From contig NZ_JACTAB010000001.1 in assembly GCF_014486695.1 (NCBI RefSeq), forward strand, positions 840,173 to 904,172: DNA of 64,000 bases. Reading direction: 5' to 3'. Origin of the DNA: Flavobacterium buctense (GTDB lineage: Bacteria > Bacteroidota > Bacteroidia > Flavobacteriales > Flavobacteriaceae). Under the pieces are notes generated by a model, which was given only the letters and a program-made list of their open reading frames with translations, did no database searches and had not been told where the DNA came from. This document shows, one piece after another, positions 1-64,000 of this stretch. Positions within the stretch are counted from its first letter, which is position 1; each line of letters begins with the position of its first letter. The translations under genes and the position numbers were made by a program.

Positions 1-1158
1 CACAATTGGGGTTGGCAAAAACAATACAACTATTCGGAGCAAGATTCGACTAAAATTTGGGCCGATTACCAAAAGCTGTTTCACGACTTAATTCCGAAAA
101 CTTTAGACGGTTTATTAGCTAAAAACGAGAACCGTTATTGGCCGTCATCGCCTTCTATTGGTTGGGGAAGAAAGGAAAGTTTACTTAGTGGCGATGCCCA
201 TTATTGGGGCGTTTGGTGGGGAATGGAACCGTTTGAGATGTATCAAAAAAAAGTCGGACGTTTTATGAGTGAATATGGTTTTCAAAGCATGCCGGATATT
301 AAGACGTTTCAGGCTTTCGCCCAAAGTGACGAACTCAACTTTAATTCGGAAGCGGTCAAAAATCACCAAAAACACCCAACGGGTTACAAAACCATCAACG
401 AGTATATGGCGCGAGATTACCAAGTGCCAACGAATTTTGAAGACTATATTTACGTTTCCCAAGTACTTCAAGCCGAAGGCATGAAAATCGCTATTGAGGC
501 CCATCGAACCGACCCAAAATGCATGGGAACTTTATTTTGGCAAGGCAATGATTGTTGGCCCGTGACTTCCTGGAGTTCGGTGGATTATTATGGAAGATGG
601 AAAGCTTTTCAATACCAGGCGAAGCGAAGTTTTGAGGATTTGTTGATTTCCATTAAGGAAAATGAAGTCAATTATGAAATTTATTTGGTTAGTGAAGCTT
701 CTCACTCCGACAAAGTAAGGTTTGAAATTGAATTATTGGATTTTTACGGAAAGCTAGTGGAAAAAGATGAAGTAGAATTTGATATTACGGCCGATACAAG
801 AGATTTGTTTGTAGCGCTTCCAAAAGAGAATTACAGCGATAATAATTTAAAGGAGTTAGTCTTGTCGGTATCTTGTATATTACAAAATGGTAAAAAAGCA
901 AATGCGCTATATTACTTTGTCAAATCCAAAGACTTACAATTAACCAAACCCAAGATTCAAATTACCAAGCTTGATGAGCAGACTTATGAAATATTTTCTG
1001 ATGTCTTGGCCAAAAATGTTTTTCTATCTTCGGAAGAAGAGACTTTTTTTAGTGATAATTATTTTGATATTTTGCCGGGACAAAAAGTGGAAATTAAATT
1101 GTCTAAACCGGTGAAAGAGGTTCGTGTAAAATCGCTTTTTGAGGTTATTAAAAACTGA
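1..1158 (+). CDS. Beta-mannosidase (GH2), C-terminal part, cut by window start
   Basis: The reading frame is open from base 1, so this is the C-terminal 385 residues of a longer protein; the 5' end lies outside the window. Glycoside hydrolase family 2 beta-mannosidases release terminal beta-mannose from oligosaccharides. The segment with GDAHYWGVWWG (about residues 64-74) followed by FMSEYGFQSMP is typical of that family. Glu91 of this fragment, in SEYG, matches the usual nucleophile position. The distal part is the Ig-like C-terminal region. The internal Met at base 223 is not a plausible start because the catalytic domain extends upstream of it. Family call is firm; exact substrate is inferred. 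Confidence 0.9.
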   Translation, partial: HNWGWQKQYNYSEQDSTKIWADYQKLFHDLIPKTLDGLLAKNENRYWPSSPSIGWGRKESLLSGDAHYWGVWWGMEPFEMYQKKVGRFMSEYGFQSMPDIKTFQAFAQSDELNFNSEAVKNHQKHPTGYKTINEYMARDYQVPTNFEDYIYVSQVLQAEGMKIAIEAHRTDPKCMGTLFWQGNDCWPVTSWSSVDYYGRWKAFQYQAKRSFEDLLISIKENEVNYEIYLVSEASHSDKVRFEIELLDFYGKLVEKDEVEFDITADTRDLFVALPKENYSDNNLKELVLSVSCILQNGKKANALYYFVKSKDLQLTKPKIQITKLDEQTYEIFSDVLAKNVFLSSEEETFFSDNYFDILPGQKVEIKLSKPVKEVRVKSLFEVIKN

Positions 1159-1181
1159 TTTTGAAAAAGACAAAACCTAAA

Positions 1182-1288
1182 TAGCCCCGATAGTAATGAA
1201 AACAAAAATGTCCCGATTTATCGGGACATTTTGTTGTAATGTATAGCGGGAAAATGGATTGCAAAAATGCCCAAGCCATTCGCTCCTT
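1182..1288 (-). repeat. Dispersed stem-loop repeat, copy A
   Basis: On the minus strand it begins GGAGCGAATGGCTTGGGC, has CCCGCT in the middle and ends ATCGGGGCTA. These ends are shared with copies at 13962, 18877, 38140, 58989 and 63803. The central stem (ATGTCCCGA / TCGGGACAT) is unrelated in sequence to the central stems of the other copies. It sits between two convergent genes. Confidence 0.8.
1205..1232. terminator. Hairpin between convergent genes (core of repeat copy A)
   Basis: A 12-bp perfect stem AAAATGTCCCGA / TCGGGACATTTT with a TTTA loop is flanked by A and T runs on both sides, so it could terminate transcription from either direction. It is also the variable core of the dispersed repeat, so a terminator role is inferred. 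Confidence 0.6.
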
Positions 1289-1291
1289 ATT

Positions 1292-1906
1292 TTAAAACAA
1301 CCCGTTAATCTCCGCGTCAATTCTATTAATAATCATTCCTAAATCCTCCGGATTGTTTACAAAATCAACATTATCAACATCAATAATCAATAATTTTCCT
1401 TTGTCGTAAGTCGTAATCCAAGCTTCGTAGCGCTCGTTCAATCGGCTCAAATAGTCAATGGAAATAGTGTTTTCGTAATCGCGACCGCGTTTGTGAATTT
1501 GGGAAACCAAATTAGGAATGGAACTTCTCAAATAAATCAACAAATCAGGCGCGCCAACTAAACCTTCCATCAATTCAAAAAGTGAAGTATAATTTTGGAA
1601 ATCACGGTTGGTCATTAAGCCCATCGCATGTAAGTTGGGTGCAAAAATATGTGCGTCTTCATAAATCGTTCGATCCTGAATGATATTTTTGCCGCTTTCG
1701 CGAATTTGTAATACTTGACGAAAACGCGAATTCAAGAAATAAATTTGCAAGTTAAAACTCCAGCGTTCCATTTGGTGATAGAAATCATCCAAATACGGAT
1801 TGTCAACCACATCTTCAAAATGAGGTTCCCACTTGAAATGTTTGGCTAAAAATCGGGTTAAAGTAGTCTTTCCTGCTCCTATATTTCCTGCTACTGCTAT
1901 GTGCAT
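1292..1906 (-). CDS. Deoxynucleoside kinase (deoxyadenosine/deoxyguanosine kinase type)
   Basis: A 204-residue cytoplasmic kinase of the dNK family, which phosphorylates deoxynucleosides for salvage of dNTP precursors. The P-loop GNIGAGKTT is at residues 7-15. The DRTIYED motif (residues 78-84) carries the DR(S/T) and acidic residues of the family, and an ERxx-containing helix follows EDVVDNPY. Length is normal for bacterial dAK/dGK. Its start codon overlaps the stop of the upstream gene by one base (TAATG), so the two are probably translationally coupled. The substrate (dA, dG or other) cannot be told from sequence alone. Confidence 0.9.
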   Translation of the reverse strand: MHIAVAGNIGAGKTTLTRFLAKHFKWEPHFEDVVDNPYLDDFYHQMERWSFNLQIYFLNSRFRQVLQIRESGKNIIQDRTIYEDAHIFAPNLHAMGLMTNRDFQNYTSLFELMEGLVGAPDLLIYLRSSIPNLVSQIHKRGRDYENTISIDYLSRLNERYEAWITTYDKGKLLIIDVDNVDFVNNPEDLGMIINRIDAEINGLF

Positions 1907-2700
1907 TATGGTAGTTTTATTTTAAAATTCTTAATTTGTTGGTTGGTAAAAATAGCTAAAATTTGGTCTTTGTAATAAAAATTTTGGAACGATTTCTCAA
2001 CAATGTCGATTTCGAAAACGGTTTTCGTTTGATTGTTCAGGCAGTAGAGCGTATTGTCTTGTAAAAACAATAATTGATCACGGTCAATAATCTGGATTTT
2101 TTCAAAAGGCGGAAGGTTAGCCAACAAAGTCACTTTGCCAAAAATATCAATCGCATACCAGTTGTTGATTTCATCAATCCAATAAAAAGTATTAAAATCC
2201 GTTTGGGTGTATTTGATATTTTCTGCAATCGGATTGCCAATGTTTTTAGACGTGTTCTTCAAGTAATCAAATAAAAGAATTTGTTGGGTTAAAGCATTGT
2301 AAATCCATAATTGATTTTGTGATGCCATGCCTATTTTAGAAGCGAAAATGGTATTGTCAATTTCAAAAAAATTGAGTTTTTGGATTTCATTTAATTGGTT
2401 ATCAAGCGTAATAAGGGTATTGAAATCTTCATAGAAAAGGACAATTTTCAGTGGATTAACATAATCAACCGAAGTAATTTTCCCCAAAGCCACATTTTTA
2501 TATTCCCAGGTTTGAACTTTATCCTGCTTGATGAAAACATTGTTTTTAAGGTAGTATTTGTTGCCCAATCCATCAAAGCCCAAATAGATTTTGTCTTCTA
2601 CTATTTCAGTATCAATGACAGTTGTTTTGAGTTTTGGATTTTGTCCAAAACCATGGGCAGAGATGACTAGTAATAGAAGATAAAATGTCTTTTTCATCAT
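1906..2700 (-). CDS. Hypothetical secreted protein upstream of deoxynucleoside kinase
   Basis: 264 residues starting MMKKTFYLLLLVISAHGFGQ, a signal peptide likely cleaved after GFGQ. The mature part is rich in short beta-strand-like repeats with aromatic and Asn residues, suggesting a beta-propeller or beta-sandwich, but no catalytic motif is visible. It reads into the kinase gene through a TAATG overlap. A second Met at residue 2 is an equally possible start. The family is not recognised with certainty; similar proteins sit next to dNK genes in flavobacteria (from memory). Confidence 0.75.
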   Translation of the reverse strand: MMKKTFYLLLLVISAHGFGQNPKLKTTVIDTEIVEDKIYLGFDGLGNKYYLKNNVFIKQDKVQTWEYKNVALGKITSVDYVNPLKIVLFYEDFNTLITLDNQLNEIQKLNFFEIDNTIFASKIGMASQNQLWIYNALTQQILLFDYLKNTSKNIGNPIAENIKYTQTDFNTFYWIDEINNWYAIDIFGKVTLLANLPPFEKIQIIDRDQLLFLQDNTLYCLNNQTKTVFEIDIVEKSFQNFYYKDQILAIFTNQQIKNFKIKLP

Positions 2701-2820
2701 AAGGCTAATTTACGGTAAACCAAATTAATTTAATGAAGTCTTACCTAATATTTTAACAAAAGATTGGTAACAGATTTCGATTACTATCGTCATATTTGTT
2801 GTATCCAAAAACCTAAAACA

Positions 2821-3714
2821 ATGAAAAAAATAGTATTCGCTTCGTTTTTAGTATTCTCTTATTTAGCTACCCATGCCCAAAAAGACTTTCAAGGGATGGC
2901 CGTTTACGAATCAAAAACCAGTACTGCCGATTTCAAATCCCGTTTTGAAGGCAACAGAGAAATTACTCCCGAAATGCAGAAAATGATTGAAGAGCGCATG
3001 AAAAAAATGTTTGAAAAGACTTTTTTTCTAAACTTCGACAAATCGGCTTCCATTTATAAAGAAGAAGAAAAGCTTGATGCTCCGGGCCAAGGTGGTGGTG
3101 GCATGAGAATGATGGCTTCCTTTATGGGCGGCGGCGGAACGTATTATAAAAATGTAAAGGACAAAACGTATAAGGTCGATAAAGAATTTATGGGCAAAGA
3201 GTTTTTGGTGAAAGATTCTTTGAAAACCTATAATTGGCAAATGAGTAGTGAAACCCGAGTGATTGGAGGTTATAATTGTTTCAAAGCTACTGCTGTAATT
3301 CCGGCAAGTAAAACGGATTTTAGAAATTTCCGCCCTAAAAAAGAAGAAGAAAAAAAAGACGATAAAGCTAAAGAAGAAACCAAAGAAGGTGCCAAAACAA
3401 GTTTTATGGATCAAATTGAGTTACCGAAAGAAATAACAATTACGGCTTGGTACACTCCGGAAATTCCGGTAAGTCAAGGTCCGGAAGGGTATTGGGGTTT
3501 ACCCGGATTAATTTTGGAAGTCAATGATGGAAAAACCACCATTCTTTGTTCTAAAATTGTTTTAAATCCAAAAGAAAAAGCTGAAATCAAAGCGCCAAGC
3601 AACGGCAAAGAAGTGACACAAAAGGAGTATGACGAAATCGTAACTAAAAAAATGGAAGAGATGAGCGAGATGAATAATGGACGTGGCGGCTTCCAAATGA
3701 GAATGAGTAGATAA
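2821..3714 (+). CDS. GLPGLI family secreted protein 1
   Basis: 297 residues from the ATG at 2821, chosen because it begins a clear signal peptide (MKKIVFASFLVFSYLATHAQ); an in-frame Met at 2764 would place extra charged residues before it. The defining GLPGLILEVNDG motif is near residue 225, preceded by the ITAWYTPEIPVSQGPEGYWG block. A Lys/Glu-rich insert (about residues 170-195) gives a low-complexity stretch. GLPGLI proteins are envelope proteins of unknown biochemical role, often encoded beside large beta-barrel proteins, as here. It is paralogous to the next gene. Confidence 0.88.
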   Translation: MKKIVFASFLVFSYLATHAQKDFQGMAVYESKTSTADFKSRFEGNREITPEMQKMIEERMKKMFEKTFFLNFDKSASIYKEEEKLDAPGQGGGGMRMMASFMGGGGTYYKNVKDKTYKVDKEFMGKEFLVKDSLKTYNWQMSSETRVIGGYNCFKATAVIPASKTDFRNFRPKKEEEKKDDKAKEETKEGAKTSFMDQIELPKEITITAWYTPEIPVSQGPEGYWGLPGLILEVNDGKTTILCSKIVLNPKEKAEIKAPSNGKEVTQKEYDEIVTKKMEEMSEMNNGRGGFQMRMSR

Positions 3715-3736
3715 TCAATCAACAATCAATTTTATA

Positions 3737-4576
3737 ATGACTAAAGTTATACTTGTTTTCACTTTTTTATTCGTGGGTTTGCAATCGGAAGCACAAGAAT
3801 TCCAAGGGAAAGCCGAATATTTTTGGAAACGAATTCCAAAGAAAAAAACCGAAAAAGTACAATCGGATAAAAAAGAACCTATTGATCCAGAGTTTGAAAA
3901 GGAGATTCAAGAAGCAGTGAAAAGAGCTTCTGAGAAACAATACGTCCTAACTTTTAACAAAACAGAGTGTCTGTACGAAGAAGAGAAGGCATTGGAAAAA
4001 CCTAAAAACAATTCAGATGAAATCTCTATTTCGATTACTTACGTTTCAGCCGGCAATAAATACCTGAATACAAAAGAGCTGAGCAGTGTAGTGGAAGACA
4101 ATATTTTCGGCAAAGAATTTTTAGTGGTAGAACCGTTGGTTAAGCAGGATTGGAAATTAATTGATGAAACCAAGAAAATAGGCGATTATAATTGCTTCAA
4201 AGCTGAATTAGTTATTCCTGTCAGCGATAAGCAGCAGCAAGCCTATGAGGACTTTTTAAAAAAAGACGCCAAAAAACCGGCACTTTTTAAAATGAATAAA
4301 CCCGAAGATAAAGTAGTTACCGTTTGGTATACTCCTGAAATTCCGGTGAGTTTTGGTCCGGATAATTATTGGGGTTTACCGGGATTGATTTTAGAAGTCA
4401 ATGATGGAAATGCCATTTTGTTGTGCACTAAAGTTACCCTGAGTAACAAAGAGAAAACCAAAATTAAAGCACCAACTAAAGGAGAAAAAGTCACCCAAAA
4501 CAAATTTGATGAAATCAAAAAGAAAAAAGAGGACAGCATGAAAGATGAAGACGGTGTCATTTACTTTCAACATTAA
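3737..4576 (+). CDS. GLPGLI family secreted protein 2
   Basis: 279 residues with a signal peptide ending near SEAQ (residue 19). It shares with its upstream neighbour the VTVWYTPEIPVSFGP block, the YWGLPGLILEVNDG motif and the end pattern (KAPTKGEKVTQNKFDEI), so the pair arose by tandem duplication. The gap is 22 bases and the same operon continues into the outer-membrane protein at 4602. It lacks the Gly/Met-rich loop of the first copy. Function is unknown; partnership with the beta-barrel protein downstream is inferred from order. Confidence 0.88.
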   Translation: MTKVILVFTFLFVGLQSEAQEFQGKAEYFWKRIPKKKTEKVQSDKKEPIDPEFEKEIQEAVKRASEKQYVLTFNKTECLYEEEKALEKPKNNSDEISISITYVSAGNKYLNTKELSSVVEDNIFGKEFLVVEPLVKQDWKLIDETKKIGDYNCFKAELVIPVSDKQQQAYEDFLKKDAKKPALFKMNKPEDKVVTVWYTPEIPVSFGPDNYWGLPGLILEVNDGNAILLCTKVTLSNKEKTKIKAPTKGEKVTQNKFDEIKKKKEDSMKDEDGVIYFQH

Positions 4577-4601
4577 TCGATAAATTATCTAAGCCTAAAC
4601 A

Positions 4602-7331
4602 ATGAAAAAAACAGTACTCTTTGTATTTCTTTTTATTACAACAATTTCTTTTGCCCAAACCATCCGATTTGAAGGGACAATCCAAGACAATGCTAAAGCA
4701 CCATTGGAAATGGCCAATGTTATGGCGATGAACCAAGCGACCAAAGCCATGGATGCTTATGCCATTACCAATGATAAAGGGAAATTTTTGCTGAACTTGA
4801 AAACCAACACAACTTACACCATTAAGCTAAGTTATTTGGGCATGCAAAACAAAGAAATTATAATTACCACCAATACAGAAAACATTTCCCAAAACATCAC
4901 CATGGAAAGTGGCGGCATCGAATTAGACGGTGTCGAAATCGTACGGGAAATGCCGGTTTCTATCAAAGGCGATACGATTGTTTACAATGCCGATTCGTTT
5001 AAAACCGGAACCGAAAGAAAACTCGAAGACGTACTGAAAAAATTACCCGGTGTAGAAGTTGATGCCGAAGGTCAGGTAAAAGTCGAGGGAAAAGCAGTGA
5101 CCAAATTGATGGTGGAAGGCAAAGATTTTTTCGATGGTGATACCAAATTAGGCGTAAAAAATATACCGGCCGATGCCATAGATAAAGTGCAGGTGTTGCG
5201 TAATTACAATGAAAATTCCATCCTAAAAGGCGTGGAAAACAACCAAGATAATTTGGCCATGAACATCAAATTGAAAGAAGGAAAGAAAAACTTTTGGTTT
5301 GGAGATATGACAGCCGGAATTGGAGTTGGCCACGAAGACACACGCTATGTTGTAGCACCCAAAGCCTTTTATTACAGTCCGAAATACAGCATCAACATTA
5401 TGGGGAACAGTAATAATGTGGGTCAGCAAGCTTTCACCATCCAAGATTATTTCAGGTTTAGTGGTGGTTTCAGAAATATAATGGGCAAAGGCGGCGGAAG
5501 CATCAATGTGGGAAGCAATTCACTCGGCATTAGCTTTTTTCAAGACAATCGCGTTAAGGAAATCGAATCGCATTTTGGCGCTACTAATTTCTCCTACAAT
5601 CCTTCAAAAAGTTGGAGTTTGAGCGGATTTATTATTGCAACTTCGACCTTAGTGGACACTGAAACCAATTCAACGGTTAATATATTGCAACCCAATACTA
5701 CCAATGTTTCTTCTTCTGAAATTAGAGACGACGCAGGAAGTCAGAAAAATAATTTGGGCTTATTCAAGTTCAGCGCCACTTATAAACCATCGGCTAAATT
5801 TCAATTGGATTACGACATCTTAAACCGAATTTCAGCGCAAAGAGAGAACAACGAACTCAACCGTCAAGTGTTTAATTACGTTTCAGGCATAAATACAGAT
5901 GAAAGTGTTTTCACCTCTAAAAAGCAAGATCCGGTAAACATCAATCAAAATTTGAGTTTTTATTATACGCCAACAGACAAACATATTTTTGCCTTCGAAA
6001 GTCAGCATTTGTACCAAAACGAAGATCCGTTGTATAATGCTAATTTAGAGTTTCAACCTTTTGACTTTTTTGGATATAATGAAAATCAAAACCGAAATGA
6101 CCTTACGCAAAGCCGATTTATCAAAACCAACAAACTCGACAGCCGTTTGGATTATTACTATGTGTTAACACCAAAGACCAACTTGAATTTTACGTTGGCC
6201 AATTCGTATGTTTACCAAAGTTTAAACTCGTCCATTTTTCAACGTTTGGACGACGGAACGGTCAATACGTTAAGTGCTGCAGAAAATAACAATGACGTCA
6301 GTTATCGTTTTAATGATACTTTTTTAGGCTTTCATTTTAAATGGTTGACCGGTAAATTTACGTTTACACCCGGCGTTACTTTACACCGATTTGACTTGAC
6401 CAACACCCAATTAGGCACTGATGTCAATCAGGAAATAGTTCGTTTGTTGCCCGATTTTCAAATGATTTACCAAATAAAAAAATCGGAGACCTTAACGTAT
6501 AATTTCGGAATCTCTAACAATTTTACCAATATCAACAATTACGCCTTGGGAACGATTTTCAACAGTTACAGCAATCTGTTTTCCGGTAATCGTGATTTGG
6601 AAAATTCTGTGGTTCAAAGCCATACTTTGTCGTATCAAAAATTTAATATGTTCAACTTTGAAAACTTCGGTGGCTTTTTAAACTACACTAAAACCAACGA
6701 GGCCATCAAAACCAGAGCATTATTTGAAGGCGCAAATCAAATAGGTTCCCCTTTTAATTCGCCTTTTGGCGATGAAAATTTTTCGGCGAATGTACGTTAC
6801 GGACGTTCTTTTTTAAAGTATTACAAAGCCAATGTTAGCGCCAATGTAAATTGGAGTAAGTTCTATAATATCCAAGTAAACCCATTAAATGCTGCTGAGA
6901 ATATTATCGATACCGAAAGCTTTACGCACAATTATCGTTTTAGTGCTTCCACTAATTTTAAAAATATGCCCAATGTGGAATTGGCTTATTCTTACGCGGT
7001 AAACCAATACCCAAATGACACTTTTTACACCGATAGTCCATCCGTTAAATTGGATTATTTCTTCTTAAAAAGTTTTTCTTTTGTAAGCGAATATGAGTTT
7101 TTTCATTATTACAACAAAGCCAAAACAGTGGATCAAGAATACGACTTTTTATCGGCTAGCTTGACTTATCAAAAAACAAAAGACAGTAAATGGGAATACA
7201 AGGTTGCCGCTACAAATATATTAAACACCACTTCGTTAAATGACGATAGTTTCTCGCAGTTCTCTACCCGAAATTCCCAGTACCGAGTGCAACCAAGGTA
7301 TATTATTTTTAGTTTAAGGTATAATTTGTAG
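4602..7331 (+). CDS. Outer-membrane beta-barrel protein, TonB-dependent-receptor-like
   Basis: 909 residues. A signal peptide (about 1-19) is followed by a carboxypeptidase-regulatory-like domain (about 20-105, FEGTIQDNAKAPLEMANV...). A plug-like region follows (DTIVYNADSFKTGTERKLEDVLKK in pieces, about 125-230), then a long barrel of alternating strands ending in the aromatic IIFSLRYNL. This is the layout of the flavobacterial outer membrane beta-barrel family, which lacks a clear TonB box. It follows two GLPGLI genes, a recurrent association. Cargo or substrate cannot be read from the sequence. Confidence 0.85.
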   Translation: MKKTVLFVFLFITTISFAQTIRFEGTIQDNAKAPLEMANVMAMNQATKAMDAYAITNDKGKFLLNLKTNTTYTIKLSYLGMQNKEIIITTNTENISQNITMESGGIELDGVEIVREMPVSIKGDTIVYNADSFKTGTERKLEDVLKKLPGVEVDAEGQVKVEGKAVTKLMVEGKDFFDGDTKLGVKNIPADAIDKVQVLRNYNENSILKGVENNQDNLAMNIKLKEGKKNFWFGDMTAGIGVGHEDTRYVVAPKAFYYSPKYSINIMGNSNNVGQQAFTIQDYFRFSGGFRNIMGKGGGSINVGSNSLGISFFQDNRVKEIESHFGATNFSYNPSKSWSLSGFIIATSTLVDTETNSTVNILQPNTTNVSSSEIRDDAGSQKNNLGLFKFSATYKPSAKFQLDYDILNRISAQRENNELNRQVFNYVSGINTDESVFTSKKQDPVNINQNLSFYYTPTDKHIFAFESQHLYQNEDPLYNANLEFQPFDFFGYNENQNRNDLTQSRFIKTNKLDSRLDYYYVLTPKTNLNFTLANSYVYQSLNSSIFQRLDDGTVNTLSAAENNNDVSYRFNDTFLGFHFKWLTGKFTFTPGVTLHRFDLTNTQLGTDVNQEIVRLLPDFQMIYQIKKSETLTYNFGISNNFTNINNYALGTIFNSYSNLFSGNRDLENSVVQSHTLSYQKFNMFNFENFGGFLNYTKTNEAIKTRALFEGANQIGSPFNSPFGDENFSANVRYGRSFLKYYKANVSANVNWSKFYNIQVNPLNAAENIIDTESFTHNYRFSASTNFKNMPNVELAYSYAVNQYPNDTFYTDSPSVKLDYFFLKSFSFVSEYEFFHYYNKAKTVDQEYDFLSASLTYQKTKDSKWEYKVAATNILNTTSLNDDSFSQFSTRNSQYRVQPRYIIFSLRYNL

Positions 7332-7347
7332 ATTTGTTAAAAAAAAG

Positions 7348-7620
7348 ATGACTACTGAACAAGAAGCTAAGTTGCTGAAAAGCTTAGGGATTTTTACTCT
7401 ACTGGTATTTTTGCCGTTAAATATTTTTGTAATAAAAAATGACATCGTCAAATTATTAATTTTTATTCCTATTTTAGTTTTGTTTTCCATACTTTATGTT
7501 CGACAATATAAAAGAGATAAAGCGGCCAACAAGGATTTGTCAAGATATAAAATGCTGCTTTTTTTTCTTGGAATTTCACTACTGATGTTGGTTGCGGCCT
7601 TAGTTTATCCAAGTATATAA
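7348..7620 (+). CDS. Small hypothetical membrane protein
   Basis: 90 residues with three hydrophobic segments (about 13-28, 33-50 and 66-87) separated by short Lys/Arg-rich loops, suggesting a small inner-membrane protein. It begins 16 bases after the outer-membrane protein gene and is followed at once by a strong hairpin, so it is the last gene of that operon. No family is recognised. Confidence 0.65.
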   Translation: MTTEQEAKLLKSLGIFTLLVFLPLNIFVIKNDIVKLLIFIPILVLFSILYVRQYKRDKAANKDLSRYKMLLFFLGISLLMLVAALVYPSI

Positions 7621-7628
7621 AAAACAAA

Positions 7629-7655
7629 AAACCCAACTCATTGAGTTGGGTTTTT
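7629..7655. terminator. Bidirectional terminator between the 7348 gene and metK
   Basis: A 10-bp stem AACCCAACTC / GAGTTGGGTT with an ATT loop is flanked by an A run upstream and a T run downstream. It serves convergent genes on both strands. Confidence 0.85.
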
Positions 7656-7692
7656 CTTTGCGAACTTCGCGTATAACTTTGCGTCTTTGCGG
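7655..7692. repeat. Degenerate 8-bp tandem array at the metK 3' end
   Basis: Units resembling CTTTGCGA, ACTTCGCG, TATAACTT, TGCGTCTT and TGCGGTT follow each other with period 8, ending at the metK stop. The same kind of array, with other unit sequences, is found at several gene borders in this window. Confidence 0.45.
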
Positions 7693-8943
<1,251 letters not shown>

Positions 8944-8999
8944 AACTATATTTTAGTTTAATATTAATTTTAGTGAAAAAAGAGGAGATTGCTACAAAA

Positions 9000-9068
9000 G
9001 CTAAAGGAGAGTTTCTGCTTTAGCATTTTTTTACGAGGTTGCAATCAGTTCAAATTTTTCCTCTCATT
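9000..9068 (-). promoter_or_regulatory. SAM-II-like riboswitch candidate upstream of metK
   Basis: Read on the minus strand: GAGG (9060-9063), then a U/A-rich loop containing TTTGAACTGATTGCAA, then CCTC (9035-9038) closing a 4-bp stem, then GTAAAAAAATGCTAAAG. The order stem, loop with TTGCAA, stem, A-rich tail with GCTAAA resembles the SAM-II (metA) aptamer as I remember it; the stem is short. The tail GCTAAAG (9018-9024) can instead pair with CTTTAGC (9000-9006), an exclusive alternative fold. The predicted transcript start is only a few bases upstream. Motif assignment is from memory and needs a covariance-model search. Confidence 0.6.
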
Positions 9069-9077
9069 TTTCGAGTG

Positions 9078-9106
9078 CAAATGTATAAAGACTATTTAGA
9101 ATACAA
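9078..9106 (-). promoter_or_regulatory. metK promoter
   Basis: On the minus strand TTG (9104-9106), an 18-base spacer and TACATTTG (9078-9085) match the Bacteroidota sigma-ABfr consensus TTG-N17 to N23-TAnnTTTG exactly. Transcription would begin near 9071, placing the SAM-II-like element at the very 5' end. Confidence 0.7.
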
Positions 9107-9213
9107 AAAACTATTTTGCTTTTTTTATTTTTTTTATGATTATTTCAAAATTCTAAATACGTAGTATTTAAATATATATAAACTATTCCCAAATGTTAAA
9201 TTTTCAAATTTTG

Positions 9214-9245
9214 TTTGGTCAATTGAAAAAACATTCAGAAGTTTG
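9214..9245 (+). promoter_or_regulatory. Candidate promoter of the metY leader region
   Basis: TTTG (9214-9217), a 20-base spacer and GAAGTTTG (9238-9245) fit the -33/-7 pattern with mismatch at the first -7 base and N positions otherwise free. It would start transcription near 9252, just ahead of the first leader peptide. Confidence 0.45.
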
Positions 9246-9268
9246 CTCCATCAAATAACAACAAGAAA

Positions 9269-9337
9269 ATGAAATTAATTATTTGCAATATGTGTCGCAT
9301 GATGTGGAAATCTCCGCAGAGGACGCTTATGGCATAA
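9269..9337 (+). CDS. Met/Cys-rich leader peptide 1 of the metY attenuator
   Basis: A 22-codon ORF, MKLIICNMCRMM followed by WKSPQRTLMA. Residues 6-12 are Cys-Asn-Met-Cys-Arg-Met-Met: five of seven codons need charged Cys or Met tRNA. Codons 16-19 contain GCAGAGG (9316-9322), which is identical to the 3' arm of the terminator at 9362 and can pair with its 5' arm CCTCTGC (9365-9371). A ribosome stalled at codons 6-12 leaves 9316-9322 free (antitermination); one that reaches the stop covers it (termination). The mechanism is inferred from this geometry by analogy with classical amino-acid operon attenuators. Too short for standard gene finders. Confidence 0.75.
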   Translation: MKLIICNMCRMMWKSPQRTLMA

Positions 9338-9361
9338 TTTTAAATTTAAAATATATCCATC

Positions 9362-9392
9362 AAACCTCTGCCAACAGCAGAGGTTTTTTTTT
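9362..9392 (+). terminator. Attenuator terminator 1 (upstream of metY)
   Basis: A 10-bp perfect stem AAACCTCTGC / GCAGAGGTTT with a CAACA loop is followed by a run of T to 9391. Its 5' arm has an alternative partner, GCAGAGG at 9316-9322 inside leader peptide 1. Confidence 0.88.
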
Positions 9393-9467
9393 ACTCTGAA
9401 TTTAGTTCAGAGTCTAATGAAAAGTAAAAACAATAATTTAAAACAGATGCTGAAACGAGTTCAGCAT
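9393..9467 (+). promoter_or_regulatory. Two short hairpins between attenuators 1 and 2
   Basis: Two 8-bp perfect stems, ACTCTGAA/TTCAGAGT (9393-9413) and ATGCTGAA/TTCAGCAT (9447-9467), each with a 5-base loop. They share the CTGAA...TTCAG core, so arms could also cross-pair. The second ends 6 bases before leader 2 starts and might influence its translation or act as a pause site; that role is speculation. Confidence 0.5.
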
Positions 9468-9473
9468 AAAACA

Positions 9474-9575
9474 ATGAAAGTAACAGCAAAAAATATGATG
9501 ATGAACAACCGTATGATGCACGTGATGATGTGTTGTTGTATCGACATACCCTGTTACCAAAAGCGAAAGACGTAA
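9474..9575 (+). CDS. Met/Cys-rich leader peptide 2 of the metY attenuator
   Basis: A 33-codon ORF with eight Met and four Cys: Met at 1, 8-10, 14, 15, 18 and 19, and Cys at 20-22 and 27. The segment MMHVMMCCC (14-22) is a strong stall site under Met or Cys starvation. Codons 27-30 contain TTACCAAAAG (9554-9563), fully complementary over 10 bases to CTTTTGGTAA (9605-9614) in the 5' half of the next terminator. A ribosome stopped at the CCC codons (9531-9539) would leave this segment free; one reaching the stop at 9573-9575 would cover it. The design repeats that of leader 1 with unrelated sequence. Mechanism inferred. Confidence 0.82.
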   Translation: MKVTAKNMMMNNRMMHVMMCCCIDIPCYQKRKT

Positions 9576-9598
9576 TCAAAGTTTATATACTTGTTCTT

Positions 9599-9637
9599 AA
9601 AGTCCTTTTGGTAAGCCATCCAAAAGGACTTTTTTTA
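9599..9637 (+). terminator. Attenuator terminator 2 (immediately before metY)
   Basis: A 13-bp perfect stem AAAGTCCTTTTGG / CCAAAAGGACTTT with an 8-base loop is followed by a T run. It lies 49 bases before the metY start. Its 5' arm can pair instead with TTACCAAAAG in leader peptide 2. Confidence 0.9.
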
Positions 9638-9685
9638 TTTCCAAAAATTAATAATCTAAATAGCTAACAATTAAATTTTAAAATC

Positions 9686-10978
9686 ATGAGCACACAAAAA
9701 TTCGCAACAAACGCCTTACACGCAGGACACGACGTTACTAAAAACGCAGGAACCAGAGCCGTTCCGATTTACCAAACGACTTCGTATGTATTCAACAATT
9801 CTGACCACGCAGCCAATCTTTTTGGTCTAGCCGAAGCCGGATTCATTTACACTCGATTAAACAATCCAACCAACGACATTTTGGAACAACGCTTAGCCGC
9901 ACTCGAAGGCGGAATCGGAGCCGTGGTTACCGCTTCTGGAACTGCAGCAATTGCTACGAGTTTATTGGTTTTGCTAAAAGCGGGTGACCACATCGTAGCC
10001 TCCAACAGTCTTTACGGCGGAACTTACAACTTGTTGAGTGTAACCTTACCAAGATTAGGCATCACCACCACTTTCGTAGATCCGTCTAATCCTGAAAACT
10101 TTACCAAAGCCGCCCAAGAAAATACCAGAGCTTTTTTCGCAGAAAGTTTGGGCAACCCTAAACTAGATGTGCTGGATTTGAAAGCAATTTCCAAAGAAGC
10201 CAAAGGGTTTAAAGTGCCTTTCATTGTGGACAACACAGTCGCTACGCCTTATTTGTTAAACCCAATTCAACATGGTGCTGATATTGTCATTCACTCGCTA
10301 ACCAAATACATTACCGGAAACGGAACTTCACTTGGCGGTGTAATCATCGATGCCGGAAACTTTGACTGGAGCAACGGGAAATTCCCTGAATTTACCGAAC
10401 CATCAGCCGGTTACCACGGTTTGAAATACTATGAAGCTTTGGGCGCAGCGTCATTCATCGCCAAAGTAAGAATTGAAGGTTTGCGCGATTTCGGTTCATC
10501 TTTAAGTCCATTTAACGCCTTCCAAACGATTCAAGGGTTGGAAACTTTGGAAATCAGAATTAAAAAACACAGCGAAAATGCTTTGGCCTTAGCCCAATGG
10601 TTGCAAACCCAAGAAGAAGTAGCATGGGTAAATTATCCCGGATTAGAAACTTCTAAATACAAAGCTCTAGCCGATGAATATCTACCGGAAGGCAAAAGTG
10701 GCATCGTAACTTTCGGTCTGAAAGGTGGCTTTGAAGCAGCCAAGAAAGTAGCTGATGAGACTAAATTATTCTCGTTGTTAGCCAACATTGGTGACACTAA
10801 ATCCTTAATCATCCATCCGGCAAGCACGACGCACCAACAATTATCTGACGCCGAACAAGAGTCAACCGGAGTAACCAAAGACTTAATCCGTTTATCCGTT
10901 GGTTTAGAAAATATCGACGACTTGAAAGCCGATTTGAAAGAAGCCTTTGTAAAAATTAAAACCCCACAAACCGTATAA
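9686..10978 (+). CDS. metY: O-acetylhomoserine sulfhydrylase (Cys/Met metabolism PLP enzyme)
   Basis: 430 residues of the Cys/Met metabolism PLP family, fold type I. The PLP lysine is Lys207 in SLTKYITGNGTSLGG. The N-terminal TNALHAGHDVTKNAGTRAVP block and the length (about 430, longer than the about 390 of cystathionine gamma-synthases) fit O-acetylhomoserine aminocarboxypropyltransferase, which makes homocysteine directly from O-acetylhomoserine and sulfide. metX downstream supplies O-acetylhomoserine. Two Met/Cys leader-peptide attenuators precede it. The OsmC-like gene starts 2 bases after its stop. Distinction from cystathionine gamma-synthase rests on length and context. Confidence 0.93.
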   Translation: MSTQKFATNALHAGHDVTKNAGTRAVPIYQTTSYVFNNSDHAANLFGLAEAGFIYTRLNNPTNDILEQRLAALEGGIGAVVTASGTAAIATSLLVLLKAGDHIVASNSLYGGTYNLLSVTLPRLGITTTFVDPSNPENFTKAAQENTRAFFAESLGNPKLDVLDLKAISKEAKGFKVPFIVDNTVATPYLLNPIQHGADIVIHSLTKYITGNGTSLGGVIIDAGNFDWSNGKFPEFTEPSAGYHGLKYYEALGAASFIAKVRIEGLRDFGSSLSPFNAFQTIQGLETLEIRIKKHSENALALAQWLQTQEEVAWVNYPGLETSKYKALADEYLPEGKSGIVTFGLKGGFEAAKKVADETKLFSLLANIGDTKSLIIHPASTTHQQLSDAEQESTGVTKDLIRLSVGLENIDDLKADLKEAFVKIKTPQTV

Positions 10979-10979
10979 C

Positions 10980-11441
10980 ATGAGCACAAAAACCGTAAAC
11001 ATAGTTGGTTATGCCAAAGAAAGCAATCAATTCGTAGTCAAAGCCCAAAACTTCGACATCAGAATTAGTAAAAATGATCAATTTCCTGAACTAGAAGGAC
11101 CAAGTCCGATAGAATACATTTTGGCCGGTTATGCCGGTTGCATCAATGCTGTCGGGAAATTGGTAGCCAAAGAAAAAGGCATCGATTTAAAATCACTTCA
11201 AGTTGAAATCTCGGGAACCTTAAGTTTAGACAAATACCAGGGAAAAATTAGCGATGAAAGAGCCGGATTTAAATCTATTGAAGTTACGGTAAAGCCAACA
11301 ACTGATGCGACTTTGGACCAATTAAAGGATTGGTTAATCACCGTTGAAAACCGTTGCCCGGTTCAGGACAATTTGATCAATCCAACGCCGGTTTCTGTAG
11401 TGTTGGTTAAAGAATATGAAGCTACAGCAACAACGCTTTAA
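10980..11441 (+). CDS. OsmC family protein
   Basis: 153 residues. The GPSPIEYILAGYAGCINAVGK segment (about residues 40-60) carries the first OsmC cysteine, and NRCPVQDNL (about 122-130) the second. OsmC proteins are cytoplasmic thiol peroxidases or related hydroperoxide-handling proteins. It is co-transcribed with metY (1 base between stop and start), a pairing seen in other Bacteroidota from memory; a sulfur-linked role is inferred from the position only. Confidence 0.88.
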   Translation: MSTKTVNIVGYAKESNQFVVKAQNFDIRISKNDQFPELEGPSPIEYILAGYAGCINAVGKLVAKEKGIDLKSLQVEISGTLSLDKYQGKISDERAGFKSIEVTVKPTTDATLDQLKDWLITVENRCPVQDNLINPTPVSVVLVKEYEATATTL

Positions 11442-11529
11442 AAGAAAACCATTGGTTAGGTTTTATTCCGCTGCGCTCCAGATTAATTAATTTTTCTTAA
11501 TCTCAAATGCCTCGGGTTGTTTGTTTGTT

Positions 11530-11566
11530 AAGGCTGTCTTCAAAGTTGAGTTTGAAGGCAGTCTTT
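11530..11566 (+). terminator. Hairpin terminator between the OsmC-like gene and metX
   Basis: A 15-bp stem (11530-11544 / 11551-11565, AAGGCTGTCTTCAAA with TTTGAAGGCAGTCTT, two G-T wobbles) with a GTTGAG loop. The following T run is short, so read-through into metX is possible. The 148-base gap otherwise holds no gene or further motif I can support. Confidence 0.6.
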
Positions 11567-11588
11567 TAAAAAACTTTAAAAAAATAAT

Positions 11589-12590
11589 ATGAAAAAGTTG
11601 GAAAAAATAGTTTTGTTCAATTTTAGTTTGGAAAACGGAAAACAACGCCCTTATCTTCCGTTATTTTATCAAACTTTTGGTCAGCCCATTAGTACCGCGC
11701 CGGTCGTGGTAGTCAATCACGCATTAACAGGCAATTCCAATGTCACCGGAGAAAACGGCTGGTGGAACGATATAATCGGTGAAGAAAAAATCATCGATAC
11801 CAATCATTTCACGGTAATCGCTTTCAACATTCCGGGAAACGGTTACGATGACAACTTCGGTAATTTGATTTCCACTTACAAAGATTTTACCATTCGCGAT
11901 GTCGCCAGAATTTTTTGGGAAGGTTTAGATTTCCTCAAAATCGAACAAGTTTTTGCGGTTATCGGAGGAAGTTTAGGCGGAGCAGTTGCGTGGGAAATGG
12001 CGGTTTTGAAACCGAATGCTGTTCAAAATCTAATTCCAATTGCCACCGATTGGAAAGCCACCGATTGGGTCATCGCCAATGTCCTAATCCAAGACCAAGT
12101 ATTGAATAATTCTGATGATCCAATCGCAGATGCCAGATTGCACGCTATGTTGTTGTATCGAACACCTCAATCGATTAACCAACGTTTTCAAAGAAGCAAA
12201 TTCAATGATTCCTCAGTGTTTCAAATCGAGAATTGGTTGGCCAATCACGGCGTAAAACTCAAAAACCGCTTTCGGTTATCGGCTTACAAATTGATGAACC
12301 ACTTGCTCAAAACCAATGACATTACTCGTGACCGAAATGATTTTTTGGCTCTAGCCAAAGCCATTCAAGGAAACATTCACGTAGTCGCTGTTGATACTGA
12401 TTATTTTTTTATTCCGGATGAAAATCGGGAAACGGTTGAAAACTTAAAACCGATAAAAGAAAATGTCTTCTATCACGAAATAAAATCCATCCACGGACAC
12501 GATGCTTTTTTAATCGAATTCGAACAATTAGCCCAAATTTTATCACCCATTTTTAACAAACAAAAACAACAAACTTATGTCAGCGCTTAG
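11589..12590 (+). CDS. metX: Homoserine O-acetyltransferase-like alpha/beta hydrolase
   Basis: 333 residues. The nucleophile elbow GGSLGG places Ser128; VNHALTGNS (about 42-50) forms the oxyanion region, and HGHDAFLIE near residue 308 supplies the catalytic His. This is the MetX pattern: acetyl transfer from acetyl-CoA to homoserine, the first committed step to methionine. It is slightly shorter than many MetX (about 350-380). The downstream homoserine dehydrogenase overlaps it by 14 bases, so production and acetylation of homoserine are coupled. Acyl specificity (acetyl versus succinyl) is inferred from the MetY context. Confidence 0.9.
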   Translation: MKKLEKIVLFNFSLENGKQRPYLPLFYQTFGQPISTAPVVVVNHALTGNSNVTGENGWWNDIIGEEKIIDTNHFTVIAFNIPGNGYDDNFGNLISTYKDFTIRDVARIFWEGLDFLKIEQVFAVIGGSLGGAVAWEMAVLKPNAVQNLIPIATDWKATDWVIANVLIQDQVLNNSDDPIADARLHAMLLYRTPQSINQRFQRSKFNDSSVFQIENWLANHGVKLKNRFRLSAYKLMNHLLKTNDITRDRNDFLALAKAIQGNIHVVAVDTDYFFIPDENRETVENLKPIKENVFYHEIKSIHGHDAFLIEFEQLAQILSPIFNKQKQQTYVSA

Positions 12591-13677
12591 AATCAATATA
12601 GTCCTTTTCGGTATCGGAAATGTCGGTAGTACTTTAGTCAACCAAGTTATTGAAAGTCAAAAATTCTTCCTTGAGAAGAAGAATATCGATTTGAGATTTC
12701 CCATCATCACCAATTCCACTTTAGCTTTCTTCGAAAAAGACGGTCTCAAAAACCAATGGGAAGCCAATTTCGCCCAATCCGCCATTCCGTTCAGAATCGA
12801 AGACATCATCGAATATGTTCAAGAACAACAATTGGAAAACCTGATTGCTGTGGATGCCACTGCCAGTCAGGACATCATCAAAAATTATATTCCGCTTATC
12901 CAAAACGGTTTCAATATCGTCGCCGCCAATAAAAAAGCGAATACATTGCACTTCGACTTCTACAAAGAACTGAGAAGAAACCTCAAGAAACACGACAAAA
13001 CATTTCTTTACGAAACCAATGTCGGAGCCGGTTTACCGGTCGTTCAAACAATAAACGACTTGCACTTTTCGGGCGAAGAAATCACTAAAATCCGTGGCGT
13101 ATTCTCGGGTTCGCTGAGTTATATCTTTAATAGATTTTCTTCCGAAGACTTACCGTTTTCCAAAATCTTACTCGATGCGGAGAAAAACGGCTATACCGAA
13201 CCCGATTCCCGTGATGATTTATCCGGACACGACGTCGCCAGAAAACTATTGATTCTCGCCCGAGAAATCGAACAGGAATTTGAATTCACCGATATCAAAA
13301 TAGAATCCCTTTTGCTTCCAAACCTAAATGAAAAAAGCGCCAAATCGGAATATGCAGTCAACAAGCAATTGTTTGACAAACCGTTCCAAATTGCCAAAAT
13401 TACCCAAGCCGATAACCATGTCTTGCGCTATGTGGGCGAATTAGATGTCAAGACCAAGCAACTAGAAGTAAAACTGATTTCAGTTCCGAAGACTTCAGCG
13501 CTTGGCCAACTCAAAGGCGCCGACAATCTTATTGAAATTTACACCAAATCCTATGGCGAAATCCCAATCGTCATTCAAGGCGCCGGAGCCGGAAAACAGG
13601 TTACGGCTCGTGGCGTTTTGACTGATATTCTCAAAGTCGCCGAGAAAATCAAAATCAAAGAAGCGATTTGGTTATAA
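12577..13677 (+). CDS. Homoserine dehydrogenase (ThrA C-terminal-like)
   Basis: 366 residues. The Rossmann motif VLFGIGNVGSTL is at 9-20, NKKAN about 115-119, and the SGSLSYIFNRF and SRDDLSGHDVARKLLILARE blocks are the catalytic-domain signatures of homoserine dehydrogenases (aspartate semialdehyde to homoserine). It has no aspartate-kinase domain, unlike ThrA, and no obvious ACT domain. It overlaps metX by 14 bases, so it feeds methionine synthesis specifically. Normal length for the single-domain enzyme. Confidence 0.9.
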   Translation: MSALRINIVLFGIGNVGSTLVNQVIESQKFFLEKKNIDLRFPIITNSTLAFFEKDGLKNQWEANFAQSAIPFRIEDIIEYVQEQQLENLIAVDATASQDIIKNYIPLIQNGFNIVAANKKANTLHFDFYKELRRNLKKHDKTFLYETNVGAGLPVVQTINDLHFSGEEITKIRGVFSGSLSYIFNRFSSEDLPFSKILLDAEKNGYTEPDSRDDLSGHDVARKLLILAREIEQEFEFTDIKIESLLLPNLNEKSAKSEYAVNKQLFDKPFQIAKITQADNHVLRYVGELDVKTKQLEVKLISVPKTSALGQLKGADNLIEIYTKSYGEIPIVIQGAGAGKQVTARGVLTDILKVAEKIKIKEAIWL

Positions 13678-13712
13678 ACCGATTCAAATATAACTAGCCA
13701 ACCATTCACCCC

Positions 13713-13750
13713 AAAAACCTACAGCGCGAAAACGTTGTAGGTTTTTATTT
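13713..13750 (+). terminator. Terminator after the homoserine dehydrogenase gene
   Basis: The stem AAACCTACAGCG / CGTTGTAGGTTT (one G-T wobble) with a short CGAAAA loop is followed by TTTATTTTT. Confidence 0.85.
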
Positions 13751-13761
13751 TTCCAAAACCC

Positions 13762-13792
13762 TTGCAAATGTGAATTCTGTGTCATTACTTTG
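13762..13792 (+). promoter_or_regulatory. Promoter of the metH-metF unit
   Basis: TTG (13762-13764), a 20-base spacer and TTACTTTG (13785-13792) fit the Bacteroidota -33/-7 pattern with one mismatch in the -7 box. Transcription would start just ahead of the SAM-I riboswitch. Confidence 0.6.
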
Positions 13793-13815
13793 CAGCGTTC
13801 ATAAACTTATTGTTC

Positions 13816-13916
13816 GTTATCACGAAAGCTGGAGGGAATAGACCCGTTGAAAGCTTAGCAACCCTTTGCCAAAAGAAGGTGCTACATTCTATCTCGATTT
13901 ATCGAGAGCAGATAAC
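13816..13916 (+). promoter_or_regulatory. SAM-I (S-box) riboswitch upstream of metH
   Basis: P1 is GTTATC (13816-13821) with GATAAC (13911-13916). Between them are the conserved S-box landmarks in order: GCTGGAGGGAATAGACCCG (kink-turn and P2), TTGAAAGCTTAGCAACC, AAGGTGCTACATTC, and a P4 hairpin TCTCGAT/ATCGAGA. The element binds SAM and normally lowers expression of methionine genes when SAM is abundant. No obvious intrinsic terminator follows, so the expression platform may act through the downstream leader or translation. Small ORFs through it are not genes. Confidence 0.93.
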
Positions 13917-13961
13917 CCCGAGAATTCTTCTCACTTTCACGATAACATACTATAATTTTTT

Positions 13962-14044
13962 AGGAGCGAATGGCTTGCGCATTTTTGCAGTCCATATTCC
14001 CGCTTTCCGTCTCGTTCCAAAAAACGAGACTGCAATCGGGGCTA
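13962..14044 (+). repeat. Dispersed stem-loop repeat, copy B (in the metH leader)
   Basis: Begins AGGAGCGAATGGCTTGCGC, contains CCCGCTTTCC and ends CAATCGGGGCTA. The central stem is GTCTCGT / ACGAGAC. It lies between the SAM-I riboswitch and the metH start in sense orientation. Its TCGGGG (14036-14041) is complementary to CCCCGA just after the riboswitch P1 (13916-13921). Confidence 0.85.
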
Positions 14045-14074
14045 ATTAGTAAATCATAGTACAAATTAAACTCT

Positions 14075-14104
14075 GCAACTTTGCAACTTTGCGACTTTGC
14101 AACT
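14075..14104 (+). repeat. 8-bp tandem array before metH
   Basis: Three and three-quarter units: GCAACTTT, GCAACTTT, GCGACTTT, GCAACT. It ends 10 bases before the metH start codon. Confidence 0.75.
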
Positions 14105-14114
14105 CGAAAAAGAC

Positions 14115-15101
14115 ATGTCAAAAATTCAAGACGCCATCAAAGAAAGAATTCTCGTTCTCGACGGTGCGATGGGAACCATGCTGCAGCGCAACAACTTCTC
14201 CGAAGAAGACTTCCGAGGCGAGCGTTTCAAAGATTTTCCACATCCGCTAAAAGGCAACAACGATTTGCTTTCCATCACCCAACCCGAAGCGGTAAAACAA
14301 GTTCATCGCTTGTATTTTCAAGCCGGAGCAGATATTGTTGAAACGAATACATTCTCAGGAACCACCATCGGGATGGCCGATTACCACTTAGAAGATTTGG
14401 TTTACGAACTCAACTACCAATCCGCCAAAATAGCCAGAGAAGTCGCCGACGAATTCACCGACAGACCGCGTTTCGTAGCCGGTTCCATCGGACCAACGAA
14501 CAGAACAGCAAGTATGTCACCGGACGTAAATGATCCTGGATTTAGAGCCGTAACTTTTGACGATTTACGCATCGCCTACAAACAACAAGTAGAAGCTTTG
14601 ATTGATGGTGGTTGCGATGTTTTATTGGTAGAAACTATTTTTGATACACTTAACGCCAAAGCCGCTTTATTCGCCATAGAAGAAGTAAAAGAAGAACGCA
14701 ATCTCGATATACCCGTAATGGTGTCAGGAACAATAACCGATGCGTCAGGAAGAACTTTATCAGGTCAAACGGTAGAAGCGTTTTTAATTTCAATTCAGCA
14801 TATCGATTTGTTGAGTGTTGGATTTAATTGTGCACTCGGAGCCGACCAATTGAAACCTTATTTAAAAAGATTAGCCCACAACACCACTTTAAATATTTCA
14901 GCACATCCAAACGCCGGTTTACCCAACGCTTTTGGGCAATACGACCAAACACCGGAGGAAATGCAAGCACTTATTAAAGAATATTTACAAGACAATTTAG
15001 TCAACATCATTGGCGGTTGTTGCGGTACGACTCCGGAACATATTAAGGCTATTGCTGATGTAGCCAAAGATTTCCAACCACGTTCATTAGAATTAACATA
15101 A
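14115..15101 (+). CDS. metH: Methionine synthase, homocysteine-binding subunit (split MetH, N-terminal part)
   Basis: 328 residues from ATG 14115 ([17 protein letters not shown]); an upstream in-frame TTG is less likely because it falls in the tandem repeat. This is the homocysteine S-methyltransferase domain: [10 protein letters not shown] at the start, GFNCALGAD with the first zinc Cys, and [10 protein letters not shown] with the other two. It binds homocysteine-zinc and needs the cobalamin part encoded by the next gene. The split into two polypeptides recurs in Bacteroidota (from memory), and both halves are complete, so I do not read it as a frameshift. Controlled by the SAM-I riboswitch. 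Confidence 0.93.
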
Positions 15102-15139
15102 AAAATTATTTGTGCATTCGTGGCAAAAACAAAACAATA

Positions 15140-17812
15140 ATGTCAGAAACAAAATATTTAAAATTATCCGGATTAGAACCGCTAATCGTTACGCCAGAAA
15201 GTAATTTCATCAACGTAGGCGAACGAACCAACGTAACCGGTTCGCGTAAATTCCTCCGTTTAATCAAAGAAGAGAATTACAACGAAGCCCTAACCGTAGC
15301 GAGAGACCAAGTAGAAGGAGGAGCGCAAATCATCGACGTCAATATGGACGAAGGAATGTTGGATGGTGTTTACGCCATGACCAAATTCCTAAACCTAATC
15401 GCCGCCGAACCCGATATCGCTCGTGTACCGGTCATGATTGACAGCTCCAAATGGGAAATCATCGAAGCCGGTTTGAAAGTCGTGCAAGGTAAAGGTGTAG
15501 TGAATTCTATCTCACTTAAAGAAGGAAAAGAAGCGTTCATTCATCACGCCAAATTGATTAAAAGATACGGCGCAGCAGTAATCGTAATGGCTTTCGACGA
15601 AGAAGGTCAAGCCGATAACTACGACAGAAGAATTGAAATCTGTAAACGTTCGTATGATATTTTAGTGAATGAAGTCCATTTTCCTGCAGAAGACATCATC
15701 TTCGACCCGAATATTTTCCCTGTCGCCACCGGAATGGAAGAACACAAACTAAACGCATTAGACTTTTTCAGAGCGACCAAATGGATTCGTGAAAACTTGC
15801 CTTATGCCGGAGTTTCAGGTGGTGTGAGTAACGTTTCGTTTTCGTTTCGTGGGAATGACAAAGTGCGCGAAGCAATGCATTCGGCTTTTCTTTATCATGC
15901 CATTAAAAACGGCATGACGATGGGCATCGTAAATCCGGAAATGCTCGAGATTTATGATGAAATCGATCCAATTTTATTGGAACATGTAGAAGATGTTTTA
16001 TTGAACAGAAGAGAAGATGCTACCGAAAGATTATTGGATTTGGCTGAAAGTTTCAAAGGCGATTTCAAAACCAATGAAAAGGCGATTCAAGAATGGAGAA
16101 ACGGTTCAGTGCAAGACCGATTAACCCATTCGTTAGTCAAAGGAATTGACGAATTTATAGAGATTGATGTCGAAGAAGCACGACAATTAGCCGAAAAACC
16201 CATCGAAGTCATTGAAGTCAATTTGATGGCCGGAATGAATGTCGTAGGTGATTTATTCGGAAGCGGAAAAATGTTCTTGCCACAAGTAGTCAAATCGGCA
16301 CGAGTGATGAAAAAAGCCGTGGCCTATTTACTACCTTATATAGAAGCTTCGAAAGACGGAAAATCTTCCTCAGCCGGAAAAGTGTTGATGGCAACGGTAA
16401 AAGGTGATGTACACGACATTGGTAAAAATATAGTAGCGGTAGTTCTAGGTTGCAACAACTTCGAAATTATCGATTTAGGCGTAATGGTACCGCCGGAAAA
16501 AATCATTGAAGCTGCAGTTCGTGAAAACGTAGACATCATTGGTTTAAGCGGATTGATTACGCCGTCATTAGACGAAATGGTGTATTTGGCCAAAGAAATG
16601 GACAAACTCAACATCAAAATTCCGGTAATGATTGGCGGTGCAACGACTTCGAGAGCGCATACGGCTGTAAAAATTGCCCCGGAATATAAAGAAACTGTCG
16701 TTCACGTAAACGATGCGTCGCGTGCGGTAACGGTTGCAAGTAACTTGCTTCAAGCGGAAACCAAAGTAGAATACGCCAAAACCGTTCGGGCAGAATATGA
16801 CAAACTCCGTGAAGGTTATTTAAATAGAAGCCGAGACAAAAATTACCATTCGATTGAAGATGCGCGTAAAAACAAATTACAATTGGATTGGAACAATTTC
16901 ACACCTGTAAAACCGAATTTTATCGGCACCAAAACCGTTACAGTGGAATTATCGGAACTGGTTGATTTTATTGACTGGACGCCGTTTTTCAGTTCGTGGG
17001 AATTGTTCGGGAAATATCCGGCGATTTTGACCGATGTGGTTGTAGGTGAACAAGCAACTTCGTTATTCGCAGACGCGCAAAATATGCTAAACCAAATCGT
17101 TTCCGAAAAGTGGTTAGTCGCTAAGGGAATTCTCGGGATTTATCCGGCAAACCAAGTCAATGATGACGATATTCAGGTTTCCGATGAAAGCGGAAAAGAC
17201 TTGGTGAAGTTCCTAACTTTAAGACAACAATCGCAAAAAACTGCAGGCGCACCTAACATCGCATTAGCCGATTTCGTAGCGCCAAAAGACAACGGAAAAC
17301 AAGATTATATTGGTTGTTTTTGTGTAACTACCGGATTTGGGGTCGATGAAAAAGCAACCGAATTCGAAAAACAATTAGACGATTACAACTCGATTTTAGT
17401 GAAAGCACTTGGTGACCGATTGGCCGAAGCTTTCGCAGAATATTTACACTTAAAAGTGCGTAAAGAAATTTGGGGCTACGCTTCCGATGAATCTTTATCA
17501 AACCAAGATTTGATTGACGAGGAATATAAAGGGATTCGTCCAGCGCCGGGTTATCCTGCGTGTCCTGATCATTTGGAAAAACCAACGATTTGGAAACTTT
17601 TAAATGTCGAACAAGAAATAGGCGTCAAACTGACTGAAAGCATGGCGATGTGGCCGGCTTCTTCGGTGTCGGGCTATTATTTTGCCAATCCGGAAAGTAA
17701 GTATTTCGGACTCGGAAAAATCAAAGAAGACCAAGTAATTGATTACGCCAAAAGAAGAGGAATTTCAACAGAACAAGCCACTAAGTGGTTAAGTCCAAAT
17801 ATAGCAGATTAA
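15140..17812 (+). CDS. metH: Methionine synthase, methyl-THF, cobalamin and activation domains (split MetH, C-terminal part)
   Basis: 890 residues from ATG 15140 ([15 protein letters not shown]). In order: pterin-binding domain with [12 protein letters not shown] (about 27-38), cap and cobalamin-binding domain with DVHDIGKN (about 426-433, the DxHxxG base-off ligand), and the SAM-dependent reactivation domain with [12 protein letters not shown] near residue 804. It moves the methyl group of 5-methyl-THF via B12 to homocysteine held by the preceding subunit. Length equals full MetH minus its first domain. The gap to metH-N is 38 bases. Confidence 0.95.
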
Positions 17813-17821
17813 TTTAGTCGT

Positions 17822-17888
17822 AAAGTCAAAAGTCATAAAGTCTGTAATGGACTTTCGACATTAAGACATTAAAATATTAAGACATAAA
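17822..17888 (+). repeat. 7/8-bp tandem array between metH and metF
   Basis: Units AAAGTCA, AAAGTCA, TAAAGTC (17822-17842), then GACATTAA, GACATTAA, AATATTAA, GACATAAA (17857-17888) with strict period 8, ending 3 bases before the metF start. Confidence 0.75.
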
Positions 17889-17891
17889 AAA

Positions 17892-18848
17892 ATGAAAGTA
17901 ACCCAACATATCGAAAACGCCAACGGGAAACCGTTATTCTCTTTCGAGATTTTACCGCCATTGAAAGGGCAAAATATCCAATCGATTTTTGACAGTATTG
18001 ATCCATTGATGGAATTCAATCCGCCGTTTATTGATGTGACGTATCACCGTGAGGAATACGAATACAAAGAATTGCCAAGCGGTTTGTTGCAAAAGAAAGT
18101 AGTGAAAAAACGTCCGGGAACGGTTGGGATTTGTGCCGGTATTCAGAACAAATACAATGTCGATGCTATTCCACACATATTATGTGGCGGATTTACCAAA
18201 GAAGACACCGAGAACTTGTTGATTGACTTAGATTTCTTGGGCATTGATAATGTTGTAGCCCTTCGCGGCGATGCTTTGAAAACCGAAACCTATTTTCATC
18301 CGGAGAAAGATGGAAATATGTATGCTACCGAATTGGTTACCCAAATCAGCAATTTGAACAACGGAATTTATTTGGATGAAGATTTGAGAAATTCGGCGCA
18401 GACTAATTTCTGCATTGGTGTTGCCGGTTATCCTGAGAAACACATGGAAGCGCCGAGTTTGGACAGCGATATTCATTTCTTAAAACAAAAAATCAAAAAC
18501 GGCGCTGAATATATCATCACGCAAATGTTTTTTGACAATAAAAAATTCTTTGATTTTGTGGATAAATGTCGCGCTGCCGGAATCACGGTTCCGATTATAC
18601 CGGGTTTGAAACCGATTGCGACTAAGAAGCAATTGAATTTGATTCCGCACCGATTTAGTTTAGAATTGCCCGATGATTTAATCATGGCGGTTGTAAAAGC
18701 CAAAGACAACGATGACGTAAAGCAAATTGGAATCGAATGGTGCATAGCACAAAGTAAGGAACTGGTTGCGGCCGGAATTCCGGTGTTGCATTATTATTCA
18801 ATGGGGAAAGCAGAAAATATTAAGGCGATTGCGAAAGAAGTTTTTTAA
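17892..18848 (+). CDS. metF: Methylenetetrahydrofolate reductase
   Basis: 318 residues, the usual length of bacterial MetF, an FAD enzyme that makes 5-methyl-THF. Motifs: FSFEILPPLKG at the N-terminus (catalytic Glu of the FEFFPP-like block), FIDVTYHR (about 38-45), NVVALRGDA (about 118-126, substrate Asp) and a TQMFFDNKKFFDFVD segment. It provides the methyl donor for the split MetH encoded just upstream and is likely in the same riboswitch-controlled unit. Confidence 0.95.
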   Translation: MKVTQHIENANGKPLFSFEILPPLKGQNIQSIFDSIDPLMEFNPPFIDVTYHREEYEYKELPSGLLQKKVVKKRPGTVGICAGIQNKYNVDAIPHILCGGFTKEDTENLLIDLDFLGIDNVVALRGDALKTETYFHPEKDGNMYATELVTQISNLNNGIYLDEDLRNSAQTNFCIGVAGYPEKHMEAPSLDSDIHFLKQKIKNGAEYIITQMFFDNKKFFDFVDKCRAAGITVPIIPGLKPIATKKQLNLIPHRFSLELPDDLIMAVVKAKDNDDVKQIGIEWCIAQSKELVAAGIPVLHYYSMGKAENIKAIAKEVF

Positions 18849-18876
18849 ACAGATTTCGCAAAAGACAAATCCTAAC

Positions 18877-18954
18877 TAGCCCCGATTGACAGTGTTACCG
18901 TGTAACACCAAAAGCGGGAACAAGGCCAACAAAAATGCCCTAACTTTTCGCTCC
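18877..18954 (-). repeat. Dispersed stem-loop repeat, copy C
   Basis: On the minus strand it starts GGAGCGAAAAGTTAGGGC, has TTCCCGCTTTTGG and ends CAATCGGGGCTA. Central stem: GTGTTAC / GTAACAC. It follows metF directly. Confidence 0.85.
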
Positions 18955-18980
18955 AGATTTCTCCTTCGTCGAAATGACAA
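18955..18980. repeat. TCATTTCGACGAAGGAGAAAT-type intergenic repeat
   Basis: Read on the minus strand the element is TTGTCATTTCGACGAAGGAG continuing into AAATCT. I recognise this as a short sequence common in intergenic DNA of flavobacteria (from memory). It abuts repeat copy C without a gap. Confidence 0.5.
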
Positions 18981-19033
18981 TTAGGTATTCTATTAATTAT
19001 ATTCTACTATATTTGTGCGTTTTAAATTTTAGG

Positions 19034-20122
19034 ATGAAGAAAATTTACCTGCTTTTTTTATTGTTTTCCCTTTCCCTCTTAGGTCAGAATGCCAATCCTT
19101 TTGCCGTTGAAGCATCAGTTTTAAGAGGAAATATTTTGCCGCATACCGAAGACATGCATCATTTGGTTAACGGCCATCCGCAGGGTTTTATGTTGAGTTT
19201 TATCAAAAAAACCGATGGTTCTAAAGAATGGCATCGAGCTTATAATTACCCGGATTATGGCGGTTATTTTTTGTATCAGGATTTTAAAAGTCAGCCGTTA
19301 GGACAGAATTATGCGGCAGGTGTTTTTTACAATTTTCACTTCTGGAAAAGGCGATTGCAATTTAGATTGTCCCAAGGAATCGGGTACAGCACGAATCCGT
19401 ATGACAAAGTGGATAATAGTAAGAATAAAGCTTTTGGCAATCAATGGATGGCCAATACGAATTTCGGGTTAACTTATACTGCGCCGCCTTTGTTTAATGC
19501 TGTTAGCTTGCAGGCCGGACTTCTATTTACGCATTATTCTAATGGAAGAGTTGTATCGCCAAATAGCGGTATTAATACTTATGTGTTAAATTTAGGGATG
19601 CATTATGATTTTGCAGAAGATTTTAAAAGGAAAGCGGATACCACGACTGTCCAAAAATCTTATAAAGAACCTATTCGATATAATGTTGTGTTTCGAACCG
19701 GAATCAATGAAAGTCCGATAATTAATAGTGGTCAATATCCTTTTTACCATATTGGTTTTTATGCCGATAAGCGTATCAATAGAAAGTCGGCTTTGCAATT
19801 GGGCGCCGAATTATTTTTAACCAAATCTATTGAAGAGTACATTAATTATTATTCAGTGGCATATCCTGAAGACGGAATCGATTCGGATACGGATTATAGA
19901 AGAATTGGGATTTTTATTGGGCATGAATTAATCATCAATAAAATTTCCATTGAAGCACAATTGGGGTATTATGCTTACCAACCTTTCAAAAAGGATATTG
20001 CCATATACGACAGAGTTGGGATGAAATATAGGTTATCCGATAAGCTTTTTGTTGGATTTTCACTTAAAACGCATTTGTTTTTGGCAGAAGCTTTAGAAAT
20101 TGGCATTGGATATAGAATTTAA
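19034..20122 (+). CDS. Acyloxyacyl hydrolase / lipid A 3-O-deacylase (PagL)-like outer-membrane protein
   Basis: 362 residues from ATG 19034, chosen because it starts the signal peptide MKKIYLLFLLFSLSLLGQ; an upstream in-frame start lies in the intergenic repeat area. The mature part is a beta-barrel with amphipathic strands and an aromatic end (EIGIGYRI). LLFTHYSNGRVV (about residues 171-182) contains an H-x-S pair resembling the PagL catalytic His/Ser. PagL-type enzymes trim the 3-O acyl chain of lipid A in the outer membrane. It is about twice the length of PagL, so specificity is uncertain. The next gene starts 9 bases after. Confidence 0.75.
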   Translation: MKKIYLLFLLFSLSLLGQNANPFAVEASVLRGNILPHTEDMHHLVNGHPQGFMLSFIKKTDGSKEWHRAYNYPDYGGYFLYQDFKSQPLGQNYAAGVFYNFHFWKRRLQFRLSQGIGYSTNPYDKVDNSKNKAFGNQWMANTNFGLTYTAPPLFNAVSLQAGLLFTHYSNGRVVSPNSGINTYVLNLGMHYDFAEDFKRKADTTTVQKSYKEPIRYNVVFRTGINESPIINSGQYPFYHIGFYADKRINRKSALQLGAELFLTKSIEEYINYYSVAYPEDGIDSDTDYRRIGIFIGHELIINKISIEAQLGYYAYQPFKKDIAIYDRVGMKYRLSDKLFVGFSLKTHLFLAEALEIGIGYRI

Positions 20123-20131
20123 ACAGACAGT

Positions 20132-20881
20132 ATGAAAAAGTTTTCAGTATTGATAATGTTGTTTTGGCTCTTCAACGCTTGTGAAAAACCGAGTGATTGT
20201 ATTGAAAGTTCGGGCGCGATAATTACCAAAGAAGTAACCGTTCAACCGTTCAAAAAGATAAAGGTCTACCGTGGGATTGAAGTGGTCATTACGCAAGGCG
20301 CAGAATACAAAGTAGCAATTGTAGCCGGTGAAAACTTTATTGATAATGTGGAAGTACGCCAAAATGGTGACCAACTGATTTTTAAAGATGACGCCAGTTG
20401 CAATTGGGTTCGTGCTTACGGAACCACAAAAATTTTGGTGACAACGCCAACTTTGGAAGAAGTGTATTCAAAAACCGATAGAAATATTAGTTCCAATGGC
20501 GTTTTGACATTCCCAAATATTGCTTTTATTGCTATGGATAAAGACGGCGATGGAGAAAGCGGTGCCGGAACCGGAGATTTTATGCTGAATGTCAACAATA
20601 GTTATTTGTATATCGCCAATAATAATGTGTCTCGGTTTTATCTTTCGGGGCAAACCAACTTGGCTGAGTTTAATTTTTATTTTGGGGATGGCAGAATTGA
20701 AGCCGAAAGTCTAACCGCACAAAACATCAAAGTTTTTCACCGTGGTTCTAACGATATGACGGTAAAACCCATTCAAAGTATTATTGGCACTATGAATAGT
20801 ACCGGAAACATCATCTTAAAAAACGTACCGCCGGTAGTTGATGTAGCTGAGTTATACCAAGGGAATGTGATTTATCCTTAA
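20132..20881 (+). CDS. Head-GIN (DUF2807) domain lipoprotein
   Basis: 249 residues. A lipoprotein signal (WLFNAC, lipid Cys about residue 17) precedes a right-handed beta-helix-like domain of the DUF2807 type. It starts with the typical block FKKIKVYRGIEVVITQG (about 40-56), giving repeated strands such as NIAFIAMDKDGDG. It is likely anchored to an envelope membrane. Function is unknown for the family. It follows the PagL-like gene closely and converges on gldA. Confidence 0.85.
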   Translation: MKKFSVLIMLFWLFNACEKPSDCIESSGAIITKEVTVQPFKKIKVYRGIEVVITQGAEYKVAIVAGENFIDNVEVRQNGDQLIFKDDASCNWVRAYGTTKILVTTPTLEEVYSKTDRNISSNGVLTFPNIAFIAMDKDGDGESGAGTGDFMLNVNNSYLYIANNNVSRFYLSGQTNLAEFNFYFGDGRIEAESLTAQNIKVFHRGSNDMTVKPIQSIIGTMNSTGNIILKNVPPVVDVAELYQGNVIYP

Positions 20882-20886
20882 ATTAC

Positions 20887-20914
20887 TGAACAGTAACAAC
20901 TGAACACTGAACAC
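20887..20914. repeat. 7-bp tandem array between convergent genes
   Basis: Four heptamers TGAACAG, TAACAAC, TGAACAC, TGAACAC directly abut the gldA stop codon. No terminator hairpin is visible in this 32-base gap. Confidence 0.65.
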
Positions 20915-21813
20915 TACTTCTTAGTCTTCTCCCTAAAAATCTGCTCCAAATTTTTACTCTTCAAACTAATCTGTAGTGTTTTCAACCCGTTGTCATGAGC
21001 AAAGTCGAATATTTTCGGGCGCATGTCTTCTTCGGTGTTGAAGGTAAGTAGCCAAAGGTTGTCGTTTGTGTTTTTGTAAGTTTTGATGTTCGCTAGATTG
21101 GCTAATAAATTGGCGTTAATGGCTTTGTCAAATTCGACTTCAATGAGTTGTTCTTTTTCTTCCGAAACCAGTTTGTCCAGTTTTTTGTCGGTTACAATTT
21201 TGCCATGGTCAATGATGATTACGCGGTCGCAAATGGCTTCCACTTCTTGCATGATGTGCGTGGAAAGAAATACTGTTTTGTCTTTGCCCACATTCTTAAT
21301 CACGTTTCTGATTTCTACCAATTGATTTGGGTCAAGACCAGTGGTTGGTTCATCCAAAATCAACACATCCGGATTGTGTAAAAGCGCAGTGGCTAAACCA
21401 ACACGCTGGCGAAATCCTTTAGACAATTGCCCTATTTTTTTATGACTTTCCGGAGTTAAACCGGTTAATTCGATTACTTCTTCGATGCGTGATTTGGCTA
21501 CTTTATACACATCGGCATTGAAAGCTAAATATTCGCGAACGTATAAATCCAGATATAACGGATTGTGTTCGGGTAAATACCCAACGGATTTTTGCACCAA
21601 GATTTGAGCTTCGTTTACATCATTGCCATTCACAGCTGCGGAACCTTCATCGGCGTTGATATAAGTCGTTAAAATTTTCATCAAAGTTGATTTTCCGGCG
21701 CCATTCGGACCCAAAAAACCCACGATTTCTCCTTTTTTAATGGAAAACGAAACATTATCTAATGCTTTTTGAGCACCGTAACTTTTGGAAATATTTTGAA
21801 CTTCTATCGACAT
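20914..21813 (-). CDS. gldA: Gliding-type ABC transporter ATP-binding subunit GldA
   Basis: 299 residues from the ATG at 21813 (MSIEVQNISKSYG); the alternative at 21819 adds two residues and lies closer to the predicted transcript start. Walker A GPNGAGKST (about 36-44), signature LSKGFRQRVGLA (about 130-141), Walker B VLILDEPTTGLDPNQ, and an H-loop STHIMQE. The C-terminal ending (SLKSKNLEQIFREKT) matches GldA. GldA works with GldF and GldG in flavobacterial gliding; those partners are not in this window. Gliding ability is inferred only. Confidence 0.88.
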   Translation of the reverse strand: MSIEVQNISKSYGAQKALDNVSFSIKKGEIVGFLGPNGAGKSTLMKILTTYINADEGSAAVNGNDVNEAQILVQKSVGYLPEHNPLYLDLYVREYLAFNADVYKVAKSRIEEVIELTGLTPESHKKIGQLSKGFRQRVGLATALLHNPDVLILDEPTTGLDPNQLVEIRNVIKNVGKDKTVFLSTHIMQEVEAICDRVIIIDHGKIVTDKKLDKLVSEEKEQLIEVEFDKAINANLLANLANIKTYKNTNDNLWLLTFNTEEDMRPKIFDFAHDNGLKTLQISLKSKNLEQIFREKTKK

Positions 21814-21830
21814 AAACATACTATTTGGAG

Positions 21831-21838
21831 CAAATGTA
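21831..21838 (-). promoter_or_regulatory. gldA -7 promoter box
   Basis: TACATTTG on the minus strand, an exact TAnnTTTG. It would start transcription about 10 bases before the ATG at 21813. No good TTG is visible at -33. Confidence 0.5.
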
Positions 21839-21918
21839 ATAATTAATAAAAGTATAACGAAGAATTACTGCTTTTATGATGTTCACGAAAACGATTCCTT
21901 AAATTTTTTTGCCAAGTC

Positions 21919-21951
21919 TTGTAAAACCTACACTTTAATTTTTTACATTAG
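21919..21951 (+). promoter_or_regulatory. Candidate promoter of the pheA leader
   Basis: TTG (21919-21921), a 22-base spacer and TACATTAG (21944-21951), which has one mismatch to TAnnTTTG. Transcription would start near 21958, 12 bases before the leader peptide. Confidence 0.5.
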
Positions 21952-21969
21952 CCAAACAGAATAACAACA

Positions 21970-22059
21970 ATGAGACAATTCAACACTTTTTATACCTATT
22001 TCTTTTATTTCTTCTTCGGACAGAAAAAGGGATTAGTATTGTGTTATGTGAAAAAGTAA
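21970..22059 (+). CDS. Phe/Tyr-rich leader peptide of the pheA attenuator
   Basis: A 29-codon ORF with seven Phe and four Tyr: MRQFNTFYTYFFYFFF followed by GQKKGLVLCYVKK. Residues 7-16 are almost all Phe or Tyr. Just after the stall zone GGGATTAGTATTGT (22029-22042) can pair with 22074-22087, which ends in ATCCC of the terminator 5' arm (12 pairs including wobbles, one mismatch), as an antiterminator. Lack of Phe- or Tyr-tRNA would stall the ribosome and free this segment, allowing pheA transcription. It resembles the enteric pheL/pheA logic, but the peptide sequence is unrelated. Mechanism inferred from geometry. Confidence 0.82.
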   Translation: MRQFNTFYTYFFYFFFGQKKGLVLCYVKK

Positions 22060-22081
22060 ATTTTAAAACAACAATAATATA

Positions 22082-22112
22082 GATCCCAACGAAAGTTGGG
22101 ATTTTTTTTTTG
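22082..22112 (+). terminator. Attenuator terminator before pheA
   Basis: Stem ATCCCAAC / GTTGGGAT with a GAAA tetraloop followed by ten T. It ends 6 bases before the pheA start codon, so termination here fully blocks the operon. Confidence 0.9.
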
Positions 22113-22117
22113 ACTAT

Positions 22118-22945
22118 ATGGAAGTAAAAATAGCAATACAAGGAATCAAGGGTTCGTTTCACCACCAAGTGGCGCAAGAATATTTTGAAGATGTAAATGA
22201 TTTAGATGAATGCATGTCGTTTGATGATTTGGTGAAAAGTTTAGTGAATAATCAAGCACACAAAGGTGTCATGGCGTTGGAGAATTCTATCGCCGGTTCG
22301 ATTATTCCCAATTACGCTTTAATCGACCGCAATAATTTACACATCATTGGCGAGCATTATCTTGACATTCACATGAATTTAATGGTGTTGAAAGGCCAAA
22401 CGATTGAAGACATCAAAGAAGTCCATTCGCATCCGATTGCCTTGTTGCAATGTGCCGTTTTCTTTAGCCAATATCCGCATATCAAATTGGTCGAAAGTGG
22501 CGATACTGCCGAAACTGCGCGCAGAATTCAAGAACAAAAACTAACCGAAATTGGCGCTGTTGCCGCTCCGATTGCCGCGAAATTATACGATTTAGAAATA
22601 TTAGCTGCCGGCATTCACACCGTGCAAAGTAATAAAACCCGTTTCGTGATTGTCAAAACCACAAATAAAGAATTACCCATAGAAATGATAAACAAAGCCT
22701 CAATCAAATTTGAATTGGATGACACTCCGGGTAGTTTGGCTACGGTTTTAAATGTCATGAACAATTGCAAATTGAACCTGACTAAAATCCAGTCGATGCC
22801 AATCATAGAAACGCCTTTTCAATATTCTTTTTTTGTGGATGTGATTTTTGAAAAGTACAAACATTACGAAAAAGCCAAAAATATTTTAGCCCTAATGACC
22901 ACCCATTTCAAAGTTTTGGGTGAATACAAAAGAGGAATACAATAA
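22118..22945 (+). CDS. pheA: Prephenate dehydratase
   Basis: 275 residues, the length of stand-alone PheA. The catalytic domain starts VKIAIQGIKGSFHHQVA and contains the essential Thr-Arg-Phe in SNKTRFVIV (about 168-176). A C-terminal ACT domain (about 192-275, ELDDTPGSLATVLN) is the phenylalanine feedback site. It converts prephenate to phenylpyruvate. There is no chorismate-mutase domain; that activity is fused to the DAHP synthase two genes downstream. Regulated by the preceding Phe/Tyr leader. Confidence 0.95.
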   Translation: MEVKIAIQGIKGSFHHQVAQEYFEDVNDLDECMSFDDLVKSLVNNQAHKGVMALENSIAGSIIPNYALIDRNNLHIIGEHYLDIHMNLMVLKGQTIEDIKEVHSHPIALLQCAVFFSQYPHIKLVESGDTAETARRIQEQKLTEIGAVAAPIAAKLYDLEILAAGIHTVQSNKTRFVIVKTTNKELPIEMINKASIKFELDDTPGSLATVLNVMNNCKLNLTKIQSMPIIETPFQYSFFVDVIFEKYKHYEKAKNILALMTTHFKVLGEYKRGIQ

Positions 22946-23024
22946 CAATAACAAAAATCAATAGAAGATAACGAGTATTGAATTTTGCCATTGCCATTGA
23001 ATTTTGAAATTGAAATAAAAAGAC

Positions 23025-24167
23025 ATGATTAAAACAGCAGAAAGACTAAACAGCGTTCAAGAATATTACTTCTCCAGAAAATTGCGAGAAGTACGCCAAC
23101 TCATAGCCGAAGGAAAACCTGTCATTAATATGGGTATCGGCAGTCCCGATTTAGCGCCAGATAAAACCGTAATTGACGCGATGAGCCAATCTATGATGGA
23201 TGAAAAAGCCCACGAATACCAAAGCTATCAAGGCTTGCCCGAATTGCGAAAAGGCATGGCTGATTTTTATGCCAATCAATTTGGAGTAGTATTGGATTTC
23301 AATACAGAAATTTTACCATTAATGGGTTCCAAAGAAGGCATCATGCATATTTCGCTAGCTTTTTTAAACGAAGGCGATGAGGTGTTGATACCCAATCCGG
23401 GGTATCCGACTTATGCTTCGGTCACCGAATTGGTACAGGCGAAAGCAATCAGTTATGATTTGACGGAAGCCAACGATTGGCAACCCGATTTTGAAGCTTT
23501 GGAGCAAACGGATTTGTCGAAAGTCAAACTCATGTGGGTTTCGTATCCGCACATGCCAACCGGAGCCAATGGTACAAAGGAATTGTTTGAAAAATTAATT
23601 GCTTTTGGTAAAAAACACCATATTTTAATCGTAAACGACAATCCGTATAGTTTTGTCTTAAACGACAATCCAATATCGATTTTGCAAGTTGAGGGTGCCA
23701 AAGACATTGCTTTAGAGTTGAATTCTTTATCCAAAACCTACAACATGGCCGGTTGGCGTGTGGGAATGGTTTTAGGAAATCCAACGTTAATCGATGCGGT
23801 GTTGAAAGTCAAAAGCAATATGGACAGCGGGATGTTTTACGGAATTCAGAAAGGTGCGATTGAAGCATTGAAATTGGACAAAGATTGGTTTGGCAAGCAA
23901 AACGAAATTTACACTAAACGCCGAAATCGTATCTTCCAATTGGCTGAAAAATTGGATTGTACTTTTGACAAAAACAGTGTCGGTTTATTCGTTTGGGCCA
24001 AATTACCGCAAGGTATTTCAGCGGAAGCCTTCATCGATAAGGTTTTAATCGAAAAGCACATTTTTATTACACCCGGAATTATTTTCGGTAGCAATGGCGA
24101 AGGTTACATCCGATTTTCGCTCTGCGTTACCGAAGAAAAAATACAAGAAGCAATTGCCCGATTTTAA
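23025..24167 (+). CDS. PLP-dependent class I aminotransferase of the aromatic operon
   Basis: 380 residues, fold type I aminotransferase. Landmarks: NMGIGSPDLAP near residue 33, PNPGYPTYAS (about 122-131), and the PLP lysine in LNSLSKTYNMAGWRVGM (about residue 239). Placed between pheA and the DAHP synthase-chorismate mutase gene, it most likely aminates phenylpyruvate and perhaps hydroxyphenylpyruvate. The 79-base gap upstream holds only AT-rich short repeats (TTGCCATTGCCATTGAA). Substrate assignment is from context. Confidence 0.9.
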   Translation: MIKTAERLNSVQEYYFSRKLREVRQLIAEGKPVINMGIGSPDLAPDKTVIDAMSQSMMDEKAHEYQSYQGLPELRKGMADFYANQFGVVLDFNTEILPLMGSKEGIMHISLAFLNEGDEVLIPNPGYPTYASVTELVQAKAISYDLTEANDWQPDFEALEQTDLSKVKLMWVSYPHMPTGANGTKELFEKLIAFGKKHHILIVNDNPYSFVLNDNPISILQVEGAKDIALELNSLSKTYNMAGWRVGMVLGNPTLIDAVLKVKSNMDSGMFYGIQKGAIEALKLDKDWFGKQNEIYTKRRNRIFQLAEKLDCTFDKNSVGLFVWAKLPQGISAEAFIDKVLIEKHIFITPGIIFGSNGEGYIRFSLCVTEEKIQEAIARF

Positions 24168-24203
24168 ACGAAAAGAAATTAATTTTACAGAAGATAAAAA
24201 GCT

Positions 24204-25286
24204 ATGAATATAACAGCAGAAAACAGAAAATGGTTAGATGATTTCAAGTTGAGTCATCCCTTGGTAATTGCAGGACCATGCAGTGCGGAAACCGAAGAAC
24301 AAGTGTTGAAGATAGCACACGAATTGAAAGATTCTGATGTGTCTATTTATCGTGCCGGAATTTGGAAACCGCGAACGCGTCCGGGCGGATTTGAAGGTGT
24401 TGGAGTCATCGGTTTAAAATGGTTGCAAAAAGCCAAAGCAGAAACAGGTTTGTTAATGGCGACCGAAGTGGCTAATGCAGCGCATGTAAAACTAGCCTTG
24501 GAACACGATATCGATGTGCTTTGGATTGGCGCAAGAACTACGGTAAACCCATTTGCCGTTCAGGAAATCGCCGATGCTTTGCAAGGAACGGATAAAATTG
24601 TTTTAGTGAAAAATCCGGTGAATCCCGATTTGGCGCTATGGATTGGCGGAGTTGAGAGATTGTACAATGCCGGCATCAAAAAACTAGGCGTTATACACAG
24701 AGGTTTTTCGACTTATGACAAAACCAAATACAGAAATATCCCCGAATGGCAATTGGCTATCGAATTACAAAGCCGTTTTCCCGATTTACCTTTGATTTGT
24801 GATCCGTCGCACATTACCGGAAGACGCGATATGATACAGGAAGTGTCGCAGCAAGCTTTAGATCTGAATTATGACGGCTTAATAATAGAAACCCATATCG
24901 ATCCTGACAATGCTTGGAGCGATGCGGCGCAACAAGTAACACCGACAGTTCTGAAACAAATTTTTCAGGATTTGAGAATCCGTAAAGAGACTGATGATGC
25001 CGATGAATACAATAACCGTTTGGCCAGATTTCGTGTCGATATAGATGAATATGACGGAAAGTTGTTGGAAATTTTAGGCAAAAGAATGAAAGTAGCCGAC
25101 AAAATCGGAGCGTTAAAAAAAGAAAAAAACGTAGCGGTTTTGCAGAATAAGCGTTGGAACGAAATCTTAGGTAAAATGATTTTGGACGGAGAAGAAAAAG
25201 GCTTGAGCGAGGAGTTTATTTTAAAAATTTTCAAAGCCATCCATCAAGAAAGTATCAGTCATCAAGAGAAGATAATTAACGGATAA
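24204..25286 (+). CDS. Bifunctional DAHP synthase / chorismate mutase (type II)
   Basis: 360 residues. The N-terminal part (about 1-260) is a KDPG-aldolase-like DAHP synthase: AGPCSAET, YRAGIWKPRTRPGGFEG, GARTTVNP, KNPVNPD and CDPSHITGRRD are the substrate and metal sites. The C-terminal part (about 270-360) is an AroQ chorismate mutase (LARFRVDIDEYDGKLLEIL, KRMKVADKIGALKK). It therefore catalyses the first step of the shikimate pathway and the branch step chorismate to prephenate, feeding pheA. This fusion is usual in Bacteroidota. No prephenate dehydrogenase gene is present between it and the aminotransferase. Confidence 0.94.
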   Translation: MNITAENRKWLDDFKLSHPLVIAGPCSAETEEQVLKIAHELKDSDVSIYRAGIWKPRTRPGGFEGVGVIGLKWLQKAKAETGLLMATEVANAAHVKLALEHDIDVLWIGARTTVNPFAVQEIADALQGTDKIVLVKNPVNPDLALWIGGVERLYNAGIKKLGVIHRGFSTYDKTKYRNIPEWQLAIELQSRFPDLPLICDPSHITGRRDMIQEVSQQALDLNYDGLIIETHIDPDNAWSDAAQQVTPTVLKQIFQDLRIRKETDDADEYNNRLARFRVDIDEYDGKLLEILGKRMKVADKIGALKKEKNVAVLQNKRWNEILGKMILDGEEKGLSEEFILKIFKAIHQESISHQEKIING

Positions 25287-25314
25287 ACGGATAATTTGTG
25301 AGAATATCGGTAAA

Positions 25315-25347
25315 TTGGTGCTGACATAGTAGTTTTTTTTATATTTG
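25315..25347 (+). promoter_or_regulatory. Promoter of the 25391 gene
   Basis: TTG (25315-25317), a 22-base spacer and TATATTTG (25340-25347), an exact -7 box. Confidence 0.7.
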
Positions 25348-25390
25348 TTGGTACCATTTTAAAAATCTATTAATGCTAAAAATAATGAAT

Positions 25391-25873
25391 ATGAAAAAAA
25401 TTATCTTACTACTAACATTGGTTTTTGGTTTTAACCTAGCCAGTGCCCAAGTTGATGTGATTAAAAAACAAGTTGGAGAAACCCTTAAAGGAAAAATTGT
25501 AAGTGTTGATGACAATGTAATTGTGTTCACTTATCAAGGGCAAAATGTAGAATACACTATTGCCAAGAATGCCGTTGAAAAAATCACTTACGGTAATACA
25601 GGTCAGGTTGTGCAAACATCCAATAAGATTGTGATTACCGGAGAAGCAGATTGGCAAAAAGTACAAATTGTTGAAAATGTAAATCACACAGCCGGTCTTG
25701 AAGTAGGAGTACAACTGGGAACTAGTGCTGATTTAGCCAATTATCAATCAGGTAACGGTAATTCACCGGTAATTAAAAGATTGAAAATGCAAGCGGCAAA
25801 ATTAGGCTATCAGTTTATTCTTGTGACCACTGATGCTTCCTCTAACAGAGTAGCTTACGGATATAAATATTAA
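25391..25873 (+). CDS. Hypothetical secreted protein
   Basis: 160 residues from ATG 25391 (MKKIILLLTLVFGFNLASAQ, a clear signal peptide); Met codons at 25373 and 25385 are in frame but add residues before it. The N-terminal third (GETLKGKIVSVDDNVIVFTYQGQNVEYTI in pieces) suggests a small beta-sheet module. The C-terminal part (GLEVGVQLGTSADLANYQSG, then KLGYQFILVTTDASSN) recalls YdgH/DUF1471-type small secreted folds. No certain family. It is a single-gene unit with its own promoter and terminator. Confidence 0.7.
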   Translation: MKKIILLLTLVFGFNLASAQVDVIKKQVGETLKGKIVSVDDNVIVFTYQGQNVEYTIAKNAVEKITYGNTGQVVQTSNKIVITGEADWQKVQIVENVNHTAGLEVGVQLGTSADLANYQSGNGNSPVIKRLKMQAAKLGYQFILVTTDASSNRVAYGYKY

Positions 25874-25897
25874 TTTAATTTTTAATAAAGTTAAACT

Positions 25898-25925
25898 AAA
25901 GTTGCCCGAAACGGCAACTTTTTTT
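25898..25925 (+). terminator. Terminator after the 25391 gene
   Basis: Stem AAAGTTGCC / GGCAACTTT followed by a T run. Confidence 0.85.
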
Positions 25926-26069
25926 ATGTCCAAAAACGAATGATAGCATCAGAAATCCACCTAAATAGCATTCATTTTAATCTAAATCAAAACCTACTGA
26001 TATTTTGGCAGGTTTTTTTTGTATCATTGCGCAACAATAAAAACAATCTCTAATTTTAAAACAACCAAA

Positions 26070-27725
26070 ATGAAACAAACCTTTTTAGGTTTTATCTTTT
26101 TTGTTTGCAGTTGCATAAGCTTGAATGCACAAAACAAAATTGATAAGATCAACGTGACTTACGGTGAAGAATTACCGGAAGACAAGCAAAAAATCGTAAA
26201 AATTATTGGTGAAACCGACACTAAAATTTACGCACTCGGATTCAAAGAAAAGGAAGATTATTTCCTTAAAATTTTTGAGCCGAAAACCATGAAACTTATT
26301 TCTTCCAACTTAATCGTTATTCCGCAAATTAGCGATAGAGAAGTAGATTTTGAAGATGTTTTTTTACTAAACGGAAAACTTTACGCTATCGGAAGTGTTT
26401 ATAATAAAAAAGAAAAAATATTCAATTTAGTCGGTGCAGAGATTTCTGAGAAAGGCATCTTGAGCAAAACAACGGTTACCTTATTCAATTCTGAAGTGGC
26501 TAAAAAGTCAGAGCGCGGTGGGTTTTACTTCAAACAATCTCCGGATGAAGGCGCTTTGTTAATCATGCATACCTCGCGTTTTCCCAAAGAAGATGCCATC
26601 AAATATGAAGTTAAATTGTTTGATGATAAATTAGCAACCCTTTTCACCAGTGAAGAGAAAGTGAAATTTGATGACAGTAAAAAAGATTACGAGTTTACTA
26701 TTTCTGATTTTGAATTGAATTTTCAAGATGATGTCTTTTTGGTAATTAATGAAAGTTACAGAGATTCTAAAAAGAAAGAGCAAATTGAAAAATTTCAAAT
26801 TCATACCTTCAAGAGATCCAACAACTACACTAAAGAAGTTATTGACATCAACATCAAAGGAAAAGAAATTATCAATTGCAAAATGTTGTCAACCAACAAA
26901 AACACATTGCAATTGGTTGGTTTTTACTCCAGCGTTCGCGAAAATGGTAAGGCTAATAAAGAGTTGAAAGGTGTTTATAATGCGACTATTAATTTGGCAA
27001 CCAATGCCAATGACAACTTGAAATTCAACGAGTTTGACTATGCTACTAAAGTTAAATTGTTAGGGGAAAGAAAAGCCAAAAAAGGGAGAGATGTAAAACC
27101 TTTGTACAATATTACCACACTTATTGAAAAAAATGATGGTGGAATCATTGTATTGTCTGAATTGCAGTTTGTGTATGTTGGACAAAGCTCAGGAATTGGG
27201 CCATTGGCGTTTACTCCTGTGACTTATACTAAAAATGAAATCATTATCACGTGTTTAAAGCCGGATGGTTCGTTAGATTGGAGTAATGTATTGCCAAAAG
27301 AACAATCGGCGACAGTGACCACTATGTCATTTGTTTTTGGTTTTGGTGGTGGAAACGGAAATTTTGCCGTTGGTGGTGCCATCGCTATTCCATTGGCGCA
27401 AATGGGCAAAGGACCTGAATATTTAGGCGCTATTCCAATTTACAAAAATGGGGTTTTGAATTTGCTTTTCAATGATAATGTGAAAAACAAAGGGGTAACC
27501 GATATCGAAGCCATCAAATCATTAGGAAATTACAATAATGCAGTTCCGTCACTTTTCGTTTTTGATGCTAAAGGTCAAATTACCAGAAAAGATCCTGAAG
27601 AAGTTATCAAAAATGAATTGGTCCTTCGTCCGGGCATTTATTACCGAAAAAATCAGAACGAGTTTATTATCTATTCTTCCAGAAGGAAACAAGATAAATT
27701 GGGACGTATGATTCTAGAGGATTAA
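26070..27725 (+). CDS. Hypothetical secreted protein, 551 residues
   Basis: Start at 26070 gives the signal peptide MKQTFLGFIFFVCSCISLNA; the upstream in-frame ATG at 26019 would overlap the likely promoter. The mature protein has many strand-rich repeats (for example KFQIHTFKRSNNYTKEV) and looks like a beta-propeller-type envelope protein. A Gly-rich membrane-like stretch (about 410-450) with FVFGFGGGNGNFAVGG may form a hairpin. No catalytic motif or family is recognised. Ends just before a strong terminator, so it is monocistronic. Confidence 0.75.
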   Translation: MKQTFLGFIFFVCSCISLNAQNKIDKINVTYGEELPEDKQKIVKIIGETDTKIYALGFKEKEDYFLKIFEPKTMKLISSNLIVIPQISDREVDFEDVFLLNGKLYAIGSVYNKKEKIFNLVGAEISEKGILSKTTVTLFNSEVAKKSERGGFYFKQSPDEGALLIMHTSRFPKEDAIKYEVKLFDDKLATLFTSEEKVKFDDSKKDYEFTISDFELNFQDDVFLVINESYRDSKKKEQIEKFQIHTFKRSNNYTKEVIDINIKGKEIINCKMLSTNKNTLQLVGFYSSVRENGKANKELKGVYNATINLATNANDNLKFNEFDYATKVKLLGERKAKKGRDVKPLYNITTLIEKNDGGIIVLSELQFVYVGQSSGIGPLAFTPVTYTKNEIIITCLKPDGSLDWSNVLPKEQSATVTTMSFVFGFGGGNGNFAVGGAIAIPLAQMGKGPEYLGAIPIYKNGVLNLLFNDNVKNKGVTDIEAIKSLGNYNNAVPSLFVFDAKGQITRKDPEEVIKNELVLRPGIYYRKNQNEFIIYSSRRKQDKLGRMILED

Positions 27726-27735
27726 AAAAAAAACT

Positions 27736-27766
27736 AAAGGCTGTGAAATTTTCGCAGCCTTTTTTA
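27736..27766 (+). terminator. Terminator before rsgA
   Basis: Stem AAAGGCTGTGA / TCGCAGCCTTT region (one wobble) followed by a T run. Confidence 0.85.
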
Positions 27767-27834
27767 TTACAATCAATATTAACGCAAATACCAGTTTCAA
27801 TTTTTTTACCTTTGCTAAATCCTAAATTCAAAAA

Positions 27835-28812
27835 ATGACCGGACTCGTATATAAATCTACCGGAAGTTGGTACACCGTAAAAGCCGATGACGATACGTTC
27901 TATGAATGTCGTATTAAAGGTAAGTTCCGTATGAAAGGTATCAAAAGCACTAATCCGATTGCGGTAGGCGACGTGGTTGATTTTGAGTTGGATGACACTT
28001 CAGATGACATTACAGGCACTATCCACAACATTCACGACCGAAAGAATTATATCGTGAGAAAATCAGTGAATTTGTCAAAGCAAACGCATATTATCGCCTC
28101 TAATATTGACATTGTCTTTTTGTTGATTACTATTAATAATCCACCAACAACGACTAGTTTTATCGATAGGTTTTTGGTTACCGCCGAAGCTTATGGGATT
28201 GAAGCGGTTTTGGTTTTCAATAAAATAGACACTTTTGATGAAGCCATGCGTGATGAGCAACTGTACTTACAATACATTTATTCTGCCATTGGTTACAAAT
28301 GTTTGCGAGCTTCTGCCATTGAGAAGAAAGGGATTGACGAGTTGAAATCGATGATGACCGGAAAAGTGAGTATGTTCTCCGGACACTCCGGTGTTGGTAA
28401 ATCGACTTTGGTGAATGCTTTGGAGCCCAATTTGAATTTAAAAACCAAACACATCTCCGAACAAAGTAAGCAAGGCCAACACACCACCACTTTTGCCGAA
28501 ATGTATGATTTGTCTTTTGACGCCAAAATTATCGATACACCCGGAATTAAAGGTTTCGGTATTGTAGATATGGAACCTACAGAAATCAGTGATTATTTTC
28601 CGGAGTTTTTTAAGTTGAAAGACCAATGTAAATTCAACAATTGTTTGCACAAAGAAGAACCGCATTGCGCAGTAAAACAAGCTTTAGAAGACAATAAAAT
28701 TGCTTGGTCAAGATACAACAGTTACCTTAAAATTCTCGAAGGTGATGACGAACATTACCGTTCTGACATTTACAATGATGATAGAATTGCAAGTGATGAA
28801 ACCAGAAAATAG
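27835..28812 (+). CDS. rsgA: Ribosome small subunit-dependent GTPase RsgA
   Basis: 325 residues. An N-terminal OB fold is followed by a circularly permuted GTPase: G4 NKID (about 127-130) comes before G1 GHSGVGKST (about 182-190) and G3 DTPGIKGFG (about 231-239). The C-terminal zinc site is C-x4-C-x-H-x5-C in CKFNNCLHKEEPHC. RsgA helps 30S subunit maturation. It lies next to dtd (21-base gap), the order typical for flavobacteria. Confidence 0.96.
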   Translation: MTGLVYKSTGSWYTVKADDDTFYECRIKGKFRMKGIKSTNPIAVGDVVDFELDDTSDDITGTIHNIHDRKNYIVRKSVNLSKQTHIIASNIDIVFLLITINNPPTTTSFIDRFLVTAEAYGIEAVLVFNKIDTFDEAMRDEQLYLQYIYSAIGYKCLRASAIEKKGIDELKSMMTGKVSMFSGHSGVGKSTLVNALEPNLNLKTKHISEQSKQGQHTTTFAEMYDLSFDAKIIDTPGIKGFGIVDMEPTEISDYFPEFFKLKDQCKFNNCLHKEEPHCAVKQALEDNKIAWSRYNSYLKILEGDDEHYRSDIYNDDRIASDETRK

Positions 28813-28833
28813 TGTTCTGTAATTTTATTCAAG

Positions 28834-29286
28834 ATGAAAACAGTAATTCAAAGGGTAACGCAAGCTTCTGTAACAATCGAAGGGCAAAAAGTAGCCGATA
28901 TTCAAAACGGATTGTTGGTGTTGGTTGGTTTTGAAGACTCTGATAATCAAGAAGATATTAATTGGTTAACCGCAAAATTAGCCAACCTCAGAATCTTTGC
29001 AGATGAAAATCAAGTCATGAATCTTTCGCTTAAAGATATTGATGGCGATATGATTATCGTAAGTCAATTTACACTTCACGCACTTACTAAAAAAGGCAAT
29101 CGTCCCTCTTACATCAAGGCTTCCAAGCCAGAAATAGCCATTCCGTTATACGAAAGTTTTATAGTACAAATGGAAACTGAATTAGGCAAAAAAGTACAAA
29201 CCGGACAATTTGGCGCTGATATGAAAGTAGCCTTGCTAAATGATGGTCCGGTGACCTTAATCATTGATACAAAAAATAAAGAATAA
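28834..29286 (+). CDS. dtd: D-aminoacyl-tRNA deacylase
   Basis: 150 residues. SQFTLHA (about 79-85) and the NDGPVTL motif (about 135-141, the Gly-Pro cross-subunit element) are the DTD signatures. It removes D-amino acids from mischarged tRNA, acting as a homodimer. Full length, starts MKTVIQRVTQASVTI as usual. Confidence 0.96.
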   Translation: MKTVIQRVTQASVTIEGQKVADIQNGLLVLVGFEDSDNQEDINWLTAKLANLRIFADENQVMNLSLKDIDGDMIIVSQFTLHALTKKGNRPSYIKASKPEIAIPLYESFIVQMETELGKKVQTGQFGADMKVALLNDGPVTLIIDTKNKE

Positions 29287-29311
29287 TATTATAAATTTAG
29301 TTATAATTTTT

Positions 29312-29319
29312 TATATTTG
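29312..29319 (+). promoter_or_regulatory. -7 box before the DUF3857 gene cluster
   Basis: TATATTTG, an exact TAnnTTTG, 17 bases before the ATG at 29336. No convincing TTG at -33. Confidence 0.5.
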
Positions 29320-29335
29320 GGCAAACTTACTGCCG

Positions 29336-31243
29336 ATGAAAACTAAAATTGTCACTTGTTTTTTATTGCTTTCTTCCTTTTTAACTTCTGCCCAAAAATT
29401 AGACTATTCCATCTTAACTATTCCCGATAGTTTGAAGCAAAATGCCAATGCGGTGGTGCGTTTAAAGCAAATTGAGATCAATATTTCTTCCCAAAAATCG
29501 ATGACATATAAAACCTTAAGCGTTATAACGGTTTTGAATGAATATGGCCTTCGAAGTCTGGACTTAGGGGAAAATTATGATAGAAATAATAGAATAAACA
29601 AGATTGAAGCGGTAGCCTATGATGCTTTTGGGAAAGAGCTGAAAACATACAAAAGAAAGGATTTTAAAGATCAAAGTGCTACGGATGACGGCACAATCTT
29701 CTCTGATAATAGGGTTTTGTATTTAGATTATACGCCTATAACTTACCCTTTTACTATGGTATACGAATCCGAAATAGAATCGGCAAATACTGTTTTTATT
29801 CCGTCTTGGTTTCCCATGGAAAGTTATTTGGTTAGTACGCAAAATACGGTATTGACCATTACTTTTAAGCCAGAATTGAAACTCAAAATAAAAGAGCTCA
29901 ATTTTTCCGATACTTTTCCCATAGAAAAGATGGAAACGCCCACATCAGTTAAGTATACTGTTAAAAATTTAATAGCCAAAAGACCTGAAGAACTTGCGCC
30001 TAAATTCGAACAATTATTTCCAAAAGTTATGTTTGGTTTGAGTGTTTTTAGTCTAGAAGGCATAAATGGCAATGCTGACTCTTGGAGTGAAATGGGGAAA
30101 TGGTTTTATGATGAGATACTAAACGGAACTAATGAGCTTTCAGAAGAAACAAAAAACAATGTCAAAAATTTGGTCGGAAATGAAAAAGAGCCACTAAAAA
30201 AAGCAGCAATAATTTATAAATACGTTCAAGAAAAAACCAGATACGTTAGTATCCAAGAAGGTATTGGCGGATGGAAACCCATGTTGGCTAAAGATGTAGA
30301 TAAATTAGGTTACGGCGATTGTAAAGCATTAACCAATTATACCAAAGCATTGTTAGACCAAGTTGGTGTAACGTCTTATTATGCCAGATTATATGGTGAT
30401 TCCAGCAAAAGAGAGATTGATACTGATATAGTTTCTTTTCAAAGTAACCACGTGATTTTGGCCATACCAAACAATAATGATTACGTTTGGCTCGAATGTA
30501 CCAGTCAAATTCTTCCTTTTGGCTTCCAAGGCGATTTCACAGATGACCGAAATGCTTTTGTTATAAAACCAAACGGTGGAGAAATAATTAAAACCAAAAC
30601 TTATACCGAGAGTGATAATCTCAAATCAGTAAAAGCGTCCTACACAATTACTGAACAAGGAAATTTATCCGGCAAAGTCCATATGATTTCCAAAGGATTG
30701 CAATATGATGACAGTTACAGTAAAGAACGGGCGAGTTATGAAAACCAAGTTAAAGCCTATAAAGAAGAGTTTAGCAACATTAATAATCTGAAAATAAAAA
30801 AAATTGGCCTCACCAATAACAGTGAAACCATAGAATTTACAGAAGATATAGAATTAGAAGCAGAAGGTTATGCTCAAAATTCTGCCGGAAAATTATTGTT
30901 TGCTTTGAATGCTTTTGACCAAAATTCCTATGTTCCAAAGAAATACAGAACCAGAGAATTTGCTTTCCAAATAGATCGAGGATATACCAATGAAGCAGCA
31001 ATTGAAATTAATTTGCCTACTGGATTTATAATCGAAGCCAAACCGGAAGGTATTACATTGGATACCGAATTTGGCTATTATAAAATTGAGTTCATTACAC
31101 AAACGGATAATAAAATTTTATGCCAAAGAAAAATGGTTCTCAAAAAAGGATTCTATGATAAATCAAAATATGAAAGTTATAGAAAGTTCAGAGAAACCAT
31201 AGCCAAAAACGATAATTCAAAAATAGTAATCACCAAAGCCTAA
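29336..31243 (+). CDS. DUF3857 / transglutaminase-like secreted protein 1 (catalytic residues intact)
   Basis: 635 residues from ATG 29336, which starts the signal peptide MKTKIVTCFLLLSSFLTSAQ; an extra 24 upstream residues would overlap dtd. An N-terminal DUF3857 beta domain is followed by a transglutaminase-like domain with Cys329 in GYGDCKAL, His372 in SNHVILA and the acidic residue in WLECTSQ. A C-terminal DUF3858-like beta domain follows. The family is periplasmic or surface-exposed; the reaction is unknown. It is the first of three tandem relatives and the only one keeping the Cys-His pair. Confidence 0.85.
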   Translation: MKTKIVTCFLLLSSFLTSAQKLDYSILTIPDSLKQNANAVVRLKQIEINISSQKSMTYKTLSVITVLNEYGLRSLDLGENYDRNNRINKIEAVAYDAFGKELKTYKRKDFKDQSATDDGTIFSDNRVLYLDYTPITYPFTMVYESEIESANTVFIPSWFPMESYLVSTQNTVLTITFKPELKLKIKELNFSDTFPIEKMETPTSVKYTVKNLIAKRPEELAPKFEQLFPKVMFGLSVFSLEGINGNADSWSEMGKWFYDEILNGTNELSEETKNNVKNLVGNEKEPLKKAAIIYKYVQEKTRYVSIQEGIGGWKPMLAKDVDKLGYGDCKALTNYTKALLDQVGVTSYYARLYGDSSKREIDTDIVSFQSNHVILAIPNNNDYVWLECTSQILPFGFQGDFTDDRNAFVIKPNGGEIIKTKTYTESDNLKSVKASYTITEQGNLSGKVHMISKGLQYDDSYSKERASYENQVKAYKEEFSNINNLKIKKIGLTNNSETIEFTEDIELEAEGYAQNSAGKLLFALNAFDQNSYVPKKYRTREFAFQIDRGYTNEAAIEINLPTGFIIEAKPEGITLDTEFGYYKIEFITQTDNKILCQRKMVLKKGFYDKSKYESYRKFRETIAKNDNSKIVITKA

Positions 31244-31247
31244 CTTT

Positions 31248-33254
31248 ATGAAAAAATTATTGATCACAACGCTACTATTAATCAGTGGATTTATTTTTGC
31301 CCAAAAAAAGGATTTAGGAAAAGTCACCATTGAGGAATTAAATGAAAAAATATCACCTATAGACAGTTCGGCAGTAGCCGCCTTTTTAATAAAAAACTGT
31401 GACGTTAAATTTATCTATTCTGAAATCAACGGTTTTTCGGTTGTTAAAACTTTTAAAATTAAAATTAAGATCTACAAAAAAGAAGGATACGAATGGGCTA
31501 ATCACAGTATTGGATATTATACGGGTAGTAATGGCAGAGATAAACTAAATTTTTCCAATGCCGTAACTTATAATTTAGTTAATGGTAAAATTGAAAAGTC
31601 TAAATTAAAAAGCGACGGGGAATTCGAAGAAAAAGCAAATGAATTCTGGTCGAGAAAGAAAATCACTTTACCAAATGTAAAAGAGGGTTCAATTATAGAA
31701 TACGAAGCCGAATTAGTGTCAGAAAGGTTAAATTCAATTGATGAATGGTATTTTCAAAGTTCCATTCCGGTGGTGTATTCAGAATTAAAAACAATTATAC
31801 CGGAATACTACAATTATAATGTTATGAGTAGTGGTTTTTTAACCCCAGTCGTTAGCAAAGACAGAACAACCAAAACGCATAATATAACTTCAAAAGAAAG
31901 AGTTACTAATGGCCGTGCTGTATCCACCTCTTATTCGTCTAACGAATTTTCATATGCAGAAAATAAAACCCTATTTGTTTTACAAAATATACCGGCGCTT
32001 AATGATGAGTCTTATGTAAACAATATTAAAAATTATACAGCAGGTGTAAAATATGAATTGGCCTCAATTCAGTACCCAAATGAACCTATTAAAAACCTTA
32101 CCACAGATTGGGAAACAGTGGTAAAAAGCATTTACGAGAACGACTATTTCGGACCGGAATTAAATAAAACCGGGTATTTTGAAAAAGATTTAGAGGCGGT
32201 TTTAAACGGAATCACCAATCCGGATGAACGTTTGGCTGCAGTATTTAATTTTGTCAAATCAAGAATGAATTGGAATGAAATGTATAGTTACAGTTGTAAC
32301 GATGGCGTAAAAAAAGCCTACCAAGAGAAAAAAGGAAACGCTGCAGAAATCAACTTAATGCTGACATCAATGTTAAGGCATGCCGGGATTGACGCCAATC
32401 CAATTTTAATCAGTACGCGTTCCAATGGTATATCGCTTTTTCCTTCAAGAACTGCTTTTGATTATGTTATTTCTGGTGTTGAATTAAATAATCAAGTGGT
32501 TTTATTAGATGCGACTAATAAATTTTCATTACCCAATATTTTGCCAATACGCGATTTGAACTGGTTTGGAAGAATCATCCGAAAAAACGGAAGTTCGGCT
32601 GAAATTAATTTAATGCCAAAATTCAACTCCAAAGATGTGGTAAACATTATGGCTTCTATAAGTTCAGATGGCAATATAATCGGAAAAATCAGAGACCAAT
32701 ATCTTGATTACAATGCTTTTGTTTACAGGGTCAATTATCATGATGTGACTAAGGAAAGTTACATTGAAAAATTAGAAAAAAGACATCAAGGTTTGGAAAT
32801 TGATGAATTCGAAGTGCTGAATACAAATGACTTATCTAAGCCGGTTGTGGAGAATTATAGTTTTACTTCAACCAATTCCGTTGAAATTATTGGAGATAAA
32901 ATGTATGTTTCACCCTTTATGTTTTTTACCACCACAGAAAATCCTTTTAAGCAAGAAACCCGAGAGTATCCCATAGATTTCGTTTATCCAAACCAAGATA
33001 AATACAACATCAATTTAACGATTCCGGAAGGCTATGTTGTTGAAACAATGCCTCAACCAAAAGCGGTATCAATGCCGCAAGAAACCGGTAGTTTTAAATA
33101 CAATCTATCCAATAACGGCAATCAAATTCAAATAATTTTTACGTTAGACATCAATCAAGCCATCATTGGCTCAGAATATTACGATGCTTTGAAAAATTTC
33201 TACAAAGAAATCATCAACAAGCAAACGGAAAAAATTGTTTTAAAGAAAGCTTAG
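31248..33254 (+). CDS. DUF3857 / transglutaminase-like secreted protein 2 (active-site Cys and His replaced)
   Basis: 668 residues with a signal peptide (MKKLLITTLLLISGFIFAQ). Same three-domain layout as its upstream neighbour. At the position of the catalytic Cys there is Ala365 (GNAAEIN instead of GDCKAL), and the His position is Tyr406 (DYVIS); the Asp of LLDATNK is kept. It is therefore probably a non-catalytic binding or scaffold paralogue. Four bases separate it from gene 1 and two from gene 3. Its last 94 coding bases before the final codon region are identical to gene 3. Confidence 0.85.
   Translation: MKKLLITTLLLISGFIFAQKKDLGKVTIEELNEKISPIDSSAVAAFLIKNCDVKFIYSEINGFSVVKTFKIKIKIYKKEGYEWANHSIGYYTGSNGRDKLNFSNAVTYNLVNGKIEKSKLKSDGEFEEKANEFWSRKKITLPNVKEGSIIEYEAELVSERLNSIDEWYFQSSIPVVYSELKTIIPEYYNYNVMSSGFLTPVVSKDRTTKTHNITSKERVTNGRAVSTSYSSNEFSYAENKTLFVLQNIPALNDESYVNNIKNYTAGVKYELASIQYPNEPIKNLTTDWETVVKSIYENDYFGPELNKTGYFEKDLEAVLNGITNPDERLAAVFNFVKSRMNWNEMYSYSCNDGVKKAYQEKKGNAAEINLMLTSMLRHAGIDANPILISTRSNGISLFPSRTAFDYVISGVELNNQVVLLDATNKFSLPNILPIRDLNWFGRIIRKNGSSAEINLMPKFNSKDVVNIMASISSDGNIIGKIRDQYLDYNAFVYRVNYHDVTKESYIEKLEKRHQGLEIDEFEVLNTNDLSKPVVENYSFTSTNSVEIIGDKMYVSPFMFFTTTENPFKQETREYPIDFVYPNQDKYNINLTIPEGYVVETMPQPKAVSMPQETGSFKYNLSNNGNQIQIIFTLDINQAIIGSEYYDALKNFYKEIINKQTEKIVLKKA
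33156..33249 (+). repeat. 94-bp perfect direct repeat, copy 1 (3' end of gene 31248)
   Basis: Identical base for base to 35141-35234, though the two genes have diverged strongly elsewhere. A second identical block of 42 bases is shared by 32868-32909 and 34853-34894. Confidence 0.92.
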
Positions 33255-33256
33255 CT

Positions 33257-35239
33257 ATGTTTAAAAATAATATGTTGTTCCTTTTTATGCTTTTCATTAC
33301 CAATGTTTATTCACAATCATTAGGAATTGAAGAGGTAACAAAATCTGAACTGAAGCAAATCAAACACGATAAAGATGCTTCAGCCAATGCAGCCATTTTA
33401 TATAAAAAAGGAAGAACTTATTTTAAGTATACTACCAAATCAGGATTTACTTCCTATACTGAGATTGCGTTAAAAATTAAAATTTATAAAAAGGAAGGAC
33501 TTAAGTGGGCTAACTTTCAAATTCCGTATTATATAGGTTATAAGTTTTTAGAAGATGAAGCAGTAGATATCAAGAAAGCCTATACCTATAATCTAGAAAA
33601 TGATAAAATTATTAAAGTAAAGGTAACCGGAGAAAGTAAATTTAAAGATAAAGTCAATGAAAATTGGAATGTTAAGAAAATCTCCTTTCCCAATGTGAAA
33701 GTAGGTTCTGTTATAGAACTTAATTATGAACTAAAAACGGAAAATTTATCCGAGTTACCCGATTTTCAGTACCAATATGAAATCCCGGTAGACAAAGTAG
33801 AATACACTACTAGAATCCCTGAATTCTACATCTATAAAGGGATTAAAATGGGCTATGCCGATATTGAAACGGATGCTGTTGTGGAAAATGGTTCACAGTC
33901 ATTTGATGATGAATATAACAGAACGACAACGATGAATTATAGACAGATAAAAACATCTTACAAGGCTCAAAATATTCCAGCATTACAAGAAGAAGAGTAT
34001 GTAAATAACATTAATAACTACTACAGCAAAATCAAGCACGAGTTAGAAGTCGTTAGAATGCCCGAAGAAGACCCAAAACCAATTGCAACCACTTGGAATG
34101 ACATAGCCAAATCTATTTATAGTCAAAAAGAATTTGGGGGTCAATTAGAGAAAAACAAATATTTTATAGATGATTTAAGACTAATTATAAAAGAAACGGA
34201 TTCTCTTGAGTCTAAAATGAATAAAGTATTCAATCATCTTAAAAATAGAATGAGTTGGGATAGCAATTACGGTTATTATCCAAGAAAAGAGCTTGAAAAA
34301 GCTTATACAGAAAGAACCGGTAATGCCTCCGAAATCAATCTTATTTTAACAGCAATGCTCAGACTAAGTGGACTAGAAGCCAATCCGATTTTATTGAGTA
34401 CTAGAGATAATGGTTTAGCTGCATTCCCTAATAAATCCTTCCTAAATTACGTAATTGCTTCCGTAAATATAAATGGTAAAATTTATCTACTGGATGCTAC
34501 AGACAAAATTTCTAATGTCAATTTTATACCTATTAGAGCTCTAAATCAGTTTGGGGTTCTGATGAAAAAAGACGGGACATCAGAGGAAATCGATTTGATG
34601 CCCAAAAGAAATTCTCATATTTCAATTAATATTTTGGCAACAATCAATGCCGAAGGTGAAGTAATCGGAAAAGTCAGACATCAGTATTTGGAATACAAAG
34701 GCTATATTTTCAAACAAAAATATGACGGATTTACTTCGGAAAGCATAATGGAAAATCTTGAAAAAATGCATCAAGACCTTGAAGTTTCAGAATACAATGT
34801 GCAAAACACCGCTGATTTTTTAAAACCAATAATCGAAAATTACAATTTTAAATCAACCAATTCCGTTGAAATTATTGGAGATAAAATGTATGTTGCACCT
34901 CTATTGTTTTTTACAATAACTGAAAATCCCTTCAAGCAAGAATCCAGAAAATATCCGGTTGATTTTGTATTTCCCTACCAACAAAAATTCAATATTAGCC
35001 TCAAAATTCCGGAAGGCTATTCAATAGAAAAAATTCCGGATCCAAAGGCGATAGCAATGCCGGACAATTTAGGAAGTATGAAATATAATAGTTCAACTAC
35101 GGGCAATCAAGTCCAATTACTTTATACCTTTGAAATCAACCAAGCCATCATTGGCTCAGAATATTACGATGCTTTGAAAAATTTCTACAAAGAAATCATC
35201 AACAAGCAAACGGAAAAAATTGTTTTAAAGAAAGTGTAA
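33257..35239 (+). CDS. DUF3857 / transglutaminase-like secreted protein 3 (active-site Cys and His replaced)
   Basis: 660 residues with an N-terminal signal (MFKNNMLFLFMLFITNVYSQ). Closest relative is the preceding gene. The catalytic Cys position is Ala357 (GNASEIN) and the His position is Tyr398 (NYVIAS); Asp is kept in LLDATDK. Non-catalytic role inferred. The 3' end is a 94-base perfect copy of the previous gene, a sign of recent gene conversion. The MazG-like gene begins 2 bases after the stop, so the cluster reads into the housekeeping genes downstream. Confidence 0.85.
   Translation: MFKNNMLFLFMLFITNVYSQSLGIEEVTKSELKQIKHDKDASANAAILYKKGRTYFKYTTKSGFTSYTEIALKIKIYKKEGLKWANFQIPYYIGYKFLEDEAVDIKKAYTYNLENDKIIKVKVTGESKFKDKVNENWNVKKISFPNVKVGSVIELNYELKTENLSELPDFQYQYEIPVDKVEYTTRIPEFYIYKGIKMGYADIETDAVVENGSQSFDDEYNRTTTMNYRQIKTSYKAQNIPALQEEEYVNNINNYYSKIKHELEVVRMPEEDPKPIATTWNDIAKSIYSQKEFGGQLEKNKYFIDDLRLIIKETDSLESKMNKVFNHLKNRMSWDSNYGYYPRKELEKAYTERTGNASEINLILTAMLRLSGLEANPILLSTRDNGLAAFPNKSFLNYVIASVNINGKIYLLDATDKISNVNFIPIRALNQFGVLMKKDGTSEEIDLMPKRNSHISINILATINAEGEVIGKVRHQYLEYKGYIFKQKYDGFTSESIMENLEKMHQDLEVSEYNVQNTADFLKPIIENYNFKSTNSVEIIGDKMYVAPLLFFTITENPFKQESRKYPVDFVFPYQQKFNISLKIPEGYSIEKIPDPKAIAMPDNLGSMKYNSSTTGNQVQLLYTFEINQAIIGSEYYDALKNFYKEIINKQTEKIVLKKV
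35141..35234 (+). repeat. 94-bp perfect direct repeat, copy 2 (3' end of gene 33257)
   Basis: Identical to 33156-33249. It encodes the shared C-terminus from QAIIGSEYYDALKNF to KIVLKK. Confidence 0.92.
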
Positions 35240-35240
35240 A

Positions 35241-35567
35241 ATGGAGATTAAAAACGCCCAACAAGAAGTAGACAACTGGATAAAAAACCACGGAGTTCGT
35301 TATTTTAATGAACTCACCAACATGGCACAACTCACCGAAGAAGTAGGCGAAGTAGCCCGAATCATAGCCCGACGCTACGGAGAACAATCTGAAAAAGAAA
35401 GCGATAAAAACAAAGACCTTGGCGAAGAATTAGCTGATGTGGTTTTTGTAGTCTTGTGCCTAGCCAACCAAACCGGCATAGATTTACAAGCCGCGTTTGA
35501 TAAAAAAATGAACTTAAAAACCAACCGCGACCACGACCGCCATCACAATAATGAGAAATTGAAATAA
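35241..35567 (+). CDS. MazG-like nucleotide pyrophosphohydrolase
   Basis: 108 residues, all-alpha NTP-PPase fold. The metal site is formed by EEVGEVARI (about 30-38) and the GEELADVVFVVLCLAN helix (E/D at about 60-66). Such small MazG-like proteins hydrolyse non-canonical or excess nucleoside triphosphates. It starts with no gap after the DUF3857 cluster and precedes aroA, an order common in flavobacteria (from memory). Substrate unknown. Confidence 0.9.
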   Translation: MEIKNAQQEVDNWIKNHGVRYFNELTNMAQLTEEVGEVARIIARRYGEQSEKESDKNKDLGEELADVVFVVLCLANQTGIDLQAAFDKKMNLKTNRDHDRHHNNEKLK

Positions 35568-35570
35568 GTT

Positions 35571-35622
35571 GGGAGTCGGAAGTTGGAAGTAGGGAGTTTC
35601 TCTGTGTATCTTTGTATCTCTG
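35571..35622 (+). repeat. 7-bp then 8-bp tandem array before aroA
   Basis: Four heptamers GGGAGTC, GGAAGTT, GGAAGTA, GGGAGTT (35571-35598) are followed by three octamers TCTCTGTG, TATCTTTG, TATCTCTG (35599-35622). The middle octamer equals a -7 promoter box. Confidence 0.8.
35583..35614 (+). promoter_or_regulatory. aroA promoter embedded in the tandem array
   Basis: TTG (35583-35585), a 21-base spacer and TATCTTTG (35607-35614), an exact TAnnTTTG. Both boxes lie within the repeat units. Start would be near 35621, 13 bases before the aroA ATG. Confidence 0.6.
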
Positions 35623-35633
35623 TGAAATAGCAA

Positions 35634-36878
35634 ATGAATTTACATCTACAATCTTCAATCGTTAATCTAAAATCGTCAGTTTTCATAACCGGAAGCAAAT
35701 CAGAAACCAATCGCTTGTTATTGCTCCAAGCGTTGTATCCGAATTTGTTTTTGGAAAACACATCTAATTCCGATGATTCAGAGGTCATGGCTAAAGCAAT
35801 ACAAAATGCGCAACCCGCAACCCGCAACCCGCAACTTGTAGACATCCACCACGCCGGAACCGCCATGCGATTTCTTACCGCTTATTTTGCTATTCAAGAA
35901 AATAGTGAAGTCGTTTTAACCGGTTCAAGTCGAATGAAAGAACGCCCGATAAAGATTTTAGTCGAGGCGCTAAAGCAACTTGGAGCTGAAATCACTTACG
36001 AAGAAAATGAAGGTTTTCCGCCTCTGAGAATCAAAGGAAAAAAACTAACCCAATCTAAAGTTTCCCTTCCGGCCAATGTCAGTAGCCAATATATTTCGGC
36101 ACTGTTACTAATCGCCCCTAAATTAGAAAACGGAATCGAACTAACCTTAGAAGGCGAAATCACTTCGGTTCCCTATATCAAAATGACCTTGGCTTTACTC
36201 AACGAAATTGGCGTAGAAACCTCATTCGTTGGCAATACAATCTCAGTACAACCAAAATTCACAATTCAAAATTCACAATTCACCATTGAAAGTGATTGGT
36301 CTTCCGCTTCCTATTTTTACTCGATTATAGCCTTATCTCCAATCGGAACCGAAATCACTTTGTCAAGCTACAAACCAAACAGTCTTCAAGGCGACAGTGC
36401 ACTGTTAGAAATTTACAAAACCTTCGGGGTAGAAACGAGTTTTGAAAACAATATTATTCGTTTACACAAAACCTGTAACTCGGAACCTGAAACCTTGAAA
36501 CTAGACCTAAACAATTCCCCAGATATCGCGCAAACCATAGCTGTAACTTGCTTCGGCTTAGGAATCAGCTGTCATTTAAATGGTTTACATACGCTCAAAA
36601 TTAAAGAAACCGACCGACTGGAAGCTTTAAAAGTTGAACTAACAAAACTTGGCGCAACAATTTCTGTAACCAATGACAGTCTAACTTTGGAATCATCATC
36701 AACGATAAACGAAAATAGTGCCATTAAAACCTATCAAGACCACCGAATGGCTATGGCTTTCGCACCATTAGCCTTAAAAGCTCCAATAATTATCGAAGAA
36801 GCCGAAGTAGTTTCCAAATCCTATCCAACCTTTTGGGTAGATTTAAAAAGCATCGGATTCACTATTTCTGAACTTTAG
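35634..36878 (+). CDS. aroA: 3-phosphoshikimate 1-carboxyvinyltransferase (EPSP synthase)
   Basis: 414 residues. GSKSETNRLLLLQAL (about 20-34) is the shikimate-3-phosphate/PEP site, HHAGTAMRFLTAYFA and GSSRMKERPI the phosphate-binding region, and KTYQDHRMAMAFAPLAL the C-terminal site. It joins PEP to shikimate-3-phosphate on the way to chorismate. Two tandem repeats are built into its coding sequence (7-bp units at 35809, 14-bp units at 36254); neither unit is a multiple of three, so a gain or loss of one unit would shift the frame. The N-terminal half is also shorter than in many EPSP synthases (about 430). Confidence 0.94.
   Translation: MNLHLQSSIVNLKSSVFITGSKSETNRLLLLQALYPNLFLENTSNSDDSEVMAKAIQNAQPATRNPQLVDIHHAGTAMRFLTAYFAIQENSEVVLTGSSRMKERPIKILVEALKQLGAEITYEENEGFPPLRIKGKKLTQSKVSLPANVSSQYISALLLIAPKLENGIELTLEGEITSVPYIKMTLALLNEIGVETSFVGNTISVQPKFTIQNSQFTIESDWSSASYFYSIIALSPIGTEITLSSYKPNSLQGDSALLEIYKTFGVETSFENNIIRLHKTCNSEPETLKLDLNNSPDIAQTIAVTCFGLGISCHLNGLHTLKIKETDRLEALKVELTKLGATISVTNDSLTLESSSTINENSAIKTYQDHRMAMAFAPLALKAPIIIEEAEVVSKSYPTFWVDLKSIGFTISEL
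35809..35835 (+). repeat. 7-bp tandem repeat inside aroA
   Basis: CGCAACC three times followed by CGCAAC, coding for AQPATRNPQ in a loop between MAKAIQN and VDIHHAGTAMRF. A change in unit number would put aroA out of frame. Confidence 0.85.
36254..36281 (+). repeat. 14-bp tandem duplication inside aroA
   Basis: AAAATTCACAATTC occurs twice without a gap, coding KFTIQNSQF. Confidence 0.85.
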
Positions 36879-36881
36879 CAA

Positions 36882-36921
36882 AACCTCAGAACCTGCGCCA
36901 CTCAGTACCTCAGAACCTTTT
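36882..36921 (+). repeat. 8-bp tandem array after aroA
   Basis: Five octamers AACCTCAG, AACCTGCG, CCACTCAG, TACCTCAG, AACCTTTT. Similar units recur at 41819-41858. Confidence 0.75.
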
Positions 36922-36943
36922 ACAAAAATAAACTCCAAAACAC

Positions 36944-36975
36944 TTGACAACGCCTATCCCACGATAGTATATTTG
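36944..36975 (+). promoter_or_regulatory. queA promoter
   Basis: TTG (36944-36946, in CTTGACAA), a 21-base spacer and TATATTTG (36968-36975), an exact consensus. Confidence 0.8.
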
Positions 36976-36990
36976 CACGCAGTTTATAGT

Positions 36991-37016
36991 TTGTCACCCT
37001 GAGCTCAGTCGAAGGG
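36991..37016. repeat. CCCTGAGCTCAGTCGAAGGG intergenic repeat
   Basis: TTGTCACCCTGAGC followed by TCAGTCGAAGGG. CCCT and AGGG can pair. I recognise it as a version of the TGTCATCCTGAGC...GTCGAAGGAT-type element scattered in many Bacteroidota genomes (from memory). It lies in the queA leader. Confidence 0.6.
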
Positions 37017-37044
37017 CATAACTTATAACTCATAACTTATAACT
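37017..37044 (+). repeat. 14-bp tandem duplication before queA
   Basis: CATAACTTATAACT twice; each half is itself two related heptamers (CATAACT, TATAACT). It ends 8 bases before the queA start. Confidence 0.8.
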
Positions 37045-37052
37045 CTATTTAG

Positions 37053-38102
37053 ATGAAATTATCTCACTTTCAATTCAATTTACCCACCGAATTACTAGCT
37101 GAATTTCCTGTAGAAAACCGTGACGAATCAAGATTGATGGTCGTTAACCGAAAAACCAAAACTATTGAACACAAATTATTCAAAGACATTATCAACTATT
37201 TTGACGATGGCGATGTAATGATTTTGAACAATACCAAAGTTTTTCCGGCGCGTATGTACGGAAACAAAGAAAAAACCGGTGCTCGTATCGAAGTTTTCTT
37301 ATTAAGAGAACTTAATGCAGAACAACGTCTTTGGGATGTATTAGTAGATCCGGCTCGTAAAATCAGAATTGGAAATAAATTGTATTTCGGAGAAGACGAT
37401 TCATTAGTGGCAGAAGTTATAGACAACACTACGTCTCGTGGGAGAACTTTGCGTTTCCTTTACGATGGGTCATATACCGAATTCAGAAGAAAATTAACCG
37501 AACTGGGTGAAACCCCAATTCCAAAATACATCAACCGCGAAGTAACCGAAGAAGATGCCGAGCGTTACCAAACGATTTATGCCAAAGAAGAAGGCGCAGT
37601 TGCTGCACCAACAGCCGGTTTGCACTTCTCAAAACACTTGTTGAAACGATTAGAAATCAAAGGTATCAACTTCGCTGAAGTTACGCTACACGTTGGTTTA
37701 GGTACATTCAATCCGGTTGAGGTAGAAGATTTGTCTAAACACAAAATGGACTCCGAAGAGCTAATCATTTCTCAAGAAGCTTGCGACATTGTCAACAATG
37801 CCAAAGTAAAAAAGAAAAAAGTATGCTGCATCGGAACCACTTCAATGAGAGCAATCGAAAGTTCGGTTTCTTCCGCCAGAACCATGAATCCTTATACGGG
37901 TTGGACCAATAAATTCATTTTTCCGCCGTATGATTTCAGTATCGCCGATTGCATGGTAACCAATTTCCATACGCCAAAATCAACCTTATTGATGATGGTT
38001 TCCGCTTTCTGTGGTCACGATTTAATGAAAAAAGCTTACGAAGAAGCCATCAAAGAAAAATACCGTTTCTACTCCTACGGAGACGCGATGTTAATCATCT
38101 AA
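37053..38102 (+). CDS. queA: S-adenosylmethionine:tRNA ribosyltransferase-isomerase
   Basis: 349 residues, standard QueA length. Signatures: [19 protein letters not shown] at the start, [27 protein letters not shown] (about 183-194) and [12 protein letters not shown] (about 211-222). It transfers the ribosyl part of SAM to 7-aminomethyl-7-deazaguanine in tRNA during queuosine synthesis. queE, an earlier step of the same pathway, is at 56270 in this window. Confidence 0.96.
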
Positions 38103-38108
38103 AAAGAC

Positions 38109-38139
38109 AATCCTAACAGCAATGTTGGGATTTTTTTTT
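38109..38139 (+). terminator. queA terminator
   Basis: Stem AATCCTAAC / GTTGGGATT (one wobble) followed by nine T. The dispersed repeat copy D begins directly after it. Confidence 0.85.
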
Positions 38140-38226
38140 GGAAGCTGTTTCCTGCTTTCCGTTGTAATCTTTTTAAATTTCCCTCCGGAAAATCTAAAAA
38201 GGATTTCCACTCCAATCAGGGCTAGG
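38140..38226 (+). repeat. Dispersed stem-loop repeat, copy D (degenerate)
   Basis: GGAAGCTG, CCTGCTTTCCG, a central stem TTTTTAAATTTCC / GGAAAATCTAAAAA and the end CCAATCAGGGCTA. Conserved ends carry changes (CAGGG for CGGGG), but order and pairing are kept. A pyrimidine-rich stretch (38247-38283) lies between it and kynU. Confidence 0.7.
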
Positions 38227-38307
38227 GTCAACTGCACATTAAAACTTTCCCCTTTTCCCTTTTTTCTTTCCCCTTTTTTTTACTTTTACGCCAAACTAAA
38301 CAACACT

Positions 38308-39585
38308 ATGACTTTTCAAAATACCCGCGAATTTGCACAACAACTCGATTCGCAAGACGAATTAAAACAATACCGAGACGAATTTATTTTCCCGCAACAC
38401 AACGGTAAAAACGTGGTTTACTTCACCGGAAATTCCTTAGGGTTACAACCCAAACGCACCAAAAAATATGTAGAAGACGTAATGAACGATTGGGGCAATT
38501 TAGCCGTGGAAGGCCACTTCTATGCCGAAAAACCATGGTGGGATTACCACGAGAGATTCGCCAATCCGTTGAGCGGAATAGTTGGTGCAAAACCATCCGA
38601 AATCACAGTAATGAATACTTTAACGGTGAATTTACACTTGTTAATGGTGTCGTTTTACAATCCCACAACCACTCGATACAAAATCATTTGCGAAGAAAAA
38701 GCTTTTCCGTCCGACCAATACATGTTCCAAAGTCAAGTGAATTTTCACGGCTATAAAACCGAAGACTCCATAGTCGAAATCAAACGCAGAGAAGGCGAAC
38801 ACAACATTCGGTTAGAAGACATTTTAGCCAAAATAAACGAAGTAGGTGATGAGTTGGCTTTAGTATTAATTGGAGGCGTAAATTATTATACAGGACAAGT
38901 TTTCGATATGAAAACCATCACCGAAGCCGGACACAAAGTAGGTGCCAAAGTAGGATTCGATTTGGCACACGCCGCAGGAAATATCGAATTAAAATTGCAC
39001 GAATGGAACGTAGATTTCGCCGCTTGGTGCAGCTACAAATACATGAATTCCGGACCGGGAAATGCATCAGGTTGTTTTGTCCACGAAAAACACCACCACG
39101 TCAATTTACCTCGTTTTGCCGGTTGGTGGGGACATAATAAAGAACGTCGTTTCAAAATGGAACCACAGTTTGAACCCGTTCATGGTGCCGACGGTTGGCA
39201 AGTAAGTAACTTACCAATATTGTCACTGGCTCCTTATTTAGCATCGGTAGAAATGTTCGCCGAAGTAGGTATGGAAAAACTAATCAAGAAACGAAACCAA
39301 CTAACGGCTTACTTAGAATTTATCCTTCATGAAATTGATAAGGACATTGACGGCACTGAATTTGAAATCATTACGCCTTCCTATCAAGAAGAAAGAGCTT
39401 GCCAACTTTCAGTTTTTCTTCACGGTCAAGGCAGAAGTTTATTCGACTATTTAATGAAAAACGGTGTCATTACCGACTGGCGTGAGCCCAACGTAATCCG
39501 CCTGGCACCGGCGCCATTCTATTGTTCTTATGAAGATATGTATGAGTTCGGACAAATCTTAAAACGTGGAATTTTAACCAAATAA
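38308..39585 (+). CDS. kynU: Kynureninase
   Basis: 425 residues from ATG 38308 (MTFQNTREFAQQLDSQDEL); the upstream in-frame extension would run through the repeat and pyrimidine tract. PLP lysine in WCSYKYMNSGPGN (about residue 239), FTGNSLGLQPK near the N-terminus, and FDLAHAAGN before the lysine are typical. It cleaves kynurenine or 3-hydroxykynurenine, giving anthranilate or 3-hydroxyanthranilate plus alanine. kmo lies 6 kb downstream, so the kynurenine branch is present though not in one operon. Confidence 0.95.
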   Translation: MTFQNTREFAQQLDSQDELKQYRDEFIFPQHNGKNVVYFTGNSLGLQPKRTKKYVEDVMNDWGNLAVEGHFYAEKPWWDYHERFANPLSGIVGAKPSEITVMNTLTVNLHLLMVSFYNPTTTRYKIICEEKAFPSDQYMFQSQVNFHGYKTEDSIVEIKRREGEHNIRLEDILAKINEVGDELALVLIGGVNYYTGQVFDMKTITEAGHKVGAKVGFDLAHAAGNIELKLHEWNVDFAAWCSYKYMNSGPGNASGCFVHEKHHHVNLPRFAGWWGHNKERRFKMEPQFEPVHGADGWQVSNLPILSLAPYLASVEMFAEVGMEKLIKKRNQLTAYLEFILHEIDKDIDGTEFEIITPSYQEERACQLSVFLHGQGRSLFDYLMKNGVITDWREPNVIRLAPAPFYCSYEDMYEFGQILKRGILTK

Positions 39586-39587
39586 TA

Positions 39588-39618
39588 TTGGTTTTATAAA
39601 AAACAATTCGTTGATTTG
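39588..39618 (+). promoter_or_regulatory. Candidate promoter of the T9SS metalloprotease gene
   Basis: TTGG (39588-39591), about a 20-base spacer and TTGATTTG (39611-39618; one mismatch to TAnnTTTG). Confidence 0.5.
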
Positions 39619-39658
39619 CAATATATTATTAATTCAAACCACAACCCAAAAAATTAGA

Positions 39659-41713
39659 ATGAGAACAAAATTACACTTAGCAATCGTTGCTTTTTTTGCC
39701 TTTTTAACAGCAAGCAATGCCCAAGTTTCTGAGAAAGAAGCGGAAGCAAGATTATGGATAAAAGCCAACGAAAAAGAATTACAAATCAATCCTGAAGATT
39801 CTTTTTCACTTCGTTTTGTTAGAAAAACACAAGCCGGAGAAACACTTCGTTTCCAACAACTGAAAAATGGTGTGCCGGTATTTGATTCAGAAATATTAGT
39901 GCATTTTTCTCCTTACGGTGAAATTACAAGTACAGCTTCAACGTACAAGCCAACCATAGCGAACATCAACACAACGCCTTCTATCAGCAAAGAAAATGCT
40001 ATTGCAATTTCTAATCAGGCATTAGAAGTTACGGGAGATATTACTTTTCAAGAAAGTAAATTAGTTTTTTATGATAAACTTGGCGGAACCAAATTGGTTT
40101 ACAGAGTAGTAACCGATTCGTTTTCTAAAACCGGAAGTTGGGAAACAATAGTAGATGCCCTAACAGGTGAAGTTTTAAGTACCAAAGACATTGCATACTA
40201 TTACAACAAACACAAACACGGTAAAGAAGAAAGTAATCCTCCGGTAGCCATGGCGCCTTTTGCTTTAGTTTCAGGAACCGGAATGGTTTTTAATCCGGAT
40301 CCACTTTCTCAAGCCGGTGTTGCTTATGGTGCTGCAGGGTATACGGATGGTAACGATGCTGCAACAACCCAAATGAACAATGCGAGAACTTCAGTTATTT
40401 TACCTGAAATTGATTTAACAGCCGGCGTTTATAAACTCAAAAGTTCTTATGCCGAAATTAAAGAGTTAGGTTCTCCGGCTAAAGGTTTGTTTACTCAAGC
40501 TACTTCAGCTTTCAATTTTACCAGATCTGAAGACGGTTTTGAGGCCGTAACCGCCTTTTATCATATCGACAAGAGTATGCGTTACATTAATGAAACTTTA
40601 GGAATTCCTTGTGTGCCTTACCAAGGAGCCAATGGTGGTTTGGTGTTCTTCGATGCTCATGGAGCGAATAGCGCAGATAACTCCTTTTATTCCAATGGTC
40701 AATTGCAGTTTGGAGAAGGTGGTGTTGATGATGCCGAAGATGCTGATGTAATTTTACACGAATTAGGTCATGGATTACACGATTGGATTACCGGTGGTGG
40801 TCTATCGCAAGTAAACGGATTAAGCGAAGGTTCAGGGGATTATTGGGCAGTTTCTTACAGCAGAAGCTTAAACCAATGGACATCAGATACACCTCAATAC
40901 AATTGGGTTTTCGGATGGGATGGACACAATCCTTTTTGGAACGGAAGAACAACCGATTATGGCGCCTCTTATAGCGGTGGATTAGTGGGTCAAATTCATA
41001 CCGATGGTCAAATTTGGGGTACGGTTCTAATGAAAATTTGGGATGGCATCGGAAGAGAAAAAACAGATAAAGCGTTTCTAAACGGATTGGATTTAACCAC
41101 AAGTAATACCAACCAACAAAATGCTGCTATCGCAGTAAGAACGGCTGCTATGGATATGAACTATCCTTGTGCCGATGTAGCTTTAATGACTGAAAAATTC
41201 TCGGAAGCAGGTTATACAATGCCGGCCATTTCTTTAAGAATGAATCCTATCCCTAATCAAACCGTTCAAGCCGGTGTTTCAAACACTTATACTTTGCCAA
41301 GTTATGCCGAATTAGCCAACCCAATTACTGATAATTGTGATGCAGGTTTGACACAATCTCCAGTTGTTGGTACAGTTTTAGCACCCGGAACTTATAGTAT
41401 AACAATGGTAGCTACTAGTGGTTCAACAGTAAGCAGAACATTTACATTGACCGTATTACCATTCTTAGATATAAATGAAAACGTGAGAAACAACTTTATC
41501 ATGTATCCAAATCCTGCTTCAAACCAAATTACGGTAAAAGGAGAATTTGACGCCAACGAAAGTGTAACAATCTATAATGTTTTAGGTCAAGCGGTAATGA
41601 ATAAAGCCATTACTTCAAATGAAGAAAATATTGATGTTTCCAATTTGGCTTCAGGAGTTTACAACGTAACTTTTAATACCGCTAAAGTAACTCGTAAGTT
41701 TATCAAAGAATAA
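39659..41713 (+). CDS. Secreted zinc metalloprotease with type IX secretion C-terminal domain
   Basis: 684 residues from ATG 39659 (signal peptide MRTKLHLAIVAFFAFLTASN-AQ). An FTP/PepSY-like propeptide (about 25-190) is followed by a gluzincin domain with HELGH at 367-371 and a downstream Glu in GLSEGSGDYW, the M36/M4-type zinc site. A short Ig-like region (about 535-610, RMNPIPNQTVQAG...) precedes a type A T9SS sorting domain (IMYPNPASNQITVKGEFD to KFIKE). It is exported through the type IX system to the cell surface or medium. Family closest to M36 fungalysin-like; substrate unknown. Confidence 0.88.
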   Translation: MRTKLHLAIVAFFAFLTASNAQVSEKEAEARLWIKANEKELQINPEDSFSLRFVRKTQAGETLRFQQLKNGVPVFDSEILVHFSPYGEITSTASTYKPTIANINTTPSISKENAIAISNQALEVTGDITFQESKLVFYDKLGGTKLVYRVVTDSFSKTGSWETIVDALTGEVLSTKDIAYYYNKHKHGKEESNPPVAMAPFALVSGTGMVFNPDPLSQAGVAYGAAGYTDGNDAATTQMNNARTSVILPEIDLTAGVYKLKSSYAEIKELGSPAKGLFTQATSAFNFTRSEDGFEAVTAFYHIDKSMRYINETLGIPCVPYQGANGGLVFFDAHGANSADNSFYSNGQLQFGEGGVDDAEDADVILHELGHGLHDWITGGGLSQVNGLSEGSGDYWAVSYSRSLNQWTSDTPQYNWVFGWDGHNPFWNGRTTDYGASYSGGLVGQIHTDGQIWGTVLMKIWDGIGREKTDKAFLNGLDLTTSNTNQQNAAIAVRTAAMDMNYPCADVALMTEKFSEAGYTMPAISLRMNPIPNQTVQAGVSNTYTLPSYAELANPITDNCDAGLTQSPVVGTVLAPGTYSITMVATSGSTVSRTFTLTVLPFLDINENVRNNFIMYPNPASNQITVKGEFDANESVTIYNVLGQAVMNKAITSNEENIDVSNLASGVYNVTFNTAKVTRKFIKE

Positions 41714-41734
41714 ACTTTTAACTCAAAATACTAT

Positions 41735-41768
41735 AAACCACAATGAGTTATCATTGTGGTTTTTTTAT
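41735..41768 (+). terminator. Terminator after the metalloprotease gene
   Basis: A 12-bp perfect stem AAACCACAATGA / TCATTGTGGTTT with a GTTA loop and a T run. Confidence 0.9.
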
Positions 41769-41811
41769 TTAAAAAAATGACTCAGCAACTCAGGAGCACT
41801 AAAACTTAATC

Positions 41812-41842
41812 TTGCAAAAACCTCAGAACCTTAGTACCTTTG
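41812..41842 (+). promoter_or_regulatory. Promoter of the arginase-family gene, inside an 8-bp array
   Basis: TTG (41812-41814), a 20-base spacer and TACCTTTG (41835-41842), an exact -7 box that is also one unit of the tandem array at 41819-41858. Confidence 0.75.
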
Positions 41843-41858
41843 CACTATAGAACCTTAA
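41819..41858 (+). repeat. 8-bp tandem array containing the -7 box
   Basis: Octamers AACCTCAG, AACCTTAG, TACCTTTG, CACTATAG, AACCTTAA. A related pair CTCAGCAA, CTCAGGAG lies at 41781-41796. Confidence 0.7.
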
Positions 41859-41864
41859 AGCAAA

Positions 41865-42953
41865 ATGACTAAACAACAAATTATTGCCAATTTTGATCCA
41901 AGCCAACCCGGTTTAGCCGATGCGACGGTTTTTGGATTGCCTTTTTCTGCAGAACAATCAGAAATCATTATAATTCCCGTGCCATGGGAAGTAACGGTAA
42001 GTTATGGTGCCGGTGCCTCAGAAGGTTCGGAAGCCATAGTTGAGGCTTCGTTCCAAGTCGATTTAAATCACCAAGATTTTCCGGAGTTGTGGAAACTCGG
42101 AATCTATTTAGAAGAAGCGCCAACCCATTGGAAACAAAATTCGGATAAATACAAAGCATTGGCACAGCCCATAATAGAATTATTGGAAAGTGGTGAAGCG
42201 GTAGAAAATTATCCTGCCCTACAATCGGATTTAGATAAAATCAATAAAGTGTGTCGCGACTTGCATACCGAAGTAAAAGAAAAAGTTTTGTTTTGGATGC
42301 AACAAGGTAAAAAAGTGGCGCTTATTGGGGGCGATCATTCTACACCATTAGGTTATTATGAAGCGTTGGCCAGTATTCATGACAATTTCGGAATCTTGCA
42401 TTTAGATGCGCACATGGATTTGAGAATTGCTTACGAAGGTTTTACTTATTCGCATGCTTCAATTATGTATAACGCCTTGCAAATTCCTCAAATTACTAAA
42501 TTGGTACAAGTCGGAATCCGCGATTTCTGCGAACAAGAAGTAGGCGTGGTTAAAAAAGAAAACGGAAGAGTGTTAATCAATACGGATGCCGATTTAAAAG
42601 CAGAAACTTTTGAAGGCAAAACATGGGCACAACAATGCGATGCGATTATGGCCACCTTACCCCAAAAAGTATGCATCAGTTTTGATATAGATGGCATGTA
42701 TCCATGGTATTGTCCAAATACCGGCACTCCGGTACCTGGTGGATTTTCGTTTGAACAAGCTACTTATTTGTTTAATAAATTAGCCGAAAGCGGTAAAGAA
42801 ATCATTGGTTTCGATTTAGTAGAAGTAGCGCCGGGAGAAACCGGCGATTGGGATGGGAACGTAGGCGCAAGAATGTTATTTCATATGTGTGGCGTTTTGG
42901 CCAAAAATAACGGACTAAATGTTGGTCAGAAAATCAATTTTCAGAGAAGGTAA
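41865..42953 (+). CDS. Arginase/agmatinase family metallohydrolase
   Basis: 362 residues, ureohydrolase fold. All manganese ligands are present: GGDHSTPLG (about 157-165), LDAHMDLR (about 180-187) and SFDIDGMYP (about 269-277). Members hydrolyse arginine, agmatine, formiminoglutamate or related C-N bonds, and the substrate loop here is not diagnostic. It is longer than classical arginases (about 300) because of an N-terminal and an internal insert (WKQNSDKYKALAQPI). It lies between kynU and kmo, but no link is shown. It has its own exact promoter. Confidence 0.85.
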   Translation: MTKQQIIANFDPSQPGLADATVFGLPFSAEQSEIIIIPVPWEVTVSYGAGASEGSEAIVEASFQVDLNHQDFPELWKLGIYLEEAPTHWKQNSDKYKALAQPIIELLESGEAVENYPALQSDLDKINKVCRDLHTEVKEKVLFWMQQGKKVALIGGDHSTPLGYYEALASIHDNFGILHLDAHMDLRIAYEGFTYSHASIMYNALQIPQITKLVQVGIRDFCEQEVGVVKKENGRVLINTDADLKAETFEGKTWAQQCDAIMATLPQKVCISFDIDGMYPWYCPNTGTPVPGGFSFEQATYLFNKLAESGKEIIGFDLVEVAPGETGDWDGNVGARMLFHMCGVLAKNNGLNVGQKINFQRR

Positions 42954-42975
42954 TTTATCTTAAAACTACTATAAG

Positions 42976-43010
42976 AAACCCTTTCACACAACTGAAAGGG
43001 TTTTGTTTTT
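42976..43010. terminator. Bidirectional terminator after the arginase-family gene
   Basis: An 11-bp stem AAACCCTTTCA / TGAAAGGGTTT followed by T on the plus strand. It lies between convergent genes and overlaps the stop of the GldL-like gene. Confidence 0.85.
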
Positions 43011-43302
43011 ACTGATTTCTGATGACTCTCTTTCTTCTAATGAGAACATAAACCAAACCTGCGATGGATCCCAAGCACAAGAAACCTATGGTCCACATTA
43101 ACTTTTCAGAGCTATTGATGGTTTTTGAATTGTAGACTTCATAAAGTGCTGTAATGACAAATACAGCCAAACTAAGCAACCCAATTATCAACAACATCGA
43201 AGCTCCCGGCCAATGCATTATTTTAAACAATGCTCCAATGATAGTTGCAATAAAAGACAAGATAAAACTGGTTGTTACAATTTTGTCGAGATTGATTTCC
43301 AT
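43009..43302 (-). CDS. Small GldL-like membrane protein
   Basis: 97 residues with three hydrophobic segments (about 10-27, 33-54 and 67-86). The KIMHWPGAS motif (about 27-35) is the hallmark of the GldL transmembrane region of the type IX secretion/gliding motor, but the large cytoplasmic domain of GldL is absent. It may be a stand-alone paralogue of the motor membrane segment. Convergent with the arginase-family gene; single-gene unit. Function unknown. Confidence 0.7.
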   Translation of the reverse strand: MEINLDKIVTTSFILSFIATIIGALFKIMHWPGASMLLIIGLLSLAVFVITALYEVYNSKTINSSEKLMWTIGFLCLGSIAGLVYVLIRRKRVIRNQ

Positions 43303-43416
43303 AAATAGTTTTTGTTGGTTTTTAGTTTAGCTAATATATTAAAATGATTACAATATTTTCAGACTAAAACCGAGACTTTTCATTTTTCTTCCCGTAAATA
43401 GTGCGCTCCAATTCCT

Positions 43417-43424
43417 TATATTTG
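43417..43424 (+). promoter_or_regulatory. -7 box of the penicillin-acylase gene
   Basis: TATATTTG, an exact TAnnTTTG, 20 bases before the ATG at 43444. The -33 region is less clear. Confidence 0.55.
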
Positions 43425-43443
43425 TTATTCAATCACTATCTCC

Positions 43444-45843
43444 ATGAAACTCATAAAAAAAATACTGCTGGTATTGTCATTTTTAATTGTGCTAGTTGTT
43501 ATTGTTGGCGTAAGTTATTTGCAATACAGCAAACCGGAATATGAGGGCGAATTAACCCTTGGTACTATCAATAAAGAAACTACAGTTTACTTTGATGATT
43601 ATGGTGTGCCGCACATTTATGCCGACAACCAAAAAGATGCTATGACCACTTTGGGTTATGTTCATGCCCAAGACCGACTTTGGCAAATGGAACTTATGCG
43701 ACGCATCGCTCCGGGAAGACTTTCGGAGATTTTTGGTGGTGCCGCTTTAAAAACCGATAGGTTCTTTTCCGGAATTGGTATCGATGAAAATTCAGCCAAA
43801 GCAGTCGCGCAATTAGACAAAAACTCTCCAATGTATATTTTGACACAAGCCTATCTCGACGGAATCAATCAATATATCGCCGACGGAATAACACCGGTTG
43901 AAATTCGTTTATTAGGAATAGAGCAAGAGAAATTCACATTAAAAGACGTCTATAATATTTTCGGATTCATGTCTTTTAGCTTTGCTATGGCGCAAAAAAC
44001 CGATCCATTACTGACTGATATACGCGACCGATTTGGCGCAGACTATTTAAAAGATTTTGGAATCAATGGTGAGTTGGGCACCCAACAATTGGAATCTTTT
44101 CAAGGAAAATATAAAGAGTATAGCAAAATCTCTAAGTCAGTTGCCAATTTGCTCGAAACTTCTCCCGTTCCAGCTTTTATAGGTAGTAACAGTTGGGTAA
44201 TAGGCGGCGAAAAAACCAAAAACGGCAAGGTGATTTTGGCCAATGATCCGCACATCATGTATTCCCAACCCGGAACTTGGTACGAAGCACACATCGTTTG
44301 TCCCAATTATGAAATTTATGGGTATTATATCGCCGGTACGCCGTTTCCACTCTTGGGACACAATCGAGATTATGCTTATGGCTTGACCATGTTTGAAAAC
44401 GATGATGTCGATTTCTTTCAAGAGGAAGAAAATCCGAATAATCCAAAGCAATACAAAACACCGGAAGGGTACAAAAATTATACGTACCAACAAAAAAACA
44501 TCAAAGTCAAAGACAGTGTCGATGTCAAACTTAATGTAAAAACCAGTAAACACGGACCAATTATAACTGGATTGCTTGACGAATTAAAAACGGATAAATC
44601 TGTCGCGATGTATTGGATTTATACCCAACAAAAAAATCAGATTCTCGAGGCAGTATATGAGTTGTCCCATGCTAAAAATTTGGAGAGTTTTCATAAAAGT
44701 ATCGAATTGATTCACGCACCGGGATTGAATATTATGTATGGCGATGCCAAAGGCAATATTGCATGGATTACTTCCGGGAAATTGTATAAAGTTGATCAAA
44801 GTGTGAATACCAATTTCATCCTCAATGGCGCTAATGGTATCGATGATAAAAAAGCGTTTCTTGCTTTCGCTAAAAATCCTCAGGCAATTAATCCGCCTTG
44901 GCATTATGTGTACAGTTCGAATAACCAACCAACACCAATCGACGGCTATTTGTATCCGGGTTATTATCTGCCCAAAGACAGAGCAATCAGAATCGATGGT
45001 TTGTTAAGTCCGAAAAACGATTGGACTAAAGAAGACGTTTCCAAAATGATAGTCGATAATACATCGGCAACAGCTCAAACTATTGTGGCTACTATGACCA
45101 AACATTTAAATCCGGCCGAACTTTCAAAAACAGAAAAGGAGGCGCTAACTGTTTTACAAACTTGGAAAGCGACACATAATTTAGAAGACATCGCACCCAC
45201 CATTTACAACAAATGGATTTACTTTTATTTGAAAAACACTTTAGAAGATGAATTCGGTGAAGAGAATTTCAACTTGTTATTGAGTACACACATCGTCAAA
45301 CAAATGATTGAAGCGCAAACCCAAAACGCCAATTCGCCTTGGTGGGACAACATCAATACAAAGGAGAAAAAAGAAACCCAATTAGAAATCCTTACTAAAT
45401 CATTTAAAGAAGCAATTGCCGCTTTAGAAAACCAATGGGGAAGTGGAGTGCTACAATGGAAATGGGGAAAAGTGCACCAAGTAACCTTCCAACATCCAAT
45501 CGGTAAAGTAAAAATGTTCAGTAAGTTTTTTAATGTTGGTCCATTCGAGATAGCAGGTTCAAATGAAGTTATTGATAACCAATTGTTTATTTACTCCAAC
45601 GATGCGATAATTCCGGTAAAAGGAGGTCCGTCAACACGTCGTATCATTGATTTTTCAGATGTTGAGAACAGTTGGAGTGTTTTGCCAACAGGACAATCCG
45701 GAAACCCAATGAGTAAGCATTACAGCGATCAATCGGAAATGTTTGTAAAAGGCAAATTCCGAAAGATGAAGTTGAATAAAAAAGAAATAGAAGCATCTTC
45801 GACTAAATTGGTTTTCAAACCGGTTAAGCAAAGTGTAAAATAA
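43444..45843 (+). CDS. Penicillin acylase family (Ntn-hydrolase)
   Basis: 799 residues with an N-terminal membrane anchor or signal (about 1-25). The alpha part (about 35-220) has the TVYFDDYGVPHIYADNQ and LGYVHAQDRLWQMELMRRI blocks. Autocleavage is expected before Ser248 in IGSNSWVIGG, which becomes the N-terminal nucleophile of the beta chain. The beta chain includes ANDPHIMYSQPG, GTPFPLLGHN and the C-terminal GGPSTRRIID. Members hydrolyse amides such as acyl-homoserine lactones or beta-lactam side chains; the substrate here is unknown. Periplasmic location inferred. Confidence 0.9.
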   Translation: MKLIKKILLVLSFLIVLVVIVGVSYLQYSKPEYEGELTLGTINKETTVYFDDYGVPHIYADNQKDAMTTLGYVHAQDRLWQMELMRRIAPGRLSEIFGGAALKTDRFFSGIGIDENSAKAVAQLDKNSPMYILTQAYLDGINQYIADGITPVEIRLLGIEQEKFTLKDVYNIFGFMSFSFAMAQKTDPLLTDIRDRFGADYLKDFGINGELGTQQLESFQGKYKEYSKISKSVANLLETSPVPAFIGSNSWVIGGEKTKNGKVILANDPHIMYSQPGTWYEAHIVCPNYEIYGYYIAGTPFPLLGHNRDYAYGLTMFENDDVDFFQEEENPNNPKQYKTPEGYKNYTYQQKNIKVKDSVDVKLNVKTSKHGPIITGLLDELKTDKSVAMYWIYTQQKNQILEAVYELSHAKNLESFHKSIELIHAPGLNIMYGDAKGNIAWITSGKLYKVDQSVNTNFILNGANGIDDKKAFLAFAKNPQAINPPWHYVYSSNNQPTPIDGYLYPGYYLPKDRAIRIDGLLSPKNDWTKEDVSKMIVDNTSATAQTIVATMTKHLNPAELSKTEKEALTVLQTWKATHNLEDIAPTIYNKWIYFYLKNTLEDEFGEENFNLLLSTHIVKQMIEAQTQNANSPWWDNINTKEKKETQLEILTKSFKEAIAALENQWGSGVLQWKWGKVHQVTFQHPIGKVKMFSKFFNVGPFEIAGSNEVIDNQLFIYSNDAIIPVKGGPSTRRIIDFSDVENSWSVLPTGQSGNPMSKHYSDQSEMFVKGKFRKMKLNKKEIEASSTKLVFKPVKQSVK

Positions 45844-45877
45844 TCCTAATTCCATTCGCCTATTCGGGTCAAAAAAG

Positions 45878-45885
45878 TAAATTTG
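45878..45885 (+). promoter_or_regulatory. -7 box of kmo
   Basis: TAAATTTG, an exact TAnnTTTG, 23 bases before the kmo start. Confidence 0.5.
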
Positions 45886-45907
45886 CAAAACCGTTTATAA
45901 AAATTTC

Positions 45908-47248
45908 ATGCAAAATCCTCAAAAAATTGCTGTTGTTGGTTCGGGCTTAGTCGGAACCTTATTGGCAATTTACCTCAAAAGACAAGGACATACTGTTCAT
46001 GTTTACGATCGTAGTCCCGATATCAGAACGGTAGAATTCTCAGGACGTTCCATTAATTTGGTCATGTCAACTCGCGGTTGGAAAGCCATGGAAGATGTTG
46101 GATTAGATGACGAAATCCGCAAGATTGGAATACCGGTAGACAAACGAGCAATTCATTTGAAAGACGGCAAGCTCAACTATCAATATTACGGCAAAGACGG
46201 CGAAGCTATTTTTTCGTTGTCTCGAGGGGTTTTAAACCGCAGAATGATTGATTTGGCAGAAGCCGAAGGTGTTGAATTTTTCTTTGAACATAAAATTTGG
46301 GATGTTACTCTAGCAGACGCAACATTGCACATTGGGGAAACCGAAAGAGGCGAGTGGACTGAGTTAAAATACGACAAAGTCTTTGGAGCGGATGGTGCAT
46401 TTTCGAGAATCCGCCACCGCATGCAACGCCAAAGCATGTTTGATTATTCTCAGGAGTTTATGAAAATTGGCTATAAAGAATTGCATATTCCTGCCAATGC
46501 CGACGGAACCCATAAAGTAGATAAAAACTCTTTGCACATTTGGCCAAGAGGTAATTTTATGCTAATGGCTTTAGCCAATTTAGACGGAAGTTTTACGTGT
46601 ACATTATTCATGCCGTTCGAAGGCGAAAATTCTTTTGAGCAGTTGAAAGACAAAGAGTCTCTAGTGAATTTCTTCGCCGAATATTTTCCGGATACCGCAG
46701 CAGTAATTCCTGATTTAGTGGAAGATTTCTTCAAGAATCCTACGAGTTATTTGGTGATTATGAAATGTTATCCATGGACTTTTGAAGACAAAGTGGCTTT
46801 AATTGGCGATGCGTCACATGCAATAGTTCCTTTCTACGGGCAAGGGATGAATGCCGGTTTTGAAGACATAACGGTTTTAAGCGAAATGATGGCAAAATAT
46901 GGCGATGATTGGAAAGCCATTTTTTCTGAATACCAAAAATCTCGCAAACCCAATGCGGATGCCATTGCAGAATTATCTTTGCGGAACTTCATCGAAATGA
47001 GTACCAAAACGGCCGATGAAAACTTCCTATTGCAAAAGAAAATTGAAAAATGGTTCTCCGACAAACACCCCGATAAATGGTTGCCTTTGTACAGTCGAGT
47101 GACTTTTAGCTTGCACCCTTATTCAGAAGCACTGGCTTTAGGCGATTTCCAAAATAAAATCATGGAGGAAGTTATGAAAATGCCTAACATAGAAGAAAAA
47201 TGGAACAGTGAAGCCGTTGAGAATAAAATCATTGATTTACTGAAATAA
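45908..47248 (+). CDS. kmo: Kynurenine 3-monooxygenase
   Basis: 446 residues, class A FAD monooxygenase. GxGxxG in VVGSGLVGTLLA (about 9-20), SGRSINLVMSTRGWKAM, the second FAD site GADGAFSRIRHRMQ (about 161-174) and GDASHAIVPFYGQGMNAGFED (in parts, about 301-321) match KMO. It hydroxylates kynurenine to 3-hydroxykynurenine using NADPH and O2. Partner kynU is at 38308. A stand-alone promoter box precedes it. Confidence 0.94.
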   Translation: MQNPQKIAVVGSGLVGTLLAIYLKRQGHTVHVYDRSPDIRTVEFSGRSINLVMSTRGWKAMEDVGLDDEIRKIGIPVDKRAIHLKDGKLNYQYYGKDGEAIFSLSRGVLNRRMIDLAEAEGVEFFFEHKIWDVTLADATLHIGETERGEWTELKYDKVFGADGAFSRIRHRMQRQSMFDYSQEFMKIGYKELHIPANADGTHKVDKNSLHIWPRGNFMLMALANLDGSFTCTLFMPFEGENSFEQLKDKESLVNFFAEYFPDTAAVIPDLVEDFFKNPTSYLVIMKCYPWTFEDKVALIGDASHAIVPFYGQGMNAGFEDITVLSEMMAKYGDDWKAIFSEYQKSRKPNADAIAELSLRNFIEMSTKTADENFLLQKKIEKWFSDKHPDKWLPLYSRVTFSLHPYSEALALGDFQNKIMEEVMKMPNIEEKWNSEAVENKIIDLLK

Positions 47249-47253
47249 GATTT

Positions 47254-47318
47254 CAATATCAATGTGAATAGCAATTTCAATATTCAATAATTGCCATTGA
47301 TATTGTTATTGCCATTTT
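47254..47318. terminator. Possible bidirectional hairpin between kmo and the cupin gene
   Basis: CAATATCAATG (47254-47264) and CATTGATATTG (47295-47305) form an 11-bp stem around an AT-rich 30-base loop of CAAT-type words; a T run follows. Long loop makes it uncertain. Confidence 0.45.
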
Positions 47319-47319
47319 T

Positions 47320-47682
47320 TTACTCTTCCCGATGCACTTTTGTAAAATCAAAAGCCGGTTGGCAAATCGCAATGTATTCACAAGGGTCATCAAACGGATT
47401 CGAATATTGTACTCGCGAATTCTTCTCAATTTTGATCGATTGTCCGGCTTCCAAAATCACGGTTTCGCCTTCAATGATAAACTGCTTTTTTCCTGAAATG
47501 ATATAAGTGTATTCATCAAACTCCGGCGTTTGAAACGGTTCAGCCCATTTTGGTGGCGCAATCATGTGGGCAATTGATATTTCAGCATTATTAGTCGTGG
47601 CATTGCCATGATGTTCTTCGATGAGTTTGCCGTCAGTCGTTGGGACGATAAAAGGCGCTTTTTGTATAAAGTATTTTTTCAT
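47320..47682 (-). CDS. Small cupin-domain protein
   Basis: 120 residues from the ATG at 47682 (MKKYFIQKAPFIV); an upstream in-frame extension to 47790 would overlap the neighbouring gene. A single cupin beta-barrel: FDEYTYIISGKKQFIIEGE (about 65-83) and LEAGQSIKIEKNSRVQYSN (about 87-105) correspond to the two cupin motifs, though only part of the metal-binding His/Glu set is obvious. Not long enough for 3-hydroxyanthranilate dioxygenase. The function is unknown. Two bases from the NTF2-like gene upstream, so co-transcribed. Confidence 0.8.
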   Translation of the reverse strand: MKKYFIQKAPFIVPTTDGKLIEEHHGNATTNNAEISIAHMIAPPKWAEPFQTPEFDEYTYIISGKKQFIIEGETVILEAGQSIKIEKNSRVQYSNPFDDPCEYIAICQPAFDFTKVHREE

Positions 47683-47684
47683 AA

Positions 47685-48128
47685 TTAATCCCAAGTGTAT
47701 TTCCAACTTCCGTCTTTTTGTTTCTTCCAAACGGTGTGAAAGACACCTTTGAATTCTCTTTCCTTTCCTTGAAAGTCTTTGATAGACCATACGTATTTTC
47801 CGTAGGTATAAGCCATGGAACCGTCATTGGATACTTCTACAACATCAACAATCCAATTGACTTTAGCCGACTTATACTTTTGATCACTGTAATAGAGCTT
47901 AATGTTTTCTTTGCCTTTGATTAGTGTATCATTTTCACGTTTGATAACCGCATTTTGGTCGGCGAATTCGTAAAATGCTACCGGAATTCCTTTAGTTTGA
48001 GCTAAGTTTTTAAAAGCTTCTTCTGCTTTCTGTACTTCTTTTTTTATGGGTTCCAAATCTAATTGGGTTTGTTTTTGGTTACAACTCAATAACAACATCG
48101 TTGTAAAAACTAAAATTATTTTCTTCAT
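47685..48128 (-). CDS. SnoaL/NTF2-like (DUF4440-type) lipoprotein
   Basis: 147 residues. Lipoprotein signal with LLLSC (lipid Cys about residue 16). The rest fits the cone-shaped NTF2/SnoaL fold: helix-rich start (KKEVQKAEEAFKNLAQ), then strands such as VNWIVDVVEVSNDGSMAYTYG and GVFHTVWKKQKDGSWKY. Such proteins bind small ligands; none can be named. It is in the minus-strand cluster between a DMT protein gene and the cupin gene, 5 bases from the former. Confidence 0.82.
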   Translation of the reverse strand: MKKIILVFTTMLLLSCNQKQTQLDLEPIKKEVQKAEEAFKNLAQTKGIPVAFYEFADQNAVIKRENDTLIKGKENIKLYYSDQKYKSAKVNWIVDVVEVSNDGSMAYTYGKYVWSIKDFQGKEREFKGVFHTVWKKQKDGSWKYTWD

Positions 48129-48133
48129 GATTA

Positions 48134-48502
48134 TTACTTTTTAAATATAAAATAAACCGCTAAAATTAGAAATATAAACCCAACCGCGTGATTCCATCGA
48201 AAGGTTTCATTTTTGAAAAACAACATCGAAAAAATCACAAAAACGACTAAAGTGATGACTTCTTGTATGACCTTCAATTGCATTAGTGAAAATGGGCCGC
48301 CATTACCTGTATAACCTATTTTATTTGCAGGTACTTGAAAGAAATATTCAAATAGGGCCAACCCCCAACTAATTAAAATAATAGTAATTAACCCGGCGTT
48401 TTCAAACCATTTCAGTTCCTTAAATTTCAAATGACCATACCAAGCTAACGTCATAAAAACGTTGGATAACACCAATAATCCAATGGTCAAAAATGATTTC
48501 AT
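48134..48502 (-). CDS. DMT family protein (DUF486)
   Basis: 122 residues with four hydrophobic helices and the conserved start TLAWYGHLKFKE; the central WGLALFEYFFQVPANKIGY block is typical of DUF486. It is an inner-membrane protein of unknown transport role. Its start overlaps the stop of the HerA-like gene by one base (TAATG), so both are translated in series. Confidence 0.88.
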   Translation of the reverse strand: MKSFLTIGLLVLSNVFMTLAWYGHLKFKELKWFENAGLITIILISWGLALFEYFFQVPANKIGYTGNGGPFSLMQLKVIQEVITLVVFVIFSMLFFKNETFRWNHAVGFIFLILAVYFIFKK

Positions 48503-50022
48503 TATTTTCTAAAAAGCTTGGTTAGTATGCCAAAAACACCCCGTATAAAAGTCGCACTCGTTACCACTTTTGTAACCGATTTGCCTATGACTTCGGCCGT
48601 ACTTGGTTCATTGTTTTTTTTCTTTTCTTCTTGTTGACTTTCCTGATTTTCTTCAGCTTGTTGATTGGCAGCCTCGATTTTTTTGTTCAGCATTTCATAA
48701 GCGCTTTCGCGGTCAATCTCTTCTGAATATTTTCTAACTAGTTTAGATTTGGCATTGATTTGTTCGATTTCACTTTCGGTTAAAACATCCATACGACTCA
48801 TTGGCGCTCGCATCATTGTGGCGGCTAACGGGGTTGGAATTCCTTTTTCGTTTAAAGCTGTTACAAAAGCTTCTCCGATTCCGAGTGAAGTTAATACTTC
48901 ATCGGTTTTGTAATAATCTGACAGCGGATAATTTTCGGCTGTTTGTTTGATGGCTTGTCTGTCATTGGCGGTAAAAGCTCTCAAGGCGTGTTGGATTTTC
49001 AATCCCAATTGGGCCAAAACACTCGCCGGAACATCCATAGGGTTTTGGGTTACAAAATAAACGCCGATGCCTTTAGATCGTATGAGTTTAATGATGGTTT
49101 CAATTTGGTTCAACAACGCATCACTGGCTTCGTCAAAAATCAAATGCGCTTCGTCAATAAAAATCACTAATTCCGGTTGGTCTGCATCGCCTTTCTCAGG
49201 CATTTGTTGGTAGATTTCCGCCAATAAGCTCAACATAAAGGTCGAGAATAATTTGGGTTTATCTTGAATATCGGTTAAGCGAATAATATTGACATATCCT
49301 TTGCCATTCTCATCAATTCTCATTAAATCGTCAATCTCAAATGACAATTCTCCAAAGAAAATATCGCCACCTTGTTGTTCCAATTCGATAATTTTACGAA
49401 GAATAATTCCTGTGGTTGAAGTTGATATTTTTCCGTAATTTTCTTCGATTTCGTCTTTGCCTTCTTCGGTAATGAAGTTGATTACTTTTTTCATATCTTT
49501 CAAATCCAACAAAGGCATTTTGTGATCATCACAATATTTAAAAATAACCGCTACTACACCAGTTTGGGTATCATTTAAGTCCAATATTCTTGAAAACAAA
49601 ACCGGTCCGAATTCAGAAACTGTTGCGCGCAATCGAACCCCGTCTTGTTGGGACAATGACATTAATTCAACCGGAAAACTTTCTGTTTTATATGGGATAT
49701 TTATTTTGGCATGTCGTTCGGTAATGAATGGTTTTTCTTCACCTTCTTTGGCTATTCCGGAGAAATCTCCTTTAATGTCCATCATCAATACCGGAATCCC
49801 GAAAGAAGACAATTGTTCGGAAAGCACTTGAATGGTTTTGGTTTTTCCTGTTCCTGTGGCGCCGGCTATGAGACCGTGACGATTTAGTGTTTTTAATGGG
49901 ACTTTTACAAAAGTATCGGCGACCGCTTCTCCGTTTAAAATGGCGCCGCCAAGAATGATGCTTTCGCCTTTTGAATTATAACCGTCGTTGATATGTTTTG
50001 AAAAATCGGAAACTGTTGCCAT
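48502..50022 (-). CDS. HerA-like helicase/ATPase (DUF853)
   Basis: 506 residues. Walker A is GATGTGKTK (residues 54-62), Walker B LVIFIDEAHLIFDEAS (about 287-302), followed by the sensor-like FVTQNPMDVPASVLAQLG and arginine-containing AFTANDRQAIK. The family is widespread, distantly related to HerA/FtsK DNA pumps, and often called helicase HerA-like. The C-terminal tail holds a Gln/Glu/Lys-rich low-complexity linker (about 450-475) and a basic end. Cellular role not established. Confidence 0.9.
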   Translation of the reverse strand: MATVSDFSKHINDGYNSKGESIILGGAILNGEAVADTFVKVPLKTLNRHGLIAGATGTGKTKTIQVLSEQLSSFGIPVLMMDIKGDFSGIAKEGEEKPFITERHAKINIPYKTESFPVELMSLSQQDGVRLRATVSEFGPVLFSRILDLNDTQTGVVAVIFKYCDDHKMPLLDLKDMKKVINFITEEGKDEIEENYGKISTSTTGIILRKIIELEQQGGDIFFGELSFEIDDLMRIDENGKGYVNIIRLTDIQDKPKLFSTFMLSLLAEIYQQMPEKGDADQPELVIFIDEAHLIFDEASDALLNQIETIIKLIRSKGIGVYFVTQNPMDVPASVLAQLGLKIQHALRAFTANDRQAIKQTAENYPLSDYYKTDEVLTSLGIGEAFVTALNEKGIPTPLAATMMRAPMSRMDVLTESEIEQINAKSKLVRKYSEEIDRESAYEMLNKKIEAANQQAEENQESQQEEKKKNNEPSTAEVIGKSVTKVVTSATFIRGVFGILTKLFRK

Positions 50023-50410
50023 TTGCTTTTTTGTTTTTTTAGGTAAGTATAAAGATAGGGCAAAATACTATAATTTTTAAAATTTATGAAATGTTAATTG
50101 TTTTCTTTTGGGAGAAAAAAGGACGTAATTTTAAATTAACGAAATTGTTTTCGTTAAAAATACAATTTCAAGACTTTTTACGTTATACATGTAGATACTT
50201 GATTAAAACCTTGAAAATTAGACTTATTTTTATATATTATTTAATGATTGTTTTAAATGACGTTAACTCCTTCAAAAGTGAGTTTAAATTGATATGTTAT
50301 TAAAACTAAAAAAAGTTTTTTTATTTCAAGTAAAAAATTAAATTTGCTCCTAATCAAGTTTATTAACAACTAAAACTTATAATTTATTAAAACTTTTAAA
50401 ATTTAAAAAA
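50023..50410 (+). promoter_or_regulatory. 388-bp AT-rich divergent intergenic region with exbB promoter
   Basis: Contains an exact -7 box TAAATTTG at 50339-50346, leaving a leader of about 57 bases before exbB, and a small hairpin AACGAAA/TTTCGTT near 50140-50157. A 70-codon ORF at 50091-50303 has no credible composition. Nothing else was recognised. Confidence 0.55.
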
Positions 50411-51232
50411 ATGGCAAACGTTAAAAAAGAATCTGGTTCAAATGGTTTAGGGATGATGTCGGGAATCATCATTGTAGCATGTATTTTTGTTGGATGGTTA
50501 ATCTGGCAGTTTATAATGGGTAATGGTGCTAACTTTGAAGGTGGTGTGAATACAGGTCATCCACTTCCTGGAAATTATTTAGCAATGGTATACAAAGGTG
50601 GACCAATTGTACCGGTTTTGATGGGATTATTGTTGATGGTGGTTGTGTTTTCAATCGAGCGTTTCGCTGTTATTTCTAAAGCGGGTGGAAAAGCAAACTT
50701 AGACACTTTCATGAGAAATGTACAAAGCAGTATTAAAGGAGGAAACATTGATGATGCTATCAACGCTTGTGACAAACAACAAGGGTCTGTGGCTAATGCA
50801 ATTAAGTCAGCTTTAATAAAATACCAAGAGGTTAAAAAAGAAGGATTCACTAGTGAAGAAGCTGCTGAAACTATCCACAAAGAAATTGAAGAAGCTACTT
50901 CATTGGAAATGCCAATGTTAGAGAAAAATATGACTATCTTGTCAACTCTTGTAGCTTTAGGAACTCTTGCAGGATTATTAGGTACAGTAACAGGGATGAT
51001 TAAAGCATTTGGTGCGTTGGCTTCTACTGGAACTCCTGACCAAGCAGCCTTAGCAAATGGTATTTCTGAAGCTTTGATCAACACGGCAACGGGTATCTCT
51101 ACTTCGGCATTAGCGATTGTAACTTACAACTTCTTTACTTCTAAAATTGATACTTTAACTTACTCAATCGACGAGGCAGGTTCAACTATTGTGAACACTT
51201 ACAGAAAATTCAGAGGAAGTTTAAAATCATAA
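50411..51232 (+). CDS. exbB: MotA/TolQ/ExbB proton channel family protein
   Basis: 273 residues. Three membrane segments: about 15-36, 65-82 and the pair around 180-235. The signature LVALGTLAGLLGTVTGMIKAF (in parts) and the ISEALINTATGISTSALAIVTYN segment line the channel. It drives TonB by proton flow in the inner membrane together with the two ExbD proteins downstream. An extra N-terminal membrane helix is typical of the Bacteroidota version. Confidence 0.94.
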   Translation: MANVKKESGSNGLGMMSGIIIVACIFVGWLIWQFIMGNGANFEGGVNTGHPLPGNYLAMVYKGGPIVPVLMGLLLMVVVFSIERFAVISKAGGKANLDTFMRNVQSSIKGGNIDDAINACDKQQGSVANAIKSALIKYQEVKKEGFTSEEAAETIHKEIEEATSLEMPMLEKNMTILSTLVALGTLAGLLGTVTGMIKAFGALASTGTPDQAALANGISEALINTATGISTSALAIVTYNFFTSKIDTLTYSIDEAGSTIVNTYRKFRGSLKS

Positions 51233-51277
51233 TTCAGTAGTTAGAAATTCTAATTATTGTAATAAAATAAGTAAATA

Positions 51278-51907
51278 ATGGCTAAAGTAAAAATGTCTAA
51301 AAAAGCAACTTCCATCGACATGACGGCGATGTGTGATGTGGCTTTCCTTTTGCTTACCTTTTTTATCTTAACAGCGACGGCCAAAATGCCTGAGCCGTTA
51401 CCGGTAGATACACCTTCTTCTACAGTTCAGACTAAATTGCCGGAAACGGGTTTGGTTACGATAACAGTTGGAAAAAGTGATGGTAAGGAACAAGTGTTTT
51501 ACGGTATGAAAGACAGAGCTATCCGCGAGGGTGCTTTGGATTATATGGCTCAGAAATATAAAATTGACTTTACCGATGAGGAAAAAGCAAACTTCAAGTT
51601 AATTGATGAGTTTGGTGTTCCTGTTGAAGGATTAAAGCAATTGCTGGCTATGAAAGGTGCTGATCGAGTAAAAAAAGGAGTGCAGTCAGGTATTCCTTGT
51701 GATTCTATCAACAATCAATTACAGGATTGGATACAAGGCGCGAGATTGGCAAATATCAATGAAGGTGCTACTAAAGAACTTCAGTTTGCAATCAAAGGCG
51801 ATGCTAAAGAAGAGTATCCTCAAATCAAAAGAGTGATGGATATTTTACAAGACCAAAAAATCAATAGCTTTAATTTAGTTACTGGTTTAAGAGGAAAAGA
51901 TTATTAA
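51278..51907 (+). CDS. exbD: ExbD/TolR family biopolymer transporter 1
   Basis: 209 residues. The membrane helix (about 18-36) carries the channel aspartate in SIDMTAMCDVAFLLLTFFIL; a periplasmic domain follows. It is longer than E. coli ExbD (141) because of an insert (about 105-160, including KEEYPQIKRVMDIL at the end). Partner of ExbB, and the first of two consecutive exbD genes. Confidence 0.92.
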   Translation: MAKVKMSKKATSIDMTAMCDVAFLLLTFFILTATAKMPEPLPVDTPSSTVQTKLPETGLVTITVGKSDGKEQVFYGMKDRAIREGALDYMAQKYKIDFTDEEKANFKLIDEFGVPVEGLKQLLAMKGADRVKKGVQSGIPCDSINNQLQDWIQGARLANINEGATKELQFAIKGDAKEEYPQIKRVMDILQDQKINSFNLVTGLRGKDY

Positions 51908-51925
51908 TTTTAATAATAATATAAA

Positions 51926-52504
51926 ATGGCTGAATTAAATACCGGCGACGGCGGTGGCAAAAAAGGCAGTAAAAAGGTAAGAAGTAAAAAGTCCAATGCA
52001 AAAGTGGACCTTACTGCCATGGTAGATTTGGCGTTCTTATTGATTACGTTCTTTATGTTGACAACGTCTTTATCAAAACCACAATCTATGGATTTAGGTT
52101 TACCGGATAAGAATAAAGAAGATGAACCTAAAGATGATATTAAAGTTGACCAAAAAAGAACCATGACCATCATCATGGGGAAAGACAACCAAATCAAATG
52201 GTTTCACGGGTTGTTAGAGTCACCTGAACCGGGTGGAGCTCCGACAAACGCAGTTTATGGTAGAAATGGTTTGCGAAAAGAAATTCTTAAAAGAGTCGTA
52301 TCTGTAGAAGAATATTGTAAAACCAGACCAAATAACAAAAAAGGAGACGGATTGATTGTGATTATCAAACCGAGTAAGAAATCAACTTATAGAAATTTAG
52401 TTGATGTATTGGATGAAATGGCAATTTGTAAAGTGCCAACTTATGCAATAGTGAATGACATCACTCCTGAAGAGCAAAAACTAGTAGACGAAATGAACAA
52501 GTAA
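51926..52504 (+). CDS. exbD: ExbD/TolR family biopolymer transporter 2
   Basis: 192 residues. A basic N-terminus (GKKGSKKVRSKKSNAK) precedes the helix with the Asp in KVDLTAMVDLAFLLITFFML. The periplasmic part ends with TYAIVNDITPEEQKLVDEM. Two different ExbD proteins probably form a hetero-dimer inside the ExbB pentamer (inferred from gene order). Confidence 0.92.
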   Translation: MAELNTGDGGGKKGSKKVRSKKSNAKVDLTAMVDLAFLLITFFMLTTSLSKPQSMDLGLPDKNKEDEPKDDIKVDQKRTMTIIMGKDNQIKWFHGLLESPEPGGAPTNAVYGRNGLRKEILKRVVSVEEYCKTRPNNKKGDGLIVIIKPSKKSTYRNLVDVLDEMAICKVPTYAIVNDITPEEQKLVDEMNK

Positions 52505-52535
52505 TGTCTTGTACTAATCTTTAAAAAGTGAAAAT

Positions 52536-53321
52536 ATGAAATTAGACTTATTAAAAAGACAGTGGATAGACATCGTTTTTGAAGGACGTAATAAAGCCTA
52601 TGGCGCTTATGAATTGCGTAAAGAAAATTCAAAAACTACTTTGCGTTCACTAGCCATTGGAGCAGTTATATTTGGTTTAGCGGTGAGTGCACCACTTATC
52701 ATAAGCTTAATACCTGAAGGTACTGATGATACTTCATTAGATCAAAAAATTGTGACTATTAAGTTGCCTCCAAAAGAGAAAACCCCGGAAAATCTTCCGC
52801 CACCACCACCTCCACCTCCAAAAGTGGATCAAGTGAAGTTTGTGAAACCTGTTGTTGCTAAAACAGAAGAAATTGTTGAAGAACCACCAAAGGTTGAAGA
52901 AATCAAGGATAAGAAATTAGGGGATAAAACTATTGAAGGGGATGAGAATGCACCGTTAACAGTTGAACCAGTTGGAAACGGACCAAGTGTAGTTGAAGAA
53001 GATAACACTATCTACAACACCGCCGGTATCGAGGTAAAACCTGATTTTCCAGGTGGTTTAGAGAAATTTTACAAATTTATAGGTAAAAATTTCCAAGTGC
53101 CTGAAGAAGAAGGATTGAAAGGAAAGATTTTTGTAACTTTTGTGGTTGAAAAGGATGGTTCATTAACAGATATCAAAGTAATCCGAGATATTGGTTACGG
53201 AACCGGAAAAGAAGCTAAAAGAGTTTTACAGTCTTGTCCTAGATGGAACCCTGGTGAGCAAAATGGGAAAAAGGTAAGGGTGCTATACTCACTACCGATT
53301 TCTATCCAATCAGCAGAATAA
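52536..53321 (+). CDS. tonB: TonB energy transducer
   Basis: 261 residues. Membrane helix about 38-60 after a cytoplasmic segment with GRNKAYGAYELRK (typical of Bacteroidota TonB). A proline run of eight at 88-95 begins the periplasm-spanning region, and the C-terminal domain (about 165-261) has the PDFPGGLEKFYKFIGKNF and CPRWNPGEQNGKKVRV blocks. It transmits proton-motive force to outer-membrane receptors such as the 4602 product. The next gene starts right after its stop codon. Confidence 0.94.
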   Translation: MKLDLLKRQWIDIVFEGRNKAYGAYELRKENSKTTLRSLAIGAVIFGLAVSAPLIISLIPEGTDDTSLDQKIVTIKLPPKEKTPENLPPPPPPPPKVDQVKFVKPVVAKTEEIVEEPPKVEEIKDKKLGDKTIEGDENAPLTVEPVGNGPSVVEEDNTIYNTAGIEVKPDFPGGLEKFYKFIGKNFQVPEEEGLKGKIFVTFVVEKDGSLTDIKVIRDIGYGTGKEAKRVLQSCPRWNPGEQNGKKVRVLYSLPISIQSAE

Positions 53322-53564
53322 ATGGTTTCCAAAATCATAAAAAATTTCCAGAAGAAATCGCTTAAAGAGCGATTTCTTCTCGTTATTAGCTTATTGAATT
53401 TTATTGCATTTAGTGTCTTGGGATTACTTTTGTTGTTTTGGGACAAATTAAAATTGAATTTGACCAACAATCTTCAAATAATTGTAGGTTGCCTCATAAT
53501 ATTATTTGGTTTATTACGTTTTATAACTCAAGTAAAGCGCTTGAATAATTTAGATGATGAATAA
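53322..53564 (+). CDS. Small hypothetical membrane protein in the TonB operon
   Basis: 80 residues with two hydrophobic helices (about 19-38 and 45-65), basic at both ends. It starts at the base after the tonB stop and overlaps the next gene by 11 bases, so it is clearly part of the operon. Family not recognised. Confidence 0.75.
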   Translation: MVSKIIKNFQKKSLKERFLLVISLLNFIAFSVLGLLLLFWDKLKLNLTNNLQIIVGCLIILFGLLRFITQVKRLNNLDDE

Positions 53565-54477
53565 AATAACTAAAACCATTACCGGCTTTCTATTGTTGAC
53601 CTTATTGTTTGTTTTTTCATGTCAAAAAAACAACGAGAATAAATTGGACAGTATAACTAAAGGGAAAGCGACTATTTATGTCGACGAGTCTATTTTGCCA
53701 ATTATTGAGGATGAACAAGCGGTTTTTGAAACCCAATACGAGGCAAAATTGCATTTGGTTCCCCAATCAGAAAACGAAGTTTTGAATGCAATGCTCAATG
53801 ATACAGCAAAAATTGCTGTGCTTACCAGAACATTTACCGCTCGAGAACTTCAAGTTTTTGAAGGTAAAAAAATTACGCCCAGAATTACTCCTTTTGCTAC
53901 CGATGCCGTCGCTTTTATTAAAAGTGAAAAGGCTAAAGATAGTCTTGTTGCCCTTGAGGATGTAATTAATTTTATTCAGGGGAAATCGGTGTCAAACATC
54001 AAAGGATTGGTCTTTGATAATCCCAACTCAAGTACGGTCAGATATATTTCAGAATTAGCCGGTTTGAAAATCGATAAACAAAAAAATATTTTTTCATTTA
54101 AAACTAATGAGGAAGTGATAAAATATGTTGCCGATAACGAAGGAATGGTCGGAGTTATAGGAATGAACTGGATTTTTCAACCACCATTAGCATTACAAGA
54201 AATGGTAGACAAAGTCACTGTTTTAGGAGTCAAAGAAAAGGGTTCAAATGAATATGTCTTTCCAACACAAGACAATTTGGCTCAAGGCAAATACCCTTTG
54301 GCACGTCATTTGTATATCATCGACTGTCAAGGTTATTCCGGATTGGGTATGGGATTTGCTTCCTTCCTTGGCGGAGAAAGAGGACAACGGATTATTTTAA
54401 AATCAGGCTTGGTTCCAGATCGAGTCCCTTCCAGAAAAATCAAGATTAGAAACAATATTACTAAAGATAAAAATTAA
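53554..54477 (+). CDS. PstS-like substrate-binding lipoprotein
   Basis: 307 residues. Lipoprotein signal with LFVFSC (Cys about residue 23). The body is a PBP-like fold of the PstS/phosphate-binding type: TIYVDESILPIIEDEQAVFE, TRTFTARELQVFEGK, NPNSSTVRYISEL and the C-terminal GFASFLGGERGQRIILKSGLVP are the usual positions. No PstC/A/B genes accompany it; instead it is embedded in the ExbB-ExbD-TonB operon. Ligand unproven. Confidence 0.87.
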   Translation: MMNKITKTITGFLLLTLLFVFSCQKNNENKLDSITKGKATIYVDESILPIIEDEQAVFETQYEAKLHLVPQSENEVLNAMLNDTAKIAVLTRTFTARELQVFEGKKITPRITPFATDAVAFIKSEKAKDSLVALEDVINFIQGKSVSNIKGLVFDNPNSSTVRYISELAGLKIDKQKNIFSFKTNEEVIKYVADNEGMVGVIGMNWIFQPPLALQEMVDKVTVLGVKEKGSNEYVFPTQDNLAQGKYPLARHLYIIDCQGYSGLGMGFASFLGGERGQRIILKSGLVPDRVPSRKIKIRNNITKDKN

Positions 54478-54487
54478 AAATTGCAAG

Positions 54488-56149
54488 ATGAACAAGTTTA
54501 AAATATTCAGCTTAGCGTTAGTAGCAACAACCGTTGCGAAAGCACAGGATTTAGAGCCAGCGAAGAAAGCTATTGATGCTGAACAATTTGAGAAAGCAAA
54601 ATCGTTGTTGAAATCCGTTATACAAACCAAACCTTCTAATGGGAAAGCTGCTTTTCTTTTAGGAAACATTTACCTAAAACAAAATATTGCCGACTCGGCC
54701 GCTATCTACTTTCAAAAAGGATTAAGTGCCAGTGATGGTGCTAAATTCAACAATATTGGATTGGGTCAAATGGACTTAGATGCTAATGATAAAACCGCAG
54801 CGCAAGCTAAGTTTGCTTTGGTTACCAAAGATTTGAAAAAGAAAGATACCGAAGAGTATGTTTATATCGCACGTGCTTACATGAACGCAGATAAACCTGA
54901 TTATACTAGTGCGATTGCTGTTTTGACTAAAGCTGCTGCTGCCAATCCAACGGATGCTCAAGTACAATTAGCTTTAGGTGACGCATACTACGGTGATAAA
55001 AAGCAAAACGAAGCCTATGTAGCTTATAGAAATGCCTACCAAGCTGATGGTTCTTTAATCAGAGCTAAAATGCAGTTAGGTGTGCTATTAAAAGGTGCTA
55101 AAGCCTACACCGAAGCAGTAAAAGCTTATAATGAAGTTATCGGAATCAATTCAAATTATGGTCCGGTTTACAGAGAGTTAGCTGAAACCCATTATTTATG
55201 GGGAAACAATGTGCCGTCATCTTACACGGAAAATATTCAAAAAGCTTTAGGTTTTTATGAAAAATACATGAGTTTAACGGATTATTCTATCACTTCCCGT
55301 ATGCGTCATGCCGACTTCTTGATCTTAGCGAAAGATTACAAAGCTTTGGAAGTTGAAGCCAACAAGATGAAAGAATTAGATGGTGTAAATCCTAGAATTT
55401 TGAGATATTTAGGTTATTCCGCATACGAAAATGGTAATCCGGATGCAGCTTTGGATGCTTTACAAAAATTCATTTCTAATCCATCGAGTAAAATAATTCC
55501 ACGTGACTATTTGTACATTGGGCAAGCTAAAATAAAGAAAGGTACTTCCGCAGATGGAAAAACAGTTGATCCTACTTTATTGGCCTCAGCTGTAGTAGAC
55601 ATTAAAAAAGCAGTAGAAATGGAGCCTTTAGCGGCTAATGAGTTAAACGAATTGGGTAAAAAATTATACGATCAAAAAGCTTTCACAGCCGCCGCGGCAG
55701 TTTTTGAAGTAGCAGTAACCAATCCAACTTCTAAAAACTATTTGTTAGATAACTTCTATTTGGGTAACTCATTATACTATGACAACACCAGAAAAGATGT
55801 AGTGAAACCGGATCCGATTGCTTTACAAAAAGCAGATGTGGCTTTTGGAAATGTAATTACGGCATCACCAACAACTCAAGATGCATACATCTTCAGAGCA
55901 AGAACCAATACCTTGTTAGAGAACGACGAAATGATGGCTACTTATTACCAACAATACATTGATGTAGTAACCGCCAAAGGTGAAGCCGAAGTGACTAAAA
56001 ATAAAACAAAATTCATAGAGTCTTACAATAACATAGCAGCTCATTATGCTAATTCAGATAAAGCAAAAGCCATTGAGTTTTTTAATAAAACATTAGCGCT
56101 TGATCCAGCCAATAACTACGCTCTTGAATCATTGAAATTATTGAAATAA
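54488..56149 (+). CDS. Tetratricopeptide-repeat protein, secreted
   Basis: 553 residues with a signal peptide (MNKFKIFSLALVATTVAKAQ). It consists of repeated TPR-like helical pairs over most of the length (for example AAFLLGNIYLKQNIADSAAIYFQKGL in parts, and ALGDAYYGDKKQNEAYVAYRNA). TPR arrays act as protein-binding scaffolds in the periplasm. It ends the TonB operon and is followed by a strong terminator. A role in assisting the TonB system is inferred from linkage. Confidence 0.88.
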   Translation: MNKFKIFSLALVATTVAKAQDLEPAKKAIDAEQFEKAKSLLKSVIQTKPSNGKAAFLLGNIYLKQNIADSAAIYFQKGLSASDGAKFNNIGLGQMDLDANDKTAAQAKFALVTKDLKKKDTEEYVYIARAYMNADKPDYTSAIAVLTKAAAANPTDAQVQLALGDAYYGDKKQNEAYVAYRNAYQADGSLIRAKMQLGVLLKGAKAYTEAVKAYNEVIGINSNYGPVYRELAETHYLWGNNVPSSYTENIQKALGFYEKYMSLTDYSITSRMRHADFLILAKDYKALEVEANKMKELDGVNPRILRYLGYSAYENGNPDAALDALQKFISNPSSKIIPRDYLYIGQAKIKKGTSADGKTVDPTLLASAVVDIKKAVEMEPLAANELNELGKKLYDQKAFTAAAAVFEVAVTNPTSKNYLLDNFYLGNSLYYDNTRKDVVKPDPIALQKADVAFGNVITASPTTQDAYIFRARTNTLLENDEMMATYYQQYIDVVTAKGEAEVTKNKTKFIESYNNIAAHYANSDKAKAIEFFNKTLALDPANNYALESLKLLK

Positions 56150-56171
56150 TAACAATACTATTATAATTTAT

Positions 56172-56203
56172 AAAACCGTTCTGAAATTCAGAGCGGTTTT
56201 TTT
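56172..56203 (+). terminator. Terminator of the TonB operon
   Basis: A 13-bp stem AAAACCGTTCTGA / TCAGAGCGGTTTT (one wobble) with an AAT loop and a T run. Confidence 0.9.
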
Positions 56204-56217
56204 ATTAAAAGCCATTT

Positions 56218-56241
56218 TCAAATTTTCAATTTTCAAATTCA
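56218..56241 (+). repeat. 7/8-bp array before queE
   Basis: TTTTCAAA, TTTTCAA, TTTTCAAA units directly upstream of the queE -7 box. Confidence 0.6.
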
Positions 56242-56242
56242 T

Positions 56243-56250
56243 TATCTTTG
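56243..56250 (+). promoter_or_regulatory. queE -7 box
   Basis: TATCTTTG, an exact TAnnTTTG, 19 bases before the ATG. Confidence 0.6.
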
Positions 56251-56269
56251 CCCACTATATAATAAAATA

Positions 56270-56902
56270 ATGTTATCAAAAGAAACACAATTGGCCGTTG
56301 AAAAAGGGGAAATGCTGCCGCTAATGGAAGAATTCTATACCATTCAAGGCGAAGGGTATCATACCGGAACAGCAGCTTATTTTATCCGAATAGGAGGATG
56401 CGATGTAGGTTGTCATTGGTGCGATGTAAAAGAAAGCTGGAATGCCGAGTTGCATCCGCCAACCCATACCGATACAATCGTTGACAATGCTTCTAAATAT
56501 GCCGACACGGTTGTGGTGACCGGCGGAGAACCTTTAACATGGGACATGACGTTATTGACTCAGAAGTTAAAAGATAAAAATCTTAAAGTACATATTGAGA
56601 CTTCAGGTGCTTATCCGGTTTCGGGAATTTGGGATTGGTTTTGTTTGTCACCTAAAAAAAATAAATTACCGGTAGCCGACGCTTATGCCATTGCCAGTGA
56701 GTTGAAAGTGATTGTGTACAACAAGCATGATTTCACATTTGCGGAAGAGCAGGCCGCTAAAGTTAATCCGAATGCGATTTTGTTTCTGCAACCTGAATGG
56801 AGCAAAAAAGAAGAAATGACACCGCTAATTGTTGATTACGTAATGAACAATCCTAAATGGAGAGTTTCATTGCAAACCCATAAATACTTAAATATACCTT
56901 AA
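56270..56902 (+). CDS. queE: 7-carboxy-7-deazaguanine synthase QueE
   Basis: 210 residues, a radical SAM enzyme. The cluster motif is C-x3-C-x2-C at Cys44, Cys48 and Cys51 (GGCDVGCHWCD), followed by the VVVTGGEPLTWD loop (about 84-95). It contracts carboxytetrahydropterin to CDG, an early step of queuosine synthesis; queA is at 37053. The TonB-C-like gene starts 8 bases after the stop. Confidence 0.95.
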   Translation: MLSKETQLAVEKGEMLPLMEEFYTIQGEGYHTGTAAYFIRIGGCDVGCHWCDVKESWNAELHPPTHTDTIVDNASKYADTVVVTGGEPLTWDMTLLTQKLKDKNLKVHIETSGAYPVSGIWDWFCLSPKKNKLPVADAYAIASELKVIVYNKHDFTFAEEQAAKVNPNAILFLQPEWSKKEEMTPLIVDYVMNNPKWRVSLQTHKYLNIP

Positions 56903-56910
56903 ATCTGCAG

Positions 56911-57291
56911 ATGAAGTTAGCTAAATTATTATGGTTTGTTCTTTTGCCAATGTTGGGTTTCTCCCAAATCGGTGGTGAAGATGAAGTGTATCTTGGTGGA
57001 GACAGAATTGAAGCCAAATTCAATGGCGGAGGAATAGAAGAATTTACCAAATTTATCAATAAAGAATTTGATTATTCAAAAGTAACCCAAGCCGGTAAGA
57101 TGGTTGGTTCTTTTACAGTAGATGTTGACGGAAGTATAAAAAACATTAAGATTATCGAATTTTTTGATATAGAATCAGCCACTGAATTCATCAGAGTATT
57201 GAAAAAATGTCCCAAATGGGAACCTGCTAAACGAGGCGGAAAACCAATAAGCATAGAGATAAAATATCCAATAGTATTTAGAAAAAAATAG
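56911..57291 (+). CDS. Secreted TonB C-terminal-like domain protein
   Basis: 126 residues. A cleavable signal peptide (MKLAKLLWFVLLPMLGFSQ) is followed directly by one TonB-C-like fold: GGIEEFTKFINKEFDYSK, GSFTVDVDGSIKNIKIIEFF and CPKWEPAKRGGKPISIEI align with the end of the tonB product at 52536. There is no membrane helix or proline linker, so it would be a soluble periplasmic relative of TonB. Function unknown; 8 bases after queE. Confidence 0.82.
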   Translation: MKLAKLLWFVLLPMLGFSQIGGEDEVYLGGDRIEAKFNGGGIEEFTKFINKEFDYSKVTQAGKMVGSFTVDVDGSIKNIKIIEFFDIESATEFIRVLKKCPKWEPAKRGGKPISIEIKYPIVFRKK

Positions 57292-57325
57292 TATTTTTAT
57301 AAACTAAAAATAAATTTAACAAAAC

Positions 57326-57730
57326 ATGAAAAAATTAGTATTCGCAGTCGTTTTTGCATTAGTGTCTCAATTGGGTTTTGCTCAAGATAAAGCATCAAAA
57401 GAAGATGTTGCAGCAGTGATTGAAAAAAGTGGCGCTTCAGGTCAAATGAATTCGGCTAAAAAGCAAGTGTTAAGCATGATTCCTCAAGATAAACAAGCCG
57501 CATTTGTGGTAGAGTTTGACCTTTTGTTGAAAAAAGTAAATGATGCCACGGTTGAAATTTACATGCAAGAGTATTCTAAAGAGGATATTAAAGCGATGTT
57601 GGCTTTTTATAACAGTCCAGTTGGAAAAAAAATGGCTGAAAAAGCAGAGAGCATTGCCACTAAATCTCAAGAGTCAATGGCCGGTTTACAAGGAGAAATT
57701 CAAGCTTTATTGATGAAATACATGCAGTAA
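57326..57730 (+). CDS. DUF2059 secreted protein
   Basis: 134 residues with a signal peptide (KKLVFAVVFALVSQLGFAQ). The helical domain with the motif EIYMQEYSKEDIKAMLAFYNSPVGKKM (in parts, about 77-105) is the hallmark of DUF2059, whose members are small periplasmic proteins of unknown role. Its own terminator follows. Confidence 0.88.
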   Translation: MKKLVFAVVFALVSQLGFAQDKASKEDVAAVIEKSGASGQMNSAKKQVLSMIPQDKQAAFVVEFDLLLKKVNDATVEIYMQEYSKEDIKAMLAFYNSPVGKKMAEKAESIATKSQESMAGLQGEIQALLMKYMQ

Positions 57731-57752
57731 TTTGTCAGCATAAAATAAAGTT

Positions 57753-57783
57753 AAAATCCCAAACACTGTTTGGGATTTTTTAT
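57753..57783 (+). terminator. Terminator after the DUF2059 gene
   Basis: A 12-bp stem AAAATCCCAAAC / GTTTGGGATTTT with an ACT loop, then TTTATTTTT. Confidence 0.9.
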
Positions 57784-57825
57784 TTTTACTTAAAATATCT
57801 TCTTTATCAAAAACAAATCTCTTTC

Positions 57826-58983
57826 ATGAAATCACAATTCTTACTCGATCCATCCATCACTTTCTTAAATCACGGTTCTTTTGGCGCTTGTCCGAAACCG
57901 ATTTTTGAAGAATTCCAACGTTTTCAATTAGAGCTAGAAAACGAACCGGTAGTCTTTATTCAAAAGAAATTGCCGCAATATTTAAAGCAAGCCAAATTGC
58001 CATTAGCGAGATTTATAGGTTGTGACTCAGAAGATTTCTTTTTTGTACCCAATCCGACTGTGGCGATTAATACCGTGATGAGAAGTTTAAAACTCAATCC
58101 GGGAGACGAGATTTTATCGACCAATCATGAATATGGTGCCATGGACAGAACTTGGAATTTTTATTGCAAAAAATCAGGAGCCAAGTATGTTCGTCAAAAC
58201 ATTAGTTTGCCGATAGTTTCCAAAGCCCAAATCATTGAGGAGTTTTGGAAAGGCTATACTACCAATACTAAAGTGATTTTTTTAAACCAAATGTCGAGCT
58301 CAACGGCTTTGATTTTTCCGGTTAAGGAGATTTGCGATAAAGCTCAAGAATTAGGATTAATCACAATAATTGATGGCGCGCATGTTCCCGGTCATATCGA
58401 TTTAAATATAACCGATTTGAATCCCGATTTCTATACCGGAACGCTGCACAAATGGATGTTGGCACCCAAAGGCAGTTCGTTTCTCTATGTCAAAAAAGAA
58501 TTCCAAGCCGAGATTGATCCTTTGGTGGTAAGTTGGGGTTATGAAAGTTTGGCGCCAAGCGAAAGTCAGTTTCTCGATTACCACGAATATCAGGGAACCA
58601 ATGACCATTCTGCTTTTTTGTGTACGCCCAAAGTCATAGCATTTTTGGAACAAAATAATTGGAAGGAAAAATCAAAAGCTTGTAAGCAAATCGTTTTTGC
58701 CAATTACCAACGCTTTTGTGATTTGCTCAAAACACAACCATTGGCACCGATTACGGAAGAATTTTTAGGCCAAATGGCAAGTGTTCCGGTGAAGACATCC
58801 AACCCGGCAGAGTTGAAAGACTTGTTGTATGACAAATATAAAATTCAAATTCCGGTGATGCCTTTGAATGGAGCAATTTATTTGAGGTATTCGATTAATG
58901 CTTATAATTCGCAGGAAGACTTGGATATTTTATACAAAGCACTGGAAGATATTATTCAAACCACAGATTTGATAGAAGCATAA
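57826..58983 (+). CDS. Class V aminotransferase (isopenicillin N epimerase-like)
   Basis: 385 residues of the SufS-like PLP fold. FLNHGSFGACP near residue 14, VPNPTVAINTVM (about 75-86), DGAHVPGHIDL (about 185-195) and the PLP lysine in GTLHKWMLAPKGSS (about residue 210) are typical. The substrate is unknown; related enzymes act on amino-acid side chains or epimerise amino acids. Monocistronic, followed by repeat copy E. Confidence 0.88.
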   Translation: MKSQFLLDPSITFLNHGSFGACPKPIFEEFQRFQLELENEPVVFIQKKLPQYLKQAKLPLARFIGCDSEDFFFVPNPTVAINTVMRSLKLNPGDEILSTNHEYGAMDRTWNFYCKKSGAKYVRQNISLPIVSKAQIIEEFWKGYTTNTKVIFLNQMSSSTALIFPVKEICDKAQELGLITIIDGAHVPGHIDLNITDLNPDFYTGTLHKWMLAPKGSSFLYVKKEFQAEIDPLVVSWGYESLAPSESQFLDYHEYQGTNDHSAFLCTPKVIAFLEQNNWKEKSKACKQIVFANYQRFCDLLKTQPLAPITEEFLGQMASVPVKTSNPAELKDLLYDKYKIQIPVMPLNGAIYLRYSINAYNSQEDLDILYKALEDIIQTTDLIEA

Positions 58984-58988
58984 AGTCC

Positions 58989-59048
58989 TAGCCCGGATTG
59001 CAATGGAAATCCTCGAAGAGATTGGAATGGAAAGCCGGATTAAGCTCC
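58989..59048 (-). repeat. Dispersed stem-loop repeat, copy E (short)
   Basis: On the minus strand: GGAGCTTAATCCGGCTTTCC, a small stem AATCT/GGATT, and the end GCAATCCGGGCTA. The first conserved block is shortened, so it may be a truncated member. Confidence 0.65.
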
Positions 59049-59054
59049 TAAAAA

Positions 59055-59585
59055 TCAAACCCAGTTTTCCCTTTTTTTCAATTCAGTGATGTGTGCCAAA
59101 TGGTGGTTACAATGCCATTCGTAGAGACAAATCATTTCGCGGAGCTGGAATTCCTTATTGTGTTCGGGGTGAATGTAAGCGGCTTCCAAATCGGTTTCCG
59201 ATAAGCTTTTCATCACAAATGCCAGGCGATAATGTAAACCTTCCAGGAATTGTAGCGTAGGTTCAATCGGCATGGTTTTGTTGTCGATGCCTTCGCCCCA
59301 AAGATTTTCGTAGTAGAATTTGATGGTTGGATTGTTTTCGGTCAGCGTCCATTTTAACCGAATAAAACAATTCATATGACTATCGGCGCAATGGTGAATT
59401 ACTTGACGAACGGTCCAGCCTTCCGGACGATAAGGAGTGTTCAATTGTTCTTGCGTTAAATGAGCTACTTCGGCTTTTAATTTTTGCGGAAAAGTTTCAA
59501 TGGTTTGTATGGCTTTCGCAAAAAGTTCAGCCGTGTATGCTTTTGGGGCTTCAAAAGTTCCGATAGGATAGCGTAAATCTTTCAT
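59055..59585 (-). CDS. DinB/YfiT-type putative metal-dependent hydrolase
   Basis: 176 residues, four-helix DinB fold. Metal His residues appear in VRQVIHHCADSHMN (about 60-73) and in EWHCNHHLAHI (about 156-166). The start LRYPIGTFEAPKAYT matches the YfiT group (bacillithiol-transferase superfamily). The thiol or substrate used here is unknown. Two bases separate it from the methyltransferase gene upstream, so the pair is one unit. Confidence 0.9.
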   Translation of the reverse strand: MKDLRYPIGTFEAPKAYTAELFAKAIQTIETFPQKLKAEVAHLTQEQLNTPYRPEGWTVRQVIHHCADSHMNCFIRLKWTLTENNPTIKFYYENLWGEGIDNKTMPIEPTLQFLEGLHYRLAFVMKSLSETDLEAAYIHPEHNKEFQLREMICLYEWHCNHHLAHITELKKRENWV

Positions 59586-59587
59586 AA

Positions 59588-60289
59588 TTATAAAGTGAGT
59601 TGGGCCAAATAGTCATAATGTTGGCCTTCGAGTACCAATTCGCATTCCAAACCATTGGCGTGAGCAGCATTTTGCAAAGTGTTATAGTCGAGATAAAGCC
59701 ACGGGAAAGTGTCTTCGGTTTTTCCTTTATAAGAAACGGTAAATGTCAGTTCACCATAATAACCATCGGCCGGAACCAAAAAACTGCCGTCTTCATCTTC
59801 GTCAAACATATAAATAATGTCTGAGCTGTCAATCAAAATCTGTCCGTTTGGATTCAAAAGTGATTTTAGTTTTTGCAAATAATTCGAAGTCTCAGCAAGT
59901 GTTCCAAAGATTCCTGTGCCGTTCATTAATAAAATAATCGTGTCGAATTTTTCATTCTTAATATCCAATACATTCTGAACTCGGGCGTTTTTTACACCTC
60001 GAAGTTGGCAAGCTTTAATGGCGTTAGGAGAAATATCAATTGCGGTAACCTCAAATCCTTTTTCTTGTAAATGCAAACTATGGCTTCCGGCGCCGCAACC
60101 AACGTCGAGGATTTTGCCTTTGGCGAGTTGGAGCGCTTTCTTTTCCAATTTTGGCATGTCATTATAGGAACGAAAAAGATACTCGACGCTCATCTCATCG
60201 GCTTCGGAGATATTGGTTTCGGTGACTAAGTCTTCGGGTGAATTATTAGTTTGAAAATCGAGTATGGCTTGACCGAAAAGATCTTTCAT
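59588..60289 (-). CDS. Class I SAM-dependent methyltransferase
   Basis: 233 residues. Motif I ILDVGCGAGSHSLHL (about 61-75), post-I VTAIDISPNAIKAC (about 83-96) and the FDTIILLMNGTGIFG block (about 113-127) form the SAM site. Substrate unknown. Co-transcribed with the DinB-type gene. Confidence 0.9.
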   Translation of the reverse strand: MKDLFGQAILDFQTNNSPEDLVTETNISEADEMSVEYLFRSYNDMPKLEKKALQLAKGKILDVGCGAGSHSLHLQEKGFEVTAIDISPNAIKACQLRGVKNARVQNVLDIKNEKFDTIILLMNGTGIFGTLAETSNYLQKLKSLLNPNGQILIDSSDIIYMFDEDEDGSFLVPADGYYGELTFTVSYKGKTEDTFPWLYLDYNTLQNAAHANGLECELVLEGQHYDYLAQLTL

Positions 60290-60311
60290 TTTTTTGAGTT
60301 TCTAAGACACT

Positions 60312-60332
60312 GAGTTGCTGAGTGACTGAGTT
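60312..60332 (+). repeat. 8-bp tandem array before the YkgJ-like gene
   Basis: CTGAGTTG, CTGAGTGA, CTGAG. Confidence 0.65.
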
Positions 60333-60381
60333 TTTATATGTTTTTAAGTATGGATTGCTCAAAGATGTTTAATTTTGTACT

Positions 60382-60882
60382 ATGAGTTTGAAACCTTCCT
60401 TAAACGAAATCCAAAAGTTAGCCAAAGATAAGCATATCGAAAACAAAAAGTATTTCGACAAGCTGAAAAAGAAGACGCCTAAGAATTTGGATTATGTGAT
60501 GCAGGATTTACATGACGCCGAGTTTAAGCGAACGGATTGCTTGACTTGTGCTAATTGTTGTAAAACGACCGGACCATTATTTACTTCGGCCGATATCGAA
60601 CGCATTGCCAAGCATTTGAAACAAAAGCCACAGCAGTTCATCGACCAGTATTTGCGCATAGATGAAGACAAAGATTATGTGTTGCAAAGTGTGCCTTGTA
60701 CCTTTTTGGACAATGAGAATTATTGTATGATTTATGAGGTTCGGCCCAAAGCTTGTCGCGAGTTTCCGCATACGGATAGAAAGAAATTCCAACAAATTTC
60801 CGATTTGACTTTGAAGAATGTAGCGATTTGCCCGGCAGCTTATAATATAGTAGAAGAAATGAAAAAACGTTTACCTTTATAA
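60382..60882 (+). CDS. YkgJ family cysteine cluster protein
   Basis: 166 residues. The metal-binding Cys set is visible: DCLTCANCCK (about 53-62), VPCTFLDNENYCMIYEVRPKACREFP (in parts, about 112-136) and a last Cys in VAICPAA. This is the UPF0153/YkgJ pattern, a probable zinc or Fe-S domain of unknown role. Eight bases before the next gene. Confidence 0.92.
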   Translation: MSLKPSLNEIQKLAKDKHIENKKYFDKLKKKTPKNLDYVMQDLHDAEFKRTDCLTCANCCKTTGPLFTSADIERIAKHLKQKPQQFIDQYLRIDEDKDYVLQSVPCTFLDNENYCMIYEVRPKACREFPHTDRKKFQQISDLTLKNVAICPAAYNIVEEMKKRLPL

Positions 60883-60889
60883 TATTGAC

Positions 60890-61279
60890 ATGAAAGTTTA
60901 CAGATCAAAAATCGATTGGTGGTTGATTATCATCATTTTTGTTGTCTTTTGTTATCCAATAATCGACGGGATTTTAACTAAGGAATACCTATTGTCTTTG
61001 GTGTTTGCCGGAATATTGTTTTTAGTATTTCTGATGTTTAAATCCATTAAGTATAAAATTGATGGCGACAAACTGAAAATTTGGACCACCAAAATAGATA
61101 TTCATGCGATCAAAAAAATATACAGTACCCATAACCCGCTCAGTTCCCCGGCTTTGTCGTTGGATAGAATTGCTGTGGTTTACAATAAGTATGATGAAGT
61201 GCTAATTTCTCCCAAAGAAAGAGAAGATTTTATCGCCGAACTTTTAAAAATTAATCCGAATATCGAAGTCAAGCTTTAG
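60890..61279 (+). CDS. Bacterial PH-like domain membrane protein
   Basis: 129 residues. Two membrane helices (about 10-26 and 33-50) precede a small beta domain starting KYKIDGDKLKIWTTKIDI, the bacterial PH-like (SdpI/YdbT-like) pattern. The C-terminal RDFIAELLK-like end (SPKEREDFIAELLKINP) is usual for this group. Its stop overlaps the convergent NamZ-like gene by four bases. Function unknown. Confidence 0.8.
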   Translation: MKVYRSKIDWWLIIIIFVVFCYPIIDGILTKEYLLSLVFAGILFLVFLMFKSIKYKIDGDKLKIWTTKIDIHAIKKIYSTHNPLSSPALSLDRIAVVYNKYDEVLISPKEREDFIAELLKINPNIEVKL

Positions 61280-62556
61280 TTGTAAATCAGGTATTTTTTA
61301 CGCATCGCTTTAAACTCAGCCAAGCCTTTCTCCCAAGATTTTCTAATCTCAGTTTCCGAAGTTCCGGCTTCAATTTGCTTTTGTAGTGTTTTGGTTCCGG
61401 CCAATTTGGTAAAGAAATCATTGAAGAATTTCGTTTTGTCTGAAGTTGTATTGTAGGCTTTAATAAGCCATTTTAATTCCAAGCGAGTCACTTTTTGAAT
61501 TTGGGTTAAATCTTCTCCGTAGCACAATTGGTCTTTGTGCATCGGTTCTTTGGCACCAAAATTCGGAATCGGGGTAAAGCTGAAATCACTTTTAGGCAAA
61601 AAAGGCGAACCGTAAATTTGAAACTGTTTTTCAGTTCCTCGTCCCGAACTCACATTAGTTCCTTCAAACAAACACAAACTCGCATACAAATTAATGGATT
61701 GGTCGTTGGGTAAGTTTGGTGAAGGTTTTACGGGTAAACTATAGGGCATTTCTCTTTTGTAATTCAAACACGGTATCACAGTCAGGTTACATTGCGCTCC
61801 GTTTTTCAACCATTTTTCACCGTTAATCATTTGGGCATATTCGCCAATGGTCATGCCGTGAAGCAATGGGATTTGGTGCATACCCACAAAACTGGTAAAT
61901 TCTTTTTCTAAAATCGGTCCGTCCACAATAGCACCATTTGGATTAGGTCGGTCTAAAACAATCAACGGAATGTTGTTTTCTGCACAAGCTTCCATTATAT
62001 AATGTAGCGACGAAATATAAGTATAGAATCTTGCACCCACATCTTGCAAGTCAAAAACCAACACATCAATACCGGCTAATTGCTCCGGTTTTGGTTTTTT
62101 GTTGTTGCCATAAAGAGAAATGATAGGCAAACTGGTTTTAGTGTCTTTGCCGTCTTTAATCAATTCGCCTGCGTCAGCAGTGCCACGAAAACCATGTTCT
62201 GGCGCGTAGATTTTCTGAACTTTGATTGTTGCTTGTAAAAGAAAATCCACTATTGATATTTTCTCATATGTATTTCTCAGTACGATTTTCCCGTTTGATA
62301 AAGTATCGTATTCATGAGTTAATATTCCGGTTTGATTGGTTACAATCCCTACTTTTTTATTTTTCAATAAAGGCAAATATATTGCCCAGTTGTCAGCACC
62401 TGTTCCGATTTCAGCTTTCTGCGTTCTGCTGTCTGCGTTCTGCTTTTCAACTTCTGCCTTATCCCTTTTCCCTTTTCCCTTTTCTGAAGCACCACACGAA
62501 AGCATTAGCAAAACCGAGAATAAAACTGTATTTTTGAACACCAAATTTGAAATCAT
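61276..62556 (-). CDS. DUF1343 lipoprotein, NamZ-like exo-beta-N-acetylmuramidase
   Basis: 426 residues from the ATG at 62556, which begins the lipoprotein signal MISNLVFKNTVLFSVLLMLSC (lipid Cys about residue 21); a longer frame exists upstream but is antisense to the permease gene. After a low-complexity linker, GIVTNQTGI, YAPEHGFRG and VFDLQDVGARFYTY are the DUF1343 signatures. Proteins of this family (NamZ) remove terminal MurNAc from peptidoglycan fragments. The linker (KGKGKRDKAEVEKQ region) is encoded by 7- and 14-bp tandem repeats. Its start lies 4 bases from the divergent permease start. Confidence 0.88.
   Translation of the reverse strand: MISNLVFKNTVLFSVLLMLSCGASEKGKGKRDKAEVEKQNADSRTQKAEIGTGADNWAIYLPLLKNKKVGIVTNQTGILTHEYDTLSNGKIVLRNTYEKISIVDFLLQATIKVQKIYAPEHGFRGTADAGELIKDGKDTKTSLPIISLYGNNKKPKPEQLAGIDVLVFDLQDVGARFYTYISSLHYIMEACAENNIPLIVLDRPNPNGAIVDGPILEKEFTSFVGMHQIPLLHGMTIGEYAQMINGEKWLKNGAQCNLTVIPCLNYKREMPYSLPVKPSPNLPNDQSINLYASLCLFEGTNVSSGRGTEKQFQIYGSPFLPKSDFSFTPIPNFGAKEPMHKDQLCYGEDLTQIQKVTRLELKWLIKAYNTTSDKTKFFNDFFTKLAGTKTLQKQIEAGTSETEIRKSWEKGLAEFKAMRKKYLIYN
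62418..62483 (-). repeat. 14-bp and 7-bp tandem repeats inside the NamZ-like gene
   Basis: On the plus strand TCTGCGTTCTGCTG / TCTGCGTTCTGCTT (62418-62445) and three CCCTTTT heptamers (62463-62483). They encode the linker after the lipid Cys. Confidence 0.8.
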
Positions 62557-62560
62557 ACCA

Positions 62561-63793
62561 TTGAAATTAGAATATTTTATAGCGAAACGACTCATTACTG
62601 CTAAAGACCATAAAAGTAGTATTTCTGCGCCAATAATAAAAATTGCCATCACCGCGATTGCCTTGGGCATGATAATGATGATAGTTTCCATTGCTACTGG
62701 TATGGGTTTGCAACAAAAAATACGCCAAAAGGTTTCTGCTTTCAACGGTCATATTCTAATCTCAGGTTACAATGACAACAATTCGGATGTCAGTACCAAA
62801 CCGATTTCGCTTAAACAAGCCTTTTATCCTAAGTTCAAAAACGTGGATGGCATCGCCCATGTTCAAGCCGTCGCAAGCAAAGCCGGAATCATAAGAACCG
62901 AAACCGCTTTCGAAGGCATCATTTTCAAAGGTGTCGGCAAAGATTACCAAACCACCAATTTAGAAGAATATTTAATCGAAGGTCGATTGCCCAATTTCAA
63001 AACCAATCTCAACGAAGAAGTTTTGATTTCGCAATACCTCGCCAATCGTTTAGGATTAAAACTCAACGACAAGTTTGTGACCTATTTCATGAAAGAAAAC
63101 AGTGAAGGCTACAACCTGCGTAACTTTAATATTGTGGGGATTTATAATTCCGGTTTTCAAGAATTTGATGCCAGTTATATAATCGGTGACATTCGCCATG
63201 TCCAAAGAATCAACAAATGGAAGCCAAACGAAATAGGTTCTTTCGAAGTCTTCGTCGACGATTTTACCCAAATCGAACAAAAAGGACAACAAGTCTACGA
63301 TGAAACTTCGTCCACACTCGATACCCAAACCATAGTCGAAAAGTTCTATTACATCTTCGAATGGCTCAAACTATTTGATTTCAATATCATTGTTATTCTA
63401 ATAGTTATGATAGCCGTTTCTACTATTAATATGGTAGTCGCGCTCTTGGTGCTGATTTTAGAAAGAACCCAAATGATAGGTATTCTTAAATCGCTCGGCG
63501 CCAACAATTGGTCCATCCGAAAAATATTCCTCTACAATGCCGCTTACTTAATAGGAAGAGGATTGCTTTGGGGTAACATCATCGGAATCGGATTGCTATT
63601 GCTCCAAAAATACTTCGGCATCATCAAGCTCAATCCCGAAAGTTACTATGTCAACGAAGCACCGGTCGACATCAATCTATTCTATATTCTACTCTTAAAT
63701 ATAGGAACTGTAGCCATTTGTCTATTGGTTTTATTAATCCCTTCCTATATCATTACTAAAATTACCCCATCTAAATCCATCCGTTTCGAGTAA
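62561..63793 (+). CDS. FtsX/LolE-type ABC transporter permease
   Basis: 410 residues if it starts at the TTG at 62561 (reads KLEYFIAKRLITAKDHKS, the family's usual N-terminus); the longer frame from 62336 runs antisense to the NamZ-like gene. Membrane helix 1 (about 30-55, IAITAIALGMIMMIVSIATG), a large periplasmic MacB-like domain (about 56-260) and three C-terminal helices (about 270-300, 325-350 and 365-400). It resembles the lipoprotein-releasing LolC/E permeases. No ATPase gene is in the window. Confidence 0.88.
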   Translation: MKLEYFIAKRLITAKDHKSSISAPIIKIAITAIALGMIMMIVSIATGMGLQQKIRQKVSAFNGHILISGYNDNNSDVSTKPISLKQAFYPKFKNVDGIAHVQAVASKAGIIRTETAFEGIIFKGVGKDYQTTNLEEYLIEGRLPNFKTNLNEEVLISQYLANRLGLKLNDKFVTYFMKENSEGYNLRNFNIVGIYNSGFQEFDASYIIGDIRHVQRINKWKPNEIGSFEVFVDDFTQIEQKGQQVYDETSSTLDTQTIVEKFYYIFEWLKLFDFNIIVILIVMIAVSTINMVVALLVLILERTQMIGILKSLGANNWSIRKIFLYNAAYLIGRGLLWGNIIGIGLLLLQKYFGIIKLNPESYYVNEAPVDINLFYILLLNIGTVAICLLVLLIPSYIITKITPSKSIRFE

Positions 63794-63802
63794 TTGATTA
63801 TA

Positions 63803-63882
63803 AGGAGCGAAAGGCTTGGGCATTATCAGCTATGGTAATTCCCGCTTTCCGAGCTACGCGGTAGCTTCTACAATCGGGGCTA
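63803..63882 (+). repeat. Dispersed stem-loop repeat, copy F
   Basis: AGGAGCGAAAGGCTTGGGC, CCCGCTTTCC, central stem GAGCTAC/GTAGCTT with a GCG loop, end CAATCGGGGCTA. It follows the permease gene in sense orientation. The remaining 118 bases of the window hold no gene. Confidence 0.88.
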
Positions 63883-64000
63883 GAGGAGAGGCTTTTTGGC
63901 AAATTTGTTAAGGAAAGTAAAAAACAGCTTTGTAAAATTCGAGTAATCAGGTATTTGAAAAAAACTCTAAAAAAGGGTGTTTTTTATTTGGATTGGGAGG

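Follow-up and report, generated by a model that had tools for sequence, protein, structure and literature searches.

The metY leader in the window (the whole 64-kb stretch of Flavobacterium buctense DNA that was analyzed) very probably consists of two attenuators in series, each combining a short open reading frame (ORF) rich in Met and Cys codons with three mutually exclusive pairings, here denoted 1:2, 2:3 and 3:4, such that readthrough is predicted to require a shortage of charged Met-tRNA or Cys-tRNA. An earlier sequence-only reading of this DNA had proposed two serial leader-peptide attenuators before metY, and the codon richness of the ORFs, the covariation of the pairing arms, the spacing between codons and arms, and the position of a promoter motif all argue for this proposal.

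Gene neighborhood and anatomy of the metY leader

Direct reading places both leader units in the metK-metY intergenic stretch. The metY gene (9686..10978, plus strand) encodes a member of the O-acetylhomoserine sulfhydrylase family (641.8 bits with NCBIfam TIGR01326, for which the cut-off is 495.1) with 96% identity to the metY protein of F. sedimenticola, and is followed on the same strand by genes for an OsmC-like protein (10980..11441; 51 bits, under the family cut-off of 95), a metX-like acyltransferase (11589..12590; TIGR01392, 191.2 bits, under the cut-off of 500) and a homoserine dehydrogenase-like protein (12577..13677; scores under the cut-offs). Divergent from metY is metK (7693-8943, minus strand; TIGR01034), which is preceded by a SAM-II aptamer (9010-9069, minus strand), and a SAM-I aptamer (13814-13918) lies before metH, both aptamers being identified with Rfam. 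This flanking by SAM-II and SAM-I aptamers could suggest that the operon is controlled by a metabolite riboswitch or a T-box and that the ORFs are incidental. However, no Rfam family reached its gathering score in 9238-9640, and our local SAM-I covariance model (R3) gave 47 matches in 81 loci (the window and the best 80 of 502 metY relatives), all downstream and none upstream of metY, which renders this explanation barely credible; by Rfam and the local SAM-I model, the metY leader belongs to neither the SAM-I nor the SAM-II riboswitches.

Leader ORF1 (MKLIICNMCRMMWKSPQRTLMA; 9269..9337, plus strand, with ATG at 9269 and the stop codon at 9335-9337) comprises 22 codons and is rich in Met and Cys, which are specified by 6 of the 21 codons after the start. 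Region 1 of this unit, TGTGGA (9303..9308, plus strand), is located in Met-Trp codons and can form a protector helix (1:2) with TCCGCA (9313-9318), which overlaps region 2, the 5' arm of the antiterminator, GCAGAGG (9316..9322, plus strand). Region 3, CCTCTGC (9365..9371, plus strand), serves both as the 3' arm of the antiterminator and as the 5' arm of predicted terminator hairpin 1 (3:4; 9362..9386, plus strand), which has 10 bp, a loop of 5 and a T run at 9384-9392. The energies in the window are -6.1 kcal/mol for 1:2, -8.4 kcal/mol for 2:3 (-15.6 with inner pairs) and -14.2 kcal/mol for 3:4.

Unit 2 repeats this arrangement. The Met/Cys-rich leader ORF2 (MKVTAKNMMMNNRMMHVMMCCCIDIPCYQKRKT; 9474..9575, plus strand, ATG at 9474, stop codon at 9573-9575) comprises 33 codons, with Met or Cys at 11 of the 32 after the start; its frame contains two additional ATGs upstream of 9474, and the start in relatives mostly matches the 9474 position, with a few earlier or later. 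Region 1, GTAACAG (9480..9486, plus strand), forms the predicted protector with CTGTTAC (9551-9557), region 2, TTACCAAAAG (9554..9563, plus strand), is the 5' arm of the antiterminator, and region 3, CTTTTGGTAA (9605..9614, plus strand), is again shared by the 3' arm of the antiterminator and the 5' arm of predicted terminator hairpin 2 (3:4; 9599..9632, plus strand), with 13 bp, a loop of 8 and a T run at 9630-9636. The respective energies are -3.0 kcal/mol for 1:2, -6.8 kcal/mol for 2:3 (-12.6 with inner pairs) and -17.6 kcal/mol for 3:4. When either unit is folded free to its energy minimum, the terminator prevails, as expected without a ribosome, so switching is not demonstrated by folding alone.

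Direct reading bears out the earlier description of Met/Cys ORFs of 22 and 33 codons, each followed by a terminator hairpin and a T run, whereas the protector pairings 9303-9308/9313-9318 and 9480-9486/9551-9557 were absent from that account. When both strands of the window were scanned for short ORFs containing six or more Met or Cys codons in combination with a terminator that has an alternative partner, exactly two attenuator-type units were recovered, those of ORF1 and ORF2, and the same scan of 10 dinucleotide-preserving shuffles of the window found none. Partial matches elsewhere in the window to the unit 1 and unit 2 models (R1 and R2, respectively), all below 31 bits, were taken as ordinary terminators.

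The proposed mechanism includes three states. With Met and Cys plentiful, the ribosome would reach the stop codon and cover region 2, 3:4 would form and transcription would end. Under a shortage of Met or Cys, translation would halt at the Met/Cys codons, with the leading edge of the ribosome just short of region 2 (in unit 1, with the A site at the Met codon 9302 and region 2 starting at 9316); with region 1 masked, 2:3 would form in place of the terminator. In the absence of translation, 1:2 would form and termination would be favored.

Conservation of the units and their leader peptides

The metY relatives retained in the contig scan (the best 80 of 502) yielded, together with the window, 81 loci, in which up to 1400 nt upstream of metY were searched (less at contig ends). 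At least one unit was found in each of these 81 loci, and the script assigned both units to 50 of them, unit 1 only to 12, unit 2 only to 19 and none to 0. In two loci scored as unit 2 only (L026 and L041), unit 1 is also visible by eye; in the latter, from F. psychrophilum, ORF1 is without the usual stop codon and extends beyond the terminator. Twelve loci have no unit 2 terminator and retain a small ORF at that place. The unit-2-only class, as delineated among the window and the best 80 of 502, includes a johnsoniae-type group, and in three longer stretches of this type (L231, L235 and L238) unit 1 is located more than 3 kb upstream of unit 2; in the one stretch that was read (L235), a TonB-dependent receptor gene lies between the two units. 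A loose scan additionally picked up ORFs within or near metK in L060 and L085, and one each in L149 and L153, which were left out of the counts for want of the unit arm motifs. The comparison of related genomes that had been suggested along with the original proposal was thus carried out, and upstream of metY both the Met/Cys codons and the alternative pairing proved to be conserved, with covarying arms.

Met and Cys together account for 427 of 1446 codons (29.5%) in 70 unit-1 leaders (267 Met, 160 Cys) and for 819 of 2169 codons (37.8%) in 79 unit-2 leaders (470 Met, 349 Cys). Given that a stall anywhere in the ORF could expose region 2, the leaders might sense a general slowing of translation, in initiation or elongation, as opposed to Met/Cys charging; this appears unlikely in view of the above codon fractions, of the sulfur genes that constitute most of the identified downstream genes and of the Cys-rich leaders in the copy ahead of cysH-cysD.

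Across the aligned relatives, the leader peptides retain their Met/Cys composition but vary in sequence. Depending on the species, the antiterminator arm of unit 1 encodes PQR or SAE, and when the leaders are anchored on this arm, region 2 falls in one reading frame in 42 of the 70 copies and in a second frame in the remaining 28. That this part, the most conserved one of ORF1, is read in two frames indicates that the RNA arm is what is kept and, judging from these alignments, the RNA of the leaders is conserved more than the peptide. These observations bear on another explanation, namely, that the products of the ORFs are functional small proteins rich in Met and Cys, which might, for example, bind metals, and that the hairpins are ordinary terminators. 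The ORFs are indeed conserved as ORFs, and metals can be bound by Met/Cys-rich peptides. Nevertheless, we consider this possibility very improbable given the greater conservation of composition than of sequence, the two frames of the best conserved part of ORF1, the retention, with covariation, of a partner arm for region 3 within the ORF (just past the stop codon in L035-L038), and the predominance of Met/Cys synthesis or sulfate uptake among the identified downstream genes.

Covariation of the alternative pairings

For the analysis of the pairings, 33 unit-1 copies (29 de-duplicated and 4 added by hand) and 39 unit-2 copies were aligned. The antiterminator of unit 1 is paired in 98.0% of 204 alignment cells, of which 6 are double-changed, with the pair types AU, CG, GU and GC all represented at one position, compared to at most 69.4% in registers slid by 1-3 columns; the terminator of this unit is paired in 98.1% of 323 cells (18 double-changed). 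In unit 2, the corresponding values are 87.2% of 384 cells (6 double-changed) for the antiterminator, in which the two outermost pairs are broken in 13 and 14 of the 39 copies, and 97.8% of 505 cells (34 double-changed) for the terminator. For each of these four pairings, the percentage, the covariation score and the number of double-changed cells were each matched by 0-2 of 500 shuffles, with the caveat that the loci are related, so that the alignment cells are not independent, and this relatedness is not removed by the shuffles. The double changes fall on few pairs in the antiterminators, 1 of 7 in unit 1 and 2 of 10 in unit 2. The number of pairs with a double change was matched by 309 of 500 shuffles for antiterminator 1, 6 for terminator 1, 170 for antiterminator 2 and 0 for terminator 2, whereas further pair types were as numerous in 37, 1, 73 and 181 of 500 shuffles, respectively.

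Outside the counted alignment, three loci have rewired unit 1 arms in which pairing is retained, namely, GCAAGGGC/GCCCTTGC in L168, GCGAAGGC/GCCTTTGC in L169 and CTGTAGGGG/CCTCTATAG in L174. In outgroup genera, the unit 2 pairing is extended on the other side, for example in L090, where GCGGTATTGCC pairs with GGCAATACCGC. L170 differs in that its best partner was found outside the expected arm. Taken together, the covariation and the rewired copies indicate a conserved antiterminator that excludes the terminator in both units; the second partner that had been proposed for each terminator 5' arm within its own ORF (9316-9322 for 9365-9371 and 9554-9563 for 9605-9614) is thus upheld.

In a separate alignment covering it, the protector of unit 1 is paired in 93.3% of 180 cells, a percentage that was matched by none of 500 shuffles and compares to at most 66.0% in registers slid by 1-3 columns, and contains 5 double-changed cells, which were matched by 1 of 500 shuffles; its variants include TGTGTAAA/TTTACGCA (L044), TGTGTA/TACACA (L069) and CCGAG/CTCGG (L120). 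The protector of unit 2 is paired in 76.2% of 244 cells, with 29 double-changed and 0 of 500 shuffles as high, and is missing from some sequences. In individual copies, the best protector helix beats the mean of its own shuffles in 32 of 33 cases for unit 1 and 32 of 39 for unit 2, but only 15 of these unit-1 helices and 18 of these unit-2 helices were matched by no more than 10 of 200 shuffles; in the window, the protector helix was matched by 22 of 200 shuffles for unit 1 and by 2 of 200 for unit 2. Judging from these comparisons, the protector is the least certain element of both units. Given that 1:2 is supported in both, each unit resembles a complete four-region attenuator, and an initial idea that this pairing was absent was dropped on the strength of the protector helices.

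Control codons and the geometry of predicted stalling

The script used for the spacing disregarded any Met/Cys codon that was not 12 nt or more upstream of region 2. Of the codons counted, the last one begins 13-15 nt ahead of region 2 in 68 of the 70 unit-1 copies (the other two have 17 and 20 nt). In this unit, only 10 of 429 Met/Cys codons are closer than 12 nt or beyond, and the stop codon is located 0-15 nt past region 2. The leading edge of a ribosome lies approximately 15-16 nt from the P-site codon, so with this spacing a stall at the last codon would leave region 2 of unit 1 just free, whereas a ribosome at the stop codon would cover it. In unit 2, 688 of 821 Met/Cys codons are at least 12 nt upstream of region 2, and the remaining 133 are less than 12 nt upstream, within or past it; a ribosome stalled on codons so close to or inside region 2 would cover the antiterminator. 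The original expectation that the partner lies just past the edge of the stalled ribosome and is covered at the stop codon accordingly holds for unit 1, with a footprint of this size, and is only loosely obeyed in unit 2. In many unit-2 copies a Cys codon adjoins region 2, and in L035-L038 region 2 is found just past the ORF2 stop codon. Region 1 of unit 2 is situated close to the ORF2 start, and a ribosome that stalls at the late Cys codons would already have passed it, so that its predicted masking in that state is not readily explained.

Among these loci, which are related, the Met/Cys codon that comes last upstream of region 2 specifies Met in most unit-1 copies (63 of 70) but Cys in most unit-2 copies (64 of 79). 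On account of the identity of this codon, unit 1 is probably weighted to Met and unit 2 to Cys. In L107, unit 2 has Met almost throughout.

Promoter motif and proposed series arrangement

A predicted -7 promoter box, GAAGTTTG, is located at 9238..9245 (plus strand), with TTTG upstream at 9214-9217 by eye and a predicted start at approximately 9250. In the transcriptome study of F. psychrophilum, the sigma-A -7 consensus is given as TAnnTTTG (PMC9723704); the box in the window is without the leading T and thus of a looser type. Among non-redundant loci, 33 of 35 have.A..TTTG between -41 and -24 relative to ORF1, and 2 of 51 have it in the corresponding position ahead of ORF2, compared to 1.3 and 1.4, respectively, in shuffles; the stricter TA..TTT[GA] occurs in 12 of 35 and 1 of 51, respectively. 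The presence of the motif before unit 1 but not before unit 2 favors a single predicted transcript that crosses both terminators in the window. In johnsoniae-type loci, a TTTGG...TACTTTTA-like sequence can be seen by eye before unit 2, which in these loci seems to have a promoter-like sequence of its own. Given this sequence and the 12 loci without a unit-2 terminator, series control is not universal.

With both terminators on one predicted transcript, readthrough would be the product of both decisions; two serial decisions that multiply would amount to an AND of two sensors, with less leak and a sharper response. We infer both the starvation response and this AND logic of the metY leader from the arrangement of the units. 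The nature of the inputs allows two readings. Under the first one, the Flavobacteriales possess modular sulfur attenuators that act at metY as a two-input gate, with unit 1 reading Met-tRNA, unit 2 reading Cys-tRNA and both being needed, that occur singly or paired before metY, metX, cysH-cysD and sulfate uptake genes, and that swap with SAM-I at the same promoter; we hold this reading tentatively, at somewhat less than an even chance. Under the second, simpler logic, the same attenuators share a mixed Met/Cys signal, and the tandem is a redundancy that tightens shut-off. The presence of both Met and Cys codons in both ORFs, the sufficiency of a single unit in many genomes and the nearly all-Met unit 2 of L107 speak for such redundancy, the contrasting last codons of the two units speak against it, and its chances appear to be about even. 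We lean slightly towards overlapping sensors with different weights, rather than a strict two-input gate, so that the "two independent checkpoints" of the sequence-only reading may be two similar sensors, not different inputs.

Distribution of the units and exchange with SAM-I

A metY match is present in 396 of 397 family genomes, although in many of these the best match is a distant relative (E ~1e-40). We read 69 upstream regions, comprising 29 returned loci and the 40 next listed matches, with genus repeats avoided where noticed, a choice that biases the set towards metY proteins close to that of the window. Among these 69 family loci, SAM-I is located directly before metY in 56, attenuator units in at least 11, both in 0 and neither in 2; the number of attenuators is a lower bound because the count required the arm motifs and could miss rewired units such as that of L168. 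The two loci with neither are L125, where SAM-I lies approximately 1.36 kb upstream, and L153. A regular expression for SAM-I that was tried initially matched only 30 of the 56 Rfam-positive loci and was replaced by the covariance model R3. The SAM-I riboswitch (RF00162) of related genera thus occupies the same place before the same gene and also provides RNA control of Met synthesis. Unlike the attenuators, it senses SAM directly and needs no leader ORF, and the two were never found together at the metY position in the loci examined. A metY protein tree of 60 rows (37 with attenuators and 23 with SAM-I), which has no fixed root and a still unsettled bootstrap, calls for 3 changes between the two types, and no fewer than 3 are imposed by its well-supported branches. 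These switches might alternatively reflect transfer of the entire locus.

In 249 family genomes, model R1 gave 20 matches at E < 1e-6, including 7 sequences from which the model was built; matches of R1 with E > 1e-5 in family genomes were not taken as units. A Met-rich leader is present in all 20, as determined by script or by eye, and metY is the next gene in 17. The other three are L156 (unit 1, SAM-I and metX), L172 (metX) and L167 (both units and a transposase-like ORF, by eye). Model R2 had matches at E < 1e-6 in 15 of the 249 genomes; both models matched at this level in 12 genomes, and two others (G022 and G224) pair a weak R1 match with R2. Among 296 genomes drawn from the order, 31 had R1 matches at E <= 1e-5, of which five are outside the family and two of those false; in L229 and L230 (family f11; 50-52 bits; E 4.5e-7 and 9.4e-7), the model had picked up plain terminators at gene ends, with no Met/Cys leader. 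Among 345 genomes drawn from the phylum, 25 had such matches, two of them outside the order, namely, L240, with a Met/Cys leader ahead of a sulfate transporter, and L239, which by eye resembles a His leader.

Several of these loci have targets other than metY, most of which are in keeping with a Met/Cys signal. Tandem Cys-rich leaders precede an operon with cysH and cysD in another family of the order (L226), related units precede metX in L172 and L227, and leaders with Met alone are located ahead of metX in L156 and, in L224, ahead of a gene that is 31% identical to metY. Targets outside Met/Cys synthesis were also seen, namely, a TonB receptor in L235 and OsmC-like or unassigned genes in L196, L199 and L233. 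A serial attenuator-SAM-I leader for metX was considered for L231, L232 and L236-L238 and rejected, with a small ORF lying between the two elements in L231 and L236, the two examined closely; in loci of this type, the SAM-I ahead of metX may carry its own promoter. For L156, series control by unit 1 and then SAM-I is possible.

Relation to known systems and implications

Attenuators of the trp/his type combine a leader ORF rich in the regulated amino acid with regions that pair as 1:2, 2:3 and 3:4 and an intrinsic terminator. The metY leader resembles them in its amino-acid-rich ORFs, three pairings and predicted intrinsic terminators, and differs in having two serial units, an antiterminator arm within the ORF, and Met together with Cys as the amino acids concerned. 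The closest known system is the mgtCBR leader of Salmonella, in which tandem attenuators, mgtM and mgtP, are located in one leader mRNA (PMC3641672). The two leaders are alike in carrying two short attenuator ORFs, one of which in mgtCBR responds to charged tRNA(Pro), but mgtM responds to ATP, the signals are additive and the operon is a proteobacterial one for Mg2+ and virulence (PMC3641672). In the metY leader, by contrast, both ORFs are rich in Met and Cys, each predicted terminator is an intrinsic one with a T run, and methionine synthesis is the task of the operon. Short ORFs with a run of Cys codons, similar to the Cys-codon ORFs described here, precede sulfur genes in the cys operons of actinobacteria; in that study, these leaders show no conserved terminator hairpins, in contrast to the metY units, and no conserved RNA structure was reported ahead of methionine operons (PMC1262725).

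Within the genus, the F. psychrophilum transcriptome study reports 'strong clues' for leader-peptide attenuation ahead of amino-acid operons, so that its structured 5' regions are similar suspected cases; its main text contains no mention of metY or methionine (PMC9723704). Other reports describe feedback of methionine via the 5'UTR of the Xanthomonas met operon, a pseudoknot motif (SAM-V) preceding metY in Pelagibacter, and leader-like sORFs, mentioned generally, in B. thetaiotaomicron. The novelty that had been claimed for a Met/Cys tandem attenuator in Bacteroidota stands in part: none was found among open-licence PMC papers, whereas tandem leader attenuators as such are known from mgtCBR.

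If the proposed attenuation is correct, the Bacteroidota would gain a tRNA-charging control of sulfur amino acids, with tandem units that recur across one genus and its relatives. The genome of the window itself carries SAM-I and SAM-II aptamers within 5 kb. Given that the attenuators and SAM-I replace each other more than once at orthologous metY genes, why a lineage would sense charged tRNA as opposed to the end metabolite becomes a testable question, and with codon sets weighted to Met and to Cys, the logic of the tandem can be tested directly. Should the two-input, modular reading prove true, one and the same operon would switch between SAM sensing and tRNA-charging sensing.

Variant leaders and interattenuator hairpins upstream of metY

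At the place expected for unit 2, the second of the tandem predicted attenuators upstream of metY, 12 loci from relatives (L045, L046, L047, L050, L051, L053-L055, L061-L063 and L079) possess an ORF of 16-18 codons that ends in RRCCRMC[SC] and, in L045, spans positions -117 to -66 relative to metY, with similar positions in the other 11 loci. The terminator is absent from the unit 2 place in all 12. This terminator-less ORF could represent either decayed control or another kind of control. In L065 and L052, a small ORF is located between unit 2 and metY, approximately 260 nt upstream of metY; the L065 version begins with MRTLNSIAVEYLLR.

Between the two attenuators of the window, there are two hairpins, ACTCTGAA..TTCAGAGT (9393-9413) and ATGCTGAA..TTCAGCAT (9447-9467), both without a T run on the plus strand. 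Some relatives carry similar sequences at the same place, and no further copy of the 9447-9467 hairpin was found within the window.

Two contigs labeled Bifidobacterium breve and Nitrotoga (L008 and L015) encode a metY that is 94% identical to that of the window and is accompanied by the same attenuators; these are probably mis-binned Flavobacterium contigs.

Units and related leaders upstream of other genes

Matches to both unit models (R1 and R2, for units 1 and 2, respectively) were identified upstream of metX in L231 (7054-7365) and L236 (477-799). Given that the leaders of these copies are poor in Met and Cys, they may be either decayed or sensing something else. In L240, a Met/Cys leader (533-651) is located upstream of a sulphate transporter gene; after this leader comes another short reading frame, which contains five Cys codons. 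In L239 (approximately 552-660, reversed strand), a short ORF containing THMHWHH precedes a gene that by appearance is a putative hisG; the ORF probably belongs to a His leader attenuator of a different family. In the johnsoniae-type genome of L235, a TonB-dependent receptor gene (746-3592) is located between units 1 and 2, which would place an uptake gene under the control of unit 1 in this genome.

RNA elements and methionine genes of the window

The Flavo-1 RNA motif occurs three times in the window (1179-1257, 38144-38227 and 58986-59045). The metH gene (14097-17812) is apparently split into two separate ORFs; the first of these, when scanned, matched only the first 320-340 of the approximately 1200 positions of methionine synthase models. 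A SAM-I aptamer precedes metH (13814-13918, plus strand) and a SAM-II aptamer precedes metK (9010-9069, minus strand). Together with the predicted attenuators, the methionine genes of the window thus encompass three classes of RNA control within 5 kb.
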